Shown here piece by piece: positions 1 through 64,000 of a DNA stretch of 64,000 nt (position 1 is its first letter; every line of letters starts with the position of its first letter). The position numbers and the translations under genes are program-made. A model generated the notes under the pieces. The model ran no database searches. It was not told where the DNA came from and saw only the letters and a program-made list of their open reading frames with translations. Source of the stretch: Turritopsis dohrnii (taxonomy: Eukaryota; Cnidaria; Hydrozoa; Anthoathecata; Oceaniidae); contig BQMF02000592.1 in the NCBI GenBank assembly GCA_027922465.2, positions 162,822 to 226,821 of the forward strand. The letters are read 5' to 3'.

Positions 1-78
1 GAAATCAAATAACAAATATCAGTTTAAACAATGGTTCCAAAAGACCCAAATTTCATAATGTGCTATTTATTTACTTTT

Positions 79-180
79 TAAAACCAATCGTTTTTACCTT
101 TAACAATACACTCAAAACGTAGAGAGAAAAAACTTCAACTCATTAATTAGCTTTTGTTTTAAAAAAGTTACGTGCTCTAA
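79..180 (-). repeat. Fragment related to Helitron C
   Basis: This stretch aligns by eye with 18670-18772, inside the complete Helitron at 18533-19378. Both share 'caatacactcaaaacgtag' and 'ttttgttttaaaaaagttac' in the same order. No Helitron terminus is present, so it is an internal piece. The flanks diverge on both sides. Confidence 0.6.
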
Positions 181-439
181 CTATCAAGGACAACAAGGAC
201 AACCTCGTTGATTTTGATGATGTCAATGGCAATTTCGTTGACGTAGAACATTTGTAAACTTTTTGTCTAAAAATTTTTTTAAGTGAACACAACTGCAATT
301 TCTGAAATTAATGCCCCTCTCTTTTTAACATCCCTCTCCAATAAACCCCCTTGAAGATTCAACAATTTTATAAACGCCCAGGGCGTTTAATTGAATAAAT
401 ACGGTAGGCTGTATATCCATTACGGAAAGTAGCAATCTA

Positions 440-2640
440 TGTCAGCCGACACGCAGTTTCGTTAATAAATGGGTTTCTACACGGTGACGGCGAGGATGAT
501 GATGATGAAAACACACTAATTGTATCGGAAAGATCATGTCTGCATCAAATTTGAAGTGATACTTCCAACGATGACAAAGGTAAAAAACTTTATTGGTTTC
601 ATTAAAGTTCAAGATAATGCATTTCTAAACACATTTCTGACATTTCACTTTCAACTTCCAGCTGGTCCAAGTGGCTGGAAACCAAACAGGACAATACTTC
701 AATCTGCTTCGACTAAGTCAAAGTCGTGTTTTGGTAAGTTAAGTTATTTTTCTGATCCAGTCATTTTTCGCAATGGAACAGATTGCTCTACTCGTTTTAA
801 GTGCTTGCAGTCAGTTAATGCAAGATGATTTAAGAAATATATTCGGAACAATTTAATGCTGTTGAAGATGACACTGATGTTTGTGCAAAAGCTGTTCCAG
901 TGTTTTTGGGTAAGTGTCTTTTTAAACTTCTAAATAACAGTTAAATGGTTTATACAAATTGATCAATGTCTTTTTTATTTTACTTCAAAACAGAAGATTT
1001 TGTGGACACATTGAAAACCACATCAACTGTGAATAATGTTCAACAGAACAACATGATGAGGTAGCATGATTCACATTGCATAAAATGGAAATCTATGGAC
1101 CAATTTATATGACTATTCTGTTTTATCTTCCATTTTTGATTTTAGTTAGTTCCACCAGCGACACTAGTGACATTGATTCTGAACTGAAAAGGGACTGCTG
1201 AAAACAATGGATGATAAAAGCGAGCATGATTTGTATGATGTCACAATTAAATGTAGCAGGAAGTTTTCCCTAAGTCAAGTGAACACAAAGGAATACTTGT
1301 GAGAAGTCCGCCGAGTCATAACAAATGACACGGATATGCCAGCTGGGAAAAGAATTAACGGATGCCAGTACTTAATGTTCACTCAATGGTATGACAAGTG
1401 CATAGGAACATTCTACCGAGGTGCCAGTCCATCCTATGGCACCTGGACGTATATCAAAGGTGAAAATCGGGAGGTTTTAAACGTAAAAAGTTTTTTTCAA
1501 TTTGTACCCATCAATAAAACGGAATATAGTGGAAATAAGACAAAAAGGCAACATGCAACTGAAAAATTCATGGAATAGATAAGAATACAATAAAATAGCT
1601 CAAGTTCAACTAGTAAGCACACCGTCTATGAACCTATGTGCTCCTACATCTAGGAAAACTATAGTTTCAGTTCTGGTTAACATAGTTAACATGGGTAAAC
1701 AAACTTCACCTCACCTTCAAATAGGGTATTGCCTAGACCTTATAAATGGATGTCAGTGCATGTAAGATGTTTACAGAATTCAGAATTTCCGCTACACAAT
1801 CGTTCAAGTGCTTTGAGAACGGTAGCGCGTCTTTCTTTGTGGTAGCCTGTCCTTTTTATATGAGTTTGACTGGTTGCCCATCTTTTTCGAAATATTTCTA
1901 TTTTTTTTCTAAGGTAGATCGACAGGCTGGATTTCTGTCCATTTTCTTGTCAGACTAGTTTCATAATTTAGTTTTCTGCAAAACTGCAGGCTCACAGGCT
2001 ATCAGTGAAATGCTTCTAAAATGACAGGCTAGTCACAGGCTACCACAGTAAAGGACGGCTACCATCACTGACAATACCTTAGATAGTATTGGCAGAAAGC
2101 AACTGGTGCTTCTCCCCCACCTCCCCCACGAAAGACGAAGTCCCCCTCGTTTTCATAGTTAGCCTCATGGAAAGCATTATAAAGTCATTTCAAATGAATG
2201 CTGCTCTGAGGACACATTATTTTTTGCAGGGTTTGCAATTTCTTTGTCTTGTTAAGCAAGTATCTATAGCGACAATACGACCAGCTAGTTAACAATTCGT
2301 TTACACACATTTTATTCAAGTGTTTTTGGTGGTCTCGGGCCAAAGTTGTCATCAGCTTGGATCACTTAAAAAGTGCGATCTCGCTTATTTTTCAACCTTT
2401 CAATGAGCATTGGATCATCATGGCCAATGATCTAAGTGACACACAGTTGATGCAGCATTTTGACAGTCCAATTTCTGTTTTTGTCGAAGAAGACACGGCT
2501 CAAATACTGTGTAGAGAATTTGCTAATTGCCCCAAGCCAATTGAGCAGATTGAAAACCGAGGACCTTATTCCGACGAAGGTGTTTTCTTGTCCCAGACCA
2601 AAACTGCTGATAATGACATAATGGTAAGATTGTGATCAGC
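440..2640 (+). pseudogene. Unrecognised exon-like debris
   Basis: Several short blocks look like exons bounded by splice signals. One at about 661-733 follows a pyrimidine tract plus AG and ends at GTAAGT. One at about 807-910 follows 'tgcttgcag' and ends at GTAAGTG. One at about 993 follows 'caaaacag', and one at 2357-2622 ends at GTAAGA. The last encodes about 90 residues that are acidic and moderately hydrophobic, without a motif I know. Reading frames do not join cleanly and in-frame stops occur. I recognise no family. It may be a decayed host or transposon gene, or chance. The block at 1890-2070 repeats the short word 'acaggct' several times. Confidence 0.25.
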
Positions 2641-2711
2641 AACCATTTAAACCTTATCTTATAATCCGCAATAGTGTCACATTTTTATTTTACAGAGTGA
2701 TATATTTACAT

Positions 2712-3154
2712 TATACTCTCGATAAGTGGTACACCAAATAAGTAAGACGCCCGCTATCTAGTACACTTTTTCCCGATCCCTTGTCCCTTGGCGCAAAAAC
2801 CCTGCATAAGTAGGATATTCAATGCAGCGAATTGGTCGTCAAGGTTAGTGGAAACCGAAGTTCAAGCTACCTCAAGACAAACGGTGTTGACAGATTTTTT
2901 CATTACGTAAATTATGTTGTACTTAGATATTCAAAATTTAATGTGATATAAATATATGTCATCCTACTTTTAAGTGGTTTGTTTCTTATAGTGTAATGAC
3001 CATGACCTAAAACCTTAACTGGGAAACCATAACTGGGACGAATCAACCCCTTTTTTGCAAATTTCCTACTTAGGGGGAGATTCAGATAAGTAGGACGCCC
3101 GCTAAGTAGTACGCTTTTTTCCGTCCCTTGAGCGTCCCATTTATCGAGAGTATA
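2712..3154. mobile_element. MITE with pogo-like termini
   Basis: The ends are inverted repeats: TATACTCTCGATAA at 2712-2725 and TTATCGAGAGTATA at 3141-3154. Similarity continues inward ('aagtaagacgcccgct' on the left and 'aagtaggacgcccgct' on the right, the latter in direct orientation). The right end continues into CTG, giving a CAGTATA-like terminus typical of pogo/Tigger elements. The interior of about 440 bp has no coding capacity, so it is a non-autonomous copy. The superfamily assignment rests only on the terminus. Confidence 0.6.
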
Positions 3155-4124
3155 CTGTAGTTTTAACTTACAGTCAACCTCTTCTTAGTAAGATGTGGTA
3201 GATATTTTTTACTGGTTTATTTAGATTCTCTTCTAACCAACTGTCTTCTTTTAGATTCAAATAGAAATGAACCTGACTGTCCCAATGAAAAGCAGGAATG
3301 GAAGAAAAGTATATAATTACAGGGTGACACAAAGATTAACAATCACTGCGACTTTCAGCTGAAAGTAGTTTTCAACTTAAGTATATATGTGCTTCATACA
3401 ACCGAAATACTTTTCAAATATTCTTCTGCGTTATGTTTGTATGCCTGAAATTTCCGAGTGCATCCTCTGAGTGTGCTTGTTATGACACTGATGAAAAGAG
3501 CATTCAGAATCACTTTTTCACCTTTCGGATTTGAAGAGCAATATTGGAATATCCAAATCTTATATAATTTTCTAATTTAACTCAACTGGTTGGAATTGGA
3601 TTGAATATTCCAAATTTGCTTTTCCGAGCTATAACAATAATTGCAACATTACTTACAACCCTCCAAAGTTAGGACACACTTTTGGATGAAGCATTCCATT
3701 TTGGGATTGAAAAAAAAATTACATGAGCGATAATCATCGTGGGAGACAGGCTGCAGTTATGAAAATTTCCTGCCATAAAGAGCACATATGAAAGAATTCA
3801 TAAAAATTGAAAAAATTGTAAAATGAACACTTTAGGAAGAGAGTCCATTTTTAAGACAAAATAGGAGGCATCTTAAATCAGCGCTCCTGTATATGCATTT
3901 AGAGATCATATTTGAAAAATACAAAAATTTAACTTTTAAAAAGTGGAATAAATGTAAATCAAGATGGCCTGACAGGCATAAGGATTTCTGCGAAACCAGC
4001 TGAAGCATACAAAATGAAAGACTAGTGATATTCTTCAAATTTGAAGATTGAATGACTTCTACAATACAACATCACATTTTTGATCACACACTGCCTAGGA
4101 ATCCATAAAAGCATAACTGATATA

Positions 4125-4967
4125 TACCGGGTGTGCCAGGGATTATTTTCGAATTTTTCAAAGAGATTACCAGCACGCTCAACTCGTCTTATCCTTGTAC
4201 CATCATTCATGTAAGGCGTTTTCATACGTTTGAACTGCTTGAATCCTCTTCTCTTGACCATTCTCCTCACAGAGGTATGTGACACATTCAATTCCTTGGC
4301 GATTCCACTAGGAGATACATGTGTCCCAGGCTCTTCTTGGGAACAAATCATTTCTTCTACTTTTTCTTCCTTTTCATGGCACGTAGCTGTTCTTTGACGA
4401 CCAGAACCCTTTTTTTTGCCCCATTGTACCAGTTTTAACAAATCTTTTTATCAAACGGTATAAAGAAGACTTGTCCCAGTTCTTTTCAGGGTTATCTTTC
4501 CAAATTTTGTAGGCAGTGTATCCTTTTTTGTGATAGTGTTGAATGATGGCTTTATCAGCGTCAGAAAAAACCATAATGAAAGACATCAGCACTAAGTCAC
4601 CCTTTCTATTGGAGTGAGAGTCGTTTTTTACACCAGTGGTTAAAGCAAGAAACTATGTAAAGTCTTCTAAAAAGATCGGGAAGTAGCACTGCAATAGCTT
4701 CAAAGGCGGTGGAAAACAAAATCGCATGACAGGATTAAGCATAATAGAAACTTCAAGAAAAATTATAGACGTCAATTTTGACGTCAATTCTATAAACATT
4801 GAAAATTCTGTATGGTTTCACAAAATGCTTGTATCTTCCGTAAATTGTCGTATCTTTCTGAGATTATTACGGATGTTTTAAAATAGTCTGAATAATATTT
4901 CCGTGAAATTAGAAAAACGTACATCAAAAATTGAATTTTAGTGGCGTTTTTTCTAGCACACCCGGTA
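4125..4967 (-). mobile_element. Internally deleted mariner-like element
   Basis: The terminal inverted repeats are TACCGGGTGTGC (from 4125) and GCACACCCGGTA (ending 4967), flanked on both sides by TA, the target duplication of the Tc1/mariner superfamily. The 843-bp body holds only the N-terminal, DNA-binding part of a transposase on the minus strand. The catalytic DDE/D region is gone, so the copy is non-autonomous. Confidence 0.8.
4140..4592 (-). pseudogene. Mariner-like transposase, N-terminal part
   Basis: Two overlapping minus-strand frames give the start of a mariner-type transposase. The first (4592-4374) has a helix-turn-helix with 'YTAYKIWKDNPEKNWDKSSL'. The second (from 4441) has a second HTH with 'SPSGIAKELNVSHTSVRRMV'. 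Together they are the paired-type N-terminal domain that binds the inverted repeats. The frames are separated by a one-base shift at a run of eight T near 4411. The protein stops being transposase-like at the left inverted repeat: the catalytic core with the D,D,D/E residues is deleted. Translation beyond 4125 is flanking DNA. Call secure for family, function lost. Confidence 0.8.
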
Positions 4968-4995
4968 TATAGATCAAAAATAGATAAAACAAAAA

Positions 4996-7904
4996 TCTTA
5001 TTATACTAATTCGCAATTGTGCATCCCACTTTTATTTTAGAGAGTGATATATTTACTTTTTTTTTCATGGTCAAATCCTTCTTATTTTTTCCCTTTTCGT
5101 CGTTAAGCCACGTAGAGGCGACAGACACTTTTTTTAATGTTACGTAATCTAAGTGTGACGTCTAAATTTTTAAACCAATCAAAACGCAAGAAATTATTTT
5201 TTTGCCAATTTGATTGGTTGACGATTTCCAAAAAATAAGTTCCGTAATAACGGATTTTTATTATCGGTCGCTATTTTCACGAAGAAACACAGGTTTGTAT
5301 ACATACGAAGGTATTGTTATTATAAAACTGTTTATTGTTAAACTTTTATTGTATTTTAGACTATTAAAGATGATTAGACTTATGGCGTAGGTGATTAGTT
5401 GTTTGTTTACAATGTAAAATTATAGTGAAATTTAGTTATTTTAGTTATCAAATAAAAAGAAGAAGTGCAGTGAAGTTTTTAAAAATTGGCTGCAGAACGA
5501 ACGAACAAACAGGTCTGTAGGAAGGTATTATTATAAAACTTTTATTGCTTAATAATAAAAGAACAGGTGACATATCTGTAAGTAAGTTATGTATATGTAT
5601 TTAAATGTTTGTTTACGTTTTAGTTATCAAATATCGCCATGCAGAAGAAGAAAGTGTAGTGAAGAAATGCAGAACAAAATGATGTTTTAGTTTTGAAAGA
5701 TTAATTACATTAGCTTTGAATAAATATCTGAGTATATGAGTCAAAATAATTCTTTCGTTTATGCTGCTGGATGAAAACGAAGACGAGGGAAGTTTCTTTT
5801 GGTAAAGCGCGCTTTTATTATTTTTACAGTTAGCAAAGAAGATTTTGTCAATTAAAAATGGTCCCGTAGCTATGAATGTTTTTATTTCTCATGGCTGTGG
5901 AAGTGAGGAACGTTATGCTGTCTAATAATTGTATCTATTGACGATGTTTAAGATGCTTGATGCTTTGTCTGGCTGCCTGTCTGCCAGCTATTTATGTCTT
6001 TTGTTTTTGTTTGCTTAAATATGGTTGCAGTAGCAAGTATTTATTGTAGCTGTTCTTCACTGAAATCTTTTTCTTTTATTTAGGTCAGAAAAGAAAAAAT
6101 AAATGTATAAATGAAACACATGGTTAAACTATGATGTTGAGAAGGTTAGTTGAGAGAAGAATGGATTATGTATTTCAGTTATGGTAATTGTTACGTACTA
6201 TGCCTGCTGGGTATATAAGTTTGGCATTATGTTTGTATTTGTATTAAATTATTAAATTATGGTTTTGGTCAAAGTAGGGCGTTTCGTTGTTTCAATTATT
6301 TGTATTAATTTGATGTTTGGTTGTGTATGCCAGGTTGAAATTTTTTATTCTGCTCAGCCCCAGTGTTGAGTGAACCTGTATTGACTAGAGTAGAGTATTG
6401 GTTTATTTTATAGACTATCTGATCTATAGCTATACCAATTCTGTCATTAAATTTGTGTTTTTAATTATTATTTTAAGTGCGTACTTGAATTTTCTTGTTT
6501 TTTTTTTTTTTGTTTTTTGTTTTGACAATTATATATTAGGTTTTCCGCATAATCATACACATGAAATTGAAAATTGTTCTTTTAGGTAAGATTAATAATA
6601 AAAAATAACAATAAAAATAAAGAAATGAAACTCATGGTTTAGATCATGATGTTGATGGTTGGTGAAGAACATATTATCATTTTAAAAATTCTGTCCAATG
6701 TAACTTCGGCACGAAAGAAACACGGTTGGAAGGTACCGATTTGTTTTCAATTCAAATTTTGTATATATATGTTATTCAATGTTTGCTTTTGTGTTCTTAT
6801 GGATTGCTTTTTTACACTAAAGTTAATTCTATTCTGTGTATAAAATATAATATGTTTCTTTGTTGTGTTGCCGTTTGTTTCTGCATTAAATCTTCTGCAT
6901 GTAAAAACATGATTTTGGTGTGAAGTAGGGCATTTTAACTGCTGCAATGTCTGTTTCACGCTTCCTGGTAAAAAATAATTTTACAAAACCTTTATTCAGG
7001 TCAGTTCCAGTGATATACACATATGCATTCATACACATTCTTATAATAGTGGGATGTTGGATTCTTTGGTGTGTAGGTTTGCAATAATTTTATGTAGAAG
7101 TTACTTTGGATTTTCTGTGTATCAACAAAATAGTTTTCAGTCAATAGTAGGGCATTTTAAGTGTTGCAATGTTTGGTTATAATTCGTGTCTCCAGGGTAA
7201 AAAATTTCATTAGGTAAATAGTTGGTAAATAGTTTTGCATGTGTTCTTCATTTCATCTTCGGGGTATAAAAAACATGGTTTTGGTCAAAAGGAAGGAATA
7301 TGGAGAATTTCGATGTTCCAATTCTTATTACTATTTTGATGTTGGGGGGAATTTAATTGACTAATCCTTTCTCTCGCTTCAACTCACATTGACTAAAAAT
7401 GGTAAAAATTTTTATTTTTCGTGAACTGGACGCATGTTGAATATGGGTGGCGAGCGACGCCGGATTAGTGTAATTAAGACATCATTTGTGGCATCATTTG
7501 ACGTCAGTTTTTTATGATGACGGGGGATCATTGCATTGCATCCCCAATCGAACGCGACGTTTTTGGGGAAATGTCTCAAGAACCAATAGGGATAACTGAC
7601 GTTTTTTTGGGTCAGCGATACGGGTGATAGGGTGACGCATCATTTGGGCCTAAATTTTATTTGGTACTGCGGATATGACGTCATCGAAATCTTTGATCAG
7701 CGATATCTCTCTAACAGTTTGTGGTAGCGAAACGATCCCATACCTTTTTTTGATCAGTTTTTCGAGCTCTACAACATGGTTACATTTTCCGTTTCCAATT
7801 CCTAAATTGAAATTTTTATCACGGGGATCGTTCACGGGAAAGGCGATTTTGACCCATCCTTTTCGAAGTTAAGTTCGGTAAAAAGTTTTTACCCGGGATA
7901 CTAG
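4996..7904 (+). mobile_element. Helitron A, copy 1 (full length, non-coding)
   Basis: The 5' end is TC (TCTTATTATAC...) directly after a host A. The 3' end is CTAG (7901-7904) followed by host T, with a perfect hairpin GGTAAAAAGTTTTTACC at 7877-7893 just upstream. TC start, hairpin, CTRR end and insertion between A and T are the hallmarks of Helitrons, which move by rolling-circle replication. The 2.9-kb body has no Rep/helicase, so it is non-autonomous. Related copies lie at 43205-45495 (inverted), 20385-22621 and 32868-33146. Odd: an older terminator hairpin sits inside at 7449-7461. Confidence 0.85.
7449..7461 (+). other. Internal, bypassed Helitron terminator hairpin
   Basis: GGCGAGCGACGCC forms a 4-bp stem with a 5-nt loop. 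It is the same hairpin that stands just before CTAG in Helitrons B and C, but here it is followed by GGATTAG instead of a clean CTAG. The element continues 440 bp to a second, unrelated terminator. Confidence 0.6.
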
Positions 7905-10614
7905 TAGAACAGTTAATCCTGCTAGAAAGTTTGTCAACTTTTGTTCCCAGCGATGATGGAAATTTACCTTTTAAAAGTGTAAATAGGACTTACCTAAAAA
8001 CAACAGAAGCTTTTACATACAAAGAAAAGAAATACGCATAAGGTGCGAATCGTAACCATGGATACACATTTTATATGACAGTTTTTTTTAAAAAGAAACG
8101 ATGTAAGAGGTAAAATAAATAAAAAACACAAACTTTTTAAAAAAAAAATAATAAAGAAACAAAGTAAAAGCGAAAAACTCATCACATATACTTTGTTTAA
8201 AATTAACTATGTATCTACCTACCTAATTTAGCTACTAAGCATTTAAAAATATAGCTTTGAAAAAGTTTAACTATGAACGACTTCGATAAATTTTTCCTAA
8301 CTACAAGAGAGCTTCGAACCACAAGATGTTGCCATTAACGAACTTTTAAAATTATAAGTTTATTACAAGTGATGCTTCGAATTTGGTGGAAAGGAATTTC
8401 TCCATTGTATTTTTAGTGGGAGAAATGTCTGTTTTTCAAGAAAAAGTGGCAAAATACTAAAATACTTTATAAAAAATGTTTTGGTAGTTTTCATGTAAAT
8501 GTACCCAGGAAATTTCAAAAATTCCATAAAAATTAGGTTGCATATTGAAAGTAACATAAATCACTAGTACTATAAAATGGTAAGAGGGGTATTCAATAAG
8601 GTTAAAAACACTATTTCAATGCCAGAGAACATTTAAGTAAAGATTTCTAAATTTTCAACAGCAATTATGGAAGGAATATTCCACAGTCACCGCATATTAA
8701 CACTGAATGGAAAATAAAATCTACAACTTTGTGATTTTAAATAAAAGAACATGAGCAGTCAAAGAAGAAATAAATCCTACCATTAATTTGAAGAAAATTA
8801 AGAATCTGCGAGCACTTACGGAATAGATTATTCCATATACAACAAGTACTTCCTTATGAGTACTTACTTAAATGTGTTATATTCATTACCCAAGCGACAA
8901 TCGACGAATTCTTTGGTTAAACACGATTCTGATTCCAGGTTGTCACACTAGCCATTAAAAATTTCATACATCATTGTGCACATTGCTTCGCTTCTTTTTC
9001 AGACTTCCCTTCTCCACCATGTGTAGCCAGTTCGAAAGCGTCTTTCCAATACCATAGTTAATAGAAAAGGAAGGCTTGTGCACTGTACATCTAGAGCTTT
9101 GTCAAAATAATAACACCAATAATGCTTGACATCGATATGCTTGCGTAAACTGCTTTTAAAACTAACCTGTAGGGAATTTTGCACAGGGCAGATGTAAATA
9201 GTTCTATGATTTGGACATAACATCATCTCTTGTGTTTAGGAGCGCCACTGATTCCAACCCAGTTCACGAAAAATGTTCTCTTTCATATTTTTAAAAACAA
9301 TACAACGTATCTTTTAACTTTTTATCTTGTGACGATTGATACAAATTCAGAAACGAATACTGGGTTCCTAAAACTTGAGTGACTTATTAATACCATATTG
9401 TGCTTCACAGGAAAGTCATTTATTCTTTCCTTTTGACATAAGAACAATGTATTCTCTGTTAATGGTATACATGAACCATTCCATTACAAAAGAAATAGTT
9501 CATGTCTTGCGTATTGTACAATTAAGGCTTAATGAGAAGGGAACACTTTGTAGAGTGCAATGGACGAAAGCAATGCTGATACGACACTCCATATTGATCT
9601 CCGAATTAGTGAACAAACTTTTCGTTGGCAAAAGAGCAAGAGTGTTCATTGACAGTTCACTGTCAAACCATTCTCGAGGGCCTTTCAACAACAGTTTGAA
9701 TAGGACAAACATCATGAGTGAAAAGTATATAGCTACAACAAGGTAGGCGATTTCAGGAGAGGCAATGGCATTTTTGAAATTGGGTAGGTTTGGTACACCT
9801 TGTGTCTAAACTAATTCCAATATTCACTTCAGTCAGTCGTCAGGTGATGTCAAGATCGGCAAACACCCGAAGTGTTTAACTCATTCTTCTCTTTTGTGCC
9901 CATTGGAATCTTCATCTGTAAAACCTAAAAAATCAATTATCAAGAAATGGCAGTGAATAAAAGGCATTTTAGAAAAAGAGAATGGGTATTTTAAACAGTC
10001 ATGATAGCCTGTATTACTTTCATTATTACATTGGTACGTGTCTGTCAGGCTTTGGTAAGCTAACAATATAGAATCTTATTTGAAGTGGTACTTTATTAAC
10101 GGAGACTCATCTTATCTATTTTGATCCAAGGGAAAATTCTATTACAAACTCTAGACAAAATTTGTGACATAAATGTTTTATTTATTTATTTAAAGTCTAC
10201 AAATACAAAAGTTCAGTAAATAAAAAGCGAGTAAATCAAAATAAAAAGTTAGCCTAATGGCTAATTTAAATGGACAATAACAAGAACTTAAAAACACATT
10301 AAAAAATACTAGTGTATGTAACCTACTCTATATATGTATGCGTCACAGAGACGGCAGCTGCACTGTATATGTGGGATGTTATGAAGTTCTCATTGGAAAA
10401 GAGGTAAAAACGAAGCATTTCGACACGAATTAGGATAAATTCTCCCATAACTTTGCTGCAATGTAAGAAACAGTTTGTGAACCATGCTTTGATGTACGAA
10501 TTTTATGCCTAAAGGTAGTGAAGAAGGTAAAAGGCCAATGGAATGGTTTTGTCCTTGCCCTATATCAAAATGTAATAATTCTTAAACTTTCTATAACCTT
10601 CTTTAAAGTTTCAG
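7905..10614. other. No recognised gene
   Basis: AT-rich sequence. Two minus-strand open stretches (9226-8999 and about 9770-9500) have no family I know. The second includes a short hydrophobic segment ('SLMMFVLFKLLL') and could be a decayed membrane-protein exon. A short (TTTA)n run lies at about 10178-10195. Nothing else is seen. Confidence 0.4.
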
Positions 10615-11771
10615 CTGCACTCACAAAGAAAGATGTGGATGTATTGCACAGGAAGTATGATGAAATTTTGGAAAACCAGAAATTTCTGTTTCAAAAGTTT
10701 GATGATATGGAGAAGAAAAAAAGAACAAAAGTTAATGTCTCTTTACACACTGGGGTAATTGATTATCTTATTTAGTGATATTAATTTGTTTGTCTGTTAG
10801 TTTGGAAAGCAGGTAAATGCTGGATTAATTGGGGAAAATAGCAGTTGACTAATCCATATATATAATTTTCAAGTGTTGCTCATTTTGTAATCATATCTCA
10901 TAGAATTTGCGTAACACTGCTTACAGGGAAGGCGAAAAAAGTGGTTTAGCTTGGAACTTTGATCTGTCGAGGTATGCATGTTTGTGTTGGTTTTTTTGTC
11001 CAGTAATTCTTACTTATTCAGAGTTCATGCAGTATATATTTAATTATGAAATTTATTATAGTCCATTTAAAGATGATAATAAAAAGATGTCTGATTTCGT
11101 TCGAAATCAAATTCGTGGTTTTGATAGTAATATTGGTGATGATGAAATTTCAGGTATGAATATTGTGTACTTTTCTTCAAATTTGATACTTCATTTTAAG
11201 TTATCCTTTACTTTCATTGCAGTTTTTTTAACCAATGTTATTTTTTCCTTAGCTTCTATACAAATGTATTGGACATCAAATAAGACAATGAAAAAAAAGG
11301 AATCTGGCAAAGAAAGCTTCAAGGCTAGTGCAGCTAACACACAGAGAAAGATAAATGTAAGAATAATGGTTTTATATAATAAACATCTTAACAATATACC
11401 AATATACAATATTTCATTTATTTTACATTTAGAAATGCAAAAAGAGAACAAAAATGTTGCAATTGATGGAGGTTAGTGAACAGAAAAGAGCGAAATTGAT
11501 GAAAGTCATGGGGAAAGATTACATGTCGTCAGAAGGCGAAGATGAAACAGATGATGGGTGTAGAAGCTTCGTCATAAGACCACTACCATGGCGATCAGAA
11601 CGTTTAAATTCTGTATTTAAACTACTCGATGATCAACATGATGGAAGTCAAAATAAAAAGAGCCGACACCAAACTGCACAACGAATTGTGGGATTTCCAT
11701 CATGCAGGCCAGCTCCATTGAATGCTCCTGTATTTGCAGTTGGTGGCGATGTTTCAAGCGATACAATATGA
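10615..11771 (+). CDS. Five-exon gene, acidic C-terminal domain, function unknown
   Basis: Exons read from splice signals are about 10615-10753, 10902-10970, 11062-11153, 11253-11356 and 11433-11771. Acceptors are pyrimidine tracts plus AG, and donors are GTAATT, GTATGC, GTATGA and GTAAGA. The first exon encodes a coiled coil rich in K, E and D ('HRKYDEILENQKFLFQKFDD'). The last encodes 'MSSEGEDETDDG' and then 'RPLPWRSERLNSVFKLLDD', followed by a basic patch and a terminal stop at 11769. I remember this last domain as a multi-copy family in cnidarian genomes without known function, perhaps a transposon accessory or DNA-binding protein. No start codon or promoter could be placed. The gene ends 450 bp before the hAT element. 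Confidence 0.5.
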
Positions 11772-12306
11772 CATTCTCTCAATTGTTGAGTTTTTTTAAC
11801 TTTAATTCAGAGGCATACTTTGTTACAAATATTGAACAAGCTGACTTCAATTCTTGCTTTTAAGTTCTCTTTCTTCAATTCTTCTTTCTCCAAATTTAAG
11901 TTAAAAATGTTAATAGAACTACAACTTCTGACAATCTGAAGGTGTTTGTGAATATGTATGATAGTATGCCAATAACATTTTATTGCTAACGAGAAAAACT
12001 ATTCAATTGTTAGATTGTACGATATTCTTGCGTTTTTATTGTATATATACGTGCAAATATTTATCCTTTTATGTATATATATATTTGTTCTGTGAAGAAC
12101 TTAAGAATAAAACAAAAGTACGTGAAATTACATGTGATTTCTTGGCTAAACGTTTTTACCCGTTTTCACAAACAAAGAATATCCATTATTGTAACTGCCT
12201 TTTGCACACAGATATACATAGTGTCCTCCAGGGTTGGGTCCCCCCCCCTAGGTAAATCCCCTCAAGTGTCCCCCCCCTGGGTATTTAAAATTTTACTTCC
12301 TCCTCA

Positions 12307-12325
12307 CCCCCCCCCCCCCCCCCCC
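12307..12325. repeat. Poly-C tract in the hAT left end
   Basis: An uninterrupted run of C lies among several shorter C runs (12240-12325). The right end of the element has matching C/G runs at 16706-16850, so the runs belong to the element termini. Such tracts often carry length errors in assemblies. Confidence 0.7.
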
Positions 12326-13254
12326 TCACATGGCATTTTCTATACATTCTTACCCCACCTTAAAACTAATTTCTTATACATTAAAACCTATTTATTTATA
12401 TTTTAGGAAGTATTACTAATGATGTAGAACAAAGGTACCATAGTACAAAGTACAAAATAGACTGGACATACAAACAAAAACATTTGTTGTTTTTAGAGAG
12501 TTTGTTACTGACAGACTAACAAACATGCAGGCAAAACAGGTTGGCACACATCTAAGTTACAGTCATGCTTAGTTTCTCAAATTTACAGCATATATGGTTA
12601 CAGATGATGATTCAGTTTTAGTTTTTTTTATGTGGATAGTTATATAAATGTGAAGTACTGTATATCAAGTTTGTAAATATGTAGTTGTCAGTCCAGACTC
12701 ATGTGGTAGTCAAAAAAAGAAAGGACGGCGCATAAAAAAGATCCTACCGAGAAAGATGCTCTAAGGAGCCAGCTGGTAGAATAGATAGCCAGTTAAATGA
12801 ACTCAGTCAGGAAGTGTTGACAAATTAATACAATACTATTTAAATAAAAGTTTTTGGCAGATTATCAAGTAGAAATTACCATTTACAGTACAAAGTTATT
12901 AATTTGTGAATACATCCTGGGGACATCTAAATATTTCCAGATGAGGGTGCTCGTCCTTGTTTCGGGAAAGGAGGCCTGTACATCTGGAAGCCATTTTTCT
13001 CTGACTTATATTCCTAGGGTTCCTAGATTCCTGTGTTTAAGAGACTGTTTTCATTTGTCATGTATACTAACTTTTAAAATATATTAAAGCTCTCTAGTGA
13101 AACATACAACTCTAAATAAAAATACTAAAATATATGCAGCAGCAAAAAGTTTTTCTTTCACATTATACCCATGCAACTTCTGCAGTTAGATATCAGGCAA
13201 AAGTTTCACAGCGTCAGCATATTCAGCCGGCGTTTTAACAGGCAAGTTTAATGA

Positions 13255-16181
13255 TTAAAGCAAAGAGAGCAATTCGAGATGATCTGGCTTCAGGTGATTT
13301 CGCCAAGGGGCACATATCATTTCCAACCAGGTGTAACTATGTTCTAGCGGCGAGGTGTTAGCAGGAGTTGACAACATAATCATGACTAAGTCACACATGT
13401 TTGGGAACATAATCCCACTGTCTGGACTGTCCAGAAACTTCTTCCAGACCTCTCTTTGGATGGGCTTGCCATTCGTCTCTTGATGTGCCCTCTCATTCAA
13501 TCTTGCAATGTTTGGCCATGCTCGAGACATTTCTTCGGATAAATCTTCAGCAGAACAACTCAAAACTGCTGGGTAATGCAGGTGGATGCTGTGTTCCTTC
13601 CAGAAACATGGACCAACTTTTGTTTCTTTGGCATCTGTGTACCTTTGAACCTGATGAACTCGATCCTCGGCAAAAGCTTTTAATAATGGCTGAATCTTCT
13701 CAATTCATTGCTTGACTGTACTATTCTTATCACTAAGATCTAATGCTGACCAAGGAGAGTAATAGGAGTCATCTGCCACCTGATCACTGAGATTATCATG
13801 AATGTTTTTAAAAACAGCTGCTTTTATAGTCTTTGCTTTCTCTGCAATTGCTGCAATCTTATCTGCATTCCTTCTGTTTGGCATGTGTGGGTTGGTCAGC
13901 CTGAGATGGTGTTCAGAGTCATTTAACATCTCGGTAAACATTGAGTTGCCATTCTCATCCTGGTGAAGAGTTTCAATGAATTTGTCTGCCCTGGGCGTTT
14001 TGATATTTCTTAGCTGGGAAGCTGTGTTTTTCGTTAACAGATATGTTTCACAAACCAGATAGTTGTCTTTGTCCACTGAACGTTGCAATTTATGGTGCAT
14101 GGTCACCTCCAGGGCAGCAATAAGTTTAGCAGTGAAAATGTTCTCAGCTTTGAAGTACTTATCTCTTTCTTCTTGTTTAATATTCATGGTAAACATTGTG
14201 TAACACACAGGGACAATAAGGTCGTCAAAACGTACATAAGCGGTGACAAAATGAGCCATTCGTGTTGCGCACCACGTGATGAGATGAACTCCACCCATCT
14301 CAAGAGCTGACATGCTCTCATCCAATTTCTCTTTGCTCTTACTACTCAATTTAAAATGCTTGCAAATTGGCTTTAGATTTTCATACACTTGTTTCACCTC
14401 CTCAACACACATCGTCTCTGACCTCGCAATGCGCTTCCAGCATCCATCAACTGTGTGACTGGAGCAGCGGAAATCAGGACAGAGAAACCCAAGCAGCTCT
14501 GTAAGAACTCTCGCAGCCTTCAAGTTGACAGACACTCCATCCCCACAGTTAGGTAATTTACTGGACATGAAAATGAATTTCCTGATCCTCGAGTTTCATA
14601 ATTTTTCCAAGTTTGAAATAAGTTGGTACAGCAGCCCATTGAATATCCTCAAAACCAGAAAATGTTTTAATTCTTGCAAATGCCGATTCCTTAATATTGA
14701 GAAATTCAGCAATGGCAATCAGCATAGATTCCACTGTGTCGTGGGCATCAACTCCACCCTTCATTCTCATGAGTCGAAAACGGCACTAGTAAAGGATCAA
14801 ATGTATCAGGATGATGATGTATCAGTATGCCATTATATGCCATTATACTCAATACAAAATTTTTGTATGCCATCGTGCATTAACCCCCAACATTTGTTAT
14901 TTCTTATTTTTGCATACTTGGATTTTTTATCATTTTGATATGCTTGGAAGATTGCGCGTTCATAAAGTGCAATATTATTCTTGTTCAGAGATGCCTGTTG
15001 TGGGCCTGCTGCTGTTATTGGCTTTGGGCCATACACCTCCTGGAAGGCATCTTCTGCTATTACAACATGGTCGTAAATTCCATGGTATGCTGTGTTGTAT
15101 GTCTCAATAGTGGCAACTTCTGAGAGACATTTATTTACTCCAGAATGAACTATTGACATGCAAAATCCCCTGGATATCTTCTGCATATCATTCTCGCAAT
15201 GATCTTTGACTGACAATCTCTTCTCAAAGGTGTTATCCACAAGGCGGTATTTGGTTTTCTTGTTGAATTTGGCAACTAAGACTGTTTGACCTGCAGCACC
15301 AGAAGATTGTGAAACAGAAGTTGGTGGATTATGGACGGCCAAAGTTGGAATTGGATCTTCGCCATCACTGGCCAACAATTTCTGAATACAATATGAGCGC
15401 TCATTTTGCTTCGATGAACAAGTGGTGATGCCAGCTTGCTGCGTAAAATAAATGTCTGGATGATAAGATTTACCGTGGTGACTTGGATCCTTGAAAAAGC
15501 TGTTCTTATTTGGACCCATGTGAACTCTTGGATCCAGGGCACAAATAAAACAACCAACTATATCTGTAAGATCATCAGGTATCTTGGCATCATCCCAATT
15601 CGACACAAGTTCTTCAAGAGAAGTGAAACTTCCATATTTAGGATTATTAAGTAGTTTTGGTAGAAATGACTTTTGACAGTCAGTGAAGTAAAACCTAACA
15701 AATGGCTGTGGAGCCTGGTAACCATCATCAGTTATGGACACAGTCACTGCTTCCTTGTCAAAATTCTCTTTAGTAAGACTGAGCTTATCTCTTACTTCAA
15801 GGGGTAAGGCGTTGAAACTGGCTTTTGCCTGAGGCTTCAATAGTCGCTTACCAACAGTTCCTTTCATACCCCAGGGAGAGAAGTGGAATATTTGATGTGT
15901 TTTGTCAGTGTTATTGCTGGCCAATTCTGTATGACGTAAGTGTACGCTATGGTGCATGCATTCTGGCATTGCCGCCAGTTACCCTTAGGTTGTCTAGCCA
16001 GATAGTTTGACACAGATTTATTTATATTGTTCTGGGTAAACCCATTGGTAGTTGTATGTCTTGTTTTTGGTCTCTTTGGTTGTGAAGCTGAAGATGGTGA
16101 GGACAATGGCGAAGGTTGCTCTAAATCTATCAAAACAGATCTTTTACTCTTCTGCCTCTTTTCAAAGAAGTTAGAAGCCAT
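13255..16181 (-). pseudogene. hAT transposase, frameshifted
   Basis: The reading order on the minus strand is 16181-15864, 15969-14833, 14770-14558, 14568-13705 and 13563-13255. The first block is a basic, Ser/Pro-rich N terminus. The middle blocks resemble the large ZNF862/KIAA1586-like hAT proteins. The last block ends in the hATC dimerisation motif 'TSPLEHSYTWLEMICAPWRN', followed by the Leu-rich helix that closes hAT transposases. The blocks are linked by at least four one- or two-base frame changes (near 15965, 14830, 14565 and 13600), so the protein is not made. No intron signals explain the joins. Family assignment rests on the C-terminal motif and the 8-bp flanks. Confidence 0.7.
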
Positions 16182-16864
16182 TATTTATACACTTTTTTCT
16201 ACTGACTTTTTTCTACTGACTTTTAAGTGACAATGTTTTAAAATTCAAAAATACACCATAAGGGAAGCCCATTAAACAACAAAGCACAGTGTTGTCGGGA
16301 AAATGCTCCACTCAAAGATAGTTTGTTTTATTAAGTTTAAAAACTCAAAATATCAAAATCAGAATGACTATCAAAATCAAAAACATTCTTTAATGCACGA
16401 TCTGAATAATTACTTTAACACACAAAACATTTTTATTTAAAACGCTTAACACTAAAAAAACAAACTGAGAACAGTGTTTACACAGTAAATGAACGCTGCA
16501 GTTGCTTCTTTAAAAGGGTAATGCACTATGTTAAATGCAATGTTTGATTCTAAACATGGAAAATTAGTTACATTTTGGGGATTGAAGAGTGAGAATGTGA
16601 TCAAATATGAGATGAAGTAATTTTGACAATTTTACTAAGAATTCAAGAATTTCAAGAATTTCTGAAATTTTGTGTGAGATTTTTTCAGATAGTTCAATTT
16701 CGTCCCCCCACCGAAAATTTCAAGGATTTCAAGGAAATTTGGATCCCCCCCTAAAGTCCCCCCACCCCTACTTCTTTTAGAAATCACCTCCCCCCCTCAG
16801 GAAAAAATTCTCAAAAATCTATCCCCACCCTCAATACAGGGGGGGAGGACACTATGATATATTA

Positions 16865-17200
16865 CGAACATCCATATTTTGTCCATCACCACAACAGTTT
16901 TCCAAATTTAAGTTCCTAAGCAAACTGTACAGCTCTAAACCGGTTCACAAAATAATGTTTTGGAAATCGTTTGGATTATATTAGATACTCAACACGTAAT
17001 CGAGTGGATTAATTCGTATTGAACTGGAATAATCGGCTTCAGTTACTCCATATAATCTTAAATATTAAACAGACCATTATACTGTTTTTCTAGTCCATAA
17101 TCCGGTGCCAGATTATTTAACATTTGGGCGTAATCGAATTACGATTATATCAAATAATCGTTATTAAGATTATGTCAGAAACATAACGATTATACAATAT
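16865..17200. repeat. TAATC/GATTA-rich non-coding stretch
   Basis: The words TAATC, AATCG and GATTA recur on both strands about every 15-25 bp between 16965 and 17250, for example 'cgtaatcgaattacgattat'. No coding signal is present. It could be a degenerate MITE with internal palindromes. Confidence 0.4.
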
Positions 17201-18520
17201 AATCATATATAATTATGAATAATCCTATGGCCGATTATCTTATTTTTCGTGCAGTGAATTGATCCTTGTGGTACACTACTAATAGTCTTGAGCCACATGC
17301 TATAAAAACCATAGATTCCCACTCTTTGGGATCTACCACTGAAATTGCTGTATCCATGGATGTTGTTGGTATGATTTGATGACGCTGCCAATATCTTCAA
17401 GTTCATTTGTGCCATTGTGCTTTTTTCTGATGCTGATTTTGTGATATTAACAAAATATTCATTCACTAGATTGGCTATCTTTTCTTTATCACGTAGCACC
17501 CCATTATCTTCCACCAGATTATCTTCCACCAGAACTTGAACTTCCTTAACTTCCTTGTATCCTTAACACATTTATCGTTGAATATTGGTTTCATAGTTTT
17601 CCAAAAAAGTTTGTTGTCAAAGATGTTTTAAGTCCAATGATGAATAATACTCTCTTCTTGTTTCTCTCACAATTCTAACACATTTGCTTCTTTTCTGTCT
17701 TAGTTTCTTACTAATGGGATATTTGTTGTATGTGCTTCTGCATTTTGAGCGTAGAATGATTTCTTTTCGTAATTGTTTGGTCATATTGTTCCTAAACTTA
17801 AAATAGAGTTATTCATAAGAAGTGATTTTTATCAAGATTTTTATAGCAACCGTACTTTATAGTTTTAGCTTCTTTCTTTGGTATCTCCACATTTAATTTA
17901 ACAATCATATTGTGATGATCTGAAAGATTGTTGTCAAGATAACTTGTGATGGAAACGTTTTTGAATCCGAAACCCATATATGATCAATGCATGATGGATT
18001 TTGTAAGGATTTGAAGCAAGCTGCTTTCTTTATCAAGTTCTTTTAATTTAACTCTGTGCTGAAAAGTTTCACTTTCTCAGCAGAGTTGTTAGAGTTAAAG
18101 TCTCCCATTAATATGATGTTCTCATAATTTGATTGGGACAAGACTTGACAAATAATATTTGTACAGTGGCCAAGATCCTGGGATGGAAGTCGATAGGTAC
18201 CAGCAATTATCCATTTTTGCTTACAAAGATCTACTTCAAGAAATATTGCTTCGATATCCCGTGGAAGAGATGGAAATTTAATTCTGTTGCAAACAATATT
18301 GTTGTTAACATACAGCATAAGACCACCTCAATACTGATTCCAATCATTTCGAAATGGTGGGTAGTATTCATCCATATGAAATTGTGTAGATGTAAAACTT
18401 TCATCCAGTTTAGATTCGGATACGAGGAATATTTCAATGCATCCACAAATAAGATCTTGCAGTTGGTTAAATTTATTTCTAAGAGAGTTGATGATGTCCA
18501 ATCATAAGTTTCGATGGACT
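17200..18520 (-). pseudogene. LINE relic (CR1/Jockey-like endonuclease and start of RT)
   Basis: Minus-strand fragments show an apurinic-type endonuclease of a non-LTR retrotransposon: 'GTYRLPSQ' and 'ILMGDFN' near 18220-18080, then 'CIDHIWVSDS' and 'LSDHH' near 17990-17900. Further downstream is 'VLRDKEKIANLVNEYFVNIT' (about 17500-17440), the linker before the reverse transcriptase domain. The frames are broken and the RT core is missing. The relic directly abuts the 3' end of Helitron C at 18533, so the Helitron inserted at or near its edge. Confidence 0.65.
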
Positions 18521-18532
18521 CTTTATTATCAA

Positions 18533-19378
18533 CTAGCCGCCAAGACGGCGTCGCTCGCCGCCCATGTCCACCTGCTCTTTATCACTGTATCAATAAACGT
18601 CAAATTTCCTTATAAACGGCTCGTACAACTTGTGTTCAACCAGAAGCAGATTCGAAGTCACAACCTCTGGTAAAACCAATCTTTTATCAGTGTAACAATA
18701 CACTCAAAACGTAGGGAGAGAAAACTTTAACTTTTTATTAGCTTTTGTTTTAAAAAAGTTACGCGCTCTAACATGGGTGCTATCAAACGTAAGGGGGAAA
18801 TGGTTTCTCTTCTTAAAAAGAGCACACGGGAGGAGAGAAAAAAAGGCACGTGCTAAATGAATAAAGTGAATAAAAAAACGTTCGATCTGAAGCGCATAAC
18901 AATTAAAAAAAGAAATTAAATTATTAAAAGAAAAGCAAAAAAATATTTTGTTTCATGATACTCTTTTTTTACGTATCGGTTTTTAAACATTTTGATTGCT
19001 CGAAAAAAAAGTTTACCCGTCTCAGACAGTCAGGCAAGGATACACTGGCAAACATGCTGCCACGTTCTGCCACTGCTGCTTTTTGTCCAAACTGTTTAAT
19101 CAGTTAGTTTCTTTGTATTTAGTTGATGTATTGTTTTCAAAGTCAACGTAGTCAGCGTAGTCCTTGGAATATAAAACTAACAATAATAATAAAAACAAAA
19201 CGTTATTCCTATTAGTTCATCAGCCAAAAAAAGTCACGTTCGATTGGGGTTGCAATGTATTTGCTTCGAACTCACGTCGCACACAAAAAAAGAAATAATT
19301 TCGCTCACAACTCAATCTACCATTTTGCGCGACAGACAAACAAACAAACAGACGGAGAATTGGCTATTAATATATAGA
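18533..19378 (-). mobile_element. Helitron C, complete non-autonomous copy
   Basis: On the minus strand it starts with TCTATATATTAATAG after host A (5' end at 19378). It ends with hairpin CGGCG-AGCGA-CGCCG, nine bases, then CTAG followed by host T (3' end at 18533). All four Helitron signatures are present. The 846 bp has no coding capacity. A related internal fragment lies at 79-180. Confidence 0.85.
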
Positions 19379-20384
19379 TGATATAATTTAAGGGTTTGTG
19401 AATTTCACCATACATGTGAAAGTTTCTCTAATCGGTCAATGGTTTCGTACTTCCACATATGTTGTTACTGCTGTATGGCAGTAGCTTTCTTTGTTTTGGT
19501 GTTAATTATGTTTTTGTTTGTAGGCTTATATTTTATGGCAATTAAATGATTATATACAACATTCTATGCATTGTACATTATCGTGAATTCATGTCGTTTT
19601 GTTACGCATGTATGTCTCATGTGTATTGTTTTGCATATTGTCTTGTAAACGTCTTATAGTTTGGTCTATAATTTTGTTGTGAATCGTTTGTCTCGCGAGG
19701 GTTTGTATCTTCTTTCGTATTGTATGCTTTGAATGTTATAAGTGTTTGTGGACTCCTGTGTCCATCAGTATGTTACAGTAAGCTGTCTGTGCAAGTGTTC
19801 CATGTTCAGCCACAGTGTTTTAATAAGTGGTTATGATTGTGATTTTTTACATAATTTTTGCTTGGTTTATGTCTACATTTATTGGTTTTTATTTCTTGTA
19901 TATTTGTTGCGTTATTTCACTTTTGTACTTGTATCTTCTTTGTAGCCATCATTCTACATGAAGATGCGTCAAAATCACCAAGGGAAACTATACTGTCATT
20001 GTTTCTGTTTCGTCACAAGTTTGGCCAGCGTCAGTAATATAAGTTTTTAAATTTACTATCTTGTTCAATTGCTCAGAAATTGAAGACTTTTCATTTGGAT
20101 TTTTCAAAGCATTTTTATTGTTGTGATGCACGGACATACGATCATTGATCATCAACTGATATTGTTTTATGTTTTTTATTTACATCAGATGCAATACAAA
20201 ATAGTCTTGACTGTACATTTAAAAGAGAGAATGTAAATGAAACACATTGCAAGCATCTGGAAGAAGTAAAAAACATACATAGACAAAATTATACTAAATT
20301 TCTATCTTAATATCAATGCAATCAGAAACAAACTTGATTTGTTAAAAGGATATGTTCTACCGTATTCTACCATATACTTTGTAT
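19379..20384. other. No recognised gene
   Basis: T- and TG-rich non-coding sequence. Nothing with a family signature or clear repeat structure is seen. Confidence 0.4.
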
Positions 20385-20544
20385 AGACCTGTTCGTTCGT
20401 TCTGCACAGCCAATTTTTTAAAACTTCACTGCACTTCTTCTGTATTCTCAATATGCTTTCACATTGTAAACAAACAACTAATCACTTACACTTTTACTGT
20501 TCTTTTATTAATCTAAAATAAAATACAACAACAATAAAAGTTAA

Positions 20545-22288
20545 TTATAATAGAAAGTTAGATGAGATTATTCATCTTCCCCAATTTCAGAAAGTTCTCC
20601 CCAAAAGGAAGAATGAGAAACATCCGGTGTTGAAGGAGGAGCAAAGAATCGTGGACACCCTGAAAAAACTAAGAGATCATAACCAGATAACTGAGACATT
20701 ATATGAGAAGCTGAAACCAATTGGGAGTCAACCTCCGAGATTATACGGCTTAGCCAAAGTTCACAAAAAGAACATTCCAGTCAGACCTGTTTTGTCCATG
20801 CCAGGCTCTGCTTATTATAACATTGCTGCCCAAGTGGCTGAATGGCTCTCAGTGGTGGATGAATGCAGAATTAACTCTTCTACGAAACTGATATCGGACA
20901 CTTTGAATGACATTCACATGGCTGATGATGAAGAAATCGTGAGTTTTGACGTAACATCGCTATATACAAACGTACCTGTGATGGAAGCGATTACAGAATG
21001 TACAAACCTACTGTTTTCAGGGAAATACAAAAAGCCACCTGTTTCAAAATCAACATTTAAGGAGCTGTTATCGATATGTAGTTGCAATGTCATGATGTTA
21101 ACGAGCCATGGGTTATATAAACAAGTTAATGGCCTGGCAATGGGCAGTCCACCTGCTCCAATGTTAGCAAATGGTTGGATGAGCAAATATGATGAAACGA
21201 TTCAAGGTCGAGCATCGTTATACTCAAGATACATAGATGATATTCTACGTAACATAAAACGAGCCGAAAAAGAGAGAAAACTACATGAAATCAACAACCT
21301 ACACCCTTCCTTGAATTTCACCATTGAACATGAAACCAACGGTTGCCTTCCTTTCTTGGATATGCTAATTCGAAATGACAACGGTAAATTGTCTTCTACC
21401 TGGTATACAAAACCAACAGACACGGGTCTAACTATGAACTTCCATGCATTGGCGCCGGAACGGTACAAGCGGTCAGTGGTCTCAGGGATGGTGCATCGAA
21501 TTGTACGAGCCTGTAGCACATGGAAAGGAGTCCACGAAAGTCTAGAGAAAGCAAAGGGAATTCTTGAAAACAACCAATATCCACCACGCTTCTACAACCC
21601 AATCATTAAAAATTGTTTGACATCCATTTTGGGCAAACAAGACAAAGAATCGGATCCGGATGAGGAAAAGAAAGAAGTCAAACTACTATTCATTCAGTAC
21701 CGTGGCCGACTTTCTGACAAGTTTGAACATTCGTTGAAGAAAATAACTGCACCATGCAAAGTTGTTTTTACAATGAAAAAAGTTAGAAATCTGTTACCAT
21801 CATTGAAAACGCAAGTAGAAAAGGACCTTAAAAGTCAAGTGGTGTACAAATTTAATTGTTCGCGATGTGAGTCGTGTTATGTTGGACAAACGAGCCGACA
21901 TCTTATCACCCGTTTTAAGGAACATTTGAACGCGTCAAAACCGGTAGCACGTCATATGAAGAGATGTAACAACAACCCCACTTTCGATGACGTAACGATC
22001 TTAGCGTCATCATCGAGGTCAATGAGCCATTTAATGATTTTGGAAGCATTATACATCAGGGAGTTGAAACCGCCAATCAACACGAGAGACGAATATAAAC
22101 AACACGAATTAGTAATTAGGTTGTAGATAGATGTTGATAACGAAGTTAGCTTTTAACCTTTGTACATAACGTTTATACTGTTTTTAAACTGTTTTTATTT
22201 TAATTTTAGAAAGAATCTGATGATGGAACCTAGTGTTTCGAAATATATCATTCAATAAAATTACATTGTTGGTTTATGCCTGATATCA
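20545..22288 (+). mobile_element. Penelope-like retroelement, copy 1 (5'-truncated)
   Basis: The insert carries one long reading frame and a 3' tail ending in GCCTGA/TA. The word AATAAAAGTTAA stands at 20533-20544 and again at 22289-22300, consistent with a target-site duplication of about 12 bp. The 3' end coincides with that of copy 2 at 31740. No second, upstream copy of the terminal repeat is seen, so the 5' part is missing. Confidence 0.8.
20579..22126 (+). CDS. Penelope-like reverse transcriptase with GIY-YIG endonuclease
   Basis: The frame is open from before 20579 and the protein is partial at its N terminus; the 499 residues from 20627 are numbered here. RT motifs are in order: 'RLYGLAKVHK' (38-47), 'SFDVTSLYTNVP' (106-117, motif A), 'GLAMGSPPAPMLAN' (169-182, motif B) and YIDD (202-205, motif C with the catalytic aspartates). 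The C terminus is a GIY-YIG nuclease with 'YVGQTSRHLITRFKEH', a Cys pair just before it ('NCSRCESC') and 'LEALYIRELKPPINTR'. The RT plus GIY-YIG order is diagnostic for endonuclease-bearing Penelope-like elements, which prime cDNA synthesis at the cut target. The catalytic residues look intact but the N-terminal region is truncated. The stop is at 22124. Confidence 0.92.
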   Translation, partial: PQFQKVLPKRKNEKHPVLKEEQRIVDTLKKLRDHNQITETLYEKLKPIGSQPPRLYGLAKVHKKNIPVRPVLSMPGSAYYNIAAQVAEWLSVVDECRINSSTKLISDTLNDIHMADDEEIVSFDVTSLYTNVPVMEAITECTNLLFSGKYKKPPVSKSTFKELLSICSCNVMMLTSHGLYKQVNGLAMGSPPAPMLANGWMSKYDETIQGRASLYSRYIDDILRNIKRAEKERKLHEINNLHPSLNFTIEHETNGCLPFLDMLIRNDNGKLSSTWYTKPTDTGLTMNFHALAPERYKRSVVSGMVHRIVRACSTWKGVHESLEKAKGILENNQYPPRFYNPIIKNCLTSILGKQDKESDPDEEKKEVKLLFIQYRGRLSDKFEHSLKKITAPCKVVFTMKKVRNLLPSLKTQVEKDLKSQVVYKFNCSRCESCYVGQTSRHLITRFKEHLNASKPVARHMKRCNNNPTFDDVTILASSSRSMSHLMILEALYIRELKPPINTRDEYKQHELVIRL

Positions 22289-22621
22289 AATAAAAGTTAA
22301 ACTATAAACAGTTTAATAAACAGCATGTATACAAACCTGTTTCTTCGTCAAAATAGCAAACGATAATGGAAATCGGTTATTAACGAACTCATTTTTTGGA
22401 AATCGTCAACCAATCAAATTGGCGAAAAAATAATTTGTTGCGTTTTGATTGCTTTAAAAATTTAAACGTCACACTAAGATTACGTAACATTAAAAAAAGT
22501 GCCGTGGTTTTACTACGAAAAGGGAAAAAATAAGAAGGATTTGACCGTGACAAAAGAAGTAAGTATATGTCACTCCCTAAAATGAAAACCGGATGCACAA
22601 TCGCGGATTATTATAATAAGA

Positions 22622-23620
22622 CTAGCCGCCCAGGTGGCGTCGCTCGCCACCCATGTTCAGCATGTGTCCAGTTCACAAAAAATAAAATGAAAAATTGGCA
22701 ATGATAAGTTTGCCCATGTTGTAGAGTGTTGAACATAACTGGTAATAATTTTTTCCAGTTTTAGTCAATGTGAGTTGAACCGAGAGTGAGGATTAGTCAA
22801 TTAGATTTCCCCTGGAGACATAGAAGAATCAAACATCAAAATAATAATAAAAATTGGAACATCGAAATTCTCGATATTTCCTCTTTTTGAGCAAAACCAT
22901 GTTTTTATGCCCAGAAGATGAAATGAAGAACACATGCAAAACTATTTACCAAATCAGAATGAAAATTTTTACCCTGGAGATGCAAATTATAACCAAACAT
23001 CGCAATACTTAAAATTATTGACCAAAAAACTATTTTTTTGAAGCACAGAGAATGCAAAGTAACTTGTACGTAAAAGAAATCATAATAAAACTGAAAAAAG
23101 GTTTTGTAAAATTATTTTTTACCCTGAAGACGTGAAACAAACATTGCAACACTTTGAATGCCCTACTTCAGACCAAGATCATGTTTTTACATGCAGAAGA
23201 TTTAATGCAGAAACAAATGGCAATACAACAAAGAAGTATACATTGTATACGCAGAATAGAAGTAACTTTAGTGTAAAAAAGCAATACATAATAATGCAGA
23301 ACACAAAACCAAACATTGAATAACCTTAAAAAATGTGAATTGAAAACAAATCGATACCTTCCAACTGTGTTTCATTCGTGATGAAGTTACATTGGACAGA
23401 ATTTTTAAAATCGACCATCTGTTCTTCACCAACCATCAACATCATGATCTAAACCATGAGTTTCATTTCTTTATTGTTATTGTATGTTTTATTTTGCTTT
23501 TCTAAAAGAAAAAAGATTTCGAATGCATAATGATTCAAATACCTAATCGTATTATGACAAACAAACAAACTAACTAAAAGAAACTTCAAGAACGCATTTT
23601 TCTTATGAATAATAATTACA
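22622..23620 (-). mobile_element. Helitron B, 5'-truncated
   Basis: The minus-strand 3' end is CTAG (22622-22625) with the perfect hairpin GGTGGCG-AGCGA-CGCCACC seven bases upstream. The body (to about 23620) aligns with the inverted equivalent of 6460-7470 in Helitron A copy 1, including the distinctive stretch near 23340-23460. No TC start is found, so the 5' end is truncated at about 23620. Confidence 0.75.
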
Positions 23621-23746
23621 ATGGTTTGCAGAGTGGGTGCGTGGAATCACCCGTTCGCCAGCGAAAATATAGAATGCGTGAAAGCCGGATATTCATTCAA
23701 CAAAACCTGTTCGCTCTTCATCATGGAGATAAAAAATAACCATAAT

Positions 23747-23770
23747 CCTAACCTTAACCCTAACCCTAAA
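23747..23770. repeat. Short telomere-like CCCTAA run
   Basis: The sequence reads CCTAACCTTAACCCTAACCC and continues into CTAAA: about four imperfect copies of the metazoan telomere unit (CCCTAA). Short interstitial runs like this are common and need no special origin. Confidence 0.55.
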
Positions 23771-24608
23771 ACATCCCGGACGGAGACCACTCTGCGAAAA
23801 GAAAATAGCACCACTGAAAGAATAGTAATTTTTGTTAGTTTTCTTGAAATGAATTCTATCAATGCAATGTATTCTATCAATGCAATGTACAATTTAGTTA
23901 TATTGCGATTCAAAGACCTTATTACTTCAAATGTCCAGATACCAAACTGTGCTCCCTTGCCTCGTTTTGATGTGGTAATTTGATGAAAATTTTCAGAAAT
24001 TGGCCCATAGCAATTTTCAGTTGTGAAAACTTAATATCAAGTAATGTCACAATATAAAAAATCAAAACAAGGTCGGGTTTGATAGTCTGATAACGTGTAT
24101 TTAAAGATTTGATTTTGTGAATGTGGGATGGAGATAGAAAAGAGAAGGAAAACAAAATGCTTTATGAATCAATCATTTCCAGTTCTTTTATGCATAAGTA
24201 CAGATTCAAAAAAATTCCGACATTCATAGTCGCAAAAAAGAGCATGAACAAAAATGATCTATTATAAAAAAAATAGCTTTTTCGAATGCATAAAGAAACA
24301 CTAGGAAGTAAAACCAACAAGAAATACATAACAGACATCTTTTAAACTTTGCCAAAATGTTCAGGTAACTTAACCCAGATATAATGAACAACATCCAGTT
24401 TTATGTTGAAAATTTAAATGGTCATTTTCAAACGTGAGTGACACTACATTTGGAGTACTTAAAAAGGGCATAAACCAAGAATAACAAGAGGCCCATAGGC
24501 CTTAAGGTCAGCGCAAACTACTGTATGCTCAAAAATCTAAAGATCATAATCACTTTACAAAAGAAATGACTAACTTTCCAAAATAAAGTTTGATTAGTAT
24601 CCTAGGTA

Positions 24609-24723
24609 CGCTCGTATTCAACCTCGAACCCAGGGTCTCTTGCCTTTTCGATATACTTAATTATCTTTGCCGCCATCCGTATATCGAAAAGGCAAGAGAC
24701 CCTGGGTTCAAGGTTGCGCTCGT
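24609..24723. mobile_element. Foldback (hairpin) element
   Basis: The left arm (24609-24655) and right arm (about 24680-24723) are near-perfect inverted repeats of more than 40 bp with a loop of about 24 bp. Both contain 'cctttTCGATATA' or its complement, and 'CCCAGGGTCTCTTGCC' or its complement. No coding. The outer 'gcgctc...aaggttg' word also occurs at the end of the tRNA-cored element at 54817-55052. Confidence 0.6.
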
Positions 24724-27690
24724 ATTCGGTTGGTGAACATGCTAATCGAAAATGTAAATTCATTCGCCCAAAGCAAAGACATTAAAAACCTCTCGTGATA
24801 AAAGGAGTAAATCGTCGAATGAATAATAACCGAAAAAGCCCGACATTGCATACAGATTATTACTTAATTATTTATTTAATGTCAGATCTAAAAATACATC
24901 TCATCGAGACCAAAAACACGAAAGGTAAACGTTGTGAAATTTCTTTCATAACGCTTACCTTTTGTTGCCTAGCGTTTCTACAACAATCAATAAAATCCGT
25001 TTCGTTATTTGTTGGGAGACTTTTGTGGCAGCATACGGTAATACGACACGCATCAACAGAAATCATATGGGCAAGAACAACTACAACAACTTTGATACTT
25101 CAATCGATTTTTTTGAGCTTCAAATTTCAGTTTTACAAGTTAGACTTTCCAGCTTTACGTTCTTACAGGCCTGTTTGGTTAATCACGCAGGTGTTCGTTT
25201 GAACCAATTAAGTGGTCCTTTATTATGAAGATCTAATGCCAAGCAGTTGCTGATTACTAAATAAAAAGTGTAAAAAGTTATGTATAACTGTACAACACAC
25301 CAATTCATTCTAATTAACAAAATTCCATTAAACAAAATTTAGCCTTATGGAAACTTGAATTTTATACCCAAATGGAAAATAGTCAATAAAACTCTCAATT
25401 TATCATCCCTATAAAGTCAAAATCCAGTTCATGGAAATTCATATTCACATGACAAATTCCTTTTCTCTGGTCATAAAAGAAATCTGAAACAATTTGTATT
25501 GACTTTTGACTGATTTTCAATTATTTTTCATAATGGTACAAAAATGTAGAAGTGACAACGGCTAAATGTGCTTTTGGCATTTGTCAATCTTCCTAATTCC
25601 GAACACAAAGCAAATCCAACTGCACATCCCATGCTGTCAATAAAGTCATTTCAGCTAATAAGTATGGATGTATCTGCTCATTGATCAGAATCTTTTCGCA
25701 TTCAGAATTAGGAAGTTGGTGGTCATTGCTTGTCATCAGGCATCATCAGTGCCTGAATGAGTTAATCCAAATTTCCAACAAAAGTCACTTAAAGTCCGCT
25801 TAAAGTATCTCTGGCATCCAGTTCACTTCACACTGTAACAAGAATTTGGACACAGGCATCCATAAGTGTACAAACAATTCTAGCTTGTCACACGAAAGTT
25901 TTCAAATAACAAGGCAGAATAAAGCAACTTGTCTTGGTGAGAGACACTCCTAGATGGGAATGAATTTATGGATTTAGGAATGGAAATTTCGTTGGTGAAC
26001 ACTCCTTCAGTAAGGATTGTTTCCATACTGATAATGAAAATATCAATATTCTAGGGACTAGTGGAACCTAACAAAACGGCTATAAAATTAAAGAAAGGTT
26101 TGTATATAGGTTGGATTAATCCTGATTTAAATAAGGTGTAAAATATGTTACTTAATTCATATAAATTGTTTGCTGAAGAATTCATTAGGGGACAAATTGT
26201 TGTGAATCTAACCTCAAAAAAATTGTGATTTTTGCTGGACTTAGTTTAGCGAATTTGCCAAAAATCTTGAAATTTGCAGGACAAACTTGAGCAACCCAAA
26301 GACAAATTTGAAAAAATAAATATCCTTTACTCATCATCATTTAATTATCTATATATAATATGAAAAATATTCTAGCTTCACTTCCCCTTTACGTATATAA
26401 TTTAGAAATAAATTTACTCTAAAAATGAGAAAAAAGCGAGGAAATTTTTGGGAATTTCATGGCAATATTGCAAAAATAAATCCCGCAATAAATAGTGCCA
26501 CAATAAATTCTCCGGCATTACTAATTATGAATAAAGTATATGTATTATTGCTTGTTAGTGTTTTTGTTTCAATGTTCTTTTCATCGTCTTTGTCATCTTT
26601 GACACTGATGTGTGTTATTTCCACTGTAATTATTTTCCCACCAAATTTACATATATATATTTTATAACTCTAATTAATCTCTAATTACTTAATATTTAAC
26701 CCTTGTATCTTAACATGAAATGAGGCTATATATATATACTAATTAACTTTTCGTATATATATATATTTTAAACATATCTATATATTCGTAAATGATTCAA
26801 CAACAGAAATGTTGACACATGTTTTAAAAAAAGGTAGTATTTTTCGTAAAAACAATTTACTTTTCCTTTGGTAACTTTTTGTTCACTTAATTTCAAGCCA
26901 CAAAATTGAAGTGTTCAGTACGAGAACACAATAAAATAGAATAATTCAGTAAGAATCACTTAGTCTTCCCTTAAGGTATGTAAGCTAACATCTTACTTTT
27001 AAATATACATAACGTTTTGGAGAAAAAGAAGTCGTATAAAACTTGAGTAACATGGGATAAATAATCTATATTGCAACTTACTTGACTTTTTTTTTCTCTT
27101 AAATTTTTTATCCCATCCAATTAGGAAACATGGTCTTGATTCAATACACTTCCATGTGAGTATATACTGTTGTTATATTATCTGTAAAACCTAATTCGAC
27201 TGTCAGAATCGATCTAACTTCTTGTATTGGTTCTTGTTGATAAGTTTTAGCAGCATTTCGCTCCCAAAATGCATTACGTTAAATAAAGGGCGGGAAAAGG
27301 GCGCATTAAAACAAGTAATTTTGTTTATTCATTCGAATGAAGAGAACTCTTTTTTGCATTGTAATATTTTACTTGGTCACACACTAGTGATATGCTTTCC
27401 AAAAATTCACGTTGTTCTTTAAAAGTTCTGATTTTGACTGAAAAATTTAAAGTTAGCAACAACGGGCGTATAAGTGGGGCGTATAGACCTGCAACATAAC
27501 ACACACACACACACACGGACGGACTGACAGACACGGGGAAATGAAAGATCAGCTACCTTACGGCGCTGACCAAAAAGTTTTTGGAAATTAATTATTAGCT
27601 CTTTCTGAACACAACATGGAACTTTAGTAATAACAAAAAAATCTAGGTTAACAAATAAACTGTTCTTTAAATATACTTGAACAACTACCC
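24724..27690. other. No recognised gene; AT-rich
   Basis: Apart from an (AC)9 microsatellite at 27499-27516 and several (TA)n runs (26340-26360, 26640-26790), I see no gene, RNA or element boundary here. Open stretches near 24795-25202 have no recognisable family. Confidence 0.4.
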
Positions 27691-29175
27691 GTGAGTGACA
27701 CTACTTTTTTTGGACAAGAGTTTTCAGTACCTATGACATATAACTTATTTTCAGCTCAACTACTTTGGATATTTACTTAATTTTTGTATATGTCATCACA
27801 AAAGGATCAATTATGAAAATGAACAAAATTTGTTGGGATTTTTTAGCTTGAGTCTGTGATTATCTGATGATGTATCATTGTGAGTGACACTACCGGTCAA
27901 TACAAAGAGTGTAATTAGTGTAATTCAACTATGAATTACGTTCAATAGTTATGTATCACAACTGAAATGCTCATGATTGCTTCAATTATAAGAACAAAGA
28001 ACAATTCTAGAATCATAAGAAAACCTCAATATATATATAAACCACACCGGCAGTGCATTATGGGTTCTTTCAAAGGACGACCCACAATATCTGGTTCCTG
28101 ATACCAGACTGCATTTCGGTCTGACTCCAATTTCCACCATTTATCAGATTTGTACAGGCACCTGTTATTCTAGCTTCTACTTAAAAGTTTTGCTCGTGAA
28201 GGTAGTGAATATTATAATAATAATTAAATTTTTACTGTGGAAAATATTGTACTGGGTAATTTTATGTAAAAAATAATAGCGGACTTATTTGATAATTGTC
28301 TATCAAGTTATAATGTCTAATTTTTGGTATGAAAACTATTTGATATTCTATCACTATTATTTTAGGCTGAAAGGGAATACTCTTGTGTGCCAAATAAATG
28401 GGATGGATTGGAAAATTTCCTAAAACCTAATAAGCGGGTGGGTTTTAATTTTCGGGAGCTGGAAAATTTGAAAACACATTGATTTTCGATAAAATCAGAA
28501 GATTTGTGTTCTTAACATGTTAATATAACTAAAACTATACTGTTTATTTGGCACACAAGAGTAACAACTTGCTAATTTTTAACAACATCATGATTAATTC
28601 GTCTGTTCCATAAGGGTTAATAAATGAAGTTAACTGCCTAACTGGCCACCATACTGAAATTTGTTGAATTGTTTTAGTTTAGTCTTTGACCACTCAAGTC
28701 CAGGAGCAATTGCTTGGGCCAATTTTACCTTTGGTGACTTGTGTTTCATAAGTCTTACAATACAATTCATAAAAATGTTGTAACATTTTCTTGAAAACAG
28801 GACAATTGATGCAGTTTAAAATGTATTCTTTCACCTGATGAGCAACCAAAAATAGTATCTGAAGTAGAAATGAACTTTTTTTATCTCCCTATTTCTCAGC
28901 AGCAGCATGAAAATTCTGTAAAATTGACTGGTAAGAATTTTCCATGTTTAAATGGTCCTATACCAGAACAACTAATCGTGAGTGACACCACATTGTGAGT
29001 GACACTACAGATTTTAAAGTACTGATACGAGCTACACTAAAGAAAGATTTCATTCCTTGGTAGGGTTACACTCTCTAGGTACCAATTGCTATTTACACAT
29101 ATGGTTCATTTATAAAGTTCTGCTCACTAACTCATGTAGTCACAACTTTTCTACCTAAAACGTGAGTGACACTAC
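27691..29175 (+). repeat. Dispersed GTGAGTGACACTAC motif cluster
   Basis: The 14-mer GTGAGTGACACTAC occurs at 27691, 27880, 28995 and 29162, with a one-base variant at 28978. Another exact copy lies outside at 24434. All are on the plus strand. Flanks differ except for a frequent preceding C or T and a following A or T. No coding is seen between them. Confidence 0.6.
28378..28563. mobile_element. Short MITE with 20-bp perfect inverted repeats
   Basis: ACTCTTGTGTGCCAAATAAA at 28379-28398 is exactly complementary to 28543-28562. The outermost bases are TA on both sides, fitting a TA target duplication and a Tc1/mariner-type non-autonomous element. The interior has no coding. Confidence 0.7.
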
Positions 29176-30922
29176 AATAAAAATTACTTGTACTTAAGAC
29201 TGAATATCTCATATACTAGTTACCTTCATCCAAATTTTTTGCATTGAATCTCTTTAAAGTACTCTATTGGTGATATTGAATTTAAAAAAACTTAACATGT
29301 CACTTTTAAATGTGTTAAACATTGGTCACAAAGCTTTCATGAAATTTATTGAAGTAATTTTTCTCAAAGCGCTCTACTTTAGTACACTGGGTTTGAAACG
29401 TACAGTAAAGGTTTCTGTCTTTTTATGACTGATTTTGAACCTTTAATATGTTACCTTTCAAAGTAAAAAAAAATCAAATCCATAATGCAAAATTTTTTTT
29501 CATCTTCTCATGTCCACTTATGTTTGAAAATGACCAAATGTCAATCAACAAAACTCAATTTGTATACATAAAACATCCTTGAATTCGTCACATATTCCTT
29601 TCAAATGAACGGTAACTGATTTGAATCAATGTTTCCTGACCACATATGCTGGAAATGCCTAACACGTCACATTTGTTACTCCTGTCTTGGTTCAGCAGTT
29701 CCATTGTTTCAAGTGTACCAGATATTCCACGACTATAGTGATTCGTCTCAATTCATAAATTGATAACAATTACTCTTGATAATGCCTTATACACCTGAAA
29801 TAGTAAAACCAACAGACAAATTATTAAGAGCATAAATTTCCCATTCACGATACTAAGCAAAATTATTATATATATTTAACAAAATTATTTAACATAATTA
29901 TGTGTTTTATTTCGTTCGCTTGTGTATACATGTTTATATATTTAACATAATTATATATATTTTATGTAATTATAATTATATAGTTATATTAATTACGTAA
30001 CTGGTAATTTTAGAAATAATTCAAGTAGCATTATGTAAAGTAATAACAATAATTACACAAAAACAAATTAACTGATTTGTTTCTTTTGCTCTTCATTGTT
30101 GTTTTCTTTTAATTATCTTATCCAATTAAAGAATTTGTAAGCTGTAGCTATTTTTACTTCAGTTATTTCTCTAGAATTTATAAAATTTCACCCAGACACA
30201 TGTATTAAATACTACTATGGATTTGACTAATTGAATTCCAAATCAGAGAATATTTTACAATATATATATGATGGATAAAATATTATATATATTGTTTACA
30301 TTTTTTGTTGTTAAGCAGTCCAATTTGATCATAAAATGTGACTACGATTGTACTCTTTTAAATAGACAAATTCCATGAATGGTGATGTACTGTATACTGT
30401 TTTGATGTCTCAGTGATTTAGACATAGAAAATATCAAAGCCATTTTTTTCTGCACACACACATATTCTCCCTAACCTGTCGTCAGCATAAAGTTTATCAT
30501 ATACGAAACATGCAAATCATTTCCCATGAACAATAATAAGCTTGCAATCAAGAATTCAAAAAGGATATATAAATCTCTAAAAGGACCTATATTATGAATA
30601 AAACTTTATGGGGCATAGTGGTGTGTGTCTGCTGCACACACCTCATAAACATAAACATTTACATTAGATTTTATCATCATCATTGGACTTTTATGTCTTG
30701 TTTTGTGTTGTGTGTGGAAATAAAAACAGTTAGGTGGATCAAAATACAACACGAAGTTGAATAAACATGGCTTAAAGATATTAGCATATAAATATGGAGA
30801 AGAAATAACAGCTGTATCTTTTATTCCTCACAGATACACAGCTTGTGAGCATCCATAGATGCACTTTCAGAAGCTTTGATTTAAATTTTCAAAAGTATCA
30901 ACAAGCAATATTCTCATTAGCT
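29176..30922. other. No recognised gene; AT-rich
   Basis: Long AT-rich stretches with TA runs (29860-30010, 30250-30300). No reading frame, RNA gene or element terminus that I can support. Confidence 0.4.
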
Positions 30923-30932
30923 TACAATATTA

Positions 30933-31740
30933 GTGGTCTCAGGGATGGTGCATCGAATTGTACGAGCCTGTAGCACATGGAAAGGAGTCCACGAAAGTCT
31001 AGAGAAAGCAAAGGGAATTCTTGAAAACAACCAATATCCACCACGCTTCTACAACCCAATCATTAAAAATTGTTTGACATCCATTTTGGGCAAACAAGAC
31101 AAAGAATCGGATCCGGATGAGGAAAAGAAAGAAGTCAAACTACTATTCATTCAGTACCGTGGCCGACTTTCTGACAAGTTTGAACATTCGTTGAAGAAAA
31201 TAACTGCACCATGCAAAGTTGTTTTTACAATGAAAAAAGTTAGAAATCTGTTACCATCATTGAAAACGCAAGTAGAAAAGGACCTTAAAAGTCGAGTGGT
31301 GTACAAATTCAATTGTTCGCGATGTGAGTCGTGTTATGTTGGACAAACGAGCCGACATCTTATCACCCGTTTTAAGGAACATTTGAACGCGTCAAAACCG
31401 GTAGCACGTCATATGAAGAGATGTAACAACAACCCCACTTTCGATGACGTAACCATCTTAGCGTCATCATCGAGGTCAATGAGCCATTTAATGATTTTGG
31501 AAGCATTATACATCAGGGAGTTGAAACCGTCAATCAACACGAGAGACGAATATAAACAACATGAATTAGTAATTAGGTTGTAGATAGATGTTGATAACGA
31601 AGTTAGCTTTTAACCTTTGTACATAACGTTTATACTGTTTTTAAACTGTTTTTATTTTAATTTTAGAAAGAATCTGATGATGGAACCTAGTGTTTCGAAA
31701 TATATCATTCAATAAAATTACATTGTTGGTTTATGCCTGA
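30933..31740 (+). mobile_element. Penelope-like retroelement, copy 2 (3' fragment)
   Basis: This is a nearly identical copy of 21479-22284 (I count five base differences). The insert is bounded by an exact 10-bp duplication, TACAATATTA, at 30923-30932 and 31741-31750. It encodes only the last 216 residues: the end of the thumb/linker and the GIY-YIG nuclease with 'YVGQTSRHLITRFKEH' and 'LEALYIRELKPSINTR'. The RT domain is absent. Strong 5' truncation plus a target duplication shows insertion by target-primed reverse transcription. Dead as an element. Confidence 0.92.
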
Positions 31741-31750
31741 TACAATATTA

Positions 31751-32867
31751 TTGTAAAGGATAAGAGGTATTCCTGGTTTCCCAGTTGGAAGTTCATAAAA
31801 AACCTCGGAGCATTCGGAGATTTCTCGGGGGAAAATGTCTACTTAACTCAAAAAGCAACCACTTTGTTTTGACCGCCACCGTACAGATCGACAATTTTGC
31901 CTAAACGCTATACCCTGAACACTTGTGAGCTTGATCATCCATATTATTATCTACCTCAAAATTTCCGAAAATCAAAGGTAAGTGAGCCAAATCGCACTTT
32001 TTGTATGACCCTGTAGGAGGTTGCATCCAGTTACGGCAGCCGAAATGCATCTCTCTGTTAGTGTTTGATGACAATATTTGATCTTGCCAAATGAGCTCCA
32101 TTCCGCTAAAAGCTACACTCCGCAAAAAACACAAACCAATGACAGAATTTCTATAGCTGAAGATTTTGTAACAACTGAAAACATTCATATTTTCAAACTG
32201 AGTTCAAATCTCCTCTGGCTAATTCAAAAAACAACAGTAAACAACCCTTTGTTTACCCAGCATATTAACTGTGTTCTAACTGAATCATTATATAATATGT
32301 CAACTTTACTTTAGTTTAAATTCAAACAAAATAGGATACCTTTCACTGCCAATTCACATCAACATGTTAGCAAACAGTATTGATCATCTTCTGCAGCCAT
32401 TTTCAAACACTTCTAAACTCCTTACTTCTATATTCATACCTGTAAACAAATTACTAATACTTTATTTACTTTCCAGCACATATACTTATACACATATACA
32501 GCACACTTTGGCTACCATTTTTACAAACTAAACTGCTTTCTTCGCTTGGCAAAACTGCTTGTATGCTTATATGTGAAGTAGAGCCTGAAAACTTTCTGTA
32601 TTTTCCAGTAGATCTTGTACTGTAAACACTGTTAATACCTCTGCAAACTTTCTTTACTTTCCAGCAAGTTTCTACTGTACATCCATCCACATTTTCTACT
32701 GCAAACATGTACGTATTAAATATACTTTCTTTCTGCCATGCTGCAATGTTTTATTGCACTTCTTCATAAGTCAGACTTCTGTTTCTATGTTGAATGTGAT
32801 GTAAATCTTCCGTTAATAATAAGCCTTTTATGCATTTTAAGTACGTAAAACTTTGCATCACCAGTTT
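31751..32867. other. No recognised gene
   Basis: Non-coding or unrecognised sequence. A minus-strand open stretch of about 95 codons at 32188-31901 has no family I know. Confidence 0.35.
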
Positions 32868-33146
32868 GTCGTGGATAATAATTTAACAACGGATTCCGTT
32901 TTGATTTTCGCCAACCAATCAAAATGGCGAAAAAAGAAATTCCTGCGTTTTGATTGGTTTAAAAAACGTGAGTTAAATTAAACGTCACACTTAGATTACA
33001 TAACATTAAAAAAAGTGTCTGTCGCCTCAGCGTGGTTTTACGACGAAAAGGGAAAAAATAAGAAAGATTTGACCGTGAAAAAAAAGTAAATATGTCACTC
33101 TCTCAAATAAAAGTGGTATGCACAATCGCAGATTATTATAATAAGA
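32868..33146 (-). mobile_element. Helitron A, copy 4 (5' fragment)
   Basis: On the minus strand it starts TCTTATTATAATAATC after host A (33146). It aligns with the first 280 bp of copy 1, including 'gcgacagacactttttttaa' on that strand. It stops at about 32868 without a terminator, so the 3' part is missing. Confidence 0.7.
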
Positions 33147-34467
33147 TGTAAAATAAAAATAAATCTTCAGCCTGGCTATTGATAATGAATTTTCACCTCT
33201 GCACTGAAACCACAGCTTTAATGGTTTGCTGTTCGAGGAAAATTAATTAGCAATCATCATAACATTGTTATCAACAAAAACAAAACATCATTGCATTGAT
33301 ATATCAATTTTTTCTGGTTTTTACACGTTCATTCAAAAGTTTTACAAAGCTTTTTACGAAACTGAACTAAAACGATTCATTTCCATCATTTAACGCTTCA
33401 TCTGTTGAATCATTTTAAAAGCTAGCAGAAAAAAAGCAAAATCTTCCACTGCTCATCTACACTGACTGAAAAAAATGGCGTGCTGTAGACTAGCCTCTAT
33501 TCTTATCTACTTTAGCTAGGCGATACCGAACCACGGCTATAAAAGTGAATGGAGGAGGAGGGGGAGGAGGAGAAGAAAGAAAATGCCAGTTTTAACATAT
33601 ATTTCACCCTATGGAGAAAAATATAACAATTCATGATGTGAATTCTCTCACTGGTAAATAGTTCAAGAGTTTGTTTGTTTTTTTTACAATCAAGAAATCA
33701 GGAACCATGCTTTTAACCAGTTATTTGTAAAAAGATGTATCTATTTTACTGGAAGTTCCATAAAACAAAAATGAGACTGAAATTTGAAACTGTGTTCCTA
33801 AAGCAGAGAATGATATAAGAACAATTCAGGCTGAAAAAGGCTCCAAAAATAAGAACAGTTCAAGTCAGATTTTACTGGTTCTAAAAAAGCTTGAAAGCTT
33901 GGTGTTCAAAAGAAGCAAGGTGCAAAAGGAAGATCTTATAATTCACACTGTTTTTTTTTACAGGTGCCACAGTGGGAAAAATGGGCATTCACCAATCCAT
34001 ACAAATTTATTAAAGACAATCCAAGACAAGATTTACGTAAGCATTTATTTTCAACAGGAACAATTTGGGATTATTTTTTATTTTCTAATAAACGCTGCAC
34101 CTTGAAAAGGCAGCATTTATTAGTGGACAGTGTTTAAAATGTTAATCTTAAAGAGCGGTTTTTAATAGAGTGCACAGGGGTTATCAGAGGAAATACAGTA
34201 CAGGAAGATATTAAGATATTAATTCCCTTCGACCACCTGTGTTTTTATATTATTCATACAAATTTTCAGATCCAATTCCGTCAATATGAATAAAAAAATA
34301 GATTATGATTCTCCGGATGTTCTTAAATTTCTATCGATTTGAGTTTCGTGATTCTTAGTAAAATGGATTTTTTTAAAAAAAAAATTAGTGTGTTACATAA
34401 TCATAGTTTTTTTGACAGACGGTATCATAGTTTTTGATTTGTAAACAGTATTATGTTATTCCTCTTA
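33147..34467. other. No recognised gene
   Basis: Non-coding. A purine-only tract (GGA/GAA) lies at about 33550-33583. Nothing else supportable. Confidence 0.35.
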
Positions 34468-34820
34468 GGGGGTGTTCATATGGAGGTGAGCTGGCCCAGT
34501 TAGCCGGGCTGGCTCACTTAGCCAAGACAATTTCATCTCACCTTTATATGGAAGCGGGTTGGCTCACCTTATTTTTTTGTTTATCAAATAGTATGCGCAC
34601 GCTTTGAAATTCACCCTTCTCAGCTGTTCTAGCCCGTTTGTGGATGTTTATATGGAAAATTTCCATCCCACTGAAACAAGATCTCGGCAAATTGAACCGA
34701 GATCTCACTTAGGCGGGCTGGCTCTGTTTTCATATAAACACATTTAAATAAAAACATATATTTCTTAATATAAATGAGATCTCAGCTAAGCGAGCCAGCT
34801 CGCTTCCATATAAACACCCA
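34468..34820. mobile_element. MITE with GGGTGTT(C/T)ATATGG termini
   Basis: The left end GGGGGTGTTCATATGGAGG and the right end CCATATAAACACCCA are inverted repeats. Inside, the motif 'gagccagctcgc', its complement and 'gagatctc' words recur with alternating orientation. 'CTTA' stands on both sides, suggesting a short target duplication. No coding. I remember this terminus as abundant in cnidarian genomes, superfamily uncertain. Confidence 0.65.
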
Positions 34821-35204
34821 CTTAATTTAACAGTGATTTTCATTTCATTTAAGTATTGTTACTGATCTTTTTCTGTGACCACATCACTTACTCCTTCTGA
34901 AAGGTTTTCGTTTAATATACTGGAATACTAAGATTTGAAATTACTTATTATATAATTATAATTATAATAATATTTTTACGATTTATGACGATTTATGAAG
35001 AGTTTTTATGACATTTTAATATTTCAATTTTGTATGGAGAAAAACCATGTATTTTTATATTTATGGAACTGGAAACATGATAATAATTGCAAAATTGGAA
35101 ATATTAGTTATGTAAATACCAGGCCTTCCTCTCGCATTCTTTTGCTTTTATGCTACCTCTTTCGCCTCTGCTTACTCCAACTCCTACCATAATTTTATTA
35201 TTAG

Positions 35205-36013
35205 GTGTAAAAGAATCCATTGTGTGCACAGACCTTAAACGTGATTCAAATTCCATCCAGATGCTGTGAACCATGTGCTTGCTCAACACATCAAGAGGAA
35301 TCATCTAAAAGACTTATGTATATGGAACAGCAAATGGCAGAGGTCAACAGCAATATTAATCTGCTACTTGAAAAGTTGGCCTTTATCCAAGAAAATAGTG
35401 ATCAGAATAAAAACTACCATATCCTACCTGACCATGGTAATATGGTGTCTCATCACATAGCAGCTGCTCAGCAAGAATCCTCTCAGCAGACTTTGTTTTC
35501 ATCCGATATGCAGGATGATGATGAAGCACTTGATGAGGCAGATATGCACGAGACATCATCAACATTACCAGGAAGTAAAGACTTTGTAAATATATTGCAA
35601 CAACAGCTTGATACCATCACCATTCAACACTGCAGCCCTCCAACATTTCTACAACCACCTATTAACTCTGTCTCCAAAAATTCTTCAATGGACCAATACT
35701 TCAGCCCTGTACCACCACCACCACAGCTGGACACCACCATATCTGCACAAGATTCTTTCAGCCTTGCCCAAATTTTTTTCCACTCAGGAAACATGCTTGA
35801 TTTTGTGCCTTTAATTTAATTAAGGCAATATTTTCTGCGGAAGAAATTAAGACGTGCAATCTTATTGGCAAACGTGGCTATCAAAAATTCAACCCAACCA
35901 AAATAGAATGGATACGTCAACAAGTCACAACCAGATTTTCTAGTAGCGATTGGGGAAGTGTCCAGAAGAAACTGCAAGACAAGCTAAAAATTTATAGATA
36001 CAAAATGAAATAA
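35205..36013 (+). pseudogene. BEN-domain protein, last exon with frameshift
   Basis: An acceptor (pyrimidine-rich tract then TTATTATTAG, ending 35204) opens an exon. It encodes a short coiled coil (near 'EESSKRLMYMEQQMAEVNSN'), an acidic and Gln/Ser/Pro-rich linker, and a C-terminal BEN domain: 'FSAEEIKTCNLIGKRGYQKF', then 'IEWIRQQVTTRF' and 'WGSVQKKLQDKLKIYR', stop at 36011. BEN domains bind DNA or mediate protein contacts in chromatin and in some viral and transposon proteins. The linker frame stops at 35819 and the BEN frame begins one base out of register near 35805, so either the gene is broken or a base is wrong. Upstream exons were not found. Confidence 0.65.
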
Positions 36014-37081
36014 AAACAAGCTGTGATCATCATAATCAAAACATAATTTGATAGAACTACAACAGAACCAAACACAACTGAGTTTGCCCTGCCAAAATAT
36101 AATTGATGATTGCATCTTGCGGATGCAACAAATTTAATAAAATTGAAAGTTGGGAAACACATATAAACAAACCTTAGTTGCAATGGAAAAAGCAGATTTA
36201 TGGAATAACATCTATTTTTCATCAGTTAAAATATCAAAAAATAATACTAAGCTAAAACAAACAGATAATGTAGCTGGGTCTTATCTTTGGTCTTATCCTT
36301 ATCTCAGATAAGGTCAATGTAGCGCCAGCAACTGAGAATATGACTCAGTCAAAGTCAACTTCCCATAAAGGAAAGGATCGTTTCTCAAAGTAAAAGCAAC
36401 AGTACGAAGTGCTAAACCTGTCGCAGGTGCAGATTCTGCTTGTTGACAATACAATATTGACAAAAAGCAAGTCCTTAGATGTTCAATAACCAAGACTTCC
36501 TTCCTTTTTCATTTTCCAAACGTTTTAACGAGACTTGCAGTTTATGCAAAGCAAAGTGAAAAATCAATTCTTTACAGGTAAAAAATTTCAAAAATTTTGC
36601 GGAGTAAATTTTTGTGGATGAAGAATTTCAAAAATTCTGCGGATTTGAGGGAAATCCGCCAAAATAACTTCCGCAAAAAAAGTTCCGCACAGATTTCTTC
36701 CGCAAATTATTTCTTCCCTTAAGGTATATAGAAACGATTGTTTCTCAGAACCAAAATGGCAGTATCCAGTCATTAATGAATTACATCAGTAACGATCGTT
36801 TCCATTACTGATATAATATGGAAACGAAGTATAGTTTACATGAAAGTTTGAAAATTTTTGTTGTGATTTAAAATAAGAAAAATTATTATTCAAAGAACAA
36901 AAAACTCTCTTATCATACACAAGAAACAATTTAACTTTTTGAATAATTGAAGTATATTTTGGTGAGTCGTCTGAATACCACTTGCATGGGATGCAGGAGA
37001 ACGGAAACAAAAATTAAATTATGTAGTGAACGCAAACAAAAATTAAATTATGAAGTGAGTGTAGAGTGTGGAGTGAAACAT
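36014..37081. other. No gene; short repetitive CGGA/AAATTTTTG words
   Basis: Between 36580 and 36720 the words 'aaaaattytgcgga' and 'ttccgcaaa' recur in both orientations, perhaps a MITE with unclear ends. Near 36720-36830 several 'gaaacgat' words recur. No coding signal. Confidence 0.4.
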
Positions 37082-37084
37082 AAT

Positions 37085-37295
37085 TACTCTGGCAGTTTGA
37101 CCCCTAAAATTTGTCAAAGCGGGAAAAAACTCATACACAGCTGAAACCTGTTTTAAAAGTTACTTTGACACTTATATTTTTCAGATATAAAACCCCACCA
37201 ATCAACTCCATGGCAAAATTGAGTTATGAGGGGGTCAACCTTAGGACCTATTCCTCAAATTTTGCGATTTATAAGGGTTTTATAGGTAATTTTAA
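37085..37295. repeat. Left terminal inverted repeat of the Academ-like element
   Basis: It matches the complement of 42712-42917 over most of its length with small indels, for example 'catacacagctgaa' and 'aaccttaggaccta' here against their complements on the right. Confidence 0.8.
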
Positions 37296-37739
37296 AAAGG
37301 TTACTGATTGTATCATTATTAGTTTTTATAACTGACGCTCAAAATTCTAACAAAGACTAGGAAATTTGAAAATCCTGAAAATTCTAGGGTTTAATTGAAA
37401 TCCAAAATGGCAGAATTTTCACGAGCAAATGCCGTTTTGACCATCTTGGGCCAGTTTTGTCAAAATAGAAAGGTTATGAGCTTTTCAACGGTTTCGTTAT
37501 TATTAAATCAAAATTTAGCAAAGGATTGCAGCTGTTATTCAATAGAGAAAGACATTGGAGTTAAACTTGAGACCTATAAGATTTATAATATATATATTTA
37601 ATTAATAAAATTTCGTAAGGATGTCAAATATATTGTCTTCTTCCTCTTCTTACAAAACATCATCGATATTGAAATCTTCGCTTACTTCGTCCTAAGAAGA
37701 TAACGATAAATGTTAAGTTTTTATAAATATAGCCCATAT

Positions 37740-40700
37740 TCAAGGTAAAACTATTGCAGTAATCACTCTTACATGTCCATTTTCGCAATCTCCTCGACAG
37801 TTTTTGCAAGCAGTTACGCACGATAGCCCGTGTTTTCTACACGAGCAACTGGTGGAATGACATCCAGCTTTACCAGCCATACCTTACAAACTTGAGAATC
37901 TCCTGTGGAGCGCATTCATTGGTGGTTTGGATGGGATCAAATGTACCGTCGATTCGTTGCCATCCCCAGTGGATAGGATCCATGCAACATTGATCCAACG
38001 TTTCCCATACCATGACTTGGAAATATACACGGAGACTGTGTTGGTCGGCTGCTTCGTCAGTAGGGGGAAGCTTACTTGGATCAATTATGCCTTTCGCGGC
38101 CATGTCTTGGTATTTCGCGTATCTATATAAATGATTGGATAAAGAAATTACTAACAACTTATTTAGATGGACCGACTGCATTCTTTCAATTTGAAACCTC
38201 TAACTTGATACTAACTACTCGACTACTAACTAAAACGCTGTACATTTTTCTTGTTCTTAAAAGCTCATATCATTTCAGCACTTAATGTGTAGTAGTCTGT
38301 AGGGTCTTTCCTTAAGAAAATCCTTTTTACTAGCCTCAAAGTCCCTAAAGAATCGCTGTCTTTGCTACCATACAACTTAAGAAACACTTCTCTCCCTATT
38401 CTTTTGAGATCTTCTTCTTGCTGCCAAGGCTCTGATAACTGTTTAGCTCTATTCCTCAAGTCTTTGTTGGCTGAAACAATGGAAAAAATGCATTATTATT
38501 ATTTCGAAAATAAGTGCAATATCTAGAAAAACAGAATCTTATGCGATAAAAAGTCGTCACTAGGTGAGCCACAAACTTACCTCTAAACTTTTTTAATATT
38601 GACAGTTTGCCGAGGGTAAAAATAGATGATGTTGTGTCGCATCCGCTAAACGCGTGTATGAAGGGTAAGATATTTAGTATATCATCACAGAAGTTACCAC
38701 AAGAGCCTTTGATACTGAAGTAAACACTACATTGTACATCTCATTTTTCCAATGGTGCATCAATAAAACTGCGATGTCCGTGTCGTCAGCGAAAACCTCA
38801 ACTACTGATTCGTACGCTTTCTAAAAATGAAAATGTTGTACAAGAGAGTCAAGATAAATACAATACACATGAAGATAATGGCTAAATTCTCTACCTCAAG
38901 AGCAAGTTTGACAATATATATATGTTTTTGTCTGCATCTGACTTCGACAAAAACACTCCTTGACTGTCATGTCTCAGCATTTGAGCGAGCTTGGAGATGA
39001 ACAGACTTTTGTTCTTGGGATTGCTTAAAAAATCTTCTCGTTTACTGTTGACTTTGGTGTCGTTTTTGAATTGTATTTCAAGTGAAGATCCTTTCATTGC
39101 TCGTCGATCGTGCTCGTGATCCTTGATTGACGGACTTCCATAACCATCGAAAACGACGTGACAGGTGCCATAATGTTTCTTGATAGATGATACATGATGA
39201 ATTAGAAGCTTGCCATAAGTAACATCTTTTGGCCAATGAATTTGGTGTAACAATGCACCTCCATCTATCACTTTAACTCCATTGAATGGGTGAGCTGTTT
39301 TCGAAGACTGGCTTTGTCTGGTTTTCTCAGCAATCCGTCTTTAAACAATGATGGAGGGTATGTTGTCAACTCGTATTTGAAATATTTTTCAATATTTTCT
39401 TCTCTGCCAGCCAATGCTGATAACCTGTTGAACAGCAATGTTGGGTTGATTGTGACGGACTTTCTGTTGATATTGACACTGTTGAATTTACTATCCAAAC
39501 AAACAACTTGATCTTTTCTTTTGATTTTAGCATCTGCCATTGTCACATCATCCAAAGTCAAATGAATTGCTTTTCCAATTTCTTCGGCTTTATCACAATT
39601 CAGCCTTTCAGTTTCCACAGTCACACCAGTTGATAAAGACTTCAAACGATGATCAGTTATGTGAAATGGATTGTGTTGTTTGAGCCACTCGTAGAACTTT
39701 TGGCAATCAACAGAGTTGCGTGATTTTCTTGCTTCTGACATGTCTATGTCTTGTTCAGATGACCCTGTACTTGCTTTTGTTATTTCTACCATCCCTTCGT
39801 GAACAGAAGCAACCTGATGAGCAGTTGAAACCCATTGATGTCGAACGCTTTCAGTAAAGCCTCTTCCCCCGAGTCAAACCACCAGAACTCTTGATTGACT
39901 TCATCATCACCTGCTCAATCAACAAGTCGCTCCACAAGCCAGACCAATATCTGTCCAATCTCCTTATTGAATGATGGCCAGACGAGGCAAAGTGATTATG
40001 AATTTCAGGGTGTTTGTTTTTCAAATCGGTCATTTCTTGAAGGTATATTCTCGCACTTTTGGTGTAGTGAATATGACCAGTTGCAGCAAAAAGATTTAGC
40101 ATTTTGTCAACACTGCCCAGATGCAATAACCAATCGCCTGTTCGCTCCGCTTTAATGTAACACTTAATTACGGATATGTATTCCATATATTGAATCCAAT
40201 ACTTAGCTGTTCGAAACTGTGACAACTGATCCCTCCATTGGTGAATAGCAGTATCGAAACCATCTTTTTCGGCTTCACATATTGATACATCATCTCCAGC
40301 TTTGAGACTGCTCAACTTCGATAGTTGTGCCAATGATATCTTCTCTGTGTCGAGGAGATCTTGTATAATCATTTCCAGGAACGCAGCATGTACAAGCATA
40401 TGCCCACGAACAGCTCTTGCGTACGCCTTGCCAGAAAAGATATGAGGTATAACGTTAGTTGCGTAGACTTCCTCCAGCAATTCCTCTAGCCCAGATCCGC
40501 TCATGAGACTGTTTTTTTGCATTAATATCTTGCATATAGCCAGACCAACTGCAACATTTCTCTTCCTTTAAGTACCAACTTGATATCCATGCCAAGTCGT
40601 GCAGTGACTCGTCATCATATTTTAACCCAGCTGTTGCTCGAACAGTAGAAAGAGGTTTGAATTTGATGATTGATGGTGGAATTGCTTTCCCAATGTACTC

Positions 40701-42098
40701 ATAGATGGACGGCCCTTTACTTGCTGTCAAACTTTTCATCTTCAAACGTTGTTTACTTCGTTTAAATACAGTTACATTTTTTAATAAAGGAGATACAGAA
40801 GCAATAATGCCCATCCCATGAAATGTATTCTTTCCGTCTATTGTTCGTAAATTATGATCCACGTTGTCAGCTACCCACTGCACAAAAGAGCCACGAGGAA
40901 TGTCAGGAGTACAATCATTACCATCCATGATATCTTGTCTGAATCTCCTGACTTCGTCATTTGTCACGGAAAATGCCAACCTTGAAAGGTGGTTGGTCAA
41001 CCATTTAGATCCAAAACAATGATCTAACTCAACACCTAAACCAAATAAAATAGGAGAATTGAAATTCCTCCTGCATCCCCAAACAATCGCATGTCCAAGA
41101 GCGGCTCTTTTGATGCTGTTAGGAATCAATATTTCCAGCAAGCTCCGAAGTGTTTCTGGCAGCCAAGTTTCTAGAAAAGCACTATCTTTTAACTCTTTCG
41201 GAGAAGGGTAGGTCTCTGATCTTTCAAGACTTCTTATTTCGTCTTTGATAAGATTGCCAACAATATTAATCATCCTTTGTTTTTCACTTGTTGTAAATTG
41301 ATCTTCACTTGCCTGGAATTTTTCTTCTATCAAATATTCTGCAGTATCTTGGAAGGCTATGATGTTACTTTTTCCTATTCCTTGAGAAGTGATGACAACA
41401 TGTTCCCCGTATTTCTCTTTCAAAAGATTCACCAAGTATTCGTTGGAGAAAGATTCATTTGAAGGTGATTTTTCTTTCACTATGTTAGCGAATTGACTAA
41501 CTGAGTATAGCTCTGGCTCATTCTCCAAGATGTCACAAGCAGCTTCGAATGCAGTCTTCATTTTGGTGTTGACAGGTCTCCCCAGATTCTTATTTGCAAT
41601 CTGATGTCCTCCACTTGAAAAAAGGGTGCGGCAGTTTTGGTGGTATCTTGCCTCTGAAGCCACAACATCGATACAGTCATTGATACGTCCTTTAATTTCT
41701 ACTGCCCATGCATCCTTCGGATCTTTTGATATGCGTTCGTCACATTTTTTAAGGATAGTTGTCCTTATATCCAAAGTTCGAGCATGATGCCAGCTGTGTT
41801 TGTGATTCACTGGCTTAGAACAAAAGAAACAGTTCTACCTCCAATCAAACGCAGAAAGGGATTGCCTTGTCCTTTTAATAGGGGAGGGATTTTTAGATGC
41901 AGATGAAATTCTTTTCCTGTTGTTGTACCACTTTCGGGAATCTTCATGAACGTACAACTCCTTATTCATGGCTATCTCATTCAGGACACGATCATCATCT
42001 CGCAACTTTGCAAACTCGACGAGTGATGTTTTACCGCAGTCGGTAACTTTGGTGAGCTTGTCACCTGCTTCACAGCAGATCAAACAAATGTTGGCCAT
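37740..42098 (-). pseudogene. Intron-bearing XPG/FEN-like nuclease protein of the Academ-like element, decayed
   Basis: Starting at 42098, the N terminus is a Cys-rich segment ('CLICCEAGD') with a second Cys pair/His pair after residue 87 ('CFFCSKPVNHKHSW'). A long middle part follows (41810-40455, 40522-39851, 39792-39268). The nuclease-like part has 'VIDGGALLHQ', 'VVFDGYG' (39271-38891) and, after an intron with acceptor near 38821, 'ADDTDIAVLL' and 'LPFIHAFSGCDTTSS'. Further exons follow at 38475-38265 and 38120-37870 ('LPPTDEAADQHSLRVYF'), then a Cys-rich tail 'CHSTSCSCRKHGLSC' to about 37760. Aspartates of the FEN/XPG type are visible. Broken by one in-frame TAG (41835-41837) and about five single-base shifts (40500, 39870, 39290, 38700, 37875). 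Confidence 0.7.
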
Positions 42099-42711
42099 TA
42101 TAGTCCTGAAACAGGAGAGTCAAGAACAATGTCATAAACTTGCCTTGGTATAAACTTTTTGGAACAAGAATATCTTCTGTAAATGAATCACTGTGAAACT
42201 TTTTGTCCTTGATCTTAGAATAATAAAGACTCTGTCCAGATATTCTCTTACTTTCGTCTATGCGATTGCAAATAATAAAAACTTAATACCTAGCTGATGT
42301 ATATAGCTGCCTTGAACCACCATTGACTCCTTGTAAATAATATCTACATGATTATTTCTCTACTAAAATATACAAATAAGATATTCATTGAGTTATATAA
42401 ATCAGTAAAACCAACACTCAAAGCACACTGAAAATATTCTACAAACATCATTCCATTTCGATATCACCATTGCAATGTCTTCCATTCATTATCGAAAGTC
42501 AAAACAAAATTATTAAACACATTTACTAACCTTTTTTCCTGAAAAAAAATATTCCGCCATTTTTAATTTTTCTGGAAGCCTTCAAAAATTTTTCAACAAA
42601 TATTTTTAGAGGGAGACATAATATATACAATATCATTAAGACATGGAGTTTTTGAAATCATCTTTATATGATAAAAAATACAAGAGTTATGAGCATCTAA
42701 AAGAACACATA

Positions 42712-42917
42712 TATTTCAAAATTACCTATAAAACCCTTATAAATCGCAAAATTTGAGAAATAGGTCCTAAGGTTGACCCCCTCATGACTCAATTTTGCCA
42801 TGGAGTTGATTGGTGGGTTTTTATATCTGAAAAATATAGATGTCAAAGTAACTTTTAAAACAGGCTTCAGCTGTGTATGAATTTTTTTCCTAATTCGACC
42901 CCTCCACTGCCGGAGTA
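42712..42917. repeat. Right terminal inverted repeat of the Academ-like element
   Basis: Complement of 37085-37295. The outer end is ACTGCCGGAGTA followed by AAT. Confidence 0.8.
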
Positions 42918-43204
42918 AATGCATGACATAATAATTTATGCTGAATTTTAGTCATAGAAAAGTCAGCTTTTACCAGCATGTAAGCTTAATATATATCAGG
43001 TTTTATAAAGACATAATTCATCTCAAATAAAACAGTGCTGAATATCATGTGATTTACTAAGTTTTGTTTCAGCCAAGTTCATCTATTTCATGAGTAGGCA
43101 ACCTTTTTTAATGACTTAAAAACACCAAACAATAGCTTTGTTTATTCAATAAATTTGTTATCAAAATATATTCGCACAAAACCCAACCAGCATTATGATA
43201 TAAA

Positions 43205-45495
43205 CTAGTATCCCGGGTAAAAACTTTTTACCGAACTTAACTTCGAAAACATTAGGTCAAATCCACCATTCCCGTGTACGTACCCCGTGACGAAAAAATA
43301 AATCATAGAATCGCAACTCAAAAACATCCCAGGCGGCGTCGCTCGCCACCCATGTTCAGTATGCATTGTGTTGCGAAATTTAACTCGTGTAAAAGTTTCT
43401 ACAGGCATTAATTTTTTAATTCATTTCTTACATTCAGAAGATTAAAAACAGAAACAAATAGCAACATCGCTCAGAATAATATATTTATACGCAGAAGAGA
43501 AGTAACTTTAATGTAAAAAAAATGGCAATATATAACACAGAACTGTTTACCCAGACATACGAAACCAAACATTACAAAATGTTAATTCAAAACAAATTGA
43601 TACCTTCCAACTTTTTCTTTTGTTCCAAAGTTATTACTCGACTGCAACCATTAATGAATTTTTGAAATGATATGTAGTCTGTTCTTCCCAAAACCATCAA
43701 CGTCATGATTAAAACCATGAGTTTCATTTCTTTATGCTTTTTTTATTATTACCTAAAAAATTAATACTTGAATTGTAATACCGAAAACCTAATCATGCTA
43801 TAACAATATTGAAATAAAAAATAAAACAAAAAGAAAGAAAAAACAAAAAGAAAATTCAAGTACGCATTTATCCTAAAGATAACAATAAAATTTGGTCTAT
43901 AAAGTCAACCGATACTGTGAGTCAATACGGGTTCACTCAACACTGGAGCTGAACAGAATAAAGACTTTTACCTAGCATACACAACCAAACATCAAATTAA
44001 TAAAAATAATTGAAACAACAAAATGCCCTACTTTCACCAAAACCATAATTGAATACCCAGAAGATATTAAAAGCAACAAATAAAAACATAATGCTAAACG
44101 TATATACCTAGCGAGTATGTATGTAGCAAGTAACATAACACAAAATAATGAATGCCGTAAACAAATATAAACTGAAGAAAAATATACCCCAGCAATGCTT
44201 CTTTTTTGTAGTACAATCGCAATGAAATACATAATCCATTCTTCTCTTAAATAACCTTCTCAACATACCATGTGTTTCATTTATACATTTATAAATTTCG
44301 TTTATAAATAGCTACACTTTTTCTTTTCTGACCTAAAAGAAAAAGATTTCAGTAAAGAACAGCTACAATACTTACTACTAATGCAACCATATTTAAGCAA
44401 ACCAAAACAAAAGGCATAAATGGCTGGCAGAAAGGCATGCAGACAAAGCATCAAACATCATCAATAGATACAATTTGACAGCATAACACATTCCCTACTT
44501 CCACAGCCATGAGAAAGGAAAACAGTCATAGCTGTGGGACCATTTTTAATTGATCTGTAAATAAATCAAATCAAATCTTCTTTGCTAACTATAAAAATAA
44601 TAATAGCGCGCGTTACCAAAACAAACTCTCGTCTTCGTTTTTCATCCAGTAGCATATAAACTAAACAAAAGAACTCATATAATAAGATATCTATTCAAAG
44701 CTATAGTATTTAATCTTTCAAAACTAAATTAAAACCATTCCTTACTGTGTAAAAAAACATCATTTTGTTCTGCATTTCTTCACTACACTTTCTTCTGTAT
44801 AGCGATATTTGATAACTAAAACGTAAACAAACATTTAAATACATTTAAATACAAATACATATATCTAACTTGTTCTTTTATTAATCAAAAATAAAAGTTT
44901 TATAATAATACCTTTTGTTCGTTCGATCTTTCTGCAGCTAATTTTTAAAAACTTCACTGCACTTCTTCTGTATATCTAAATATGATTTTTCATTGTAAAC
45001 AAACAACTAACTCACTTACACGTGGTGTTCTTTTATTAATAAGGGTAAAAGTTTAGCAATAAACACGATAATAAAACGTTTTATAATAATAACAATACCT
45101 TCGTGCATACAAACCTGTGTTTCTTCGTCAGTTCTTTCGTCGATTTGCTGCCTAAAACAATCAAATTTAAATTAAAATATTCGTATACAAAAAGAAATAC
45201 GTCTTCTTCGCGAAGTTTCTTGCTCACGAAATAATCGTTGACAAATGTCGAACGAAGAAGATTGCATTGCTCGCACTCCTCCAAAGACGTTTTTCGGCTG
45301 ATTTCCACTGCGCAAACCAAAAATAACAAAACGGAGGAGCATATACTAATCGCGGAAAATAAAAAAAAATGCTCTCGCTCTGCGTGGCTTTATAACGAAA
45401 AGGGAAAAAATAAGAAGGTTTTGACTGTGAAAAAAAAAATATATCACTCTCTAAAATAAAAGTGGTATGCACAATCGCGGATTATTATAATAAGA
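43205..45495 (-). mobile_element. Helitron A, copy 2 (full length, non-coding)
   Basis: On the minus strand it starts TCTTATTATAATAATCC after host A (45495). It ends with hairpin GGTAAAAAGTTTTTACC, CGGGATA and CTAG, followed by host T (43205). It is an inverted relative of 4996-7904, about 600 bp shorter. It also keeps the internal GGCGAGCGACGCC hairpin near 43330 that is the terminator in Helitrons B and C. Confidence 0.85.
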
Positions 45496-46232
45496 TATAC
45501 TCAAAATATGTGGCACCAAAATACTCACCTTGTGTTAGAATGAAAACAACTTTGTTTTGTGAACAAGTTCCTCATCAGCCATATATTTTCAAAAACTACA
45601 TACTCCAAATATGAAATATGAATTCTAAATCTTCCTATAGATAAAAATGGTTCATTGTATACTTTGCTGAGAGAAATCAATTCTAAAAACCGTTGTTGTA
45701 AGTGGATAATTTTACTAAAACCTTTTTATGAACAGCGAAGCCAAGCCATGCTTTTGGAAATTTTGATGCGAAGCAAAAAGGGAATAAGTCTTAACGAAAA
45801 TTAGCCTTAACTGGAGGGATGAAGTTTACCGAAACTAATGTGTTTAGTAGTAGCTGCTGTGCTCATGAGATATTTATTTTGAAGGCGCAATTGCTGTTGT
45901 TGCCTATTGTGTGTTTTATAATAAACAGGAGACGAATTTATTTGTTATAATGATAAAATCATAAAACGTTCTAACATTACTGATTAAAAAATATAAAGAT
46001 ACCAAAACGATATTATCGTTTCAGTGATAATGTTATAACGTTACTTAAGAATCGTAGTAACGTTACAGAAGAACTATAAATATTGTTTTGTTCTTTTTAA
46101 CCATTAAACGTTATTCATATAACATTTTATCGTTTGTTATCAAAATATATAAAAACCAGTTTACAAAATTTAAGATTTCAAGCTGTGTTTCTAAATCCAC
46201 ATCATTTTTATCCAAAAAGATAATATGAAATA

Positions 46233-46620
46233 CTAGTAACCCATGTAAAAATTTTTTACGAATCTTAATTCTGAAAATGACGTCTCAAAAATGGTGTCGA
46301 AAAATTAATTTACAAAATGACAAACAGAAAGTGAATTAGTGTTGCAGTCACCACTTCGTCAATAACACGGACCATAAAAATACCAGTTATTTTCTTAGAG
46401 GTTTTAGAGATGTTTTCCAAATAACTTTGAGTCTAATTTTGGAGGCAATGCGATGGTTCCCGTGATTTTAAAGACCCACTTAAACAGACAAAACCTAGAT
46501 AAAACATTTTTCCAAGTTTGCAATCAACACTGGAGCGTAGAACAAAAAAAATCGTTTTACTTGGAAGATAAAAAAAAAAATAGGCGCTGTGCATCATCTA
46601 TTTTCACTCTCTAAAATAAA
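46233..46620 (-). mobile_element. Helitron D, 3' terminal part
   Basis: On the minus strand a perfect palindrome GTAAAAAATTTTTAC is followed by ATGGGTTA and CTAG, then host T (46233-46236). The inner sequence shares 'atgacgtctca' and 'caatgcaatggttcccc'-like words with the 3' part of Helitron A. The 5' TC end could not be placed; similar words continue to about 46900, so the element may extend well beyond 46620. Confidence 0.6.
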
Positions 46621-47733
46621 TTGAATCTTGTGTAAAATATTTTGTGTGTTTCAATATTAAAAAAAATAACGTCTCAGAAAATGGATACAAAAACTTTATT
46701 CACGGAACGATGTTGAGAAATTACATCAAACTGATCTGAAATATCGAGTAACCGTTACCAAGATGTCGGCGATCAAACATCACAGCCCTGTTCACCAATG
46801 TTGCGTGGACCAGTGAAACGCAGTTCTCGAGATATCTTCCGAAAAGCACTTTGTACGATTCGAGATGCAATGCAATGGTTCCCCGTGGTTAAAAAATGTA
46901 ACGTCAAAATGGAAAAAAGTACTCCTCACCCTTTTAATTAAAAACTCTGTAGGTATTCCAGATAAAGCATTTTACCTGTTCATTATCAACACTGCACACT
47001 AAAACATCTTTTTACTCTGAAGATCTGAAACACATGAAAAATATTCATATTAAATTCTTTCACGATACGATCTAGAAATAAATTGTGCGCACATGAAAAC
47101 AACAAAAAGATTTAAATGGCTGTAACTGTTCATGGAAACTATGATCCAAGGTCAACATTAGGAAATTAGGATATTGAAAATTAAGTTTGGAAAAACTCAT
47201 TGATTTCTTAATGATCAATTTAGAATGTTAAATTTTAGGGAGAAGAGCTATTTGTACAAATTGAACCTGAAATATCTTTCAACACATGGCTGCTATTGGA
47301 ACAGAAAACACCATATTTTAAGGTTCTGTGGTTTAAGAAATAAAAAAGTACAAAATGCTGATTTTCTGGTTAGTGACAAAGGAAGCTAGTGAAAGAATTT
47401 AAAACTACAAAAATATCATTAACCAAACATAAAACCAGAGTAACTGCAAATGAAATCAAAATCAAAAATATGCATGCAATCAAACAGCAAAAACATGAAG
47501 GCAACTTACAAAATATATGACGTTAAAAACATGTCCATTTCCACCGCTTCCAAAATAAAACTGATAAGAAATTTACCTTTAGGTGCAGAGTGACGCCATA
47601 TGGTGTTTTTAGGTATAGCCTTGACAATTCATTAATTACTCTGAAACGGCTTGATTTAGAGCCTAACCAATTGAATATTCGGAAAGTATATTAAATTTCC
47701 GCTCAGAAAAAACCAACCTTTTGGGTTCTATGA

Positions 47734-48060
47734 TATGGAACGCCTTTACTGCCTTATTTGTCAAAATTTCTTTTCTTTACGTGGATTCTTTATTACGTTA
47801 GATAAGTTTTAAATCGTGTTATGAGAGTTTATCATTACGTTATGAGAGTTTATTATTGTGTGATGTGCATTTTTCATGACGTTATCAAAATTTTACATTA
47901 GGTTCGCTGCGTTTTTCTTTGTGTTCGGAACTTTCTTCATTGTGTTTGGCAGAATTTCTTTAGGCAAGTTTTCATTATGATGCAACTTTTCATTATGTAC
48001 TTTTTCGTTATGATGCAACTTTTCTTTATGCACTTATTCATTATGATGTGGAGGAGAACA
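47734..48060. repeat. Left terminal inverted repeat of the integrase element
   Basis: Complementary to 52735-53043. It contains internal reiterations of 'cattatgatgcaacttttc' and 'gttatgagagttta', and the same words appear in complement on the right, so the terminal repeats are themselves built of short direct repeats. Confidence 0.85.
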
Positions 48061-48137
48061 GCACACTTCTGCGAAGGAGAGTGTTACAACGTAAGCTTAT
48101 GTTGCGGAAGCACGAAATTAGATGTTAATTTGCTAAA

Positions 48138-49100
48138 ATGGCGGATACAGCTGTTGCAGAACTTTTTAAGAACGCGAAGTTTTGGATAAATTTGTGGAAG
48201 AAAATATTGATATTCCAGCATTATGTAAAGCAACAGATTCTGACTATTCACGGTTGGGTGTTGTGAGAATTGGTGATAGAATCACGATAAGAGATCTGGC
48301 TAGAAGGCGCCGCCAATCTCAATCATCATCAGCTTCCACCCTCAACCTCATGTAGCAACCATAACTACACTGCCACCTACAACAACAACAGAGAAAAGAA
48401 CTATGTCATATTCTGGTGTCTTATTCGTAAGATCCCGTTTGTTCTCTGGTGGTAAAAGAAAAGGACGATCCACTGGTGGCAGTAGTAGTGGTGAAGGTGG
48501 AAATAAAAAAAGAAGAAAGGTGATCCAGATTCCCGCACATACACTGTGCAATTCTTTTGTTTGGCATCAAAGTATGCTATAAGAACACCATCCACTGATG
48601 AAAAAGTTGCTTTACAAAGGGCTGGTCTAGGTCTGAAAAAAGTTCAACTACTTTTGGGAGATTCAGAGGATGATGTCCTTAAGAAATTAACAGAAACAAC
48701 TGCATTTCCACAGTTAAAAGATAGTGGGGGTTTCGAACTCATGACTTCTGTCTCAAACTCAAAGGATTTGATGGTATTAAAATGCAGCCTTGCGGCAAAA
48801 GACCTCAAGATGACTTTGGGTGGAAGCCAGTGCAAAGTGTATAGAAGACCGATACAGAATCACTTATCAACTAAGTCATTGATACAGAGCAGTGCATCTA
48901 CCTTAAAAGAAAAGTGTACAAAATGTGGAACTTCTATTTTAGTAAAAGATTTGAGATCACATGTTTCAAGATGTGGTAGGTCTGCTGCTGAAGATACACT
49001 GTTTGATAATATTTTCACTTTTGATATACCACTACTGATACTGAAACATCTGTTTATATTTTCTTATCCAACAGCAACAACTTTGGTATTTCTACATTAA
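48138..49100 (+). pseudogene. SAM-like plus Cys-rich protein (G2E3-like N-terminal region), frameshifted
   Basis: The ATG at 48138 opens 'MADTAVAELFKNAK'. One frame later follows a SAM-like helix region ending 'LGVVRIGDRITIRDLARR'. A basic Gly/Ser-rich linker follows, then a domain with 'STDEKVALQRAGLGLKKVQ', 'FPQLKDSGGFELM' and a Cys/His cluster 'KCTKCGTSILVKDLRSHVSR' plus C. I remember this domain at the N terminus of G2E3-like HECT ubiquitin-ligase genes in cnidarians and fishes. No HECT domain follows; the frame stops at 49098 and MITE sequence comes next. At least two one-base shifts (near 48180 and 48512) break it. Likely an accessory gene of this transposon. Confidence 0.6.
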
Positions 49101-49485
49101 TATGGTCAACTGCAAAATTGAAAAACATAATTTCCCAAATGCAATTGTTTCAGGAAGAAGTAAATATAAAAAAAATTTCTGCAATATTTCCTTTTCTGAA
49201 AAACTTTTGATAATCTAAATAATGTAGCTACTTTTTTATCTTGATATATACATAGGTAGGAAGGAAGATACCAACGTTTCTTCATCTGTTCCGTCCCATT
49301 AAAAGGATTATTTCTCTCTTGGAACCTCACTTTGCAGAAGAAGGGAGCAACAAAAGAAAGTTCCTTGCCTGCTCCATCATTGTAACACCCTTTGACAGAA
49401 GATTTGGTGAAAAACCTGTTCAACCTATATGACTATGCGTTCTCAAATTCCTACTTTGGGTTAGTTTAATAGTTGGTGTAGGAGT

Positions 49486-49600
49486 CTAGGGAAAAATGGG
49501 TCAAAACGTGAACATTTCTACTGTGGATTTTCTTGCAAGAAAACATGTCTACTTTTAGAATCGAGTGTGGGTCTTGACGTTTTGACCCATTTTTTCCTAG
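49486..49600. mobile_element. 115-bp MITE
   Basis: CTAGGGAAAAATGGGTCAAA at 49486 is matched, with one or two differences, by the complement of 49577-49600. No coding. It lies inside the integrase transposon. Confidence 0.65.
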
Positions 49601-49617
49601 ATTATAGGAAGTATAAA

Positions 49618-49741
49618 CATATCAAAGTTTTTATTGTATTATCAAAGTTTTTATTGTACTTATCAAAGTTTTTATTGTATTATCAAAGTTTTTATTGTAC
49701 TTATCAAAGTTTTTTGTGGTATTTATCAAAGGTTTTTACCA
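49618..49741. repeat. Tandem repeat, unit about 20-21 bp
   Basis: The unit TTATCAAAGTTTTTATTGTA is repeated about six times, with the last two copies degenerate. It directly follows the MITE. Confidence 0.85.
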
Positions 49742-50356
49742 AAGGTATTTGTGAGTAGTTTAAGTGTATCTTGCCGTTGGTAAAAGAACAACTTAGGACC
49801 TTATAAAAATATCTAAAATTCCAGCACTTTCCCTGTTTTATCTGAGGTGATCAATAATGATGCTCATATTGTTGGTTATCAAATGGGACGTTCCACAACA
49901 GGAAGCTACTTTTGAACCTGCTTATAGATATAGATTAGATATAGGTTTTGTGGATAAAAGTTTTTATAATATTTTGGTGTAAATAATTGTATAGGATAAA
50001 TATGTCACTTTTCTAGAGATTGTTTTGAAATCTATAAGTACTTGCCAAATTCAAATTCATGGTACCTGGCTCAACCAACAGCAACTTACACTAAACTTTT
50101 ATTTATAATGTTATAACAACAACCACCTATGTATAACGTCATTAATACCAAGAGCAGTGTAGGTTGATATATTTTTAGAGAAAAAATTAAAATGTTATAG
50201 TACATGTATACACAAAGTTAATATTATCCCTCATTCTGCAAATAAAAATCTCGCAAAAGCTTGAAGCTTTCGAATAACCAATTTTTTTCTTTCAAAAACT
50301 TAGATTTCCCGGTTTTCAATCAATGAAAGTACAGTGTTACACTCTACAAGAAACGT

Positions 50357-52463
50357 TCAGCTATATTCAGCGGTCAGGACTGTTACTAAATCTAAAGTTT
50401 TCATAAACACGTCAATTCCAACGCTATCATTCAAAACGCAAGTTGCTAAATTAGTGTTAATATTTTGAATCATTTCTTCGGTAAGAATATCTGGAGCAGA
50501 AAATATAGGTCGCACTGAATCATCATCGTTGTCATCAATATGCCCTTCAACCCCATAATACCTCAATTCATCCTCTGAAAATTCAATACCAACTTGGTTA
50601 TTCATTTGGCCTGATACCCACATTTTAAGTGGCGATGACTTAGTTGTGCGCATACGATGAGTGATCCACGCTTCATTCCAATTTTTCAGTCTATCGTTGA
50701 TCATTGGTAAAACTACATAGTGCAAACACCTAAGATGCACCTCATCCAGTGGATCTAAGATACCTTGCTCTTCCATGAAATAAAATAGCTCGTAAAAGTA
50801 ACTTAACACACCTGAGAAAACGTCTCTCCAAAGTCTTTCTATTCTTTGGTTGTGAGTACTCTTCCCCATAATAAAACTGCCATTAGTGGTGCCTCGATTT
50901 TCTAGCATGTAATCTGCGACCAGGACATTTTCAAGACCCTTATCAGATCGTACTCGCATTGGAAGACCATACTCCTCAACTCCTTTCAAAAAACTATTGA
51001 GTACAACTGTCGCCTTATTGCTGCTAGTACATTCTAACACAACGGGTAGGCGGCTGTATCCTTCTATTGCTCCGACAATAATAAAGTACCACCTTAAAAG
51101 TTTATGATTTATATCTAAGTGCCAAAGGTGGTTTGATCCCTGTACATTGTACTCTTCTGCTCAAGCGATCTTTCTTTCTTCTCTTAATACCATCAGGGTC
51201 CACTCCGTGCAAATTTTCACGTAGACGGAACCGTTGAATATGAATGCCTTTGTTTTTAAGCATTTCATTCATCATGTTCTCTCCACAGTTTGGATACAGC
51301 TGGGTCAATTCAAGTAGATGTTCATCAATATCCAGATCTGATAAATCATCAAAATTTCTCACTGTAAGACCGAAATCTTGCATACGTCGATATACAGTAC
51401 GTTCTGAAACGCAGATCAAACTTGCTATATCTCTCACTGGAAATCCTTCGCCTAACAAATTGGACAGAAGATTCTCCCGGATCAGAAACTTTGGAGCTCC
51501 TCCATTAAAATTCTGAGCTTTATCTGGTGATGAAGATCCAAAAACACTGCATTTAATTCGGAGAAACATGACAGGGGCTAATACAGGATTTGAATTTGGG
51601 CGGCGGTAGCCGCACATTGAGCCTGACTCGCTTCGCTCATCAGGCGAACAAATGCAGCTGGGGGTCAGGAGGGGCGCTGTAAGCCCCCTCTGTGGGGTCC
51701 GGGGACGAAGCCCCGAAAAATTTTCGATTTGAGGGCCTAGAATAGTCTAAAATGCGTTCTATTTTAACATACTATACATATTCTTAGTCCCTTAAAGCTT
51801 TCTCATTTCTTGTTATTCGTGTCGTAACAGTCTTTCCTGTAGAATCTTCAAATGTTCTTCGAAATTCAATCACGCGAATCGGCGTGTTTACCTTCCGCCA
51901 TTTTTGATTTCCTTACTTTGTGTATATTTTACAGGACTATATAATCATTTCGAAAGTTTCAGTTCGTAAAGTTATCACTTAGCCTTGGTAACCAGGTACG
52001 GAAACCTCACAGAGTGCCCTTCTTTCCCAGCGCTTCTTCTCTGCTTTACGCTAAATCGTAAGTCTGATTTAGCGCAAAAGAGAGAAGAAGCGACGGTAAC
52101 GAGGTTGTCTTTCCGCTTTAAAATAAGATGAACGAGTTTTGTTTCTCCTCACGATTCCTTTTTTCCCTTTCTTTCGTTTTGCTCTTCTCACATTCTTTTT
52201 TGATCTTTTCAAAAAAAAATTTTTCCCTTTTTTTTTGAATTTGGGCGCCTCGATCTTGGCGCCCAATAGCGGTTACCGCTATGAAATTTGACCTGTATTA
52301 GCCCCTGCATGATGATGTCTCTTTTAGTGACACCAACAGCTGCAAATTCAAATAAAGACATTTTTGGGACAATGTTTGGCGTTATATTTTCAGCAGCGAA
52401 TTTTTCAATAACATCATGGAGACCCAAATTTTCCAGAATATTCACCATCGCTGCGTTTGCCAT
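50357..52463 (-). pseudogene. SAM-HTH-integrase transposase, interrupted
   Basis: Reading from 52463, a SAM-type domain ('MVNILENLGLHDVIEKFAAE', then 'AAVGVTKRDIIM') is cut by a nested element (51573-52306). It resumes as 'MFLRIKCSVFGSS', then a helix-turn-helix ('FPVRDIASLICVSERTVYRR', about 51440-51380). A basic linker follows, then the rve integrase core: '[10 protein letters not shown]' (first Asp), '[16 protein letters not shown]' (second Asp) and '[13 protein letters not shown]' (Glu). These are the DDE residues that join transposon ends to target DNA. One base shift near 51130 separates the HTH part from the core. With the nested insertion this copy is inactive. The C terminus is acidic and ends at 50357. 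Confidence 0.75.
51573..52306. mobile_element. Nested GC-rich element with inverted ends
   Basis: AGGGGCTAATACAGG begins at 51573 and its complement CCTGTATTAGCCCCT ends at 52306. The flanks CATGA(C/T) on both sides suggest a short duplication. The left 130 bp is unusually GC-rich for the window ('gccccctctgtggggtccgg'). At 52031-52092 there is a strong imperfect palindrome around 'gctaaatc...gatttagc' with 'cgcttcttctct' arms. No long reading frame. Confidence 0.65.
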
Positions 52464-52734
52464 TATTTTTTGTAGCTTTTGTTTCTCTAGAAATAGTCTA
52501 ATATCTTATGAAAATTTATAAAAAACATGAACATAACTATAAAATACCATATAATAAAGTTGCACTCAAGGTTTACGAAGATTCTTCAGCTGACAGAGGC
52601 GTGATTGACGAAGAATCATACCTGAACAAGACGTTCGAATACGCACACAAGTAACACAAGTAAGTATACCAACAGTTTGTTTCTTCAATAATTTTGTGCT
52701 TTCTAACATGGCATCATATAATTAGCACCCTCCT

Positions 52735-53043
52735 TTGCAGATATTTTGCTCTTCTCCTCCACATCATAACGAAAAAGTACATAATGAAAAGTTGCATCAT
52801 AATGAAAACTTGCCTAAAGAAATTCTGCCAAACACAATGAAGAAAGTTCCGAACACAAAGAAAAACGCAGCGAACGTAATGCAAAATTTTGATAAAGTCA
52901 TGAAAAATGCACATCACACAATAATAAACTCTCATAACGTAATGATAAACTCTCATAACACCATTTAAAACTTATCTAACGTAATAAAGAATCCACGTAA
53001 AGAAAAGAAATTTTGACACATAAGGCAGTAACGGCGTTCCATA
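52735..53043. repeat. Right terminal inverted repeat of the integrase element
   Basis: Complement of 47734-48060. It ends GGCAGTAACGGCGTTCCATA, followed by CTATGA. Confidence 0.85.
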
Positions 53044-53069
53044 CTATGATGTCAAAATTGTTGTTTCCA

Positions 53070-53626
<557 letters not shown>

Positions 53627-54816
53627 ACCACTGTGTTCCACAACGGTTTTATTTATATAGTTGAACTGTTTCAAGTTTTTCAGTTTTTCTTCTTTCTAGC
53701 TGGACTATTTTATACTTTCTAGACTATTTCTTTTGATATTTTTTAAATTTTGTTTTTTAATTGTCTATAAGAGGTATCTAATTCATTATCTGAAATCAAG
53801 CTTCACATAAAGTTTGCCAAAAATAGGGTGATTTTGCTAATTTCTTGAAATTTCAGATTTTTTGATAGGTTTGTGTGCATTGCCTTGTCATGTACATATA
53901 TCAAGGACACTTTATTACAAAAATGGTAACAAGATTTTGATTTGTGCCAAATAGTTGTTTAAGTTATCTTAAGTTATTTTTATAAGGTGAAAGAATAGCC
54001 TTAGAGGTTTCCAAAATGTGATAGTTGAACTCTGTAGCATAACTAGAACAAACTTTAAGGCTCATTTTTAAAAAAAACGTGCGCGCATTGTGGCCAATCA
54101 CAGAAAAAACAGCGGAGTCTAAAGGTTAAAGAAAAAAGACGTGCGAAATTTCTAATAAGGACTGATATACAATAGGGTGTTTCAAACCCGATTCATAGCA
54201 ACATACATAGCTAATTGAACTGGTGTGAAGCAAACAAAACAGAAGCGAAGCATGAAGCATGTGTTGAATATGATAGGTTTGAAATCTACATTCACTTCTT
54301 CATTCTTTAATTCATTCTTGATTCGATTTTTTTTCTTAACATTAACTTTAGACTTTTGATTGTTACGTTAACTGGAAATTTGAAAGCAGCAGGAGCCCAG
54401 TATTGAGGGTTTTATTATTTTATTATTTTTATTTTAGAGAGTGATATAATTACTAAGATTTTACGCTCAAGTTCTTCTTAGGTGTGTTTAAAACCATGTA
54501 GATGCGAGAGACACCTTTTGATGATTACTTCAAAAGCACGTGGCATCTGACGTCAGTTATTTTATGATCACGGCGAATCATTGCTACGCATCCCTAATGG
54601 AATGTGACGTTTTTGGGGAAATATCTAGAGAACCAAAAGGGATGACTGACATTTTTTGGGGTCGGTGATTCAGGTAATGGGGTCACACAACATTTGGGCC
54701 TAAATTTTATTTGGTACTGCGACTATGACATCATCCAAATCTATGACCGATTATATCTCTGCGACTCCATACATTTTTTGATCAGTTTTTTGAGATCTAC
54801 AACATAAGTACACTTT

Positions 54817-55052
54817 GATATAAGGTTGCGCTCCTTCATGGTATGAAAGGAAGGTAACAGCTCGTTATGTTAGTTACACAGACCCAGTTCGAAGGAAAAC
54901 TCCAAAGCAGGCGGGATTTGAACCCACGACCTAGGAATTCTAGTCCTATCGCTCTACCAACTGAGCTACCGGTTCATGGTTCCCGCCTGGTTCGGAGTTT
55001 TCCTTCGAACTGGGTCTGTGTAACTAACACAACCAGCTGTTACCTTCCTTTC
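54817..55052 (-). mobile_element. tRNA-cored foldback retroposon
   Basis: Two inverted arms of about 75 bp (54842-54916 and 54981-55055, few mismatches) enclose a 64-bp core that is most of a tRNA-like sequence. The whole insert is flanked by a direct repeat, ATAAGTACACTTT, at 54804-54816 and 55053-55065. A 13-14 bp duplication is typical of LINE-driven retroposition, not of MITEs. On the minus strand the 3' end reads 'gagcgcaaccttatatc'. The target is a Helitron fragment. Confidence 0.75.
54904..54975 (-). tRNA. tRNA-like core, candidate AGA anticodon
   Basis: The 72-nt minus-strand sequence has an A box (TAGCTCAGTTGG), an anticodon arm TAGGA-CTAGAAT-TCCTA, a T arm GTGGG-TTCAAAT-CCCGC (B box) and an acceptor stem with one C-C mismatch. 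The loop would read AGA, but the long variable arm of a serine tRNA is missing. It lies inside a foldback retroposon. More likely a promoter module of a mobile element than a working tRNA. Confidence 0.55.
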
Positions 55053-55397
55053 ATAAGTACACTTTCCAGTCCCGATTTCTTGTTTGAAATTTAAGTCACG
55101 GGTTAGCGCACGGCAACACGAGAGATAGGAAAGTGCGGATGTTAGGGCAAAACTATGACGTCATCAGAAATCATATGATTTCAGAATTTCCCTACTATAG
55201 CTAATATTATCATCTTTGTTTTCATAACGCGATACGAGTTATGAAACGTGTTATTTTGATTACATAAGTAGTTTCTATTATAACCACAAATTACTCATAA
55301 TTGTAAACAATTAAATATCTCATAAAAATGTAGTAAAAAGCAGTTTGTAGAAGTTTCATTTTATAACATAAATAAGCTAACAATACATATGACATAC

Positions 55398-55750
55398 AGG
55401 TCAGAGTAGTCTAGTGGATAAGAACGCTAACTTGTAACAACAAGGTCGTGTGTTCGAACCCCACTCGGTCTCTCATGTCCTGGTTGAAAAACTTGCATGA
55501 GTGCGCACTTCCCCGCAGTTGCGTTGGATATATCGCGGTTTGGGTAGACTTCGGTCTGGGTGATTAATCACTGTCAGGTTTCACTGGTCCACAGAGACAT
55601 TCAGGTTACCGTCAAATCGATCGAAATTCAACATAAACGTCAGGGCTTAGAAGTGTTAGCATGGACCTAAACTACTATGACATGTGGCTGTCGGTACAAA
55701 AACCTAAGGGTTCTCTAAAATAGAGTTTTGTTTTCAATAATAATAATAAT
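55398..55750 (+). mobile_element. tRNA-derived SINE
   Basis: The head (55398-55470) is tRNA-like with an A-box-like 'TAGTCTAGTGGATAAGA' and B-box 'GTGTTCGAACCCC'. The body of about 260 bp is non-coding ('ttcactggtccacagagaca') and ends 'ttttgttttcaataataat' with an (AAT)n tail. That tail overlaps the end of the next gene. No clear target duplication was found. Confidence 0.65.
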
Positions 55751-56870
55751 ACCATATACTAAACATCGTGGTAATCGCTAAAACCAAAGCTATTTTCTCT
55801 TCTTCGTGAGATGGGAGTGAATCTGTTTGACTCACTACTCTTTTGTGAACTTCTTTTTGAGAGCTAGTCACTTTGGGTGAAATATGATGCTCTTGCATAA
55901 CATTAATCATTTTGTTTCTTCCGAGGATCAAGTTGTCATTAGATATGAGAATTTTATTATTATAACCAGACACTCCCGACTTGATGTTTAGATTCATGTC
56001 ACTAGGTAACATGTAAATACCTTGTCCAACAGAATAATCAACTTTGCTTGAAGCGTAATTTAAAGTATCTTGATAACGTTTAATGTCATCTTGAATATCA
56101 ACTCTGCGGTTAACAATGTCTTCAAAGTTGTTCATAAAAACTCTTTGAGCTGTCAAAGCACTTGAATTATTACCTAAAATAGAAGAACGAGCTGAGGCTT
56201 GCGAACTAAGAACAAGATAAGCATATGCTCTAACACTCTCTGAAATTTTTACAAGACCTGTTTTTGTAAAGCCTTTAGATTTTTCTATAATCCATCGTGT
56301 CATGGAGTCGTCCGTGAAATAACTCAGACCTGGCGTTGGATAGTCTCTACGTCTTTTTTGATACGAGCTGTAAAAATATTGTCCTGTGTATTTTTTAGGA
56401 TCAGAATCGACACCATATTCACTACAGATTTTTAAAAACTCTTCTTTGTTATAAGGATTATCGTATTGGTTGAAACCGTTTTCAAAAGGTAGAGGTGTCT
56501 GAAGACGCTTAATGATTCGTCTAATATGATAATAGACATGAAAACGATATACTGCTCTAATCATAGGAGTAGAGCGACTTTCTTTCAGATGTTCAGAACT
56601 GACTCCACAAGCGCTTGAAGCACACCAAGTGACAAAATTGAGTTGGGTTTGCCATAATTTAAACGGTTGTTCCTGCCAAATTTTCATACGTTGATCATTT
56701 TCATCCATTTCGTAATTAGTAAATATATTTGGAAAAGTTGCGGGGAAAGAACCGCTCTCAGAGACGATAATTGTTTGTTTGTATAAATCTTTAGCATTCA
56801 ATATCTGGAGATATTGCCCTCCATTTGGTTTATAAAGCGCGTTGGGAACATATTTAAAAATATTCTCCAT
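55734..56870 (-). CDS. Virion-module protein of unknown function
   Basis: A single intronless frame of 378 codons starts at ATG 56870. The N-terminal half has 'FVTWCASSACGVSSEHLKES' and 'RFHVYYHIRRIIKRL'. The middle includes 'SKGFTKTGLVKISESVRAYA' and 'QARSS'-like Ala/Ser-rich helices, and the C-terminal part has 'VDYSVGQGIYMLPSDMNLNI'. I know this family only as an uncharacterised multi-copy cnidarian protein that travels with the capsid genes next door. It is divergent from the next gene, with a 38-bp gap. The natural C terminus seems altered: the last codons are Trp followed by five Tyr from the (AAT)n tail of the SINE, and the TGA stop lies in that tail. Confidence 0.75.
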   Translation of the reverse strand: MENIFKYVPNALYKPNGGQYLQILNAKDLYKQTIIVSESGSFPATFPNIFTNYEMDENDQRMKIWQEQPFKLWQTQLNFVTWCASSACGVSSEHLKESRSTPMIRAVYRFHVYYHIRRIIKRLQTPLPFENGFNQYDNPYNKEEFLKICSEYGVDSDPKKYTGQYFYSSYQKRRRDYPTPGLSYFTDDSMTRWIIEKSKGFTKTGLVKISESVRAYAYLVLSSQASARSSILGNNSSALTAQRVFMNNFEDIVNRRVDIQDDIKRYQDTLNYASSKVDYSVGQGIYMLPSDMNLNIKSGVSGYNNKILISNDNLILGRNKMINVMQEHHISPKVTSSQKEVHKRVVSQTDSLPSHEEEKIALVLAITTMFSIWYYYYY

Positions 56871-56908
56871 TATTATTTAATAATATTATCTTCTATTTAA
56901 TACAAGAA
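56871..56908. promoter_or_regulatory. Compact divergent promoter region
   Basis: Only 38 bp separate two divergent start codons. The sequence is almost pure AT and includes the palindrome ATTATTTAATAAT just left of the gap, which can serve as a TATA-like element for either direction. Confidence 0.4.
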
Positions 56909-57469
56909 ATGTATATCACGGTAAATATCGCAAAAGGAGAAAAGACCATATATCTATCTTACCCCATTCAAAACTTGGATGGCTCAAAAGAAATTGCATT
57001 GGTTGATATGTTTGCAGACAATGTTACGTATGAAATAACCACAGACCTAACAGTGAAACTGTCTGCTGATGGGAAAGCTAAAAAGTTGGTACCTAAAGGA
57101 ACATTCACGAGCAGGGAATTGAATGCCTTTTTAGCAGGTGCCTTTTTAGAAGGTGAGGTAAGTTTTAAATCATTAGTCAAAGACCCTCATATAATCAGAA
57201 CAAATAAGCTCGCTAAAATAACCAAAATGAATTTACATCTCTCTGAACTCGACAACACTCAAAATCTTGAGAATGGAAAGCTAAGTGATATTTTACTAAG
57301 CTATCACCTGGTTGAATATAATGACTTCACACATGTTCAGCCTAAAAACCCTCAATACAAAAAATTAAAAAATGGTGTATTTGAGTCTCTCACGTTGAAA
57401 CTCACAGATCAGCATGACAATATACTAAAAGAAGACCTAGGAAGAACCGTTGTTTTGCACATTCGCTAA
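56909..57469 (+). CDS. Candidate minor capsid (penton-like) protein
   Basis: 186 residues, intronless, ATG at 56909. The sequence is rich in beta-strand patterns. The last 30 residues ('FESLTLKLTDQHDNIL', then 'RTVVLHIR') follow the C-terminal signature I associate with the penton/minor-capsid proteins of Polinton-like elements. It stands directly before the major capsid gene (43 bp gap) on the same strand. Structural role is inferred from position and this C-terminal pattern, not from a proven match. Alternative: another beta-rich virion protein. Confidence 0.55.
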   Translation: MYITVNIAKGEKTIYLSYPIQNLDGSKEIALVDMFADNVTYEITTDLTVKLSADGKAKKLVPKGTFTSRELNAFLAGAFLEGEVSFKSLVKDPHIIRTNKLAKITKMNLHLSELDNTQNLENGKLSDILLSYHLVEYNDFTHVQPKNPQYKKLKNGVFESLTLKLTDQHDNILKEDLGRTVVLHIR

Positions 57470-57512
57470 AACGAGATAAAAAGTAAAAATTAATTATATA
57501 TCATAATTAATA

Positions 57513-58829
57513 ATGAAGTATGGAAAGAGGTTAAATCCAGAACGTTCACTTAGAACTGCCCACGGTGTAAAAGGTTCTCGTCAAAAAGTAATTGTCACAC
57601 ACAATCCGAGTGAGATCGATCAAAATCAGCTATTATTGGTTAGGTTTCCAAATTTAGGAAGTGGTGATGTCATTATCCCAGGAACAACGAATCTAAGTTT
57701 TGATATTGAACTCGAGTCAAAAGCTGACTCAAAAAGAACATTGGTCAGTAACATTGGGAGAGCTATTGTTAAAAAGTTGGCTGTCAAGTTCGAAGGTAAC
57801 GAGATATTGAGTATCGATGACTTTGATCTTTTCGGGTGTTACAGAGATTTATGGTTAACCAAGTTTGAAAAGAGAAACGCGATAAGACAGGGTATCATCA
57901 TCGACGATGGGTGTACAGAGAATTGTATGAAATTGAGGATTGATGCTTCTGATAAAGACACCACTGATGCGGAAGACAAAGCCATTGCTGACACCTATAA
58001 AAACAAGTTTGTCATTCCACTCGACTTTGAGATGCTAGATAGTACTATCCCATATTATCAAGCGGGTTTAGGGAATAGGTTATGCTACGAGATCACATTT
58101 AACGACTATAACCGAGTTATTTATTCTGACCCTCCAACTTCTGCCGCAGGTCAAAGAAAAAACCCAGACGGTAAATACAAAATATCTAACATCTCACTTG
58201 AATATGAGCTTGTGACACAACCCACGTTGGCTAGACAAATCGCTTCTGAATATCAAAACATGGCTTTGCTCTATGATAGGATTTTGCGACACAGACAAAT
58301 TAGAGTAAACAAGTCAGACACAACATGGAATTGGTCATTCAACACACCTGCCAAATCTTTGAAGGGTATTTTAGTTCTATTTGAAGAAGAAAAATCCTAC
58401 AAACGAGAAACTTGTAAATTCTATAATCCAAAGATCGAAAAGGTATCTGTCATCGTCGAGGGTAAGCCAAATCAACTTTTTGCTCAAGGGATGCAGCCGT
58501 TTGAACAATACAACGAGATTTGCAAGTATTTTGCTGAAGGAAAACCAAAAGATAATAGCGTCGGCGAAAACCGAAAGCGCTTGGGATTACATGATGTAAA
58601 AGTCTCTGATTACTTAACAAACAAGTATGCTCTATGGTTAGATTTCAGAACAATTGATGAGAATGCTTTGCATGGCACCGGTCGAAAGATTGAAAATGCA
58701 AGTGAAGGCATCACTTTACAGATTGAAAAGACCGCTGAAACTGCAGGAAACTTAAACGCATATATATATCTAATAATGGACGCTCAATTAAATATTCAAA
58801 ACGGTCAATTTATGTCTGCATTATATTAG
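57513..58829 (+). CDS. Major capsid protein candidate (double jelly-roll type)
   Basis: 438 residues, intronless, ATG at 57513 just after an AT-rich leader ('aattatatatcataattaat'). The basic N terminus 'KRLNPERSLRTAHGVKGSRQ' is followed by two beta-rich halves of roughly equal size. Recognisable blocks include 'LLLVRFPNLGSGDVIIPGT', 'FNDYNRVIYSDP' and, at the C terminus, 'YLIMDAQLNIQNGQFMSALY'. Length and position before a packaging ATPase fit the capsid protein of Polinton/PLV/adinto-like viruses, which forms icosahedral shells. I remember near relatives as repeated uncharacterised proteins in cnidarian genomes. The frame is intact. Only 4 bp separate it from the ATPase start, so the two may be co-transcribed. 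Confidence 0.75.
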   Translation: MKYGKRLNPERSLRTAHGVKGSRQKVIVTHNPSEIDQNQLLLVRFPNLGSGDVIIPGTTNLSFDIELESKADSKRTLVSNIGRAIVKKLAVKFEGNEILSIDDFDLFGCYRDLWLTKFEKRNAIRQGIIIDDGCTENCMKLRIDASDKDTTDAEDKAIADTYKNKFVIPLDFEMLDSTIPYYQAGLGNRLCYEITFNDYNRVIYSDPPTSAAGQRKNPDGKYKISNISLEYELVTQPTLARQIASEYQNMALLYDRILRHRQIRVNKSDTTWNWSFNTPAKSLKGILVLFEEEKSYKRETCKFYNPKIEKVSVIVEGKPNQLFAQGMQPFEQYNEICKYFAEGKPKDNSVGENRKRLGLHDVKVSDYLTNKYALWLDFRTIDENALHGTGRKIENASEGITLQIEKTAETAGNLNAYIYLIMDAQLNIQNGQFMSALY

Positions 58830-58833
58830 TAAA

Positions 58834-59439
58834 ATGGATACACTTTACATGAAAGAACCTCACACGGCATTATTCGTCGGACCAACATCGTGCGGCAAAA
58901 CGGATCGTGTTGTAAAATTATTAGAAAATCAATACTATGATCACTTTGATTTCATCGTGATTATATGTCCCACCTTGAGGTGGAATCAGACTTACAGAGA
59001 TCGGAAGTGGTTCTGGAATGACAGCTATGTGATTTTAATTGAGCCGGAAGGATCTTTGTATGAATGGATTAAGAAAATGGACTTTTTCTGTGCTGGATAT
59101 AAAACGTTATTTCTGATTGATGATATAATAGCTGATGAAAAATTGGACAAAAAGAGACAGCCTTTGCTCGAGTTGGCAATTAGTGGTAGACATCGAAATC
59201 ATTCGCTATGGTTACTTACACAATCATACACAGCTATACCTAAAAATTTACGACGACAAGCTAAAATGTTATATGTGTGGTATCCAAAAGATAGAAACGA
59301 TCTAGCCACCATTCATGAAGAGAATGATGTGATTGATTCACAAGAAGAATTGAAAAATGTCAAGGAAAAACTGAAAGAAGGGAAACACGCGTGCCTAGTC
59401 ATGAGAATGGAACATCCGAGAACGCACGTGATTTGTTAA
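58834..59439 (+). CDS. A32-like DNA-packaging ATPase
   Basis: 201 residues. Walker A GPTSCGKT at residues 16-23, Walker B LFLIDD at 92-97, then 'SGRHRNHSLWLLTQSY' at 117-132, the arginine/glutamine sensor block typical of the FtsK/HerA-type packaging ATPases (poxvirus A32, Polinton and PLV ATPases). The enzyme pumps viral DNA into the capsid. The C-terminal region is charged (KNVKEKLKEGK) and ends 'RTHVIC'. All catalytic motifs look intact. The gene follows the capsid gene by 4 bp and converges on the PPP1R15-like gene. Confidence 0.9.
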   Translation: MDTLYMKEPHTALFVGPTSCGKTDRVVKLLENQYYDHFDFIVIICPTLRWNQTYRDRKWFWNDSYVILIEPEGSLYEWIKKMDFFCAGYKTLFLIDDIIADEKLDKKRQPLLELAISGRHRNHSLWLLTQSYTAIPKNLRRQAKMLYVWYPKDRNDLATIHEENDVIDSQEELKNVKEKLKEGKHACLVMRMEHPRTHVIC

Positions 59440-59453
59440 ACAGGTTGATGTTA

Positions 59454-59478
59454 TTTGTTACATGACTCTTGTAACAAA
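59454..59478. terminator. Hairpin between convergent viral genes
   Basis: TTTGTTACA-tgactct-TGTAACAAA is a 9-bp perfect stem with a 7-nt loop, just after the ATPase stop and before the stop of the opposite gene. The same TGTTACA core forms a hairpin at the other convergent junction (61635-61659). Confidence 0.5.
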
Positions 59479-59491
59479 AAATATAAGACTC

Positions 59492-59737
59492 CTATAAGAC
59501 TCCTATAAGACTACTGTAAGAGAATAATTTACGTCTCAATACAGGATCTAGAATTTTACCAATATGTTTAATCCTCGATTCAAAGCGTACTCTGTCAACA
59601 GCAGCCTCTATCCAGTTACTTCTACGAGATTCACAAGCAGAGATATAATGGACCATTACTTTATCATTAAAAGTAACCCTTTTTGTATCTTGATGGGAAA
59701 ATATAATATCATCATCTGAGGATTCATCATCATACAT
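59492..59737 (-). CDS. PPP1R15/GADD34-like PP1-binding protein
   Basis: 81 residues. An acidic start (DDESSDDD) precedes KRVTF: an RVxF docking motif for protein phosphatase 1 at residues 20-23. Then 'VMVHYIS' (the hydrophobic pair region), Trp42, and 'DRVRFESRI' at 48-56. This order (RVxF, hydrophobic pair, Trp, then Arg/Phe-rich helix) is the conserved core of PPP1R15A/B, shared by ICP34.5 and DP71L of large DNA viruses. Those proteins guide PP1 to dephosphorylate eIF2-alpha and restore translation during stress. The frame is intact and intronless, lies inside the virus module and opens toward the repeat region, so it was probably captured from a host gene. Family assignment is by motif only. 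Confidence 0.75.
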   Translation of the reverse strand: MYDDESSDDDIIFSHQDTKRVTFNDKVMVHYISACESRRSNWIEAAVDRVRFESRIKHIGKILDPVLRRKLFSYSSLIGVL

Positions 59738-60001
59738 AATTGTTTAAGTAAACAATGTTTATTTATTTAACAATGTTAGAATATATTATTAAACATCGTC
59801 ATCCTCTTATACAACAAATTTCAACAAACTTATAAGAAGATAGCAAACTCTTATACAACAAATTTCAACAAACTTATAAGAAGACAGCAAACTCTTATAC
59901 AACAAATTTCAACAAAATTATAAGAAGACAGCAAACTCTTATACAACAAATTTCAACAAAATTATAAGAGAGTATAAGAAAATTATAACAAACACAACAA
60001 A
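59738..60001. repeat. Divergent promoter region with 44-bp tandem repeats
   Basis: Four copies of a 44-bp unit start at 59804, 59848, 59892 and 59936 (the last partial). Each unit has CTCTTATACAACAAATTTCA followed by a second half with TTATAAGA, so TCTTATA and TATAAGA face each other. The copies differ by single bases. Two genes start on either side (59737 leftward, 60002 rightward), so this is the likely control region. Confidence 0.8.
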
Positions 60002-60646
60002 ATGATAGAATATGTCAACTTTATATTATTAAGCATACTGCTGATCTCGCTATTTTACTTTTATTTTGTGTTAAAAAAATACCTCTCTCTAATAAAAATG
60101 GTGGAAACAGCGATCGATAATTTAATCAACCAGAGTTATGATGTTCCGGGTGAATTTCCACCTTCAGATGGTAAAAGACAAAAACTGCTAGAGTGTGTCT
60201 TAACAGGTAATAGCAAGCTATACTTAGGGAAAATGTACACCGAAGAACAGATTAACAAACTCAAAGATGAAGAGGTAGAAAAACTTTTTAGTATCTACGA
60301 GGCTAAACTATCAGGTCAAATGGTAAAATCCTTGGGGAAATCACTGATACGTATTTATTCCATGGGGGCTTGTGCAACGTTAGGAATAAACAATCAAGAT
60401 GCGTTGAGCAATGACCTGGAAAATGACCCCTTCTTAAACTCTGCCCTTCAAAGATTTACGTGTGACTTATATTATAAATTCGGCTCATTATTAGCACCAC
60501 TCAGTGTTGGACTTATTACCGGGAGGCATTATATCAATGAAAGGAATTTAAATAAATCCGATGATAATATAAATACAGTAGATAATAAAAATGTCAGAAG
60601 AACAGAATCCCATTCAAGTGACAACGAAGAACCCAAAAAAGGTTGA
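60002..60646 (+). CDS. Membrane-anchored virion-module protein
   Basis: 214 residues. A strong N-terminal membrane anchor (residues 5-25: 'FILLSILLISLFYFYFVL') is followed by a globular part with 'YLGKMYTEEQINKLKDEEVE', 'AKLSGQMVKSLGKSLIRIYS', 'DPFLNSALQRFTC' and 'FGSLLAPLSVGLITGRHYI'. The C terminus is polar. I know the family only as an uncharacterised companion of these capsid genes in cnidarian genomes. Likely part of an internal virion membrane or vertex. The start ATG follows 'ttataacaaacacaacaaa'. The last 56 bp overlap the next gene in another frame. Confidence 0.7.
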   Translation: MIEYVNFILLSILLISLFYFYFVLKKYLSLIKMVETAIDNLINQSYDVPGEFPPSDGKRQKLLECVLTGNSKLYLGKMYTEEQINKLKDEEVEKLFSIYEAKLSGQMVKSLGKSLIRIYSMGACATLGINNQDALSNDLENDPFLNSALQRFTCDLYYKFGSLLAPLSVGLITGRHYINERNLNKSDDNINTVDNKNVRRTESHSSDNEEPKKG

Positions 60647-60935
60647 AGCGGGTAAGAAGTTGGCGGAATACAACCGTAAAAAACGAGAACAATTAAAACA
60701 AGTGTCACCTCAAAAAGAAATGAATAAGCCTGAGGCCTCTCTCACCAAACCAAATGAACAACCCATGAACTACACCTATGGTGTAGGTGGAATAATAGCT
60801 CTCGGTTTAGTTGGTGGATTTGCTTATTTTGTGTATAAAAAGAGAGAGCAAATATTACCCCGTGGGTCACCATCCACCCCCCTTCCACAAAAATCTAAAA
60901 TACCAGTGAAAATCAATAAACATGAAATGGAATAA
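60591..60935 (+). CDS. Small single-span membrane protein
   Basis: 114 residues. A very basic N-terminal half ('KKVEAGKKLAEYNRKKREQL') precedes one membrane span, 'YGVGGIIALGLVGGFAYFVY', at about 65-84. A basic Pro-rich tail follows. The basic half could contact DNA or capsid. It starts inside the previous gene, a compact arrangement typical of viruses. No known function. Confidence 0.7.
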   Translation: MSEEQNPIQVTTKNPKKVEAGKKLAEYNRKKREQLKQVSPQKEMNKPEASLTKPNEQPMNYTYGVGGIIALGLVGGFAYFVYKKREQILPRGSPSTPLPQKSKIPVKINKHEME

Positions 60936-60962
60936 AAAGAAAAAAATGTATATATAACAAAC

Positions 60963-61190
60963 ATGGACAAGAAAAGTATTGTCAACGATTTATATCACGC
61001 ATCAGTCGTCTGCGTTTTCGCTATCGGCTACTCTATGCTAGGAAAAAAGGTGTTAAAAATGACACCTCCCTCTATTCAAAAGTTCGACTTGGAAGATACG
61101 GGAAAACTAGTTGCCATTATCGCCGCTAGTGAAGTGACAAAGGACTACTTAATCAAACAAAAGATTTTGCCTGAAAATATCAATATCTAA
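60963..61190 (+). CDS. Small membrane protein
   Basis: 75 residues with two hydrophobic segments: about 11-27 ('YHASVVCVFAIGYSMLG') and about 47-58 ('KLVAIIAASEVTK'). The C terminus reads 'DYLIKQKILPENI'. I remember this as another conserved companion of the capsid genes. It is 27 bp after the preceding gene and 2 bp before the next, so it looks like one transcription unit. Confidence 0.7.
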   Translation: MDKKSIVNDLYHASVVCVFAIGYSMLGKKVLKMTPPSIQKFDLEDTGKLVAIIAASEVTKDYLIKQKILPENINI

Positions 61191-61192
61191 AT

Positions 61193-61616
61193 ATGGCTTC
61201 TATCGCAATGATGTTGGGTGGAGCTTTGGCTAACGCTTTGGCTTTCACAGGATCAAGCTATCTGTTTTCAAGTTTATCCAAAGACAGAATCGATAGGGAA
61301 AGAAAACGTCATGATTTGGCCATAGAAAAATTACAAAAAGCACAGATTGAATGGCAGCAAAAACGACAGGAAAGGATCGATTTCATCAAATAAACAACTA
61401 TTGCTCGAAAAGAAGGCTGATTCAAAATTCGTAGAGCTAAACGATGCAATGAGAGAGTACAATAGGGTGTTTAGTAATCATCTTGAACCGCTACCACGAG
61501 AGCCTGTATTGAGCGACTTTTATACACCGAGTCATGATCAACATGAAAGAGAATTGGCTTTTATAGCTCTGAGTATGCTCGGTATTGGTGGTGCTGTGTG
61601 GTATTTTGAAAGATGA
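61193..61616 (+). pseudogene. Membrane and coiled-coil protein with a one-base frame break
   Basis: The first 66 codons (61193-61393) give an Ala/Gly-rich N-terminal membrane segment ('MMLGGALANALAFTGSSYLF'), then a charged helix ('RKRHDLAIEKLQKAQIEWQQ'). The frame hits a stop at 61391. The same family continues one base out of register to 61616, with 'LPREPVLSDFYTPSHDQ' and a final hydrophobic segment ('AFIALSMLGIGGAVWYF'). The gene should be one protein of about 140 residues with a membrane segment at each end. The break near 61387 is a single-base change. Function unknown. Confidence 0.7.
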
Positions 61617-61634
61617 AGACCATCAACAAAAAAT

Positions 61635-61659
61635 TATGTTACACGTATCGTGTAACATA
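61635..61659. terminator. Hairpin between convergent viral genes
   Basis: TATGTTACACG-tat-CGTGTAACATA is an 11-bp perfect stem with a 3-nt loop. It stands between the stops of the converging genes (61616 and 61675) and shares the TGTTACA core with the hairpin at 59454-59478. Confidence 0.55.
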
Positions 61660-61674
61660 TACACTTTCAGATGG

Positions 61675-62965
61675 TTATCGTCTAGTCACGAGGTACGTAT
61701 AGATCATCCATCCAACCCCTACAATCAGAGCCCATAAATTTTGACTCAACCAACCTACAACTTCTTTTGCTCTAGTGAGTATCCACGATACGATAGACCC
61801 AATTATTCCCGGTAAAGCCTCCGCCGCTTTAGACGCCAATCTACCTAGAAGTGATGCTAACGCTTTTAGTTTATTTTTTATCCATTCCTTTCCACCGTCC
61901 TTTTTATCACCACCTTTGTCAGGATTTTGTGAAGAGCTTCCAGCTGCTGACCCTCTCGGTAACAAAGCTTCCACAAGGACACCGATAGCCATACCAAACG
62001 CTGTCAGAATGCTAACGATTGTGATACCTTGTTCGCGGAATAGTGTTCGTATCCTTTCACCTAATGAAGTATCTTTGTCGAGGACTTTAGCAATGGTTTC
62101 TTTGATGTTCATAACTTGACTGTTTAATTTGCCTTTGAGAATATCAATGTTCTCTTTCCTAGCTTTCAACTCTTCACGTAATCCCTCCATTCTCTTTTCA
62201 ACCTCTTTTCGTTGTTCGTCCGTGTATGTCGCATCATTTTCCATTTCTTCCAACTTGTTTTTCTCCTTATCGATATGATGTTCTATTCGAACCTTTTTTG
62301 CAGCCTCTTCCTGAAGACCTCCTCGTATGTTTCTCAGCGCTTTATCCAATCCTAACAGCTCACGCACAGGATATTCAAATAGATCGCCGGTCTGAGTCAT
62401 TTCATGATCGATAGATTGTTGTCTAAGCGTTGAAATTAATCTTCCGTACTATTTGCAATGTTCCCCGTAATCTCCTCAAGCTCTACATCACTCGATTTTG
62501 TGATTTTAGATGATGAAGGAAGTTCTTCTTGTATTTTGTTTAGCATAACTGCTTGTCGTGCTGTTATTTTGCCAATAGGTATATCAAACCCTAAACTACG
62601 TAACCCCTTCTTAACCCAATATTCGAGCTATCTCTCCGGTAGCCCTTTGTATTTTTTCGCTCGTCATGGTTTGGTATTGTCTTTGTAGTATAATTCACCA
62701 TCTCTAATTTCAAACTGATCGGTATATAACACCTTAGGGTATTGCTGAGCCTTTCAGATAATCTTTTGTATATATCACCGACAAAACTTATCAAAAGTTT
62801 AATTTTTTGATCTCCACCACCAAATGAGGTTTCACCCCGTCGCTCCGCGTGTATCTATTTGTTCACCACCGAAGTTGGTATTGAGAGGAAACGGTCTCAT
62901 CGGTGTTTCATCTGTCCGTCATACCATGTTCTCCAAAAGGATCTATGTCAATGTCTGCCAATTTT
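61675..62965 (-). pseudogene. Large coiled-coil membrane protein, 5' part decayed
   Basis: The intact part (62400-61675, 241 codons) has a long coiled coil ('KEVEKRMEGLREELKARKEN'), then 'FREQGITIVSILTAFGMAIG' (membrane segment), a Gly/Ser/Lys linker and a C-terminal region with 'ALPGIIGSIVSWILTRAKEV' and a last membrane span before TRR. The upstream part survives only as frame-shifted pieces on the same strand: 'ADIDIDPFGEHG' (about 62950), 'LYTDQFEIRDGELYYKDN' (about 62730), 'MTSEKIQRATGEIARILG' (about 62670) and 'ARQAVMLNKIQEELPSS' (about 62560). I take these as one original protein of about 400 residues, perhaps a fibre or vertex protein. Function not known. Confidence 0.65.
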
Positions 62966-63064
62966 ATTATTCATATTAGAGGATAATTTATTATTAATTA
63001 TGTTATAACAAACTCTAAATATGAATTTTAAAATTTATCCAAAACTACCACTGCTCCTGAGGAT

Positions 63065-63586
63065 TTGAATGAGCAGGAAAGTTTTAACGCAAGCGTAATA
63101 AATTCTGAGTTTGAAGAGTTGATAAAACTTAAGAACAAATTTAGCATCAAGCTCAAGAGATACAACAAGGCGATAGAACGATCGATGCTACTAAATGCTA
63201 GCTCAAGCGCTATAACCATTGGCTCTGGCATCGGTTCAATTGCAACAGGGGCTACTATTATCGGAATACCTATTTCTGCAGGATTAGGTGGTGTAGCCTT
63301 AGCCGGCTCTATCTGTACCGGACTTACCACAGCTGTCATCAAAAGATATCAAAAGAAAGTAGAAAAAGTGATAAAATTATATGATATTGTTACATCCTCA
63401 ATCGCTGTGTTCGAAACTAACATAAGTCAGGCGCTGACTGATGGGAGGATCAATTACAAAGAATTCCAGGTTTTGCAGGGAACATATTACAAAGCTTTAG
63501 AAGGACTCAGTTCTACAGATAGAAAGATGGAGACTGAAACCCAAAATCAATTTCAAAAAAGTTTGATGGTAGAACTTCAAAACTGA
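63065..63586 (+). CDS. Membrane-active protein with Gly/Ala-rich hydrophobic core
   Basis: 173 codons counted from a TTG at 63065; no ATG is in frame, and an ATG at 63020 in another frame runs to a stop at 63068. The start may therefore be broken. Residues 43-100 form long hydrophobic helices ('SSAITIGSGIGSIATGATII', 'GLGGVALAGSICTGL'), flanked by charged coiled-coil helices ('KLKNKFSIKLKRYNKAIERS'). The layout resembles proteins that insert in or remodel membranes. I know it as another uncharacterised companion of these capsid genes. The C terminus is polar. Confidence 0.6.
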   Translation: MNEQESFNASVINSEFEELIKLKNKFSIKLKRYNKAIERSMLLNASSSAITIGSGIGSIATGATIIGIPISAGLGGVALAGSICTGLTTAVIKRYQKKVEKVIKLYDIVTSSIAVFETNISQALTDGRINYKEFQVLQGTYYKALEGLSSTDRKMETETQNQFQKSLMVELQN

Positions 63587-63689
63587 AAAAATCCATAAAC
63601 GAAAATGGTTACTAGGATGTGTTTGTGTGTTCCTCAATTTGAAAAGTGATATGATAAATGAAACTGATATGATCACAAGTATATAGACA

Positions 63690-64000
63690 ATGGAATTTCC
63701 AACAGTTGATACATTCGAACAAACAATCAACAAGCAAAACAAGGAACAAATGGCAGAGATCATAAAGTGGCGAGAGCTACCTGAAAACGTGATTTATCAT
63801 GTTAAATTTTTTTCTACAAAAGCTATGTATGCAGAGTTGAAAGACGGAGCAGGAAATATATATAAGGTGTGGTTGCCTGAAAGACTTTTCATTGAATTAA
63901 ATGATTATGGTTGGAGCTCTAGAGAGGCCTTTGTCAGACCGAAAGGTCTCAAACAATCTCAAAAGAATTCAGAAAGACAATTCTTTGATTATGACGTTGA
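63690..64000 (+). CDS. Partial gene running off the window
   Basis: An ATG at 63690 opens a frame that is still open at 64000 (103 codons). It has 'KWRELPENVIYHVKFFSTKA' and 'VWLPERLFIELNDYGW', a beta-rich pattern like small OB-fold or transcription-elongation-like proteins seen in Polinton-type elements. A function cannot be assigned. It confirms that the viral unit continues past the window. Confidence 0.55.
   Translation, partial: MEFPTVDTFEQTINKQNKEQMAEIIKWRELPENVIYHVKFFSTKAMYAELKDGAGNIYKVWLPERLFIELNDYGWSSREAFVRPKGLKQSQKNSERQFFDYDV

What the first reader, a model, noticed from the sequence alone, without database searches (positions are those of the whole stretch)
59492..59737. Virus-encoded PPP1R15/GADD34-like PP1 regulator
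The 81-residue protein has RVTF, a hydrophobic pair, a Trp and DRVRF..RI in the order and spacing of the PPP1R15 core that recruits PP1 to eIF2-alpha. Such genes are known from herpesviruses (ICP34.5) and African swine fever virus (DP71L). I know of no report in a Polinton-like virus of a cnidarian. It implies an antiviral eIF2-alpha kinase response in the host that this lineage had to counter.
Basis: partly seen in the sequence, partly recalled or inferred. Interest (0 to 1): 0.87.

Follow-up and report, generated by a model that had tools for sequence, protein, structure and literature searches.

The report
Virus-like element with PPP1R15-type PP1 regulator
A virus-like element sitting in what is probably an animal genome carries a tiny gene that closely resembles the part of an animal protein that steers a phosphatase to a translation factor, a trick a few animal viruses use to keep protein synthesis running during infection.

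Summary
The 81-residue ORF at 59492-59737 (-) matches Pfam PP1c_bdg (PF10488), the PPP1R15 core, at E 3.1e-7, above the curated cut-off. In a PDB sequence search its best matches are PPP1R15B, DP71L of African swine fever virus and, weakly, PPP1R15A. It keeps the RVxF, PhiPhi, Arg-pocket and Trp residues that dock on PP1, and part of those that contact G-actin and eIF2-alpha. Shuffles never reach its score (0 of 20,000). It sits in a compact gene block with an A32-type packaging ATPase and unproven capsid candidates. I read it as a core-only viral PPP1R15 that most likely works with host PP1 and actin on eIF2-alpha; function is inferred, and one paper disputes that the core alone recruits substrate. 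Not verified: cnidarian host, polinton-like class, other copies, selection; the tools for these were off or unreachable, and scans of IMG/VR, GTDB and INPHARED gave no relative. Viral PPP1R15 genes are a known kind, one from an insect virus included. My searches listed none in a polinton-type element: a new member in a new setting.

The parts
59492..59737 (-). 81-aa ORF, PPP1R15-core-like PP1 regulatory protein (core about residues 13-67)
   Evidence: PF10488 E 3.1e-7 above gathering score, residues 13-59; phmmer to PPP1R15B 7.8e-6, DP71L 1.6e-4; shuffles 0 of 20000
59669..59680 (-). RVxF motif R20-V21-T22-F23 (PP1 docking)
   Evidence: aligned to KVTF of PPP1R15B; residues printed
59642..59653 (-). 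PhiPhi stretch V29-H30 and Y31-I32
   Evidence: V29-H30 equals human PPP1R15A V564-H565 named in PMC10743859; I32 = PPP1R15B I652
59570..59626 (-). R38 to I56: Arg-pocket residue, W42 and D48-R49-V50-R51-F52..R55-I56, the actin and eIF2-alpha contact segment
   Evidence: 9 of 10 specified positions of the published eIF2-alpha-binding motif (motif text from PMC5346070)
59537..59551 (-). L63-D64-P65-V66-L67, equivalent of the DP71L LSAVL motif
   Evidence: aligned; the two leucines are the most critical residues of that motif in DP71L (PMC5346070)
58834..59439 (+). A32-like packaging ATPase, 201 aa
   Evidence: PF04665 E 8.6e-8 above cut-off; PHROG 2666 E 1.8e-11
57513..58829 (+). candidate major capsid protein, 438 aa
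   Evidence: position beside the ATPase; Pfam Capsid_N only E 0.043, below cut-off; no PDB sequence match; AF2 model unusable, pLDDT 36
56909..57469 (+). candidate minor capsid (penton-like) protein, 186 aa
   Evidence: inferred from position and size only; no family match
55734..56870 (-). 378-aa ORF of unknown function, left-most ORF of the block
   Evidence: open ORF; only a Pfam match at E 0.16, below cut-off
60002..60646 (+). 214-aa ORF with N-terminal hydrophobic stretch, divergent neighbour of the PP1 regulator gene
   Evidence: no family match
60591..61190 (+). two short ORFs (114 aa at 60591-60935, 75 aa at 60963-61190), each with a hydrophobic stretch
   Evidence: the 114-aa ORF has no family above cut-off and the 75-aa ORF no match
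61675..62400 (-). 241-aa coiled-coil protein with hydrophobic C-terminal part
   Evidence: only matches below cut-off, mostly to coiled-coil families
63185..63586 (+). 133-aa ORF near the window end; the block may continue past the window
   Evidence: a frame open for 104 codons within 63587-64000
59804..59969 (.). 44-bp tandem repeat (3.8 copies, 98 percent) in the shared upstream region of the divergent genes
   Evidence: candidate shared promoter region, inferred

Best explanation
The ORF encodes a core-only PPP1R15-type targeting subunit carried by an integrated virus-like element, probably of the polinton-like kind. Proposed working: V21/F23, V29-H30 and R38 dock it on host PP1 (shown: residues conserved; inferred: binding). 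The part from W42 on binds G-actin through F52/R55 and presents R51 and D48 to the N-terminal domain of eIF2-alpha (inferred from the human structure). The complex removes the Ser51 phosphate and keeps translation going when host eIF2-alpha kinases respond to infection (inferred). The gene was most likely captured from an animal PPP1R15 or from another animal virus, because yeasts, Aspergillus, plants and C. elegans are reported to have no PPP1R15 (PMC10743859).
For: PF10488 E 3.1e-7 above cut-off. PDB search: 7 of 8 listed sequences, the 7 best, are PPP1R15A, PPP1R15B or DP71L; no other PP1 regulator is listed. 7 of the 8 PPP1R15B residues named in the PMC4394352 passages as PP1-contacting or functionally important are identical (V641, F643, I652, R658, W662, F672, I676); Y650 is H30, as in human PPP1R15A. 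5 of the 8 PPP1R15A residues named in the PMC8500838 passages are kept: W582, D588, R591, F592, R595. 9 of 10 positions of the eIF2-alpha-binding motif; the next best of 1152 open stretches of 30 or more codons in the window has 7, shuffles at most 8 in 20,000. Both critical leucines of the DP71L LSAVL motif align with L63 and L67. The ~70-residue core is reported sufficient to attenuate the stress response in cells, and viral and invertebrate members are described as sharing this core (PMC4394352, PMC10998612). The gene lies 52 bases after the A32-like ATPase gene and 264 bases before the next ORF, in a densely packed block.
Against: Three structural contacts are not kept: R587 is V47, R594 is S54 and R612 (ungapped count) is F72. 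S40 falls outside the published motif class. PMC7615683 disputes that the C-terminal core recruits substrate: it reports that R15B 639-713 captures PP1 but not eIF2-alpha and places recruitment in upstream regions (helix H1, said to be conserved in ICP34.5 and DP71L); the ORF has only 19 residues before its RVxF, and I did not look for H1 in it. PMC10998612 finds the human core about ten times slower than an N-terminally extended form on the eIF2 trimer. No second copy, no expression data, no test of selection. The element may be decaying: 62401-63184 has no open stretch longer than 87 codons and 10-23 stops per frame. AF2 without an alignment gives one helix (residues 25-73) at mean pLDDT 69, and Foldseek with it found nothing. 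Host unknown.
Confidence: 0.7

Rival explanations
1. A genuine PPP1R15-derived gene, but an inactive relic: the integrated element has decayed, and the ORF survives because it is short. (This overlaps with the best explanation: the ancestor would have worked as described there.)
For: Stretch 62401-63184 has 10-23 stops in each of six frames, and the 66-aa ORF at 61193-61393 is followed by a coding-looking stretch in another frame (read by eye). An open frame of this length is not rare by chance: 83 of 2000. Three contact residues differ.
Against: Eleven ORFs of the block are open, among them those of 186 to 438 codons for the ATPase and capsid candidates. The docking residues reported as critical are kept in the ORF.
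Confidence: 0.2
2. A PP1-targeting protein of PPP1R15 descent that now serves another purpose, for example redirecting PP1 to a viral or other host substrate.
For: The PP1-docking half is kept, while two of four named eIF2-alpha contacts (R587, R594) are changed. The upstream substrate-recruiting regions described for PPP1R15B cannot fit in the 19 residues before RVxF as they stand in the human protein.
Against: DP71L, reported to cause dephosphorylation of eIF2-alpha (PMC5346070), also has V at the R587 position in the alignment; the actin contacts F592 and R595 and the LxxxL leucines are kept, which a pure PP1 docking protein would not need.
Confidence: 0.15
3. A piece of the host PPP1R15 gene or its retrocopy inserted between viral genes by chance, not a viral gene.
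For: The PPP1R15 core is encoded by a separate exon in the two mammalian genes (PMC4394352), so an exon-sized piece is imaginable.
Against: It has its own start and stop and sits in a normal intergenic slot between two ORFs. I did not search systematically for a poly-A tail, target-site duplication or further host exons around it.
Confidence: 0.06
4. Chance or convergence: an unrelated protein with a generic RVxF-PhiPhi-Arg PP1 docking string.
For: RVxF is short and common; the match covers about 50 residues.
Against: E-value, shuffle and PDB controls; the DRxRFxxRI segment lies outside the generic docking string; no other PP1 regulator of the PDB was listed.
Confidence: 0.02

Closest known systems
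Animal PPP1R15B / PPP1R15A (CReP / GADD34) C-terminal core
   Same: 42 and 39 percent identity to the human core fragments; RVxF, PhiPhi, Arg, Trp, DxxRF, RI in the same order and, against PPP1R15B, without a gap
   Different: No long N-terminal region, so no room for the membrane segment or the eIF2-gamma-binding repeats; R587, R594 and R612 equivalents changed; no RARA sequence
African swine fever virus DP71L, short form
   Same: Core-only viral protein of 70-72 aa; AAVDRxRF and the leucine pair of LSAVL
   Different: Different virus lineage; one residue fewer between RVxF and Trp in DP71L; the R594 equivalent is Arg in DP71L and Ser here
Herpes simplex virus ICP34.5 (gamma-34.5) and the insect virus protein coGV-gp036
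   Same: Viral PPP1R15 cores (PMC4394352)
   Different: Not compared by sequence here; ICP34.5 has an additional RARA motif (PMC5346070) that is absent here
Polintons / adintoviruses / polinton-like viruses
   Same: Compact virus-like block with packaging ATPase and candidate capsid genes side by side
   Different: No PolB, integrase or protease recognised in the part inside the window; capsid identity unproven; one held paper reports that cnidarian MCP genes are the only metazoan ones outside the main Maverick-Polinton cluster (PMC10120064)

Membership tests
PPP1R15 (PF10488) core | Profile match above curated cut-off | tested here: met
   30.7 bits against 26.1, E 3.1e-7
PPP1R15 (PF10488) core | RVxF, PhiPhi and Arg-pocket residues in register | tested here: met
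   V21, F23, V29-H30, I32, R38 against PPP1R15B/A residues named in PMC4394352 and PMC10743859
PPP1R15 (PF10488) core | Conserved Trp and actin-contacting Phe/Arg (W582, F592, R595) | tested here: met
   W42, F52, R55
PPP1R15 (PF10488) core | Actin-contacting Arg612 | tested here: not met
   F72 in the ungapped count; basic residues R68-R69-K70 lie close by. DP71L is also said to lack a RARA-like sequence (PMC5346070), so I do not treat this as family-defining
PPP1R15 (PF10488) core | eIF2-alpha contacts R587, D588, R591, R594 | tested here: inconclusive
   2 of 4: D48 and R51 kept; V47 and S54 changed
PPP1R15 (PF10488) core | Published eIF2-alpha-binding motif Rx[Gnl]x1-2Wxxx[Arlv]x[Dn][Rg]xRFxx[Rlvk][Ivc] | tested here: inconclusive
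   9 of 10 positions; S40 is outside [Gnl]
PPP1R15 (PF10488) core | Substrate-recruiting helix H1 upstream of the core (PMC7615683) | not tested
   Only 19 residues precede RVxF; no comparison with H1 was made
PPP1R15 (PF10488) core | Binds PP1 and G-actin and dephosphorylates eIF2-alpha | not testable with these tools
   needs biochemistry
Polinton-like virus / adintovirus | FtsK/A32-type packaging ATPase | tested here: met
   PF04665 E 8.6e-8
Polinton-like virus / adintovirus | Double jelly-roll major capsid protein | tested here: inconclusive
   Capsid_N E 0.043 below cut-off, no PDB match, AF2 pLDDT 36
Polinton-like virus / adintovirus | Protein-primed PolB and/or integrase, terminal repeats | tested here: inconclusive
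   None recognised among the ten ORFs of the block scanned, but the block may run past the window end; no shared 14-base inverted match between 54500-55740 and 55741-64000

The most novel reading that the evidence does not exclude
Probability: 0.45. Interest if true: 0.75.

Novelty: new member of a known kind. Interest (0 to 1): 0.6.

Why it matters
Viral PPP1R15-type proteins have been described from herpes simplex virus, African swine fever virus and an insect virus. Finding one in a small integrated virus-like element would show that this counter-measure is carried by a much simpler type of DNA virus. If the host is a cnidarian, it makes an old question testable: whether shutting down translation through eIF2-alpha was already antiviral before bilaterians arose. 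PPP1R15 is reported absent from yeasts, Aspergillus, plants and C. elegans (PMC10743859), so the gene also points to an animal, not a protist symbiont, as the place where the element replicated (inference).

Tried and rejected
Relatives of the ORF and of four neighbouring proteins: IMG/VR scans with the ORF, the capsid candidate, the ATPase, the alignment A1, the penton candidate and the 378-aa protein gave 32, 9, 2, 71, 7 and 0 pattern matches and no confirmed relative. A GTDB scan with the capsid candidate gave 8 pattern matches, none confirmed. INPHARED tblastn with ATPase, capsid candidate and ORF gave none at E 0.01, 0.1 and 1. GTDB and INPHARED hold prokaryote and phage records, and single-query scans reach close relatives only, so the absence says little. 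A DNA pattern for WxxxAxDRxRFxxRI hit one IMG/VR contig (L001): it looks like phage DNA by its ORFs (my reading), and the match lies out of frame inside a 721-aa ORF of the same strand, with stops close upstream: chance.

Structure: the single-sequence AF2 model of the capsid candidate is too poor and was not searched. The ORF model is one long helix; human PPP1R15 is reported to be unstructured until it wraps around PP1 (PMC4394352), so a model without partners is no evidence either way, and Foldseek found nothing. A complex with PP1 could not be predicted here.

Considered and dropped: ORF length as evidence; the SHR3_chaperone match at E 0.18; matches of the 241-aa and 133-aa proteins below cut-off.

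Literature: 'PPP1R15' with 'polinton' gave 0 papers; 'polinton-like virus' with 'cnidaria' and 'Hydra' 0. In two broader searches (40 of 277 and 30 of 1,349 papers listed) no listed paper held both a polinton/adintovirus/maverick term and a GADD34/ICP34.5/PP1/eIF2 term. Three held papers on such elements and on transfer among animal viruses contain no 'phosphatase' (GADD34 and PPP1R15 asked only). The adintovirus paper and Rojas 2015 are not held, so their content is not excluded; the Rojas motif is quoted from PMC5346070.

Full report
What is there. The minus strand at 59492-59737 holds an ATG-to-stop ORF of 81 codons. It lies between an A32-type packaging ATPase gene (58834-59439, PF04665 E 8.6e-8; PHROG 2666, terminase large subunit, E 1.8e-11) and a divergent 214-aa ORF (60002-60646). 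The block from about 55.7 kb to the window end is densely coding: a 378-aa ORF, two candidate capsid genes, the ATPase, this ORF and several short membrane-like or coiled-coil proteins. The candidate capsid genes are named from their position; Pfam's capsid model reaches only E 0.043, the PDB gives nothing and the structure model is unusable. No polymerase or integrase was recognised among the ten ORFs scanned, and the block may run past the end of the window, so the class 'polinton-like' is probable, not shown.

Family. Pfam PP1c_bdg (PF10488) matches residues 13-59 at E 3.1e-7, 30.7 bits against a cut-off of 26.1; the only other family listed is at E 0.18. Against the PDB chains, 8 sequences are listed up to E 10: four PPP1R15B constructs (7.8e-6, 1.1e-5, 0.0069, 0.75), DP71L (1.6e-4), two PPP1R15A constructs (0.21, 0.6) and the hypothetical protein PAE2754 (1.1) (that query lacked Met1, so its numbers are one lower than ORF numbers). 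No other PP1 regulator is listed. The alignment scores against the human cores are reached by 0 of 20,000 shuffles each, and by none of the other 659 open stretches of 40 or more codons in the window. A profile search of the PDB with alignment A1 also ranks DP71L at 1.5e-12, with nothing outside the family below E 0.7; A1 contains the human sequences, so only the DP71L row is informative there. PHROGs at E 0.01 and NCBIfam at E 0.1 list no family for the ORF.

Residue-level test. Numbers below are ORF residues. PP1 docking: V21 and F23 (RVxF), V29-H30 (the PhiPhi pair V564-H565 of human PPP1R15A, PMC10743859), I32, R38 (the Arg-pocket residue R658 of PPP1R15B) and W42 are in register. Of eight PPP1R15B residues named in the PMC4394352 passages (V641, F643, Y650, I652, R658, W662, F672, I676), seven are identical; Y650 is H30. 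Of eight PPP1R15A residues named in the PMC8500838 passages (W582, R587, D588, R591, F592, R594, R595, R612), five are kept and three are not: V47, S54 and, in an ungapped count, F72. In the alignment DP71L also has V at the R587 place, so that change is compatible with function. The published eIF2-alpha-binding motif (quoted in PMC5346070) is met at 9 of 10 positions, S40 being the exception; the human fragments score 10, the next best of 1152 open stretches of 30 or more codons scores 7, and 20,000 shuffles reach at most 8. The leucines L57 and L61 of the DP71L LSAVL motif, its most critical residues (PMC5346070), align with L63 and L67.

Mechanism. In the human complex PPP1R15 runs along PP1 up to its Trp, then forms a helix that G-actin stabilises and that offers its other face to the eIF2-alpha N-terminal domain (PMC8500838; PMC4394352). 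About 70 residues are reported sufficient in cells, and viral and invertebrate members are described as sharing this core without the long mammalian N-terminus (PMC4394352; PMC10998612). The ORF is almost exactly this core. There is a contrary view: PMC7615683 reports that R15B 639-713 captures PP1 but not eIF2-alpha and that recruitment needs upstream regions, one of which (H1) it finds conserved in ICP34.5 and DP71L; I did not test H1, and only 19 residues precede RVxF here. Shown here: the sequence relationship and the kept residues. Inferred: binding to PP1 and actin, action on eIF2-alpha, and the purpose of keeping translation on during infection. S54 and V47 leave room for a changed substrate, and signs of decay elsewhere in the element (no open stretch over 87 codons between 62401 and 63184) leave room for a relic.

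Origin. PPP1R15 is reported absent from S. cerevisiae, S. pombe, Aspergillus, plants and C. elegans (PMC10743859), and present in other animal phyla (PMC8500838). A PPP1R15 in the element therefore points to capture from an animal or an animal virus. Whether the host is a cnidarian could not be tested: of the ten ORFs of 150 or more codons outside the block nine were scanned, and the three with family matches look like mobile-element genes; the genome search did not complete. One held paper states that cnidarian capsid genes are the only metazoan ones outside the main Maverick-Polinton cluster (PMC10120064), which would fit the lack of profile hits but proves nothing.

Novelty. Viral PPP1R15 is a known kind: HSV-1, African swine fever virus, an insect virus, and the PP1-binding TGEV protein 7 that one review groups with them (PMC4394352, PMC10807198). 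'PPP1R15' with 'polinton' gave 0 papers, and two broader searches listed none among the rows shown (40 of 277, 30 of 1,349); the adintovirus paper is not held. Ten papers were seen as passages found by search words (PMC7615683, PMC10807198, PMC8500838, PMC10998612, PMC4394352, PMC5346070, PMC11071296, PMC11071308, PMC10120064, PMC10743859), others as listings only. I rate it a new member of a known kind in a new type of carrier.

Noticed in passing
59804-59969 and 59482-59521: A 44-bp tandem repeat (3.8 copies) lies between the divergent PP1-regulator and 214-aa genes, and an 11-bp TATAAGACTCC repeat overlaps the 3' end of the ORF; both contain TATAAG or CTTATA boxes.
   Followed up: partly
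61193-61615: The 66-aa ORF ends at 61393 and a coding-looking stretch continues in another frame (read by eye): a frame break or a separate gene; not joined.
   Followed up: partly
62401-63184: Stretch with 10-23 stops in each of the six frames between the 241-aa and 133-aa genes, possibly a decayed gene.
   Followed up: partly
20798-22126 and 30945-31583: A reverse transcriptase ORF with a GIY-YIG-like region (RVT_1 E 2.7e-7 above cut-off; GIY-YIG E 8.1e-4 below it), Penelope-like by recall, and a second ORF nearly identical to its C-terminal half (by eye; not scanned).
   Followed up: no
50357-51617: Integrase core ORF (PF24764 E 7.7e-42) with an ORF upstream of it that has a weak HTH match (E 3.4e-4, below cut-off), about 4 kb left of the element; whether it belongs to it is open.
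   Followed up: no
54842-55055: Inverted repeat with 75-nt arms (95 percent) around a tRNA-Ser-like sequence, close to the left side of the element.
   Followed up: no
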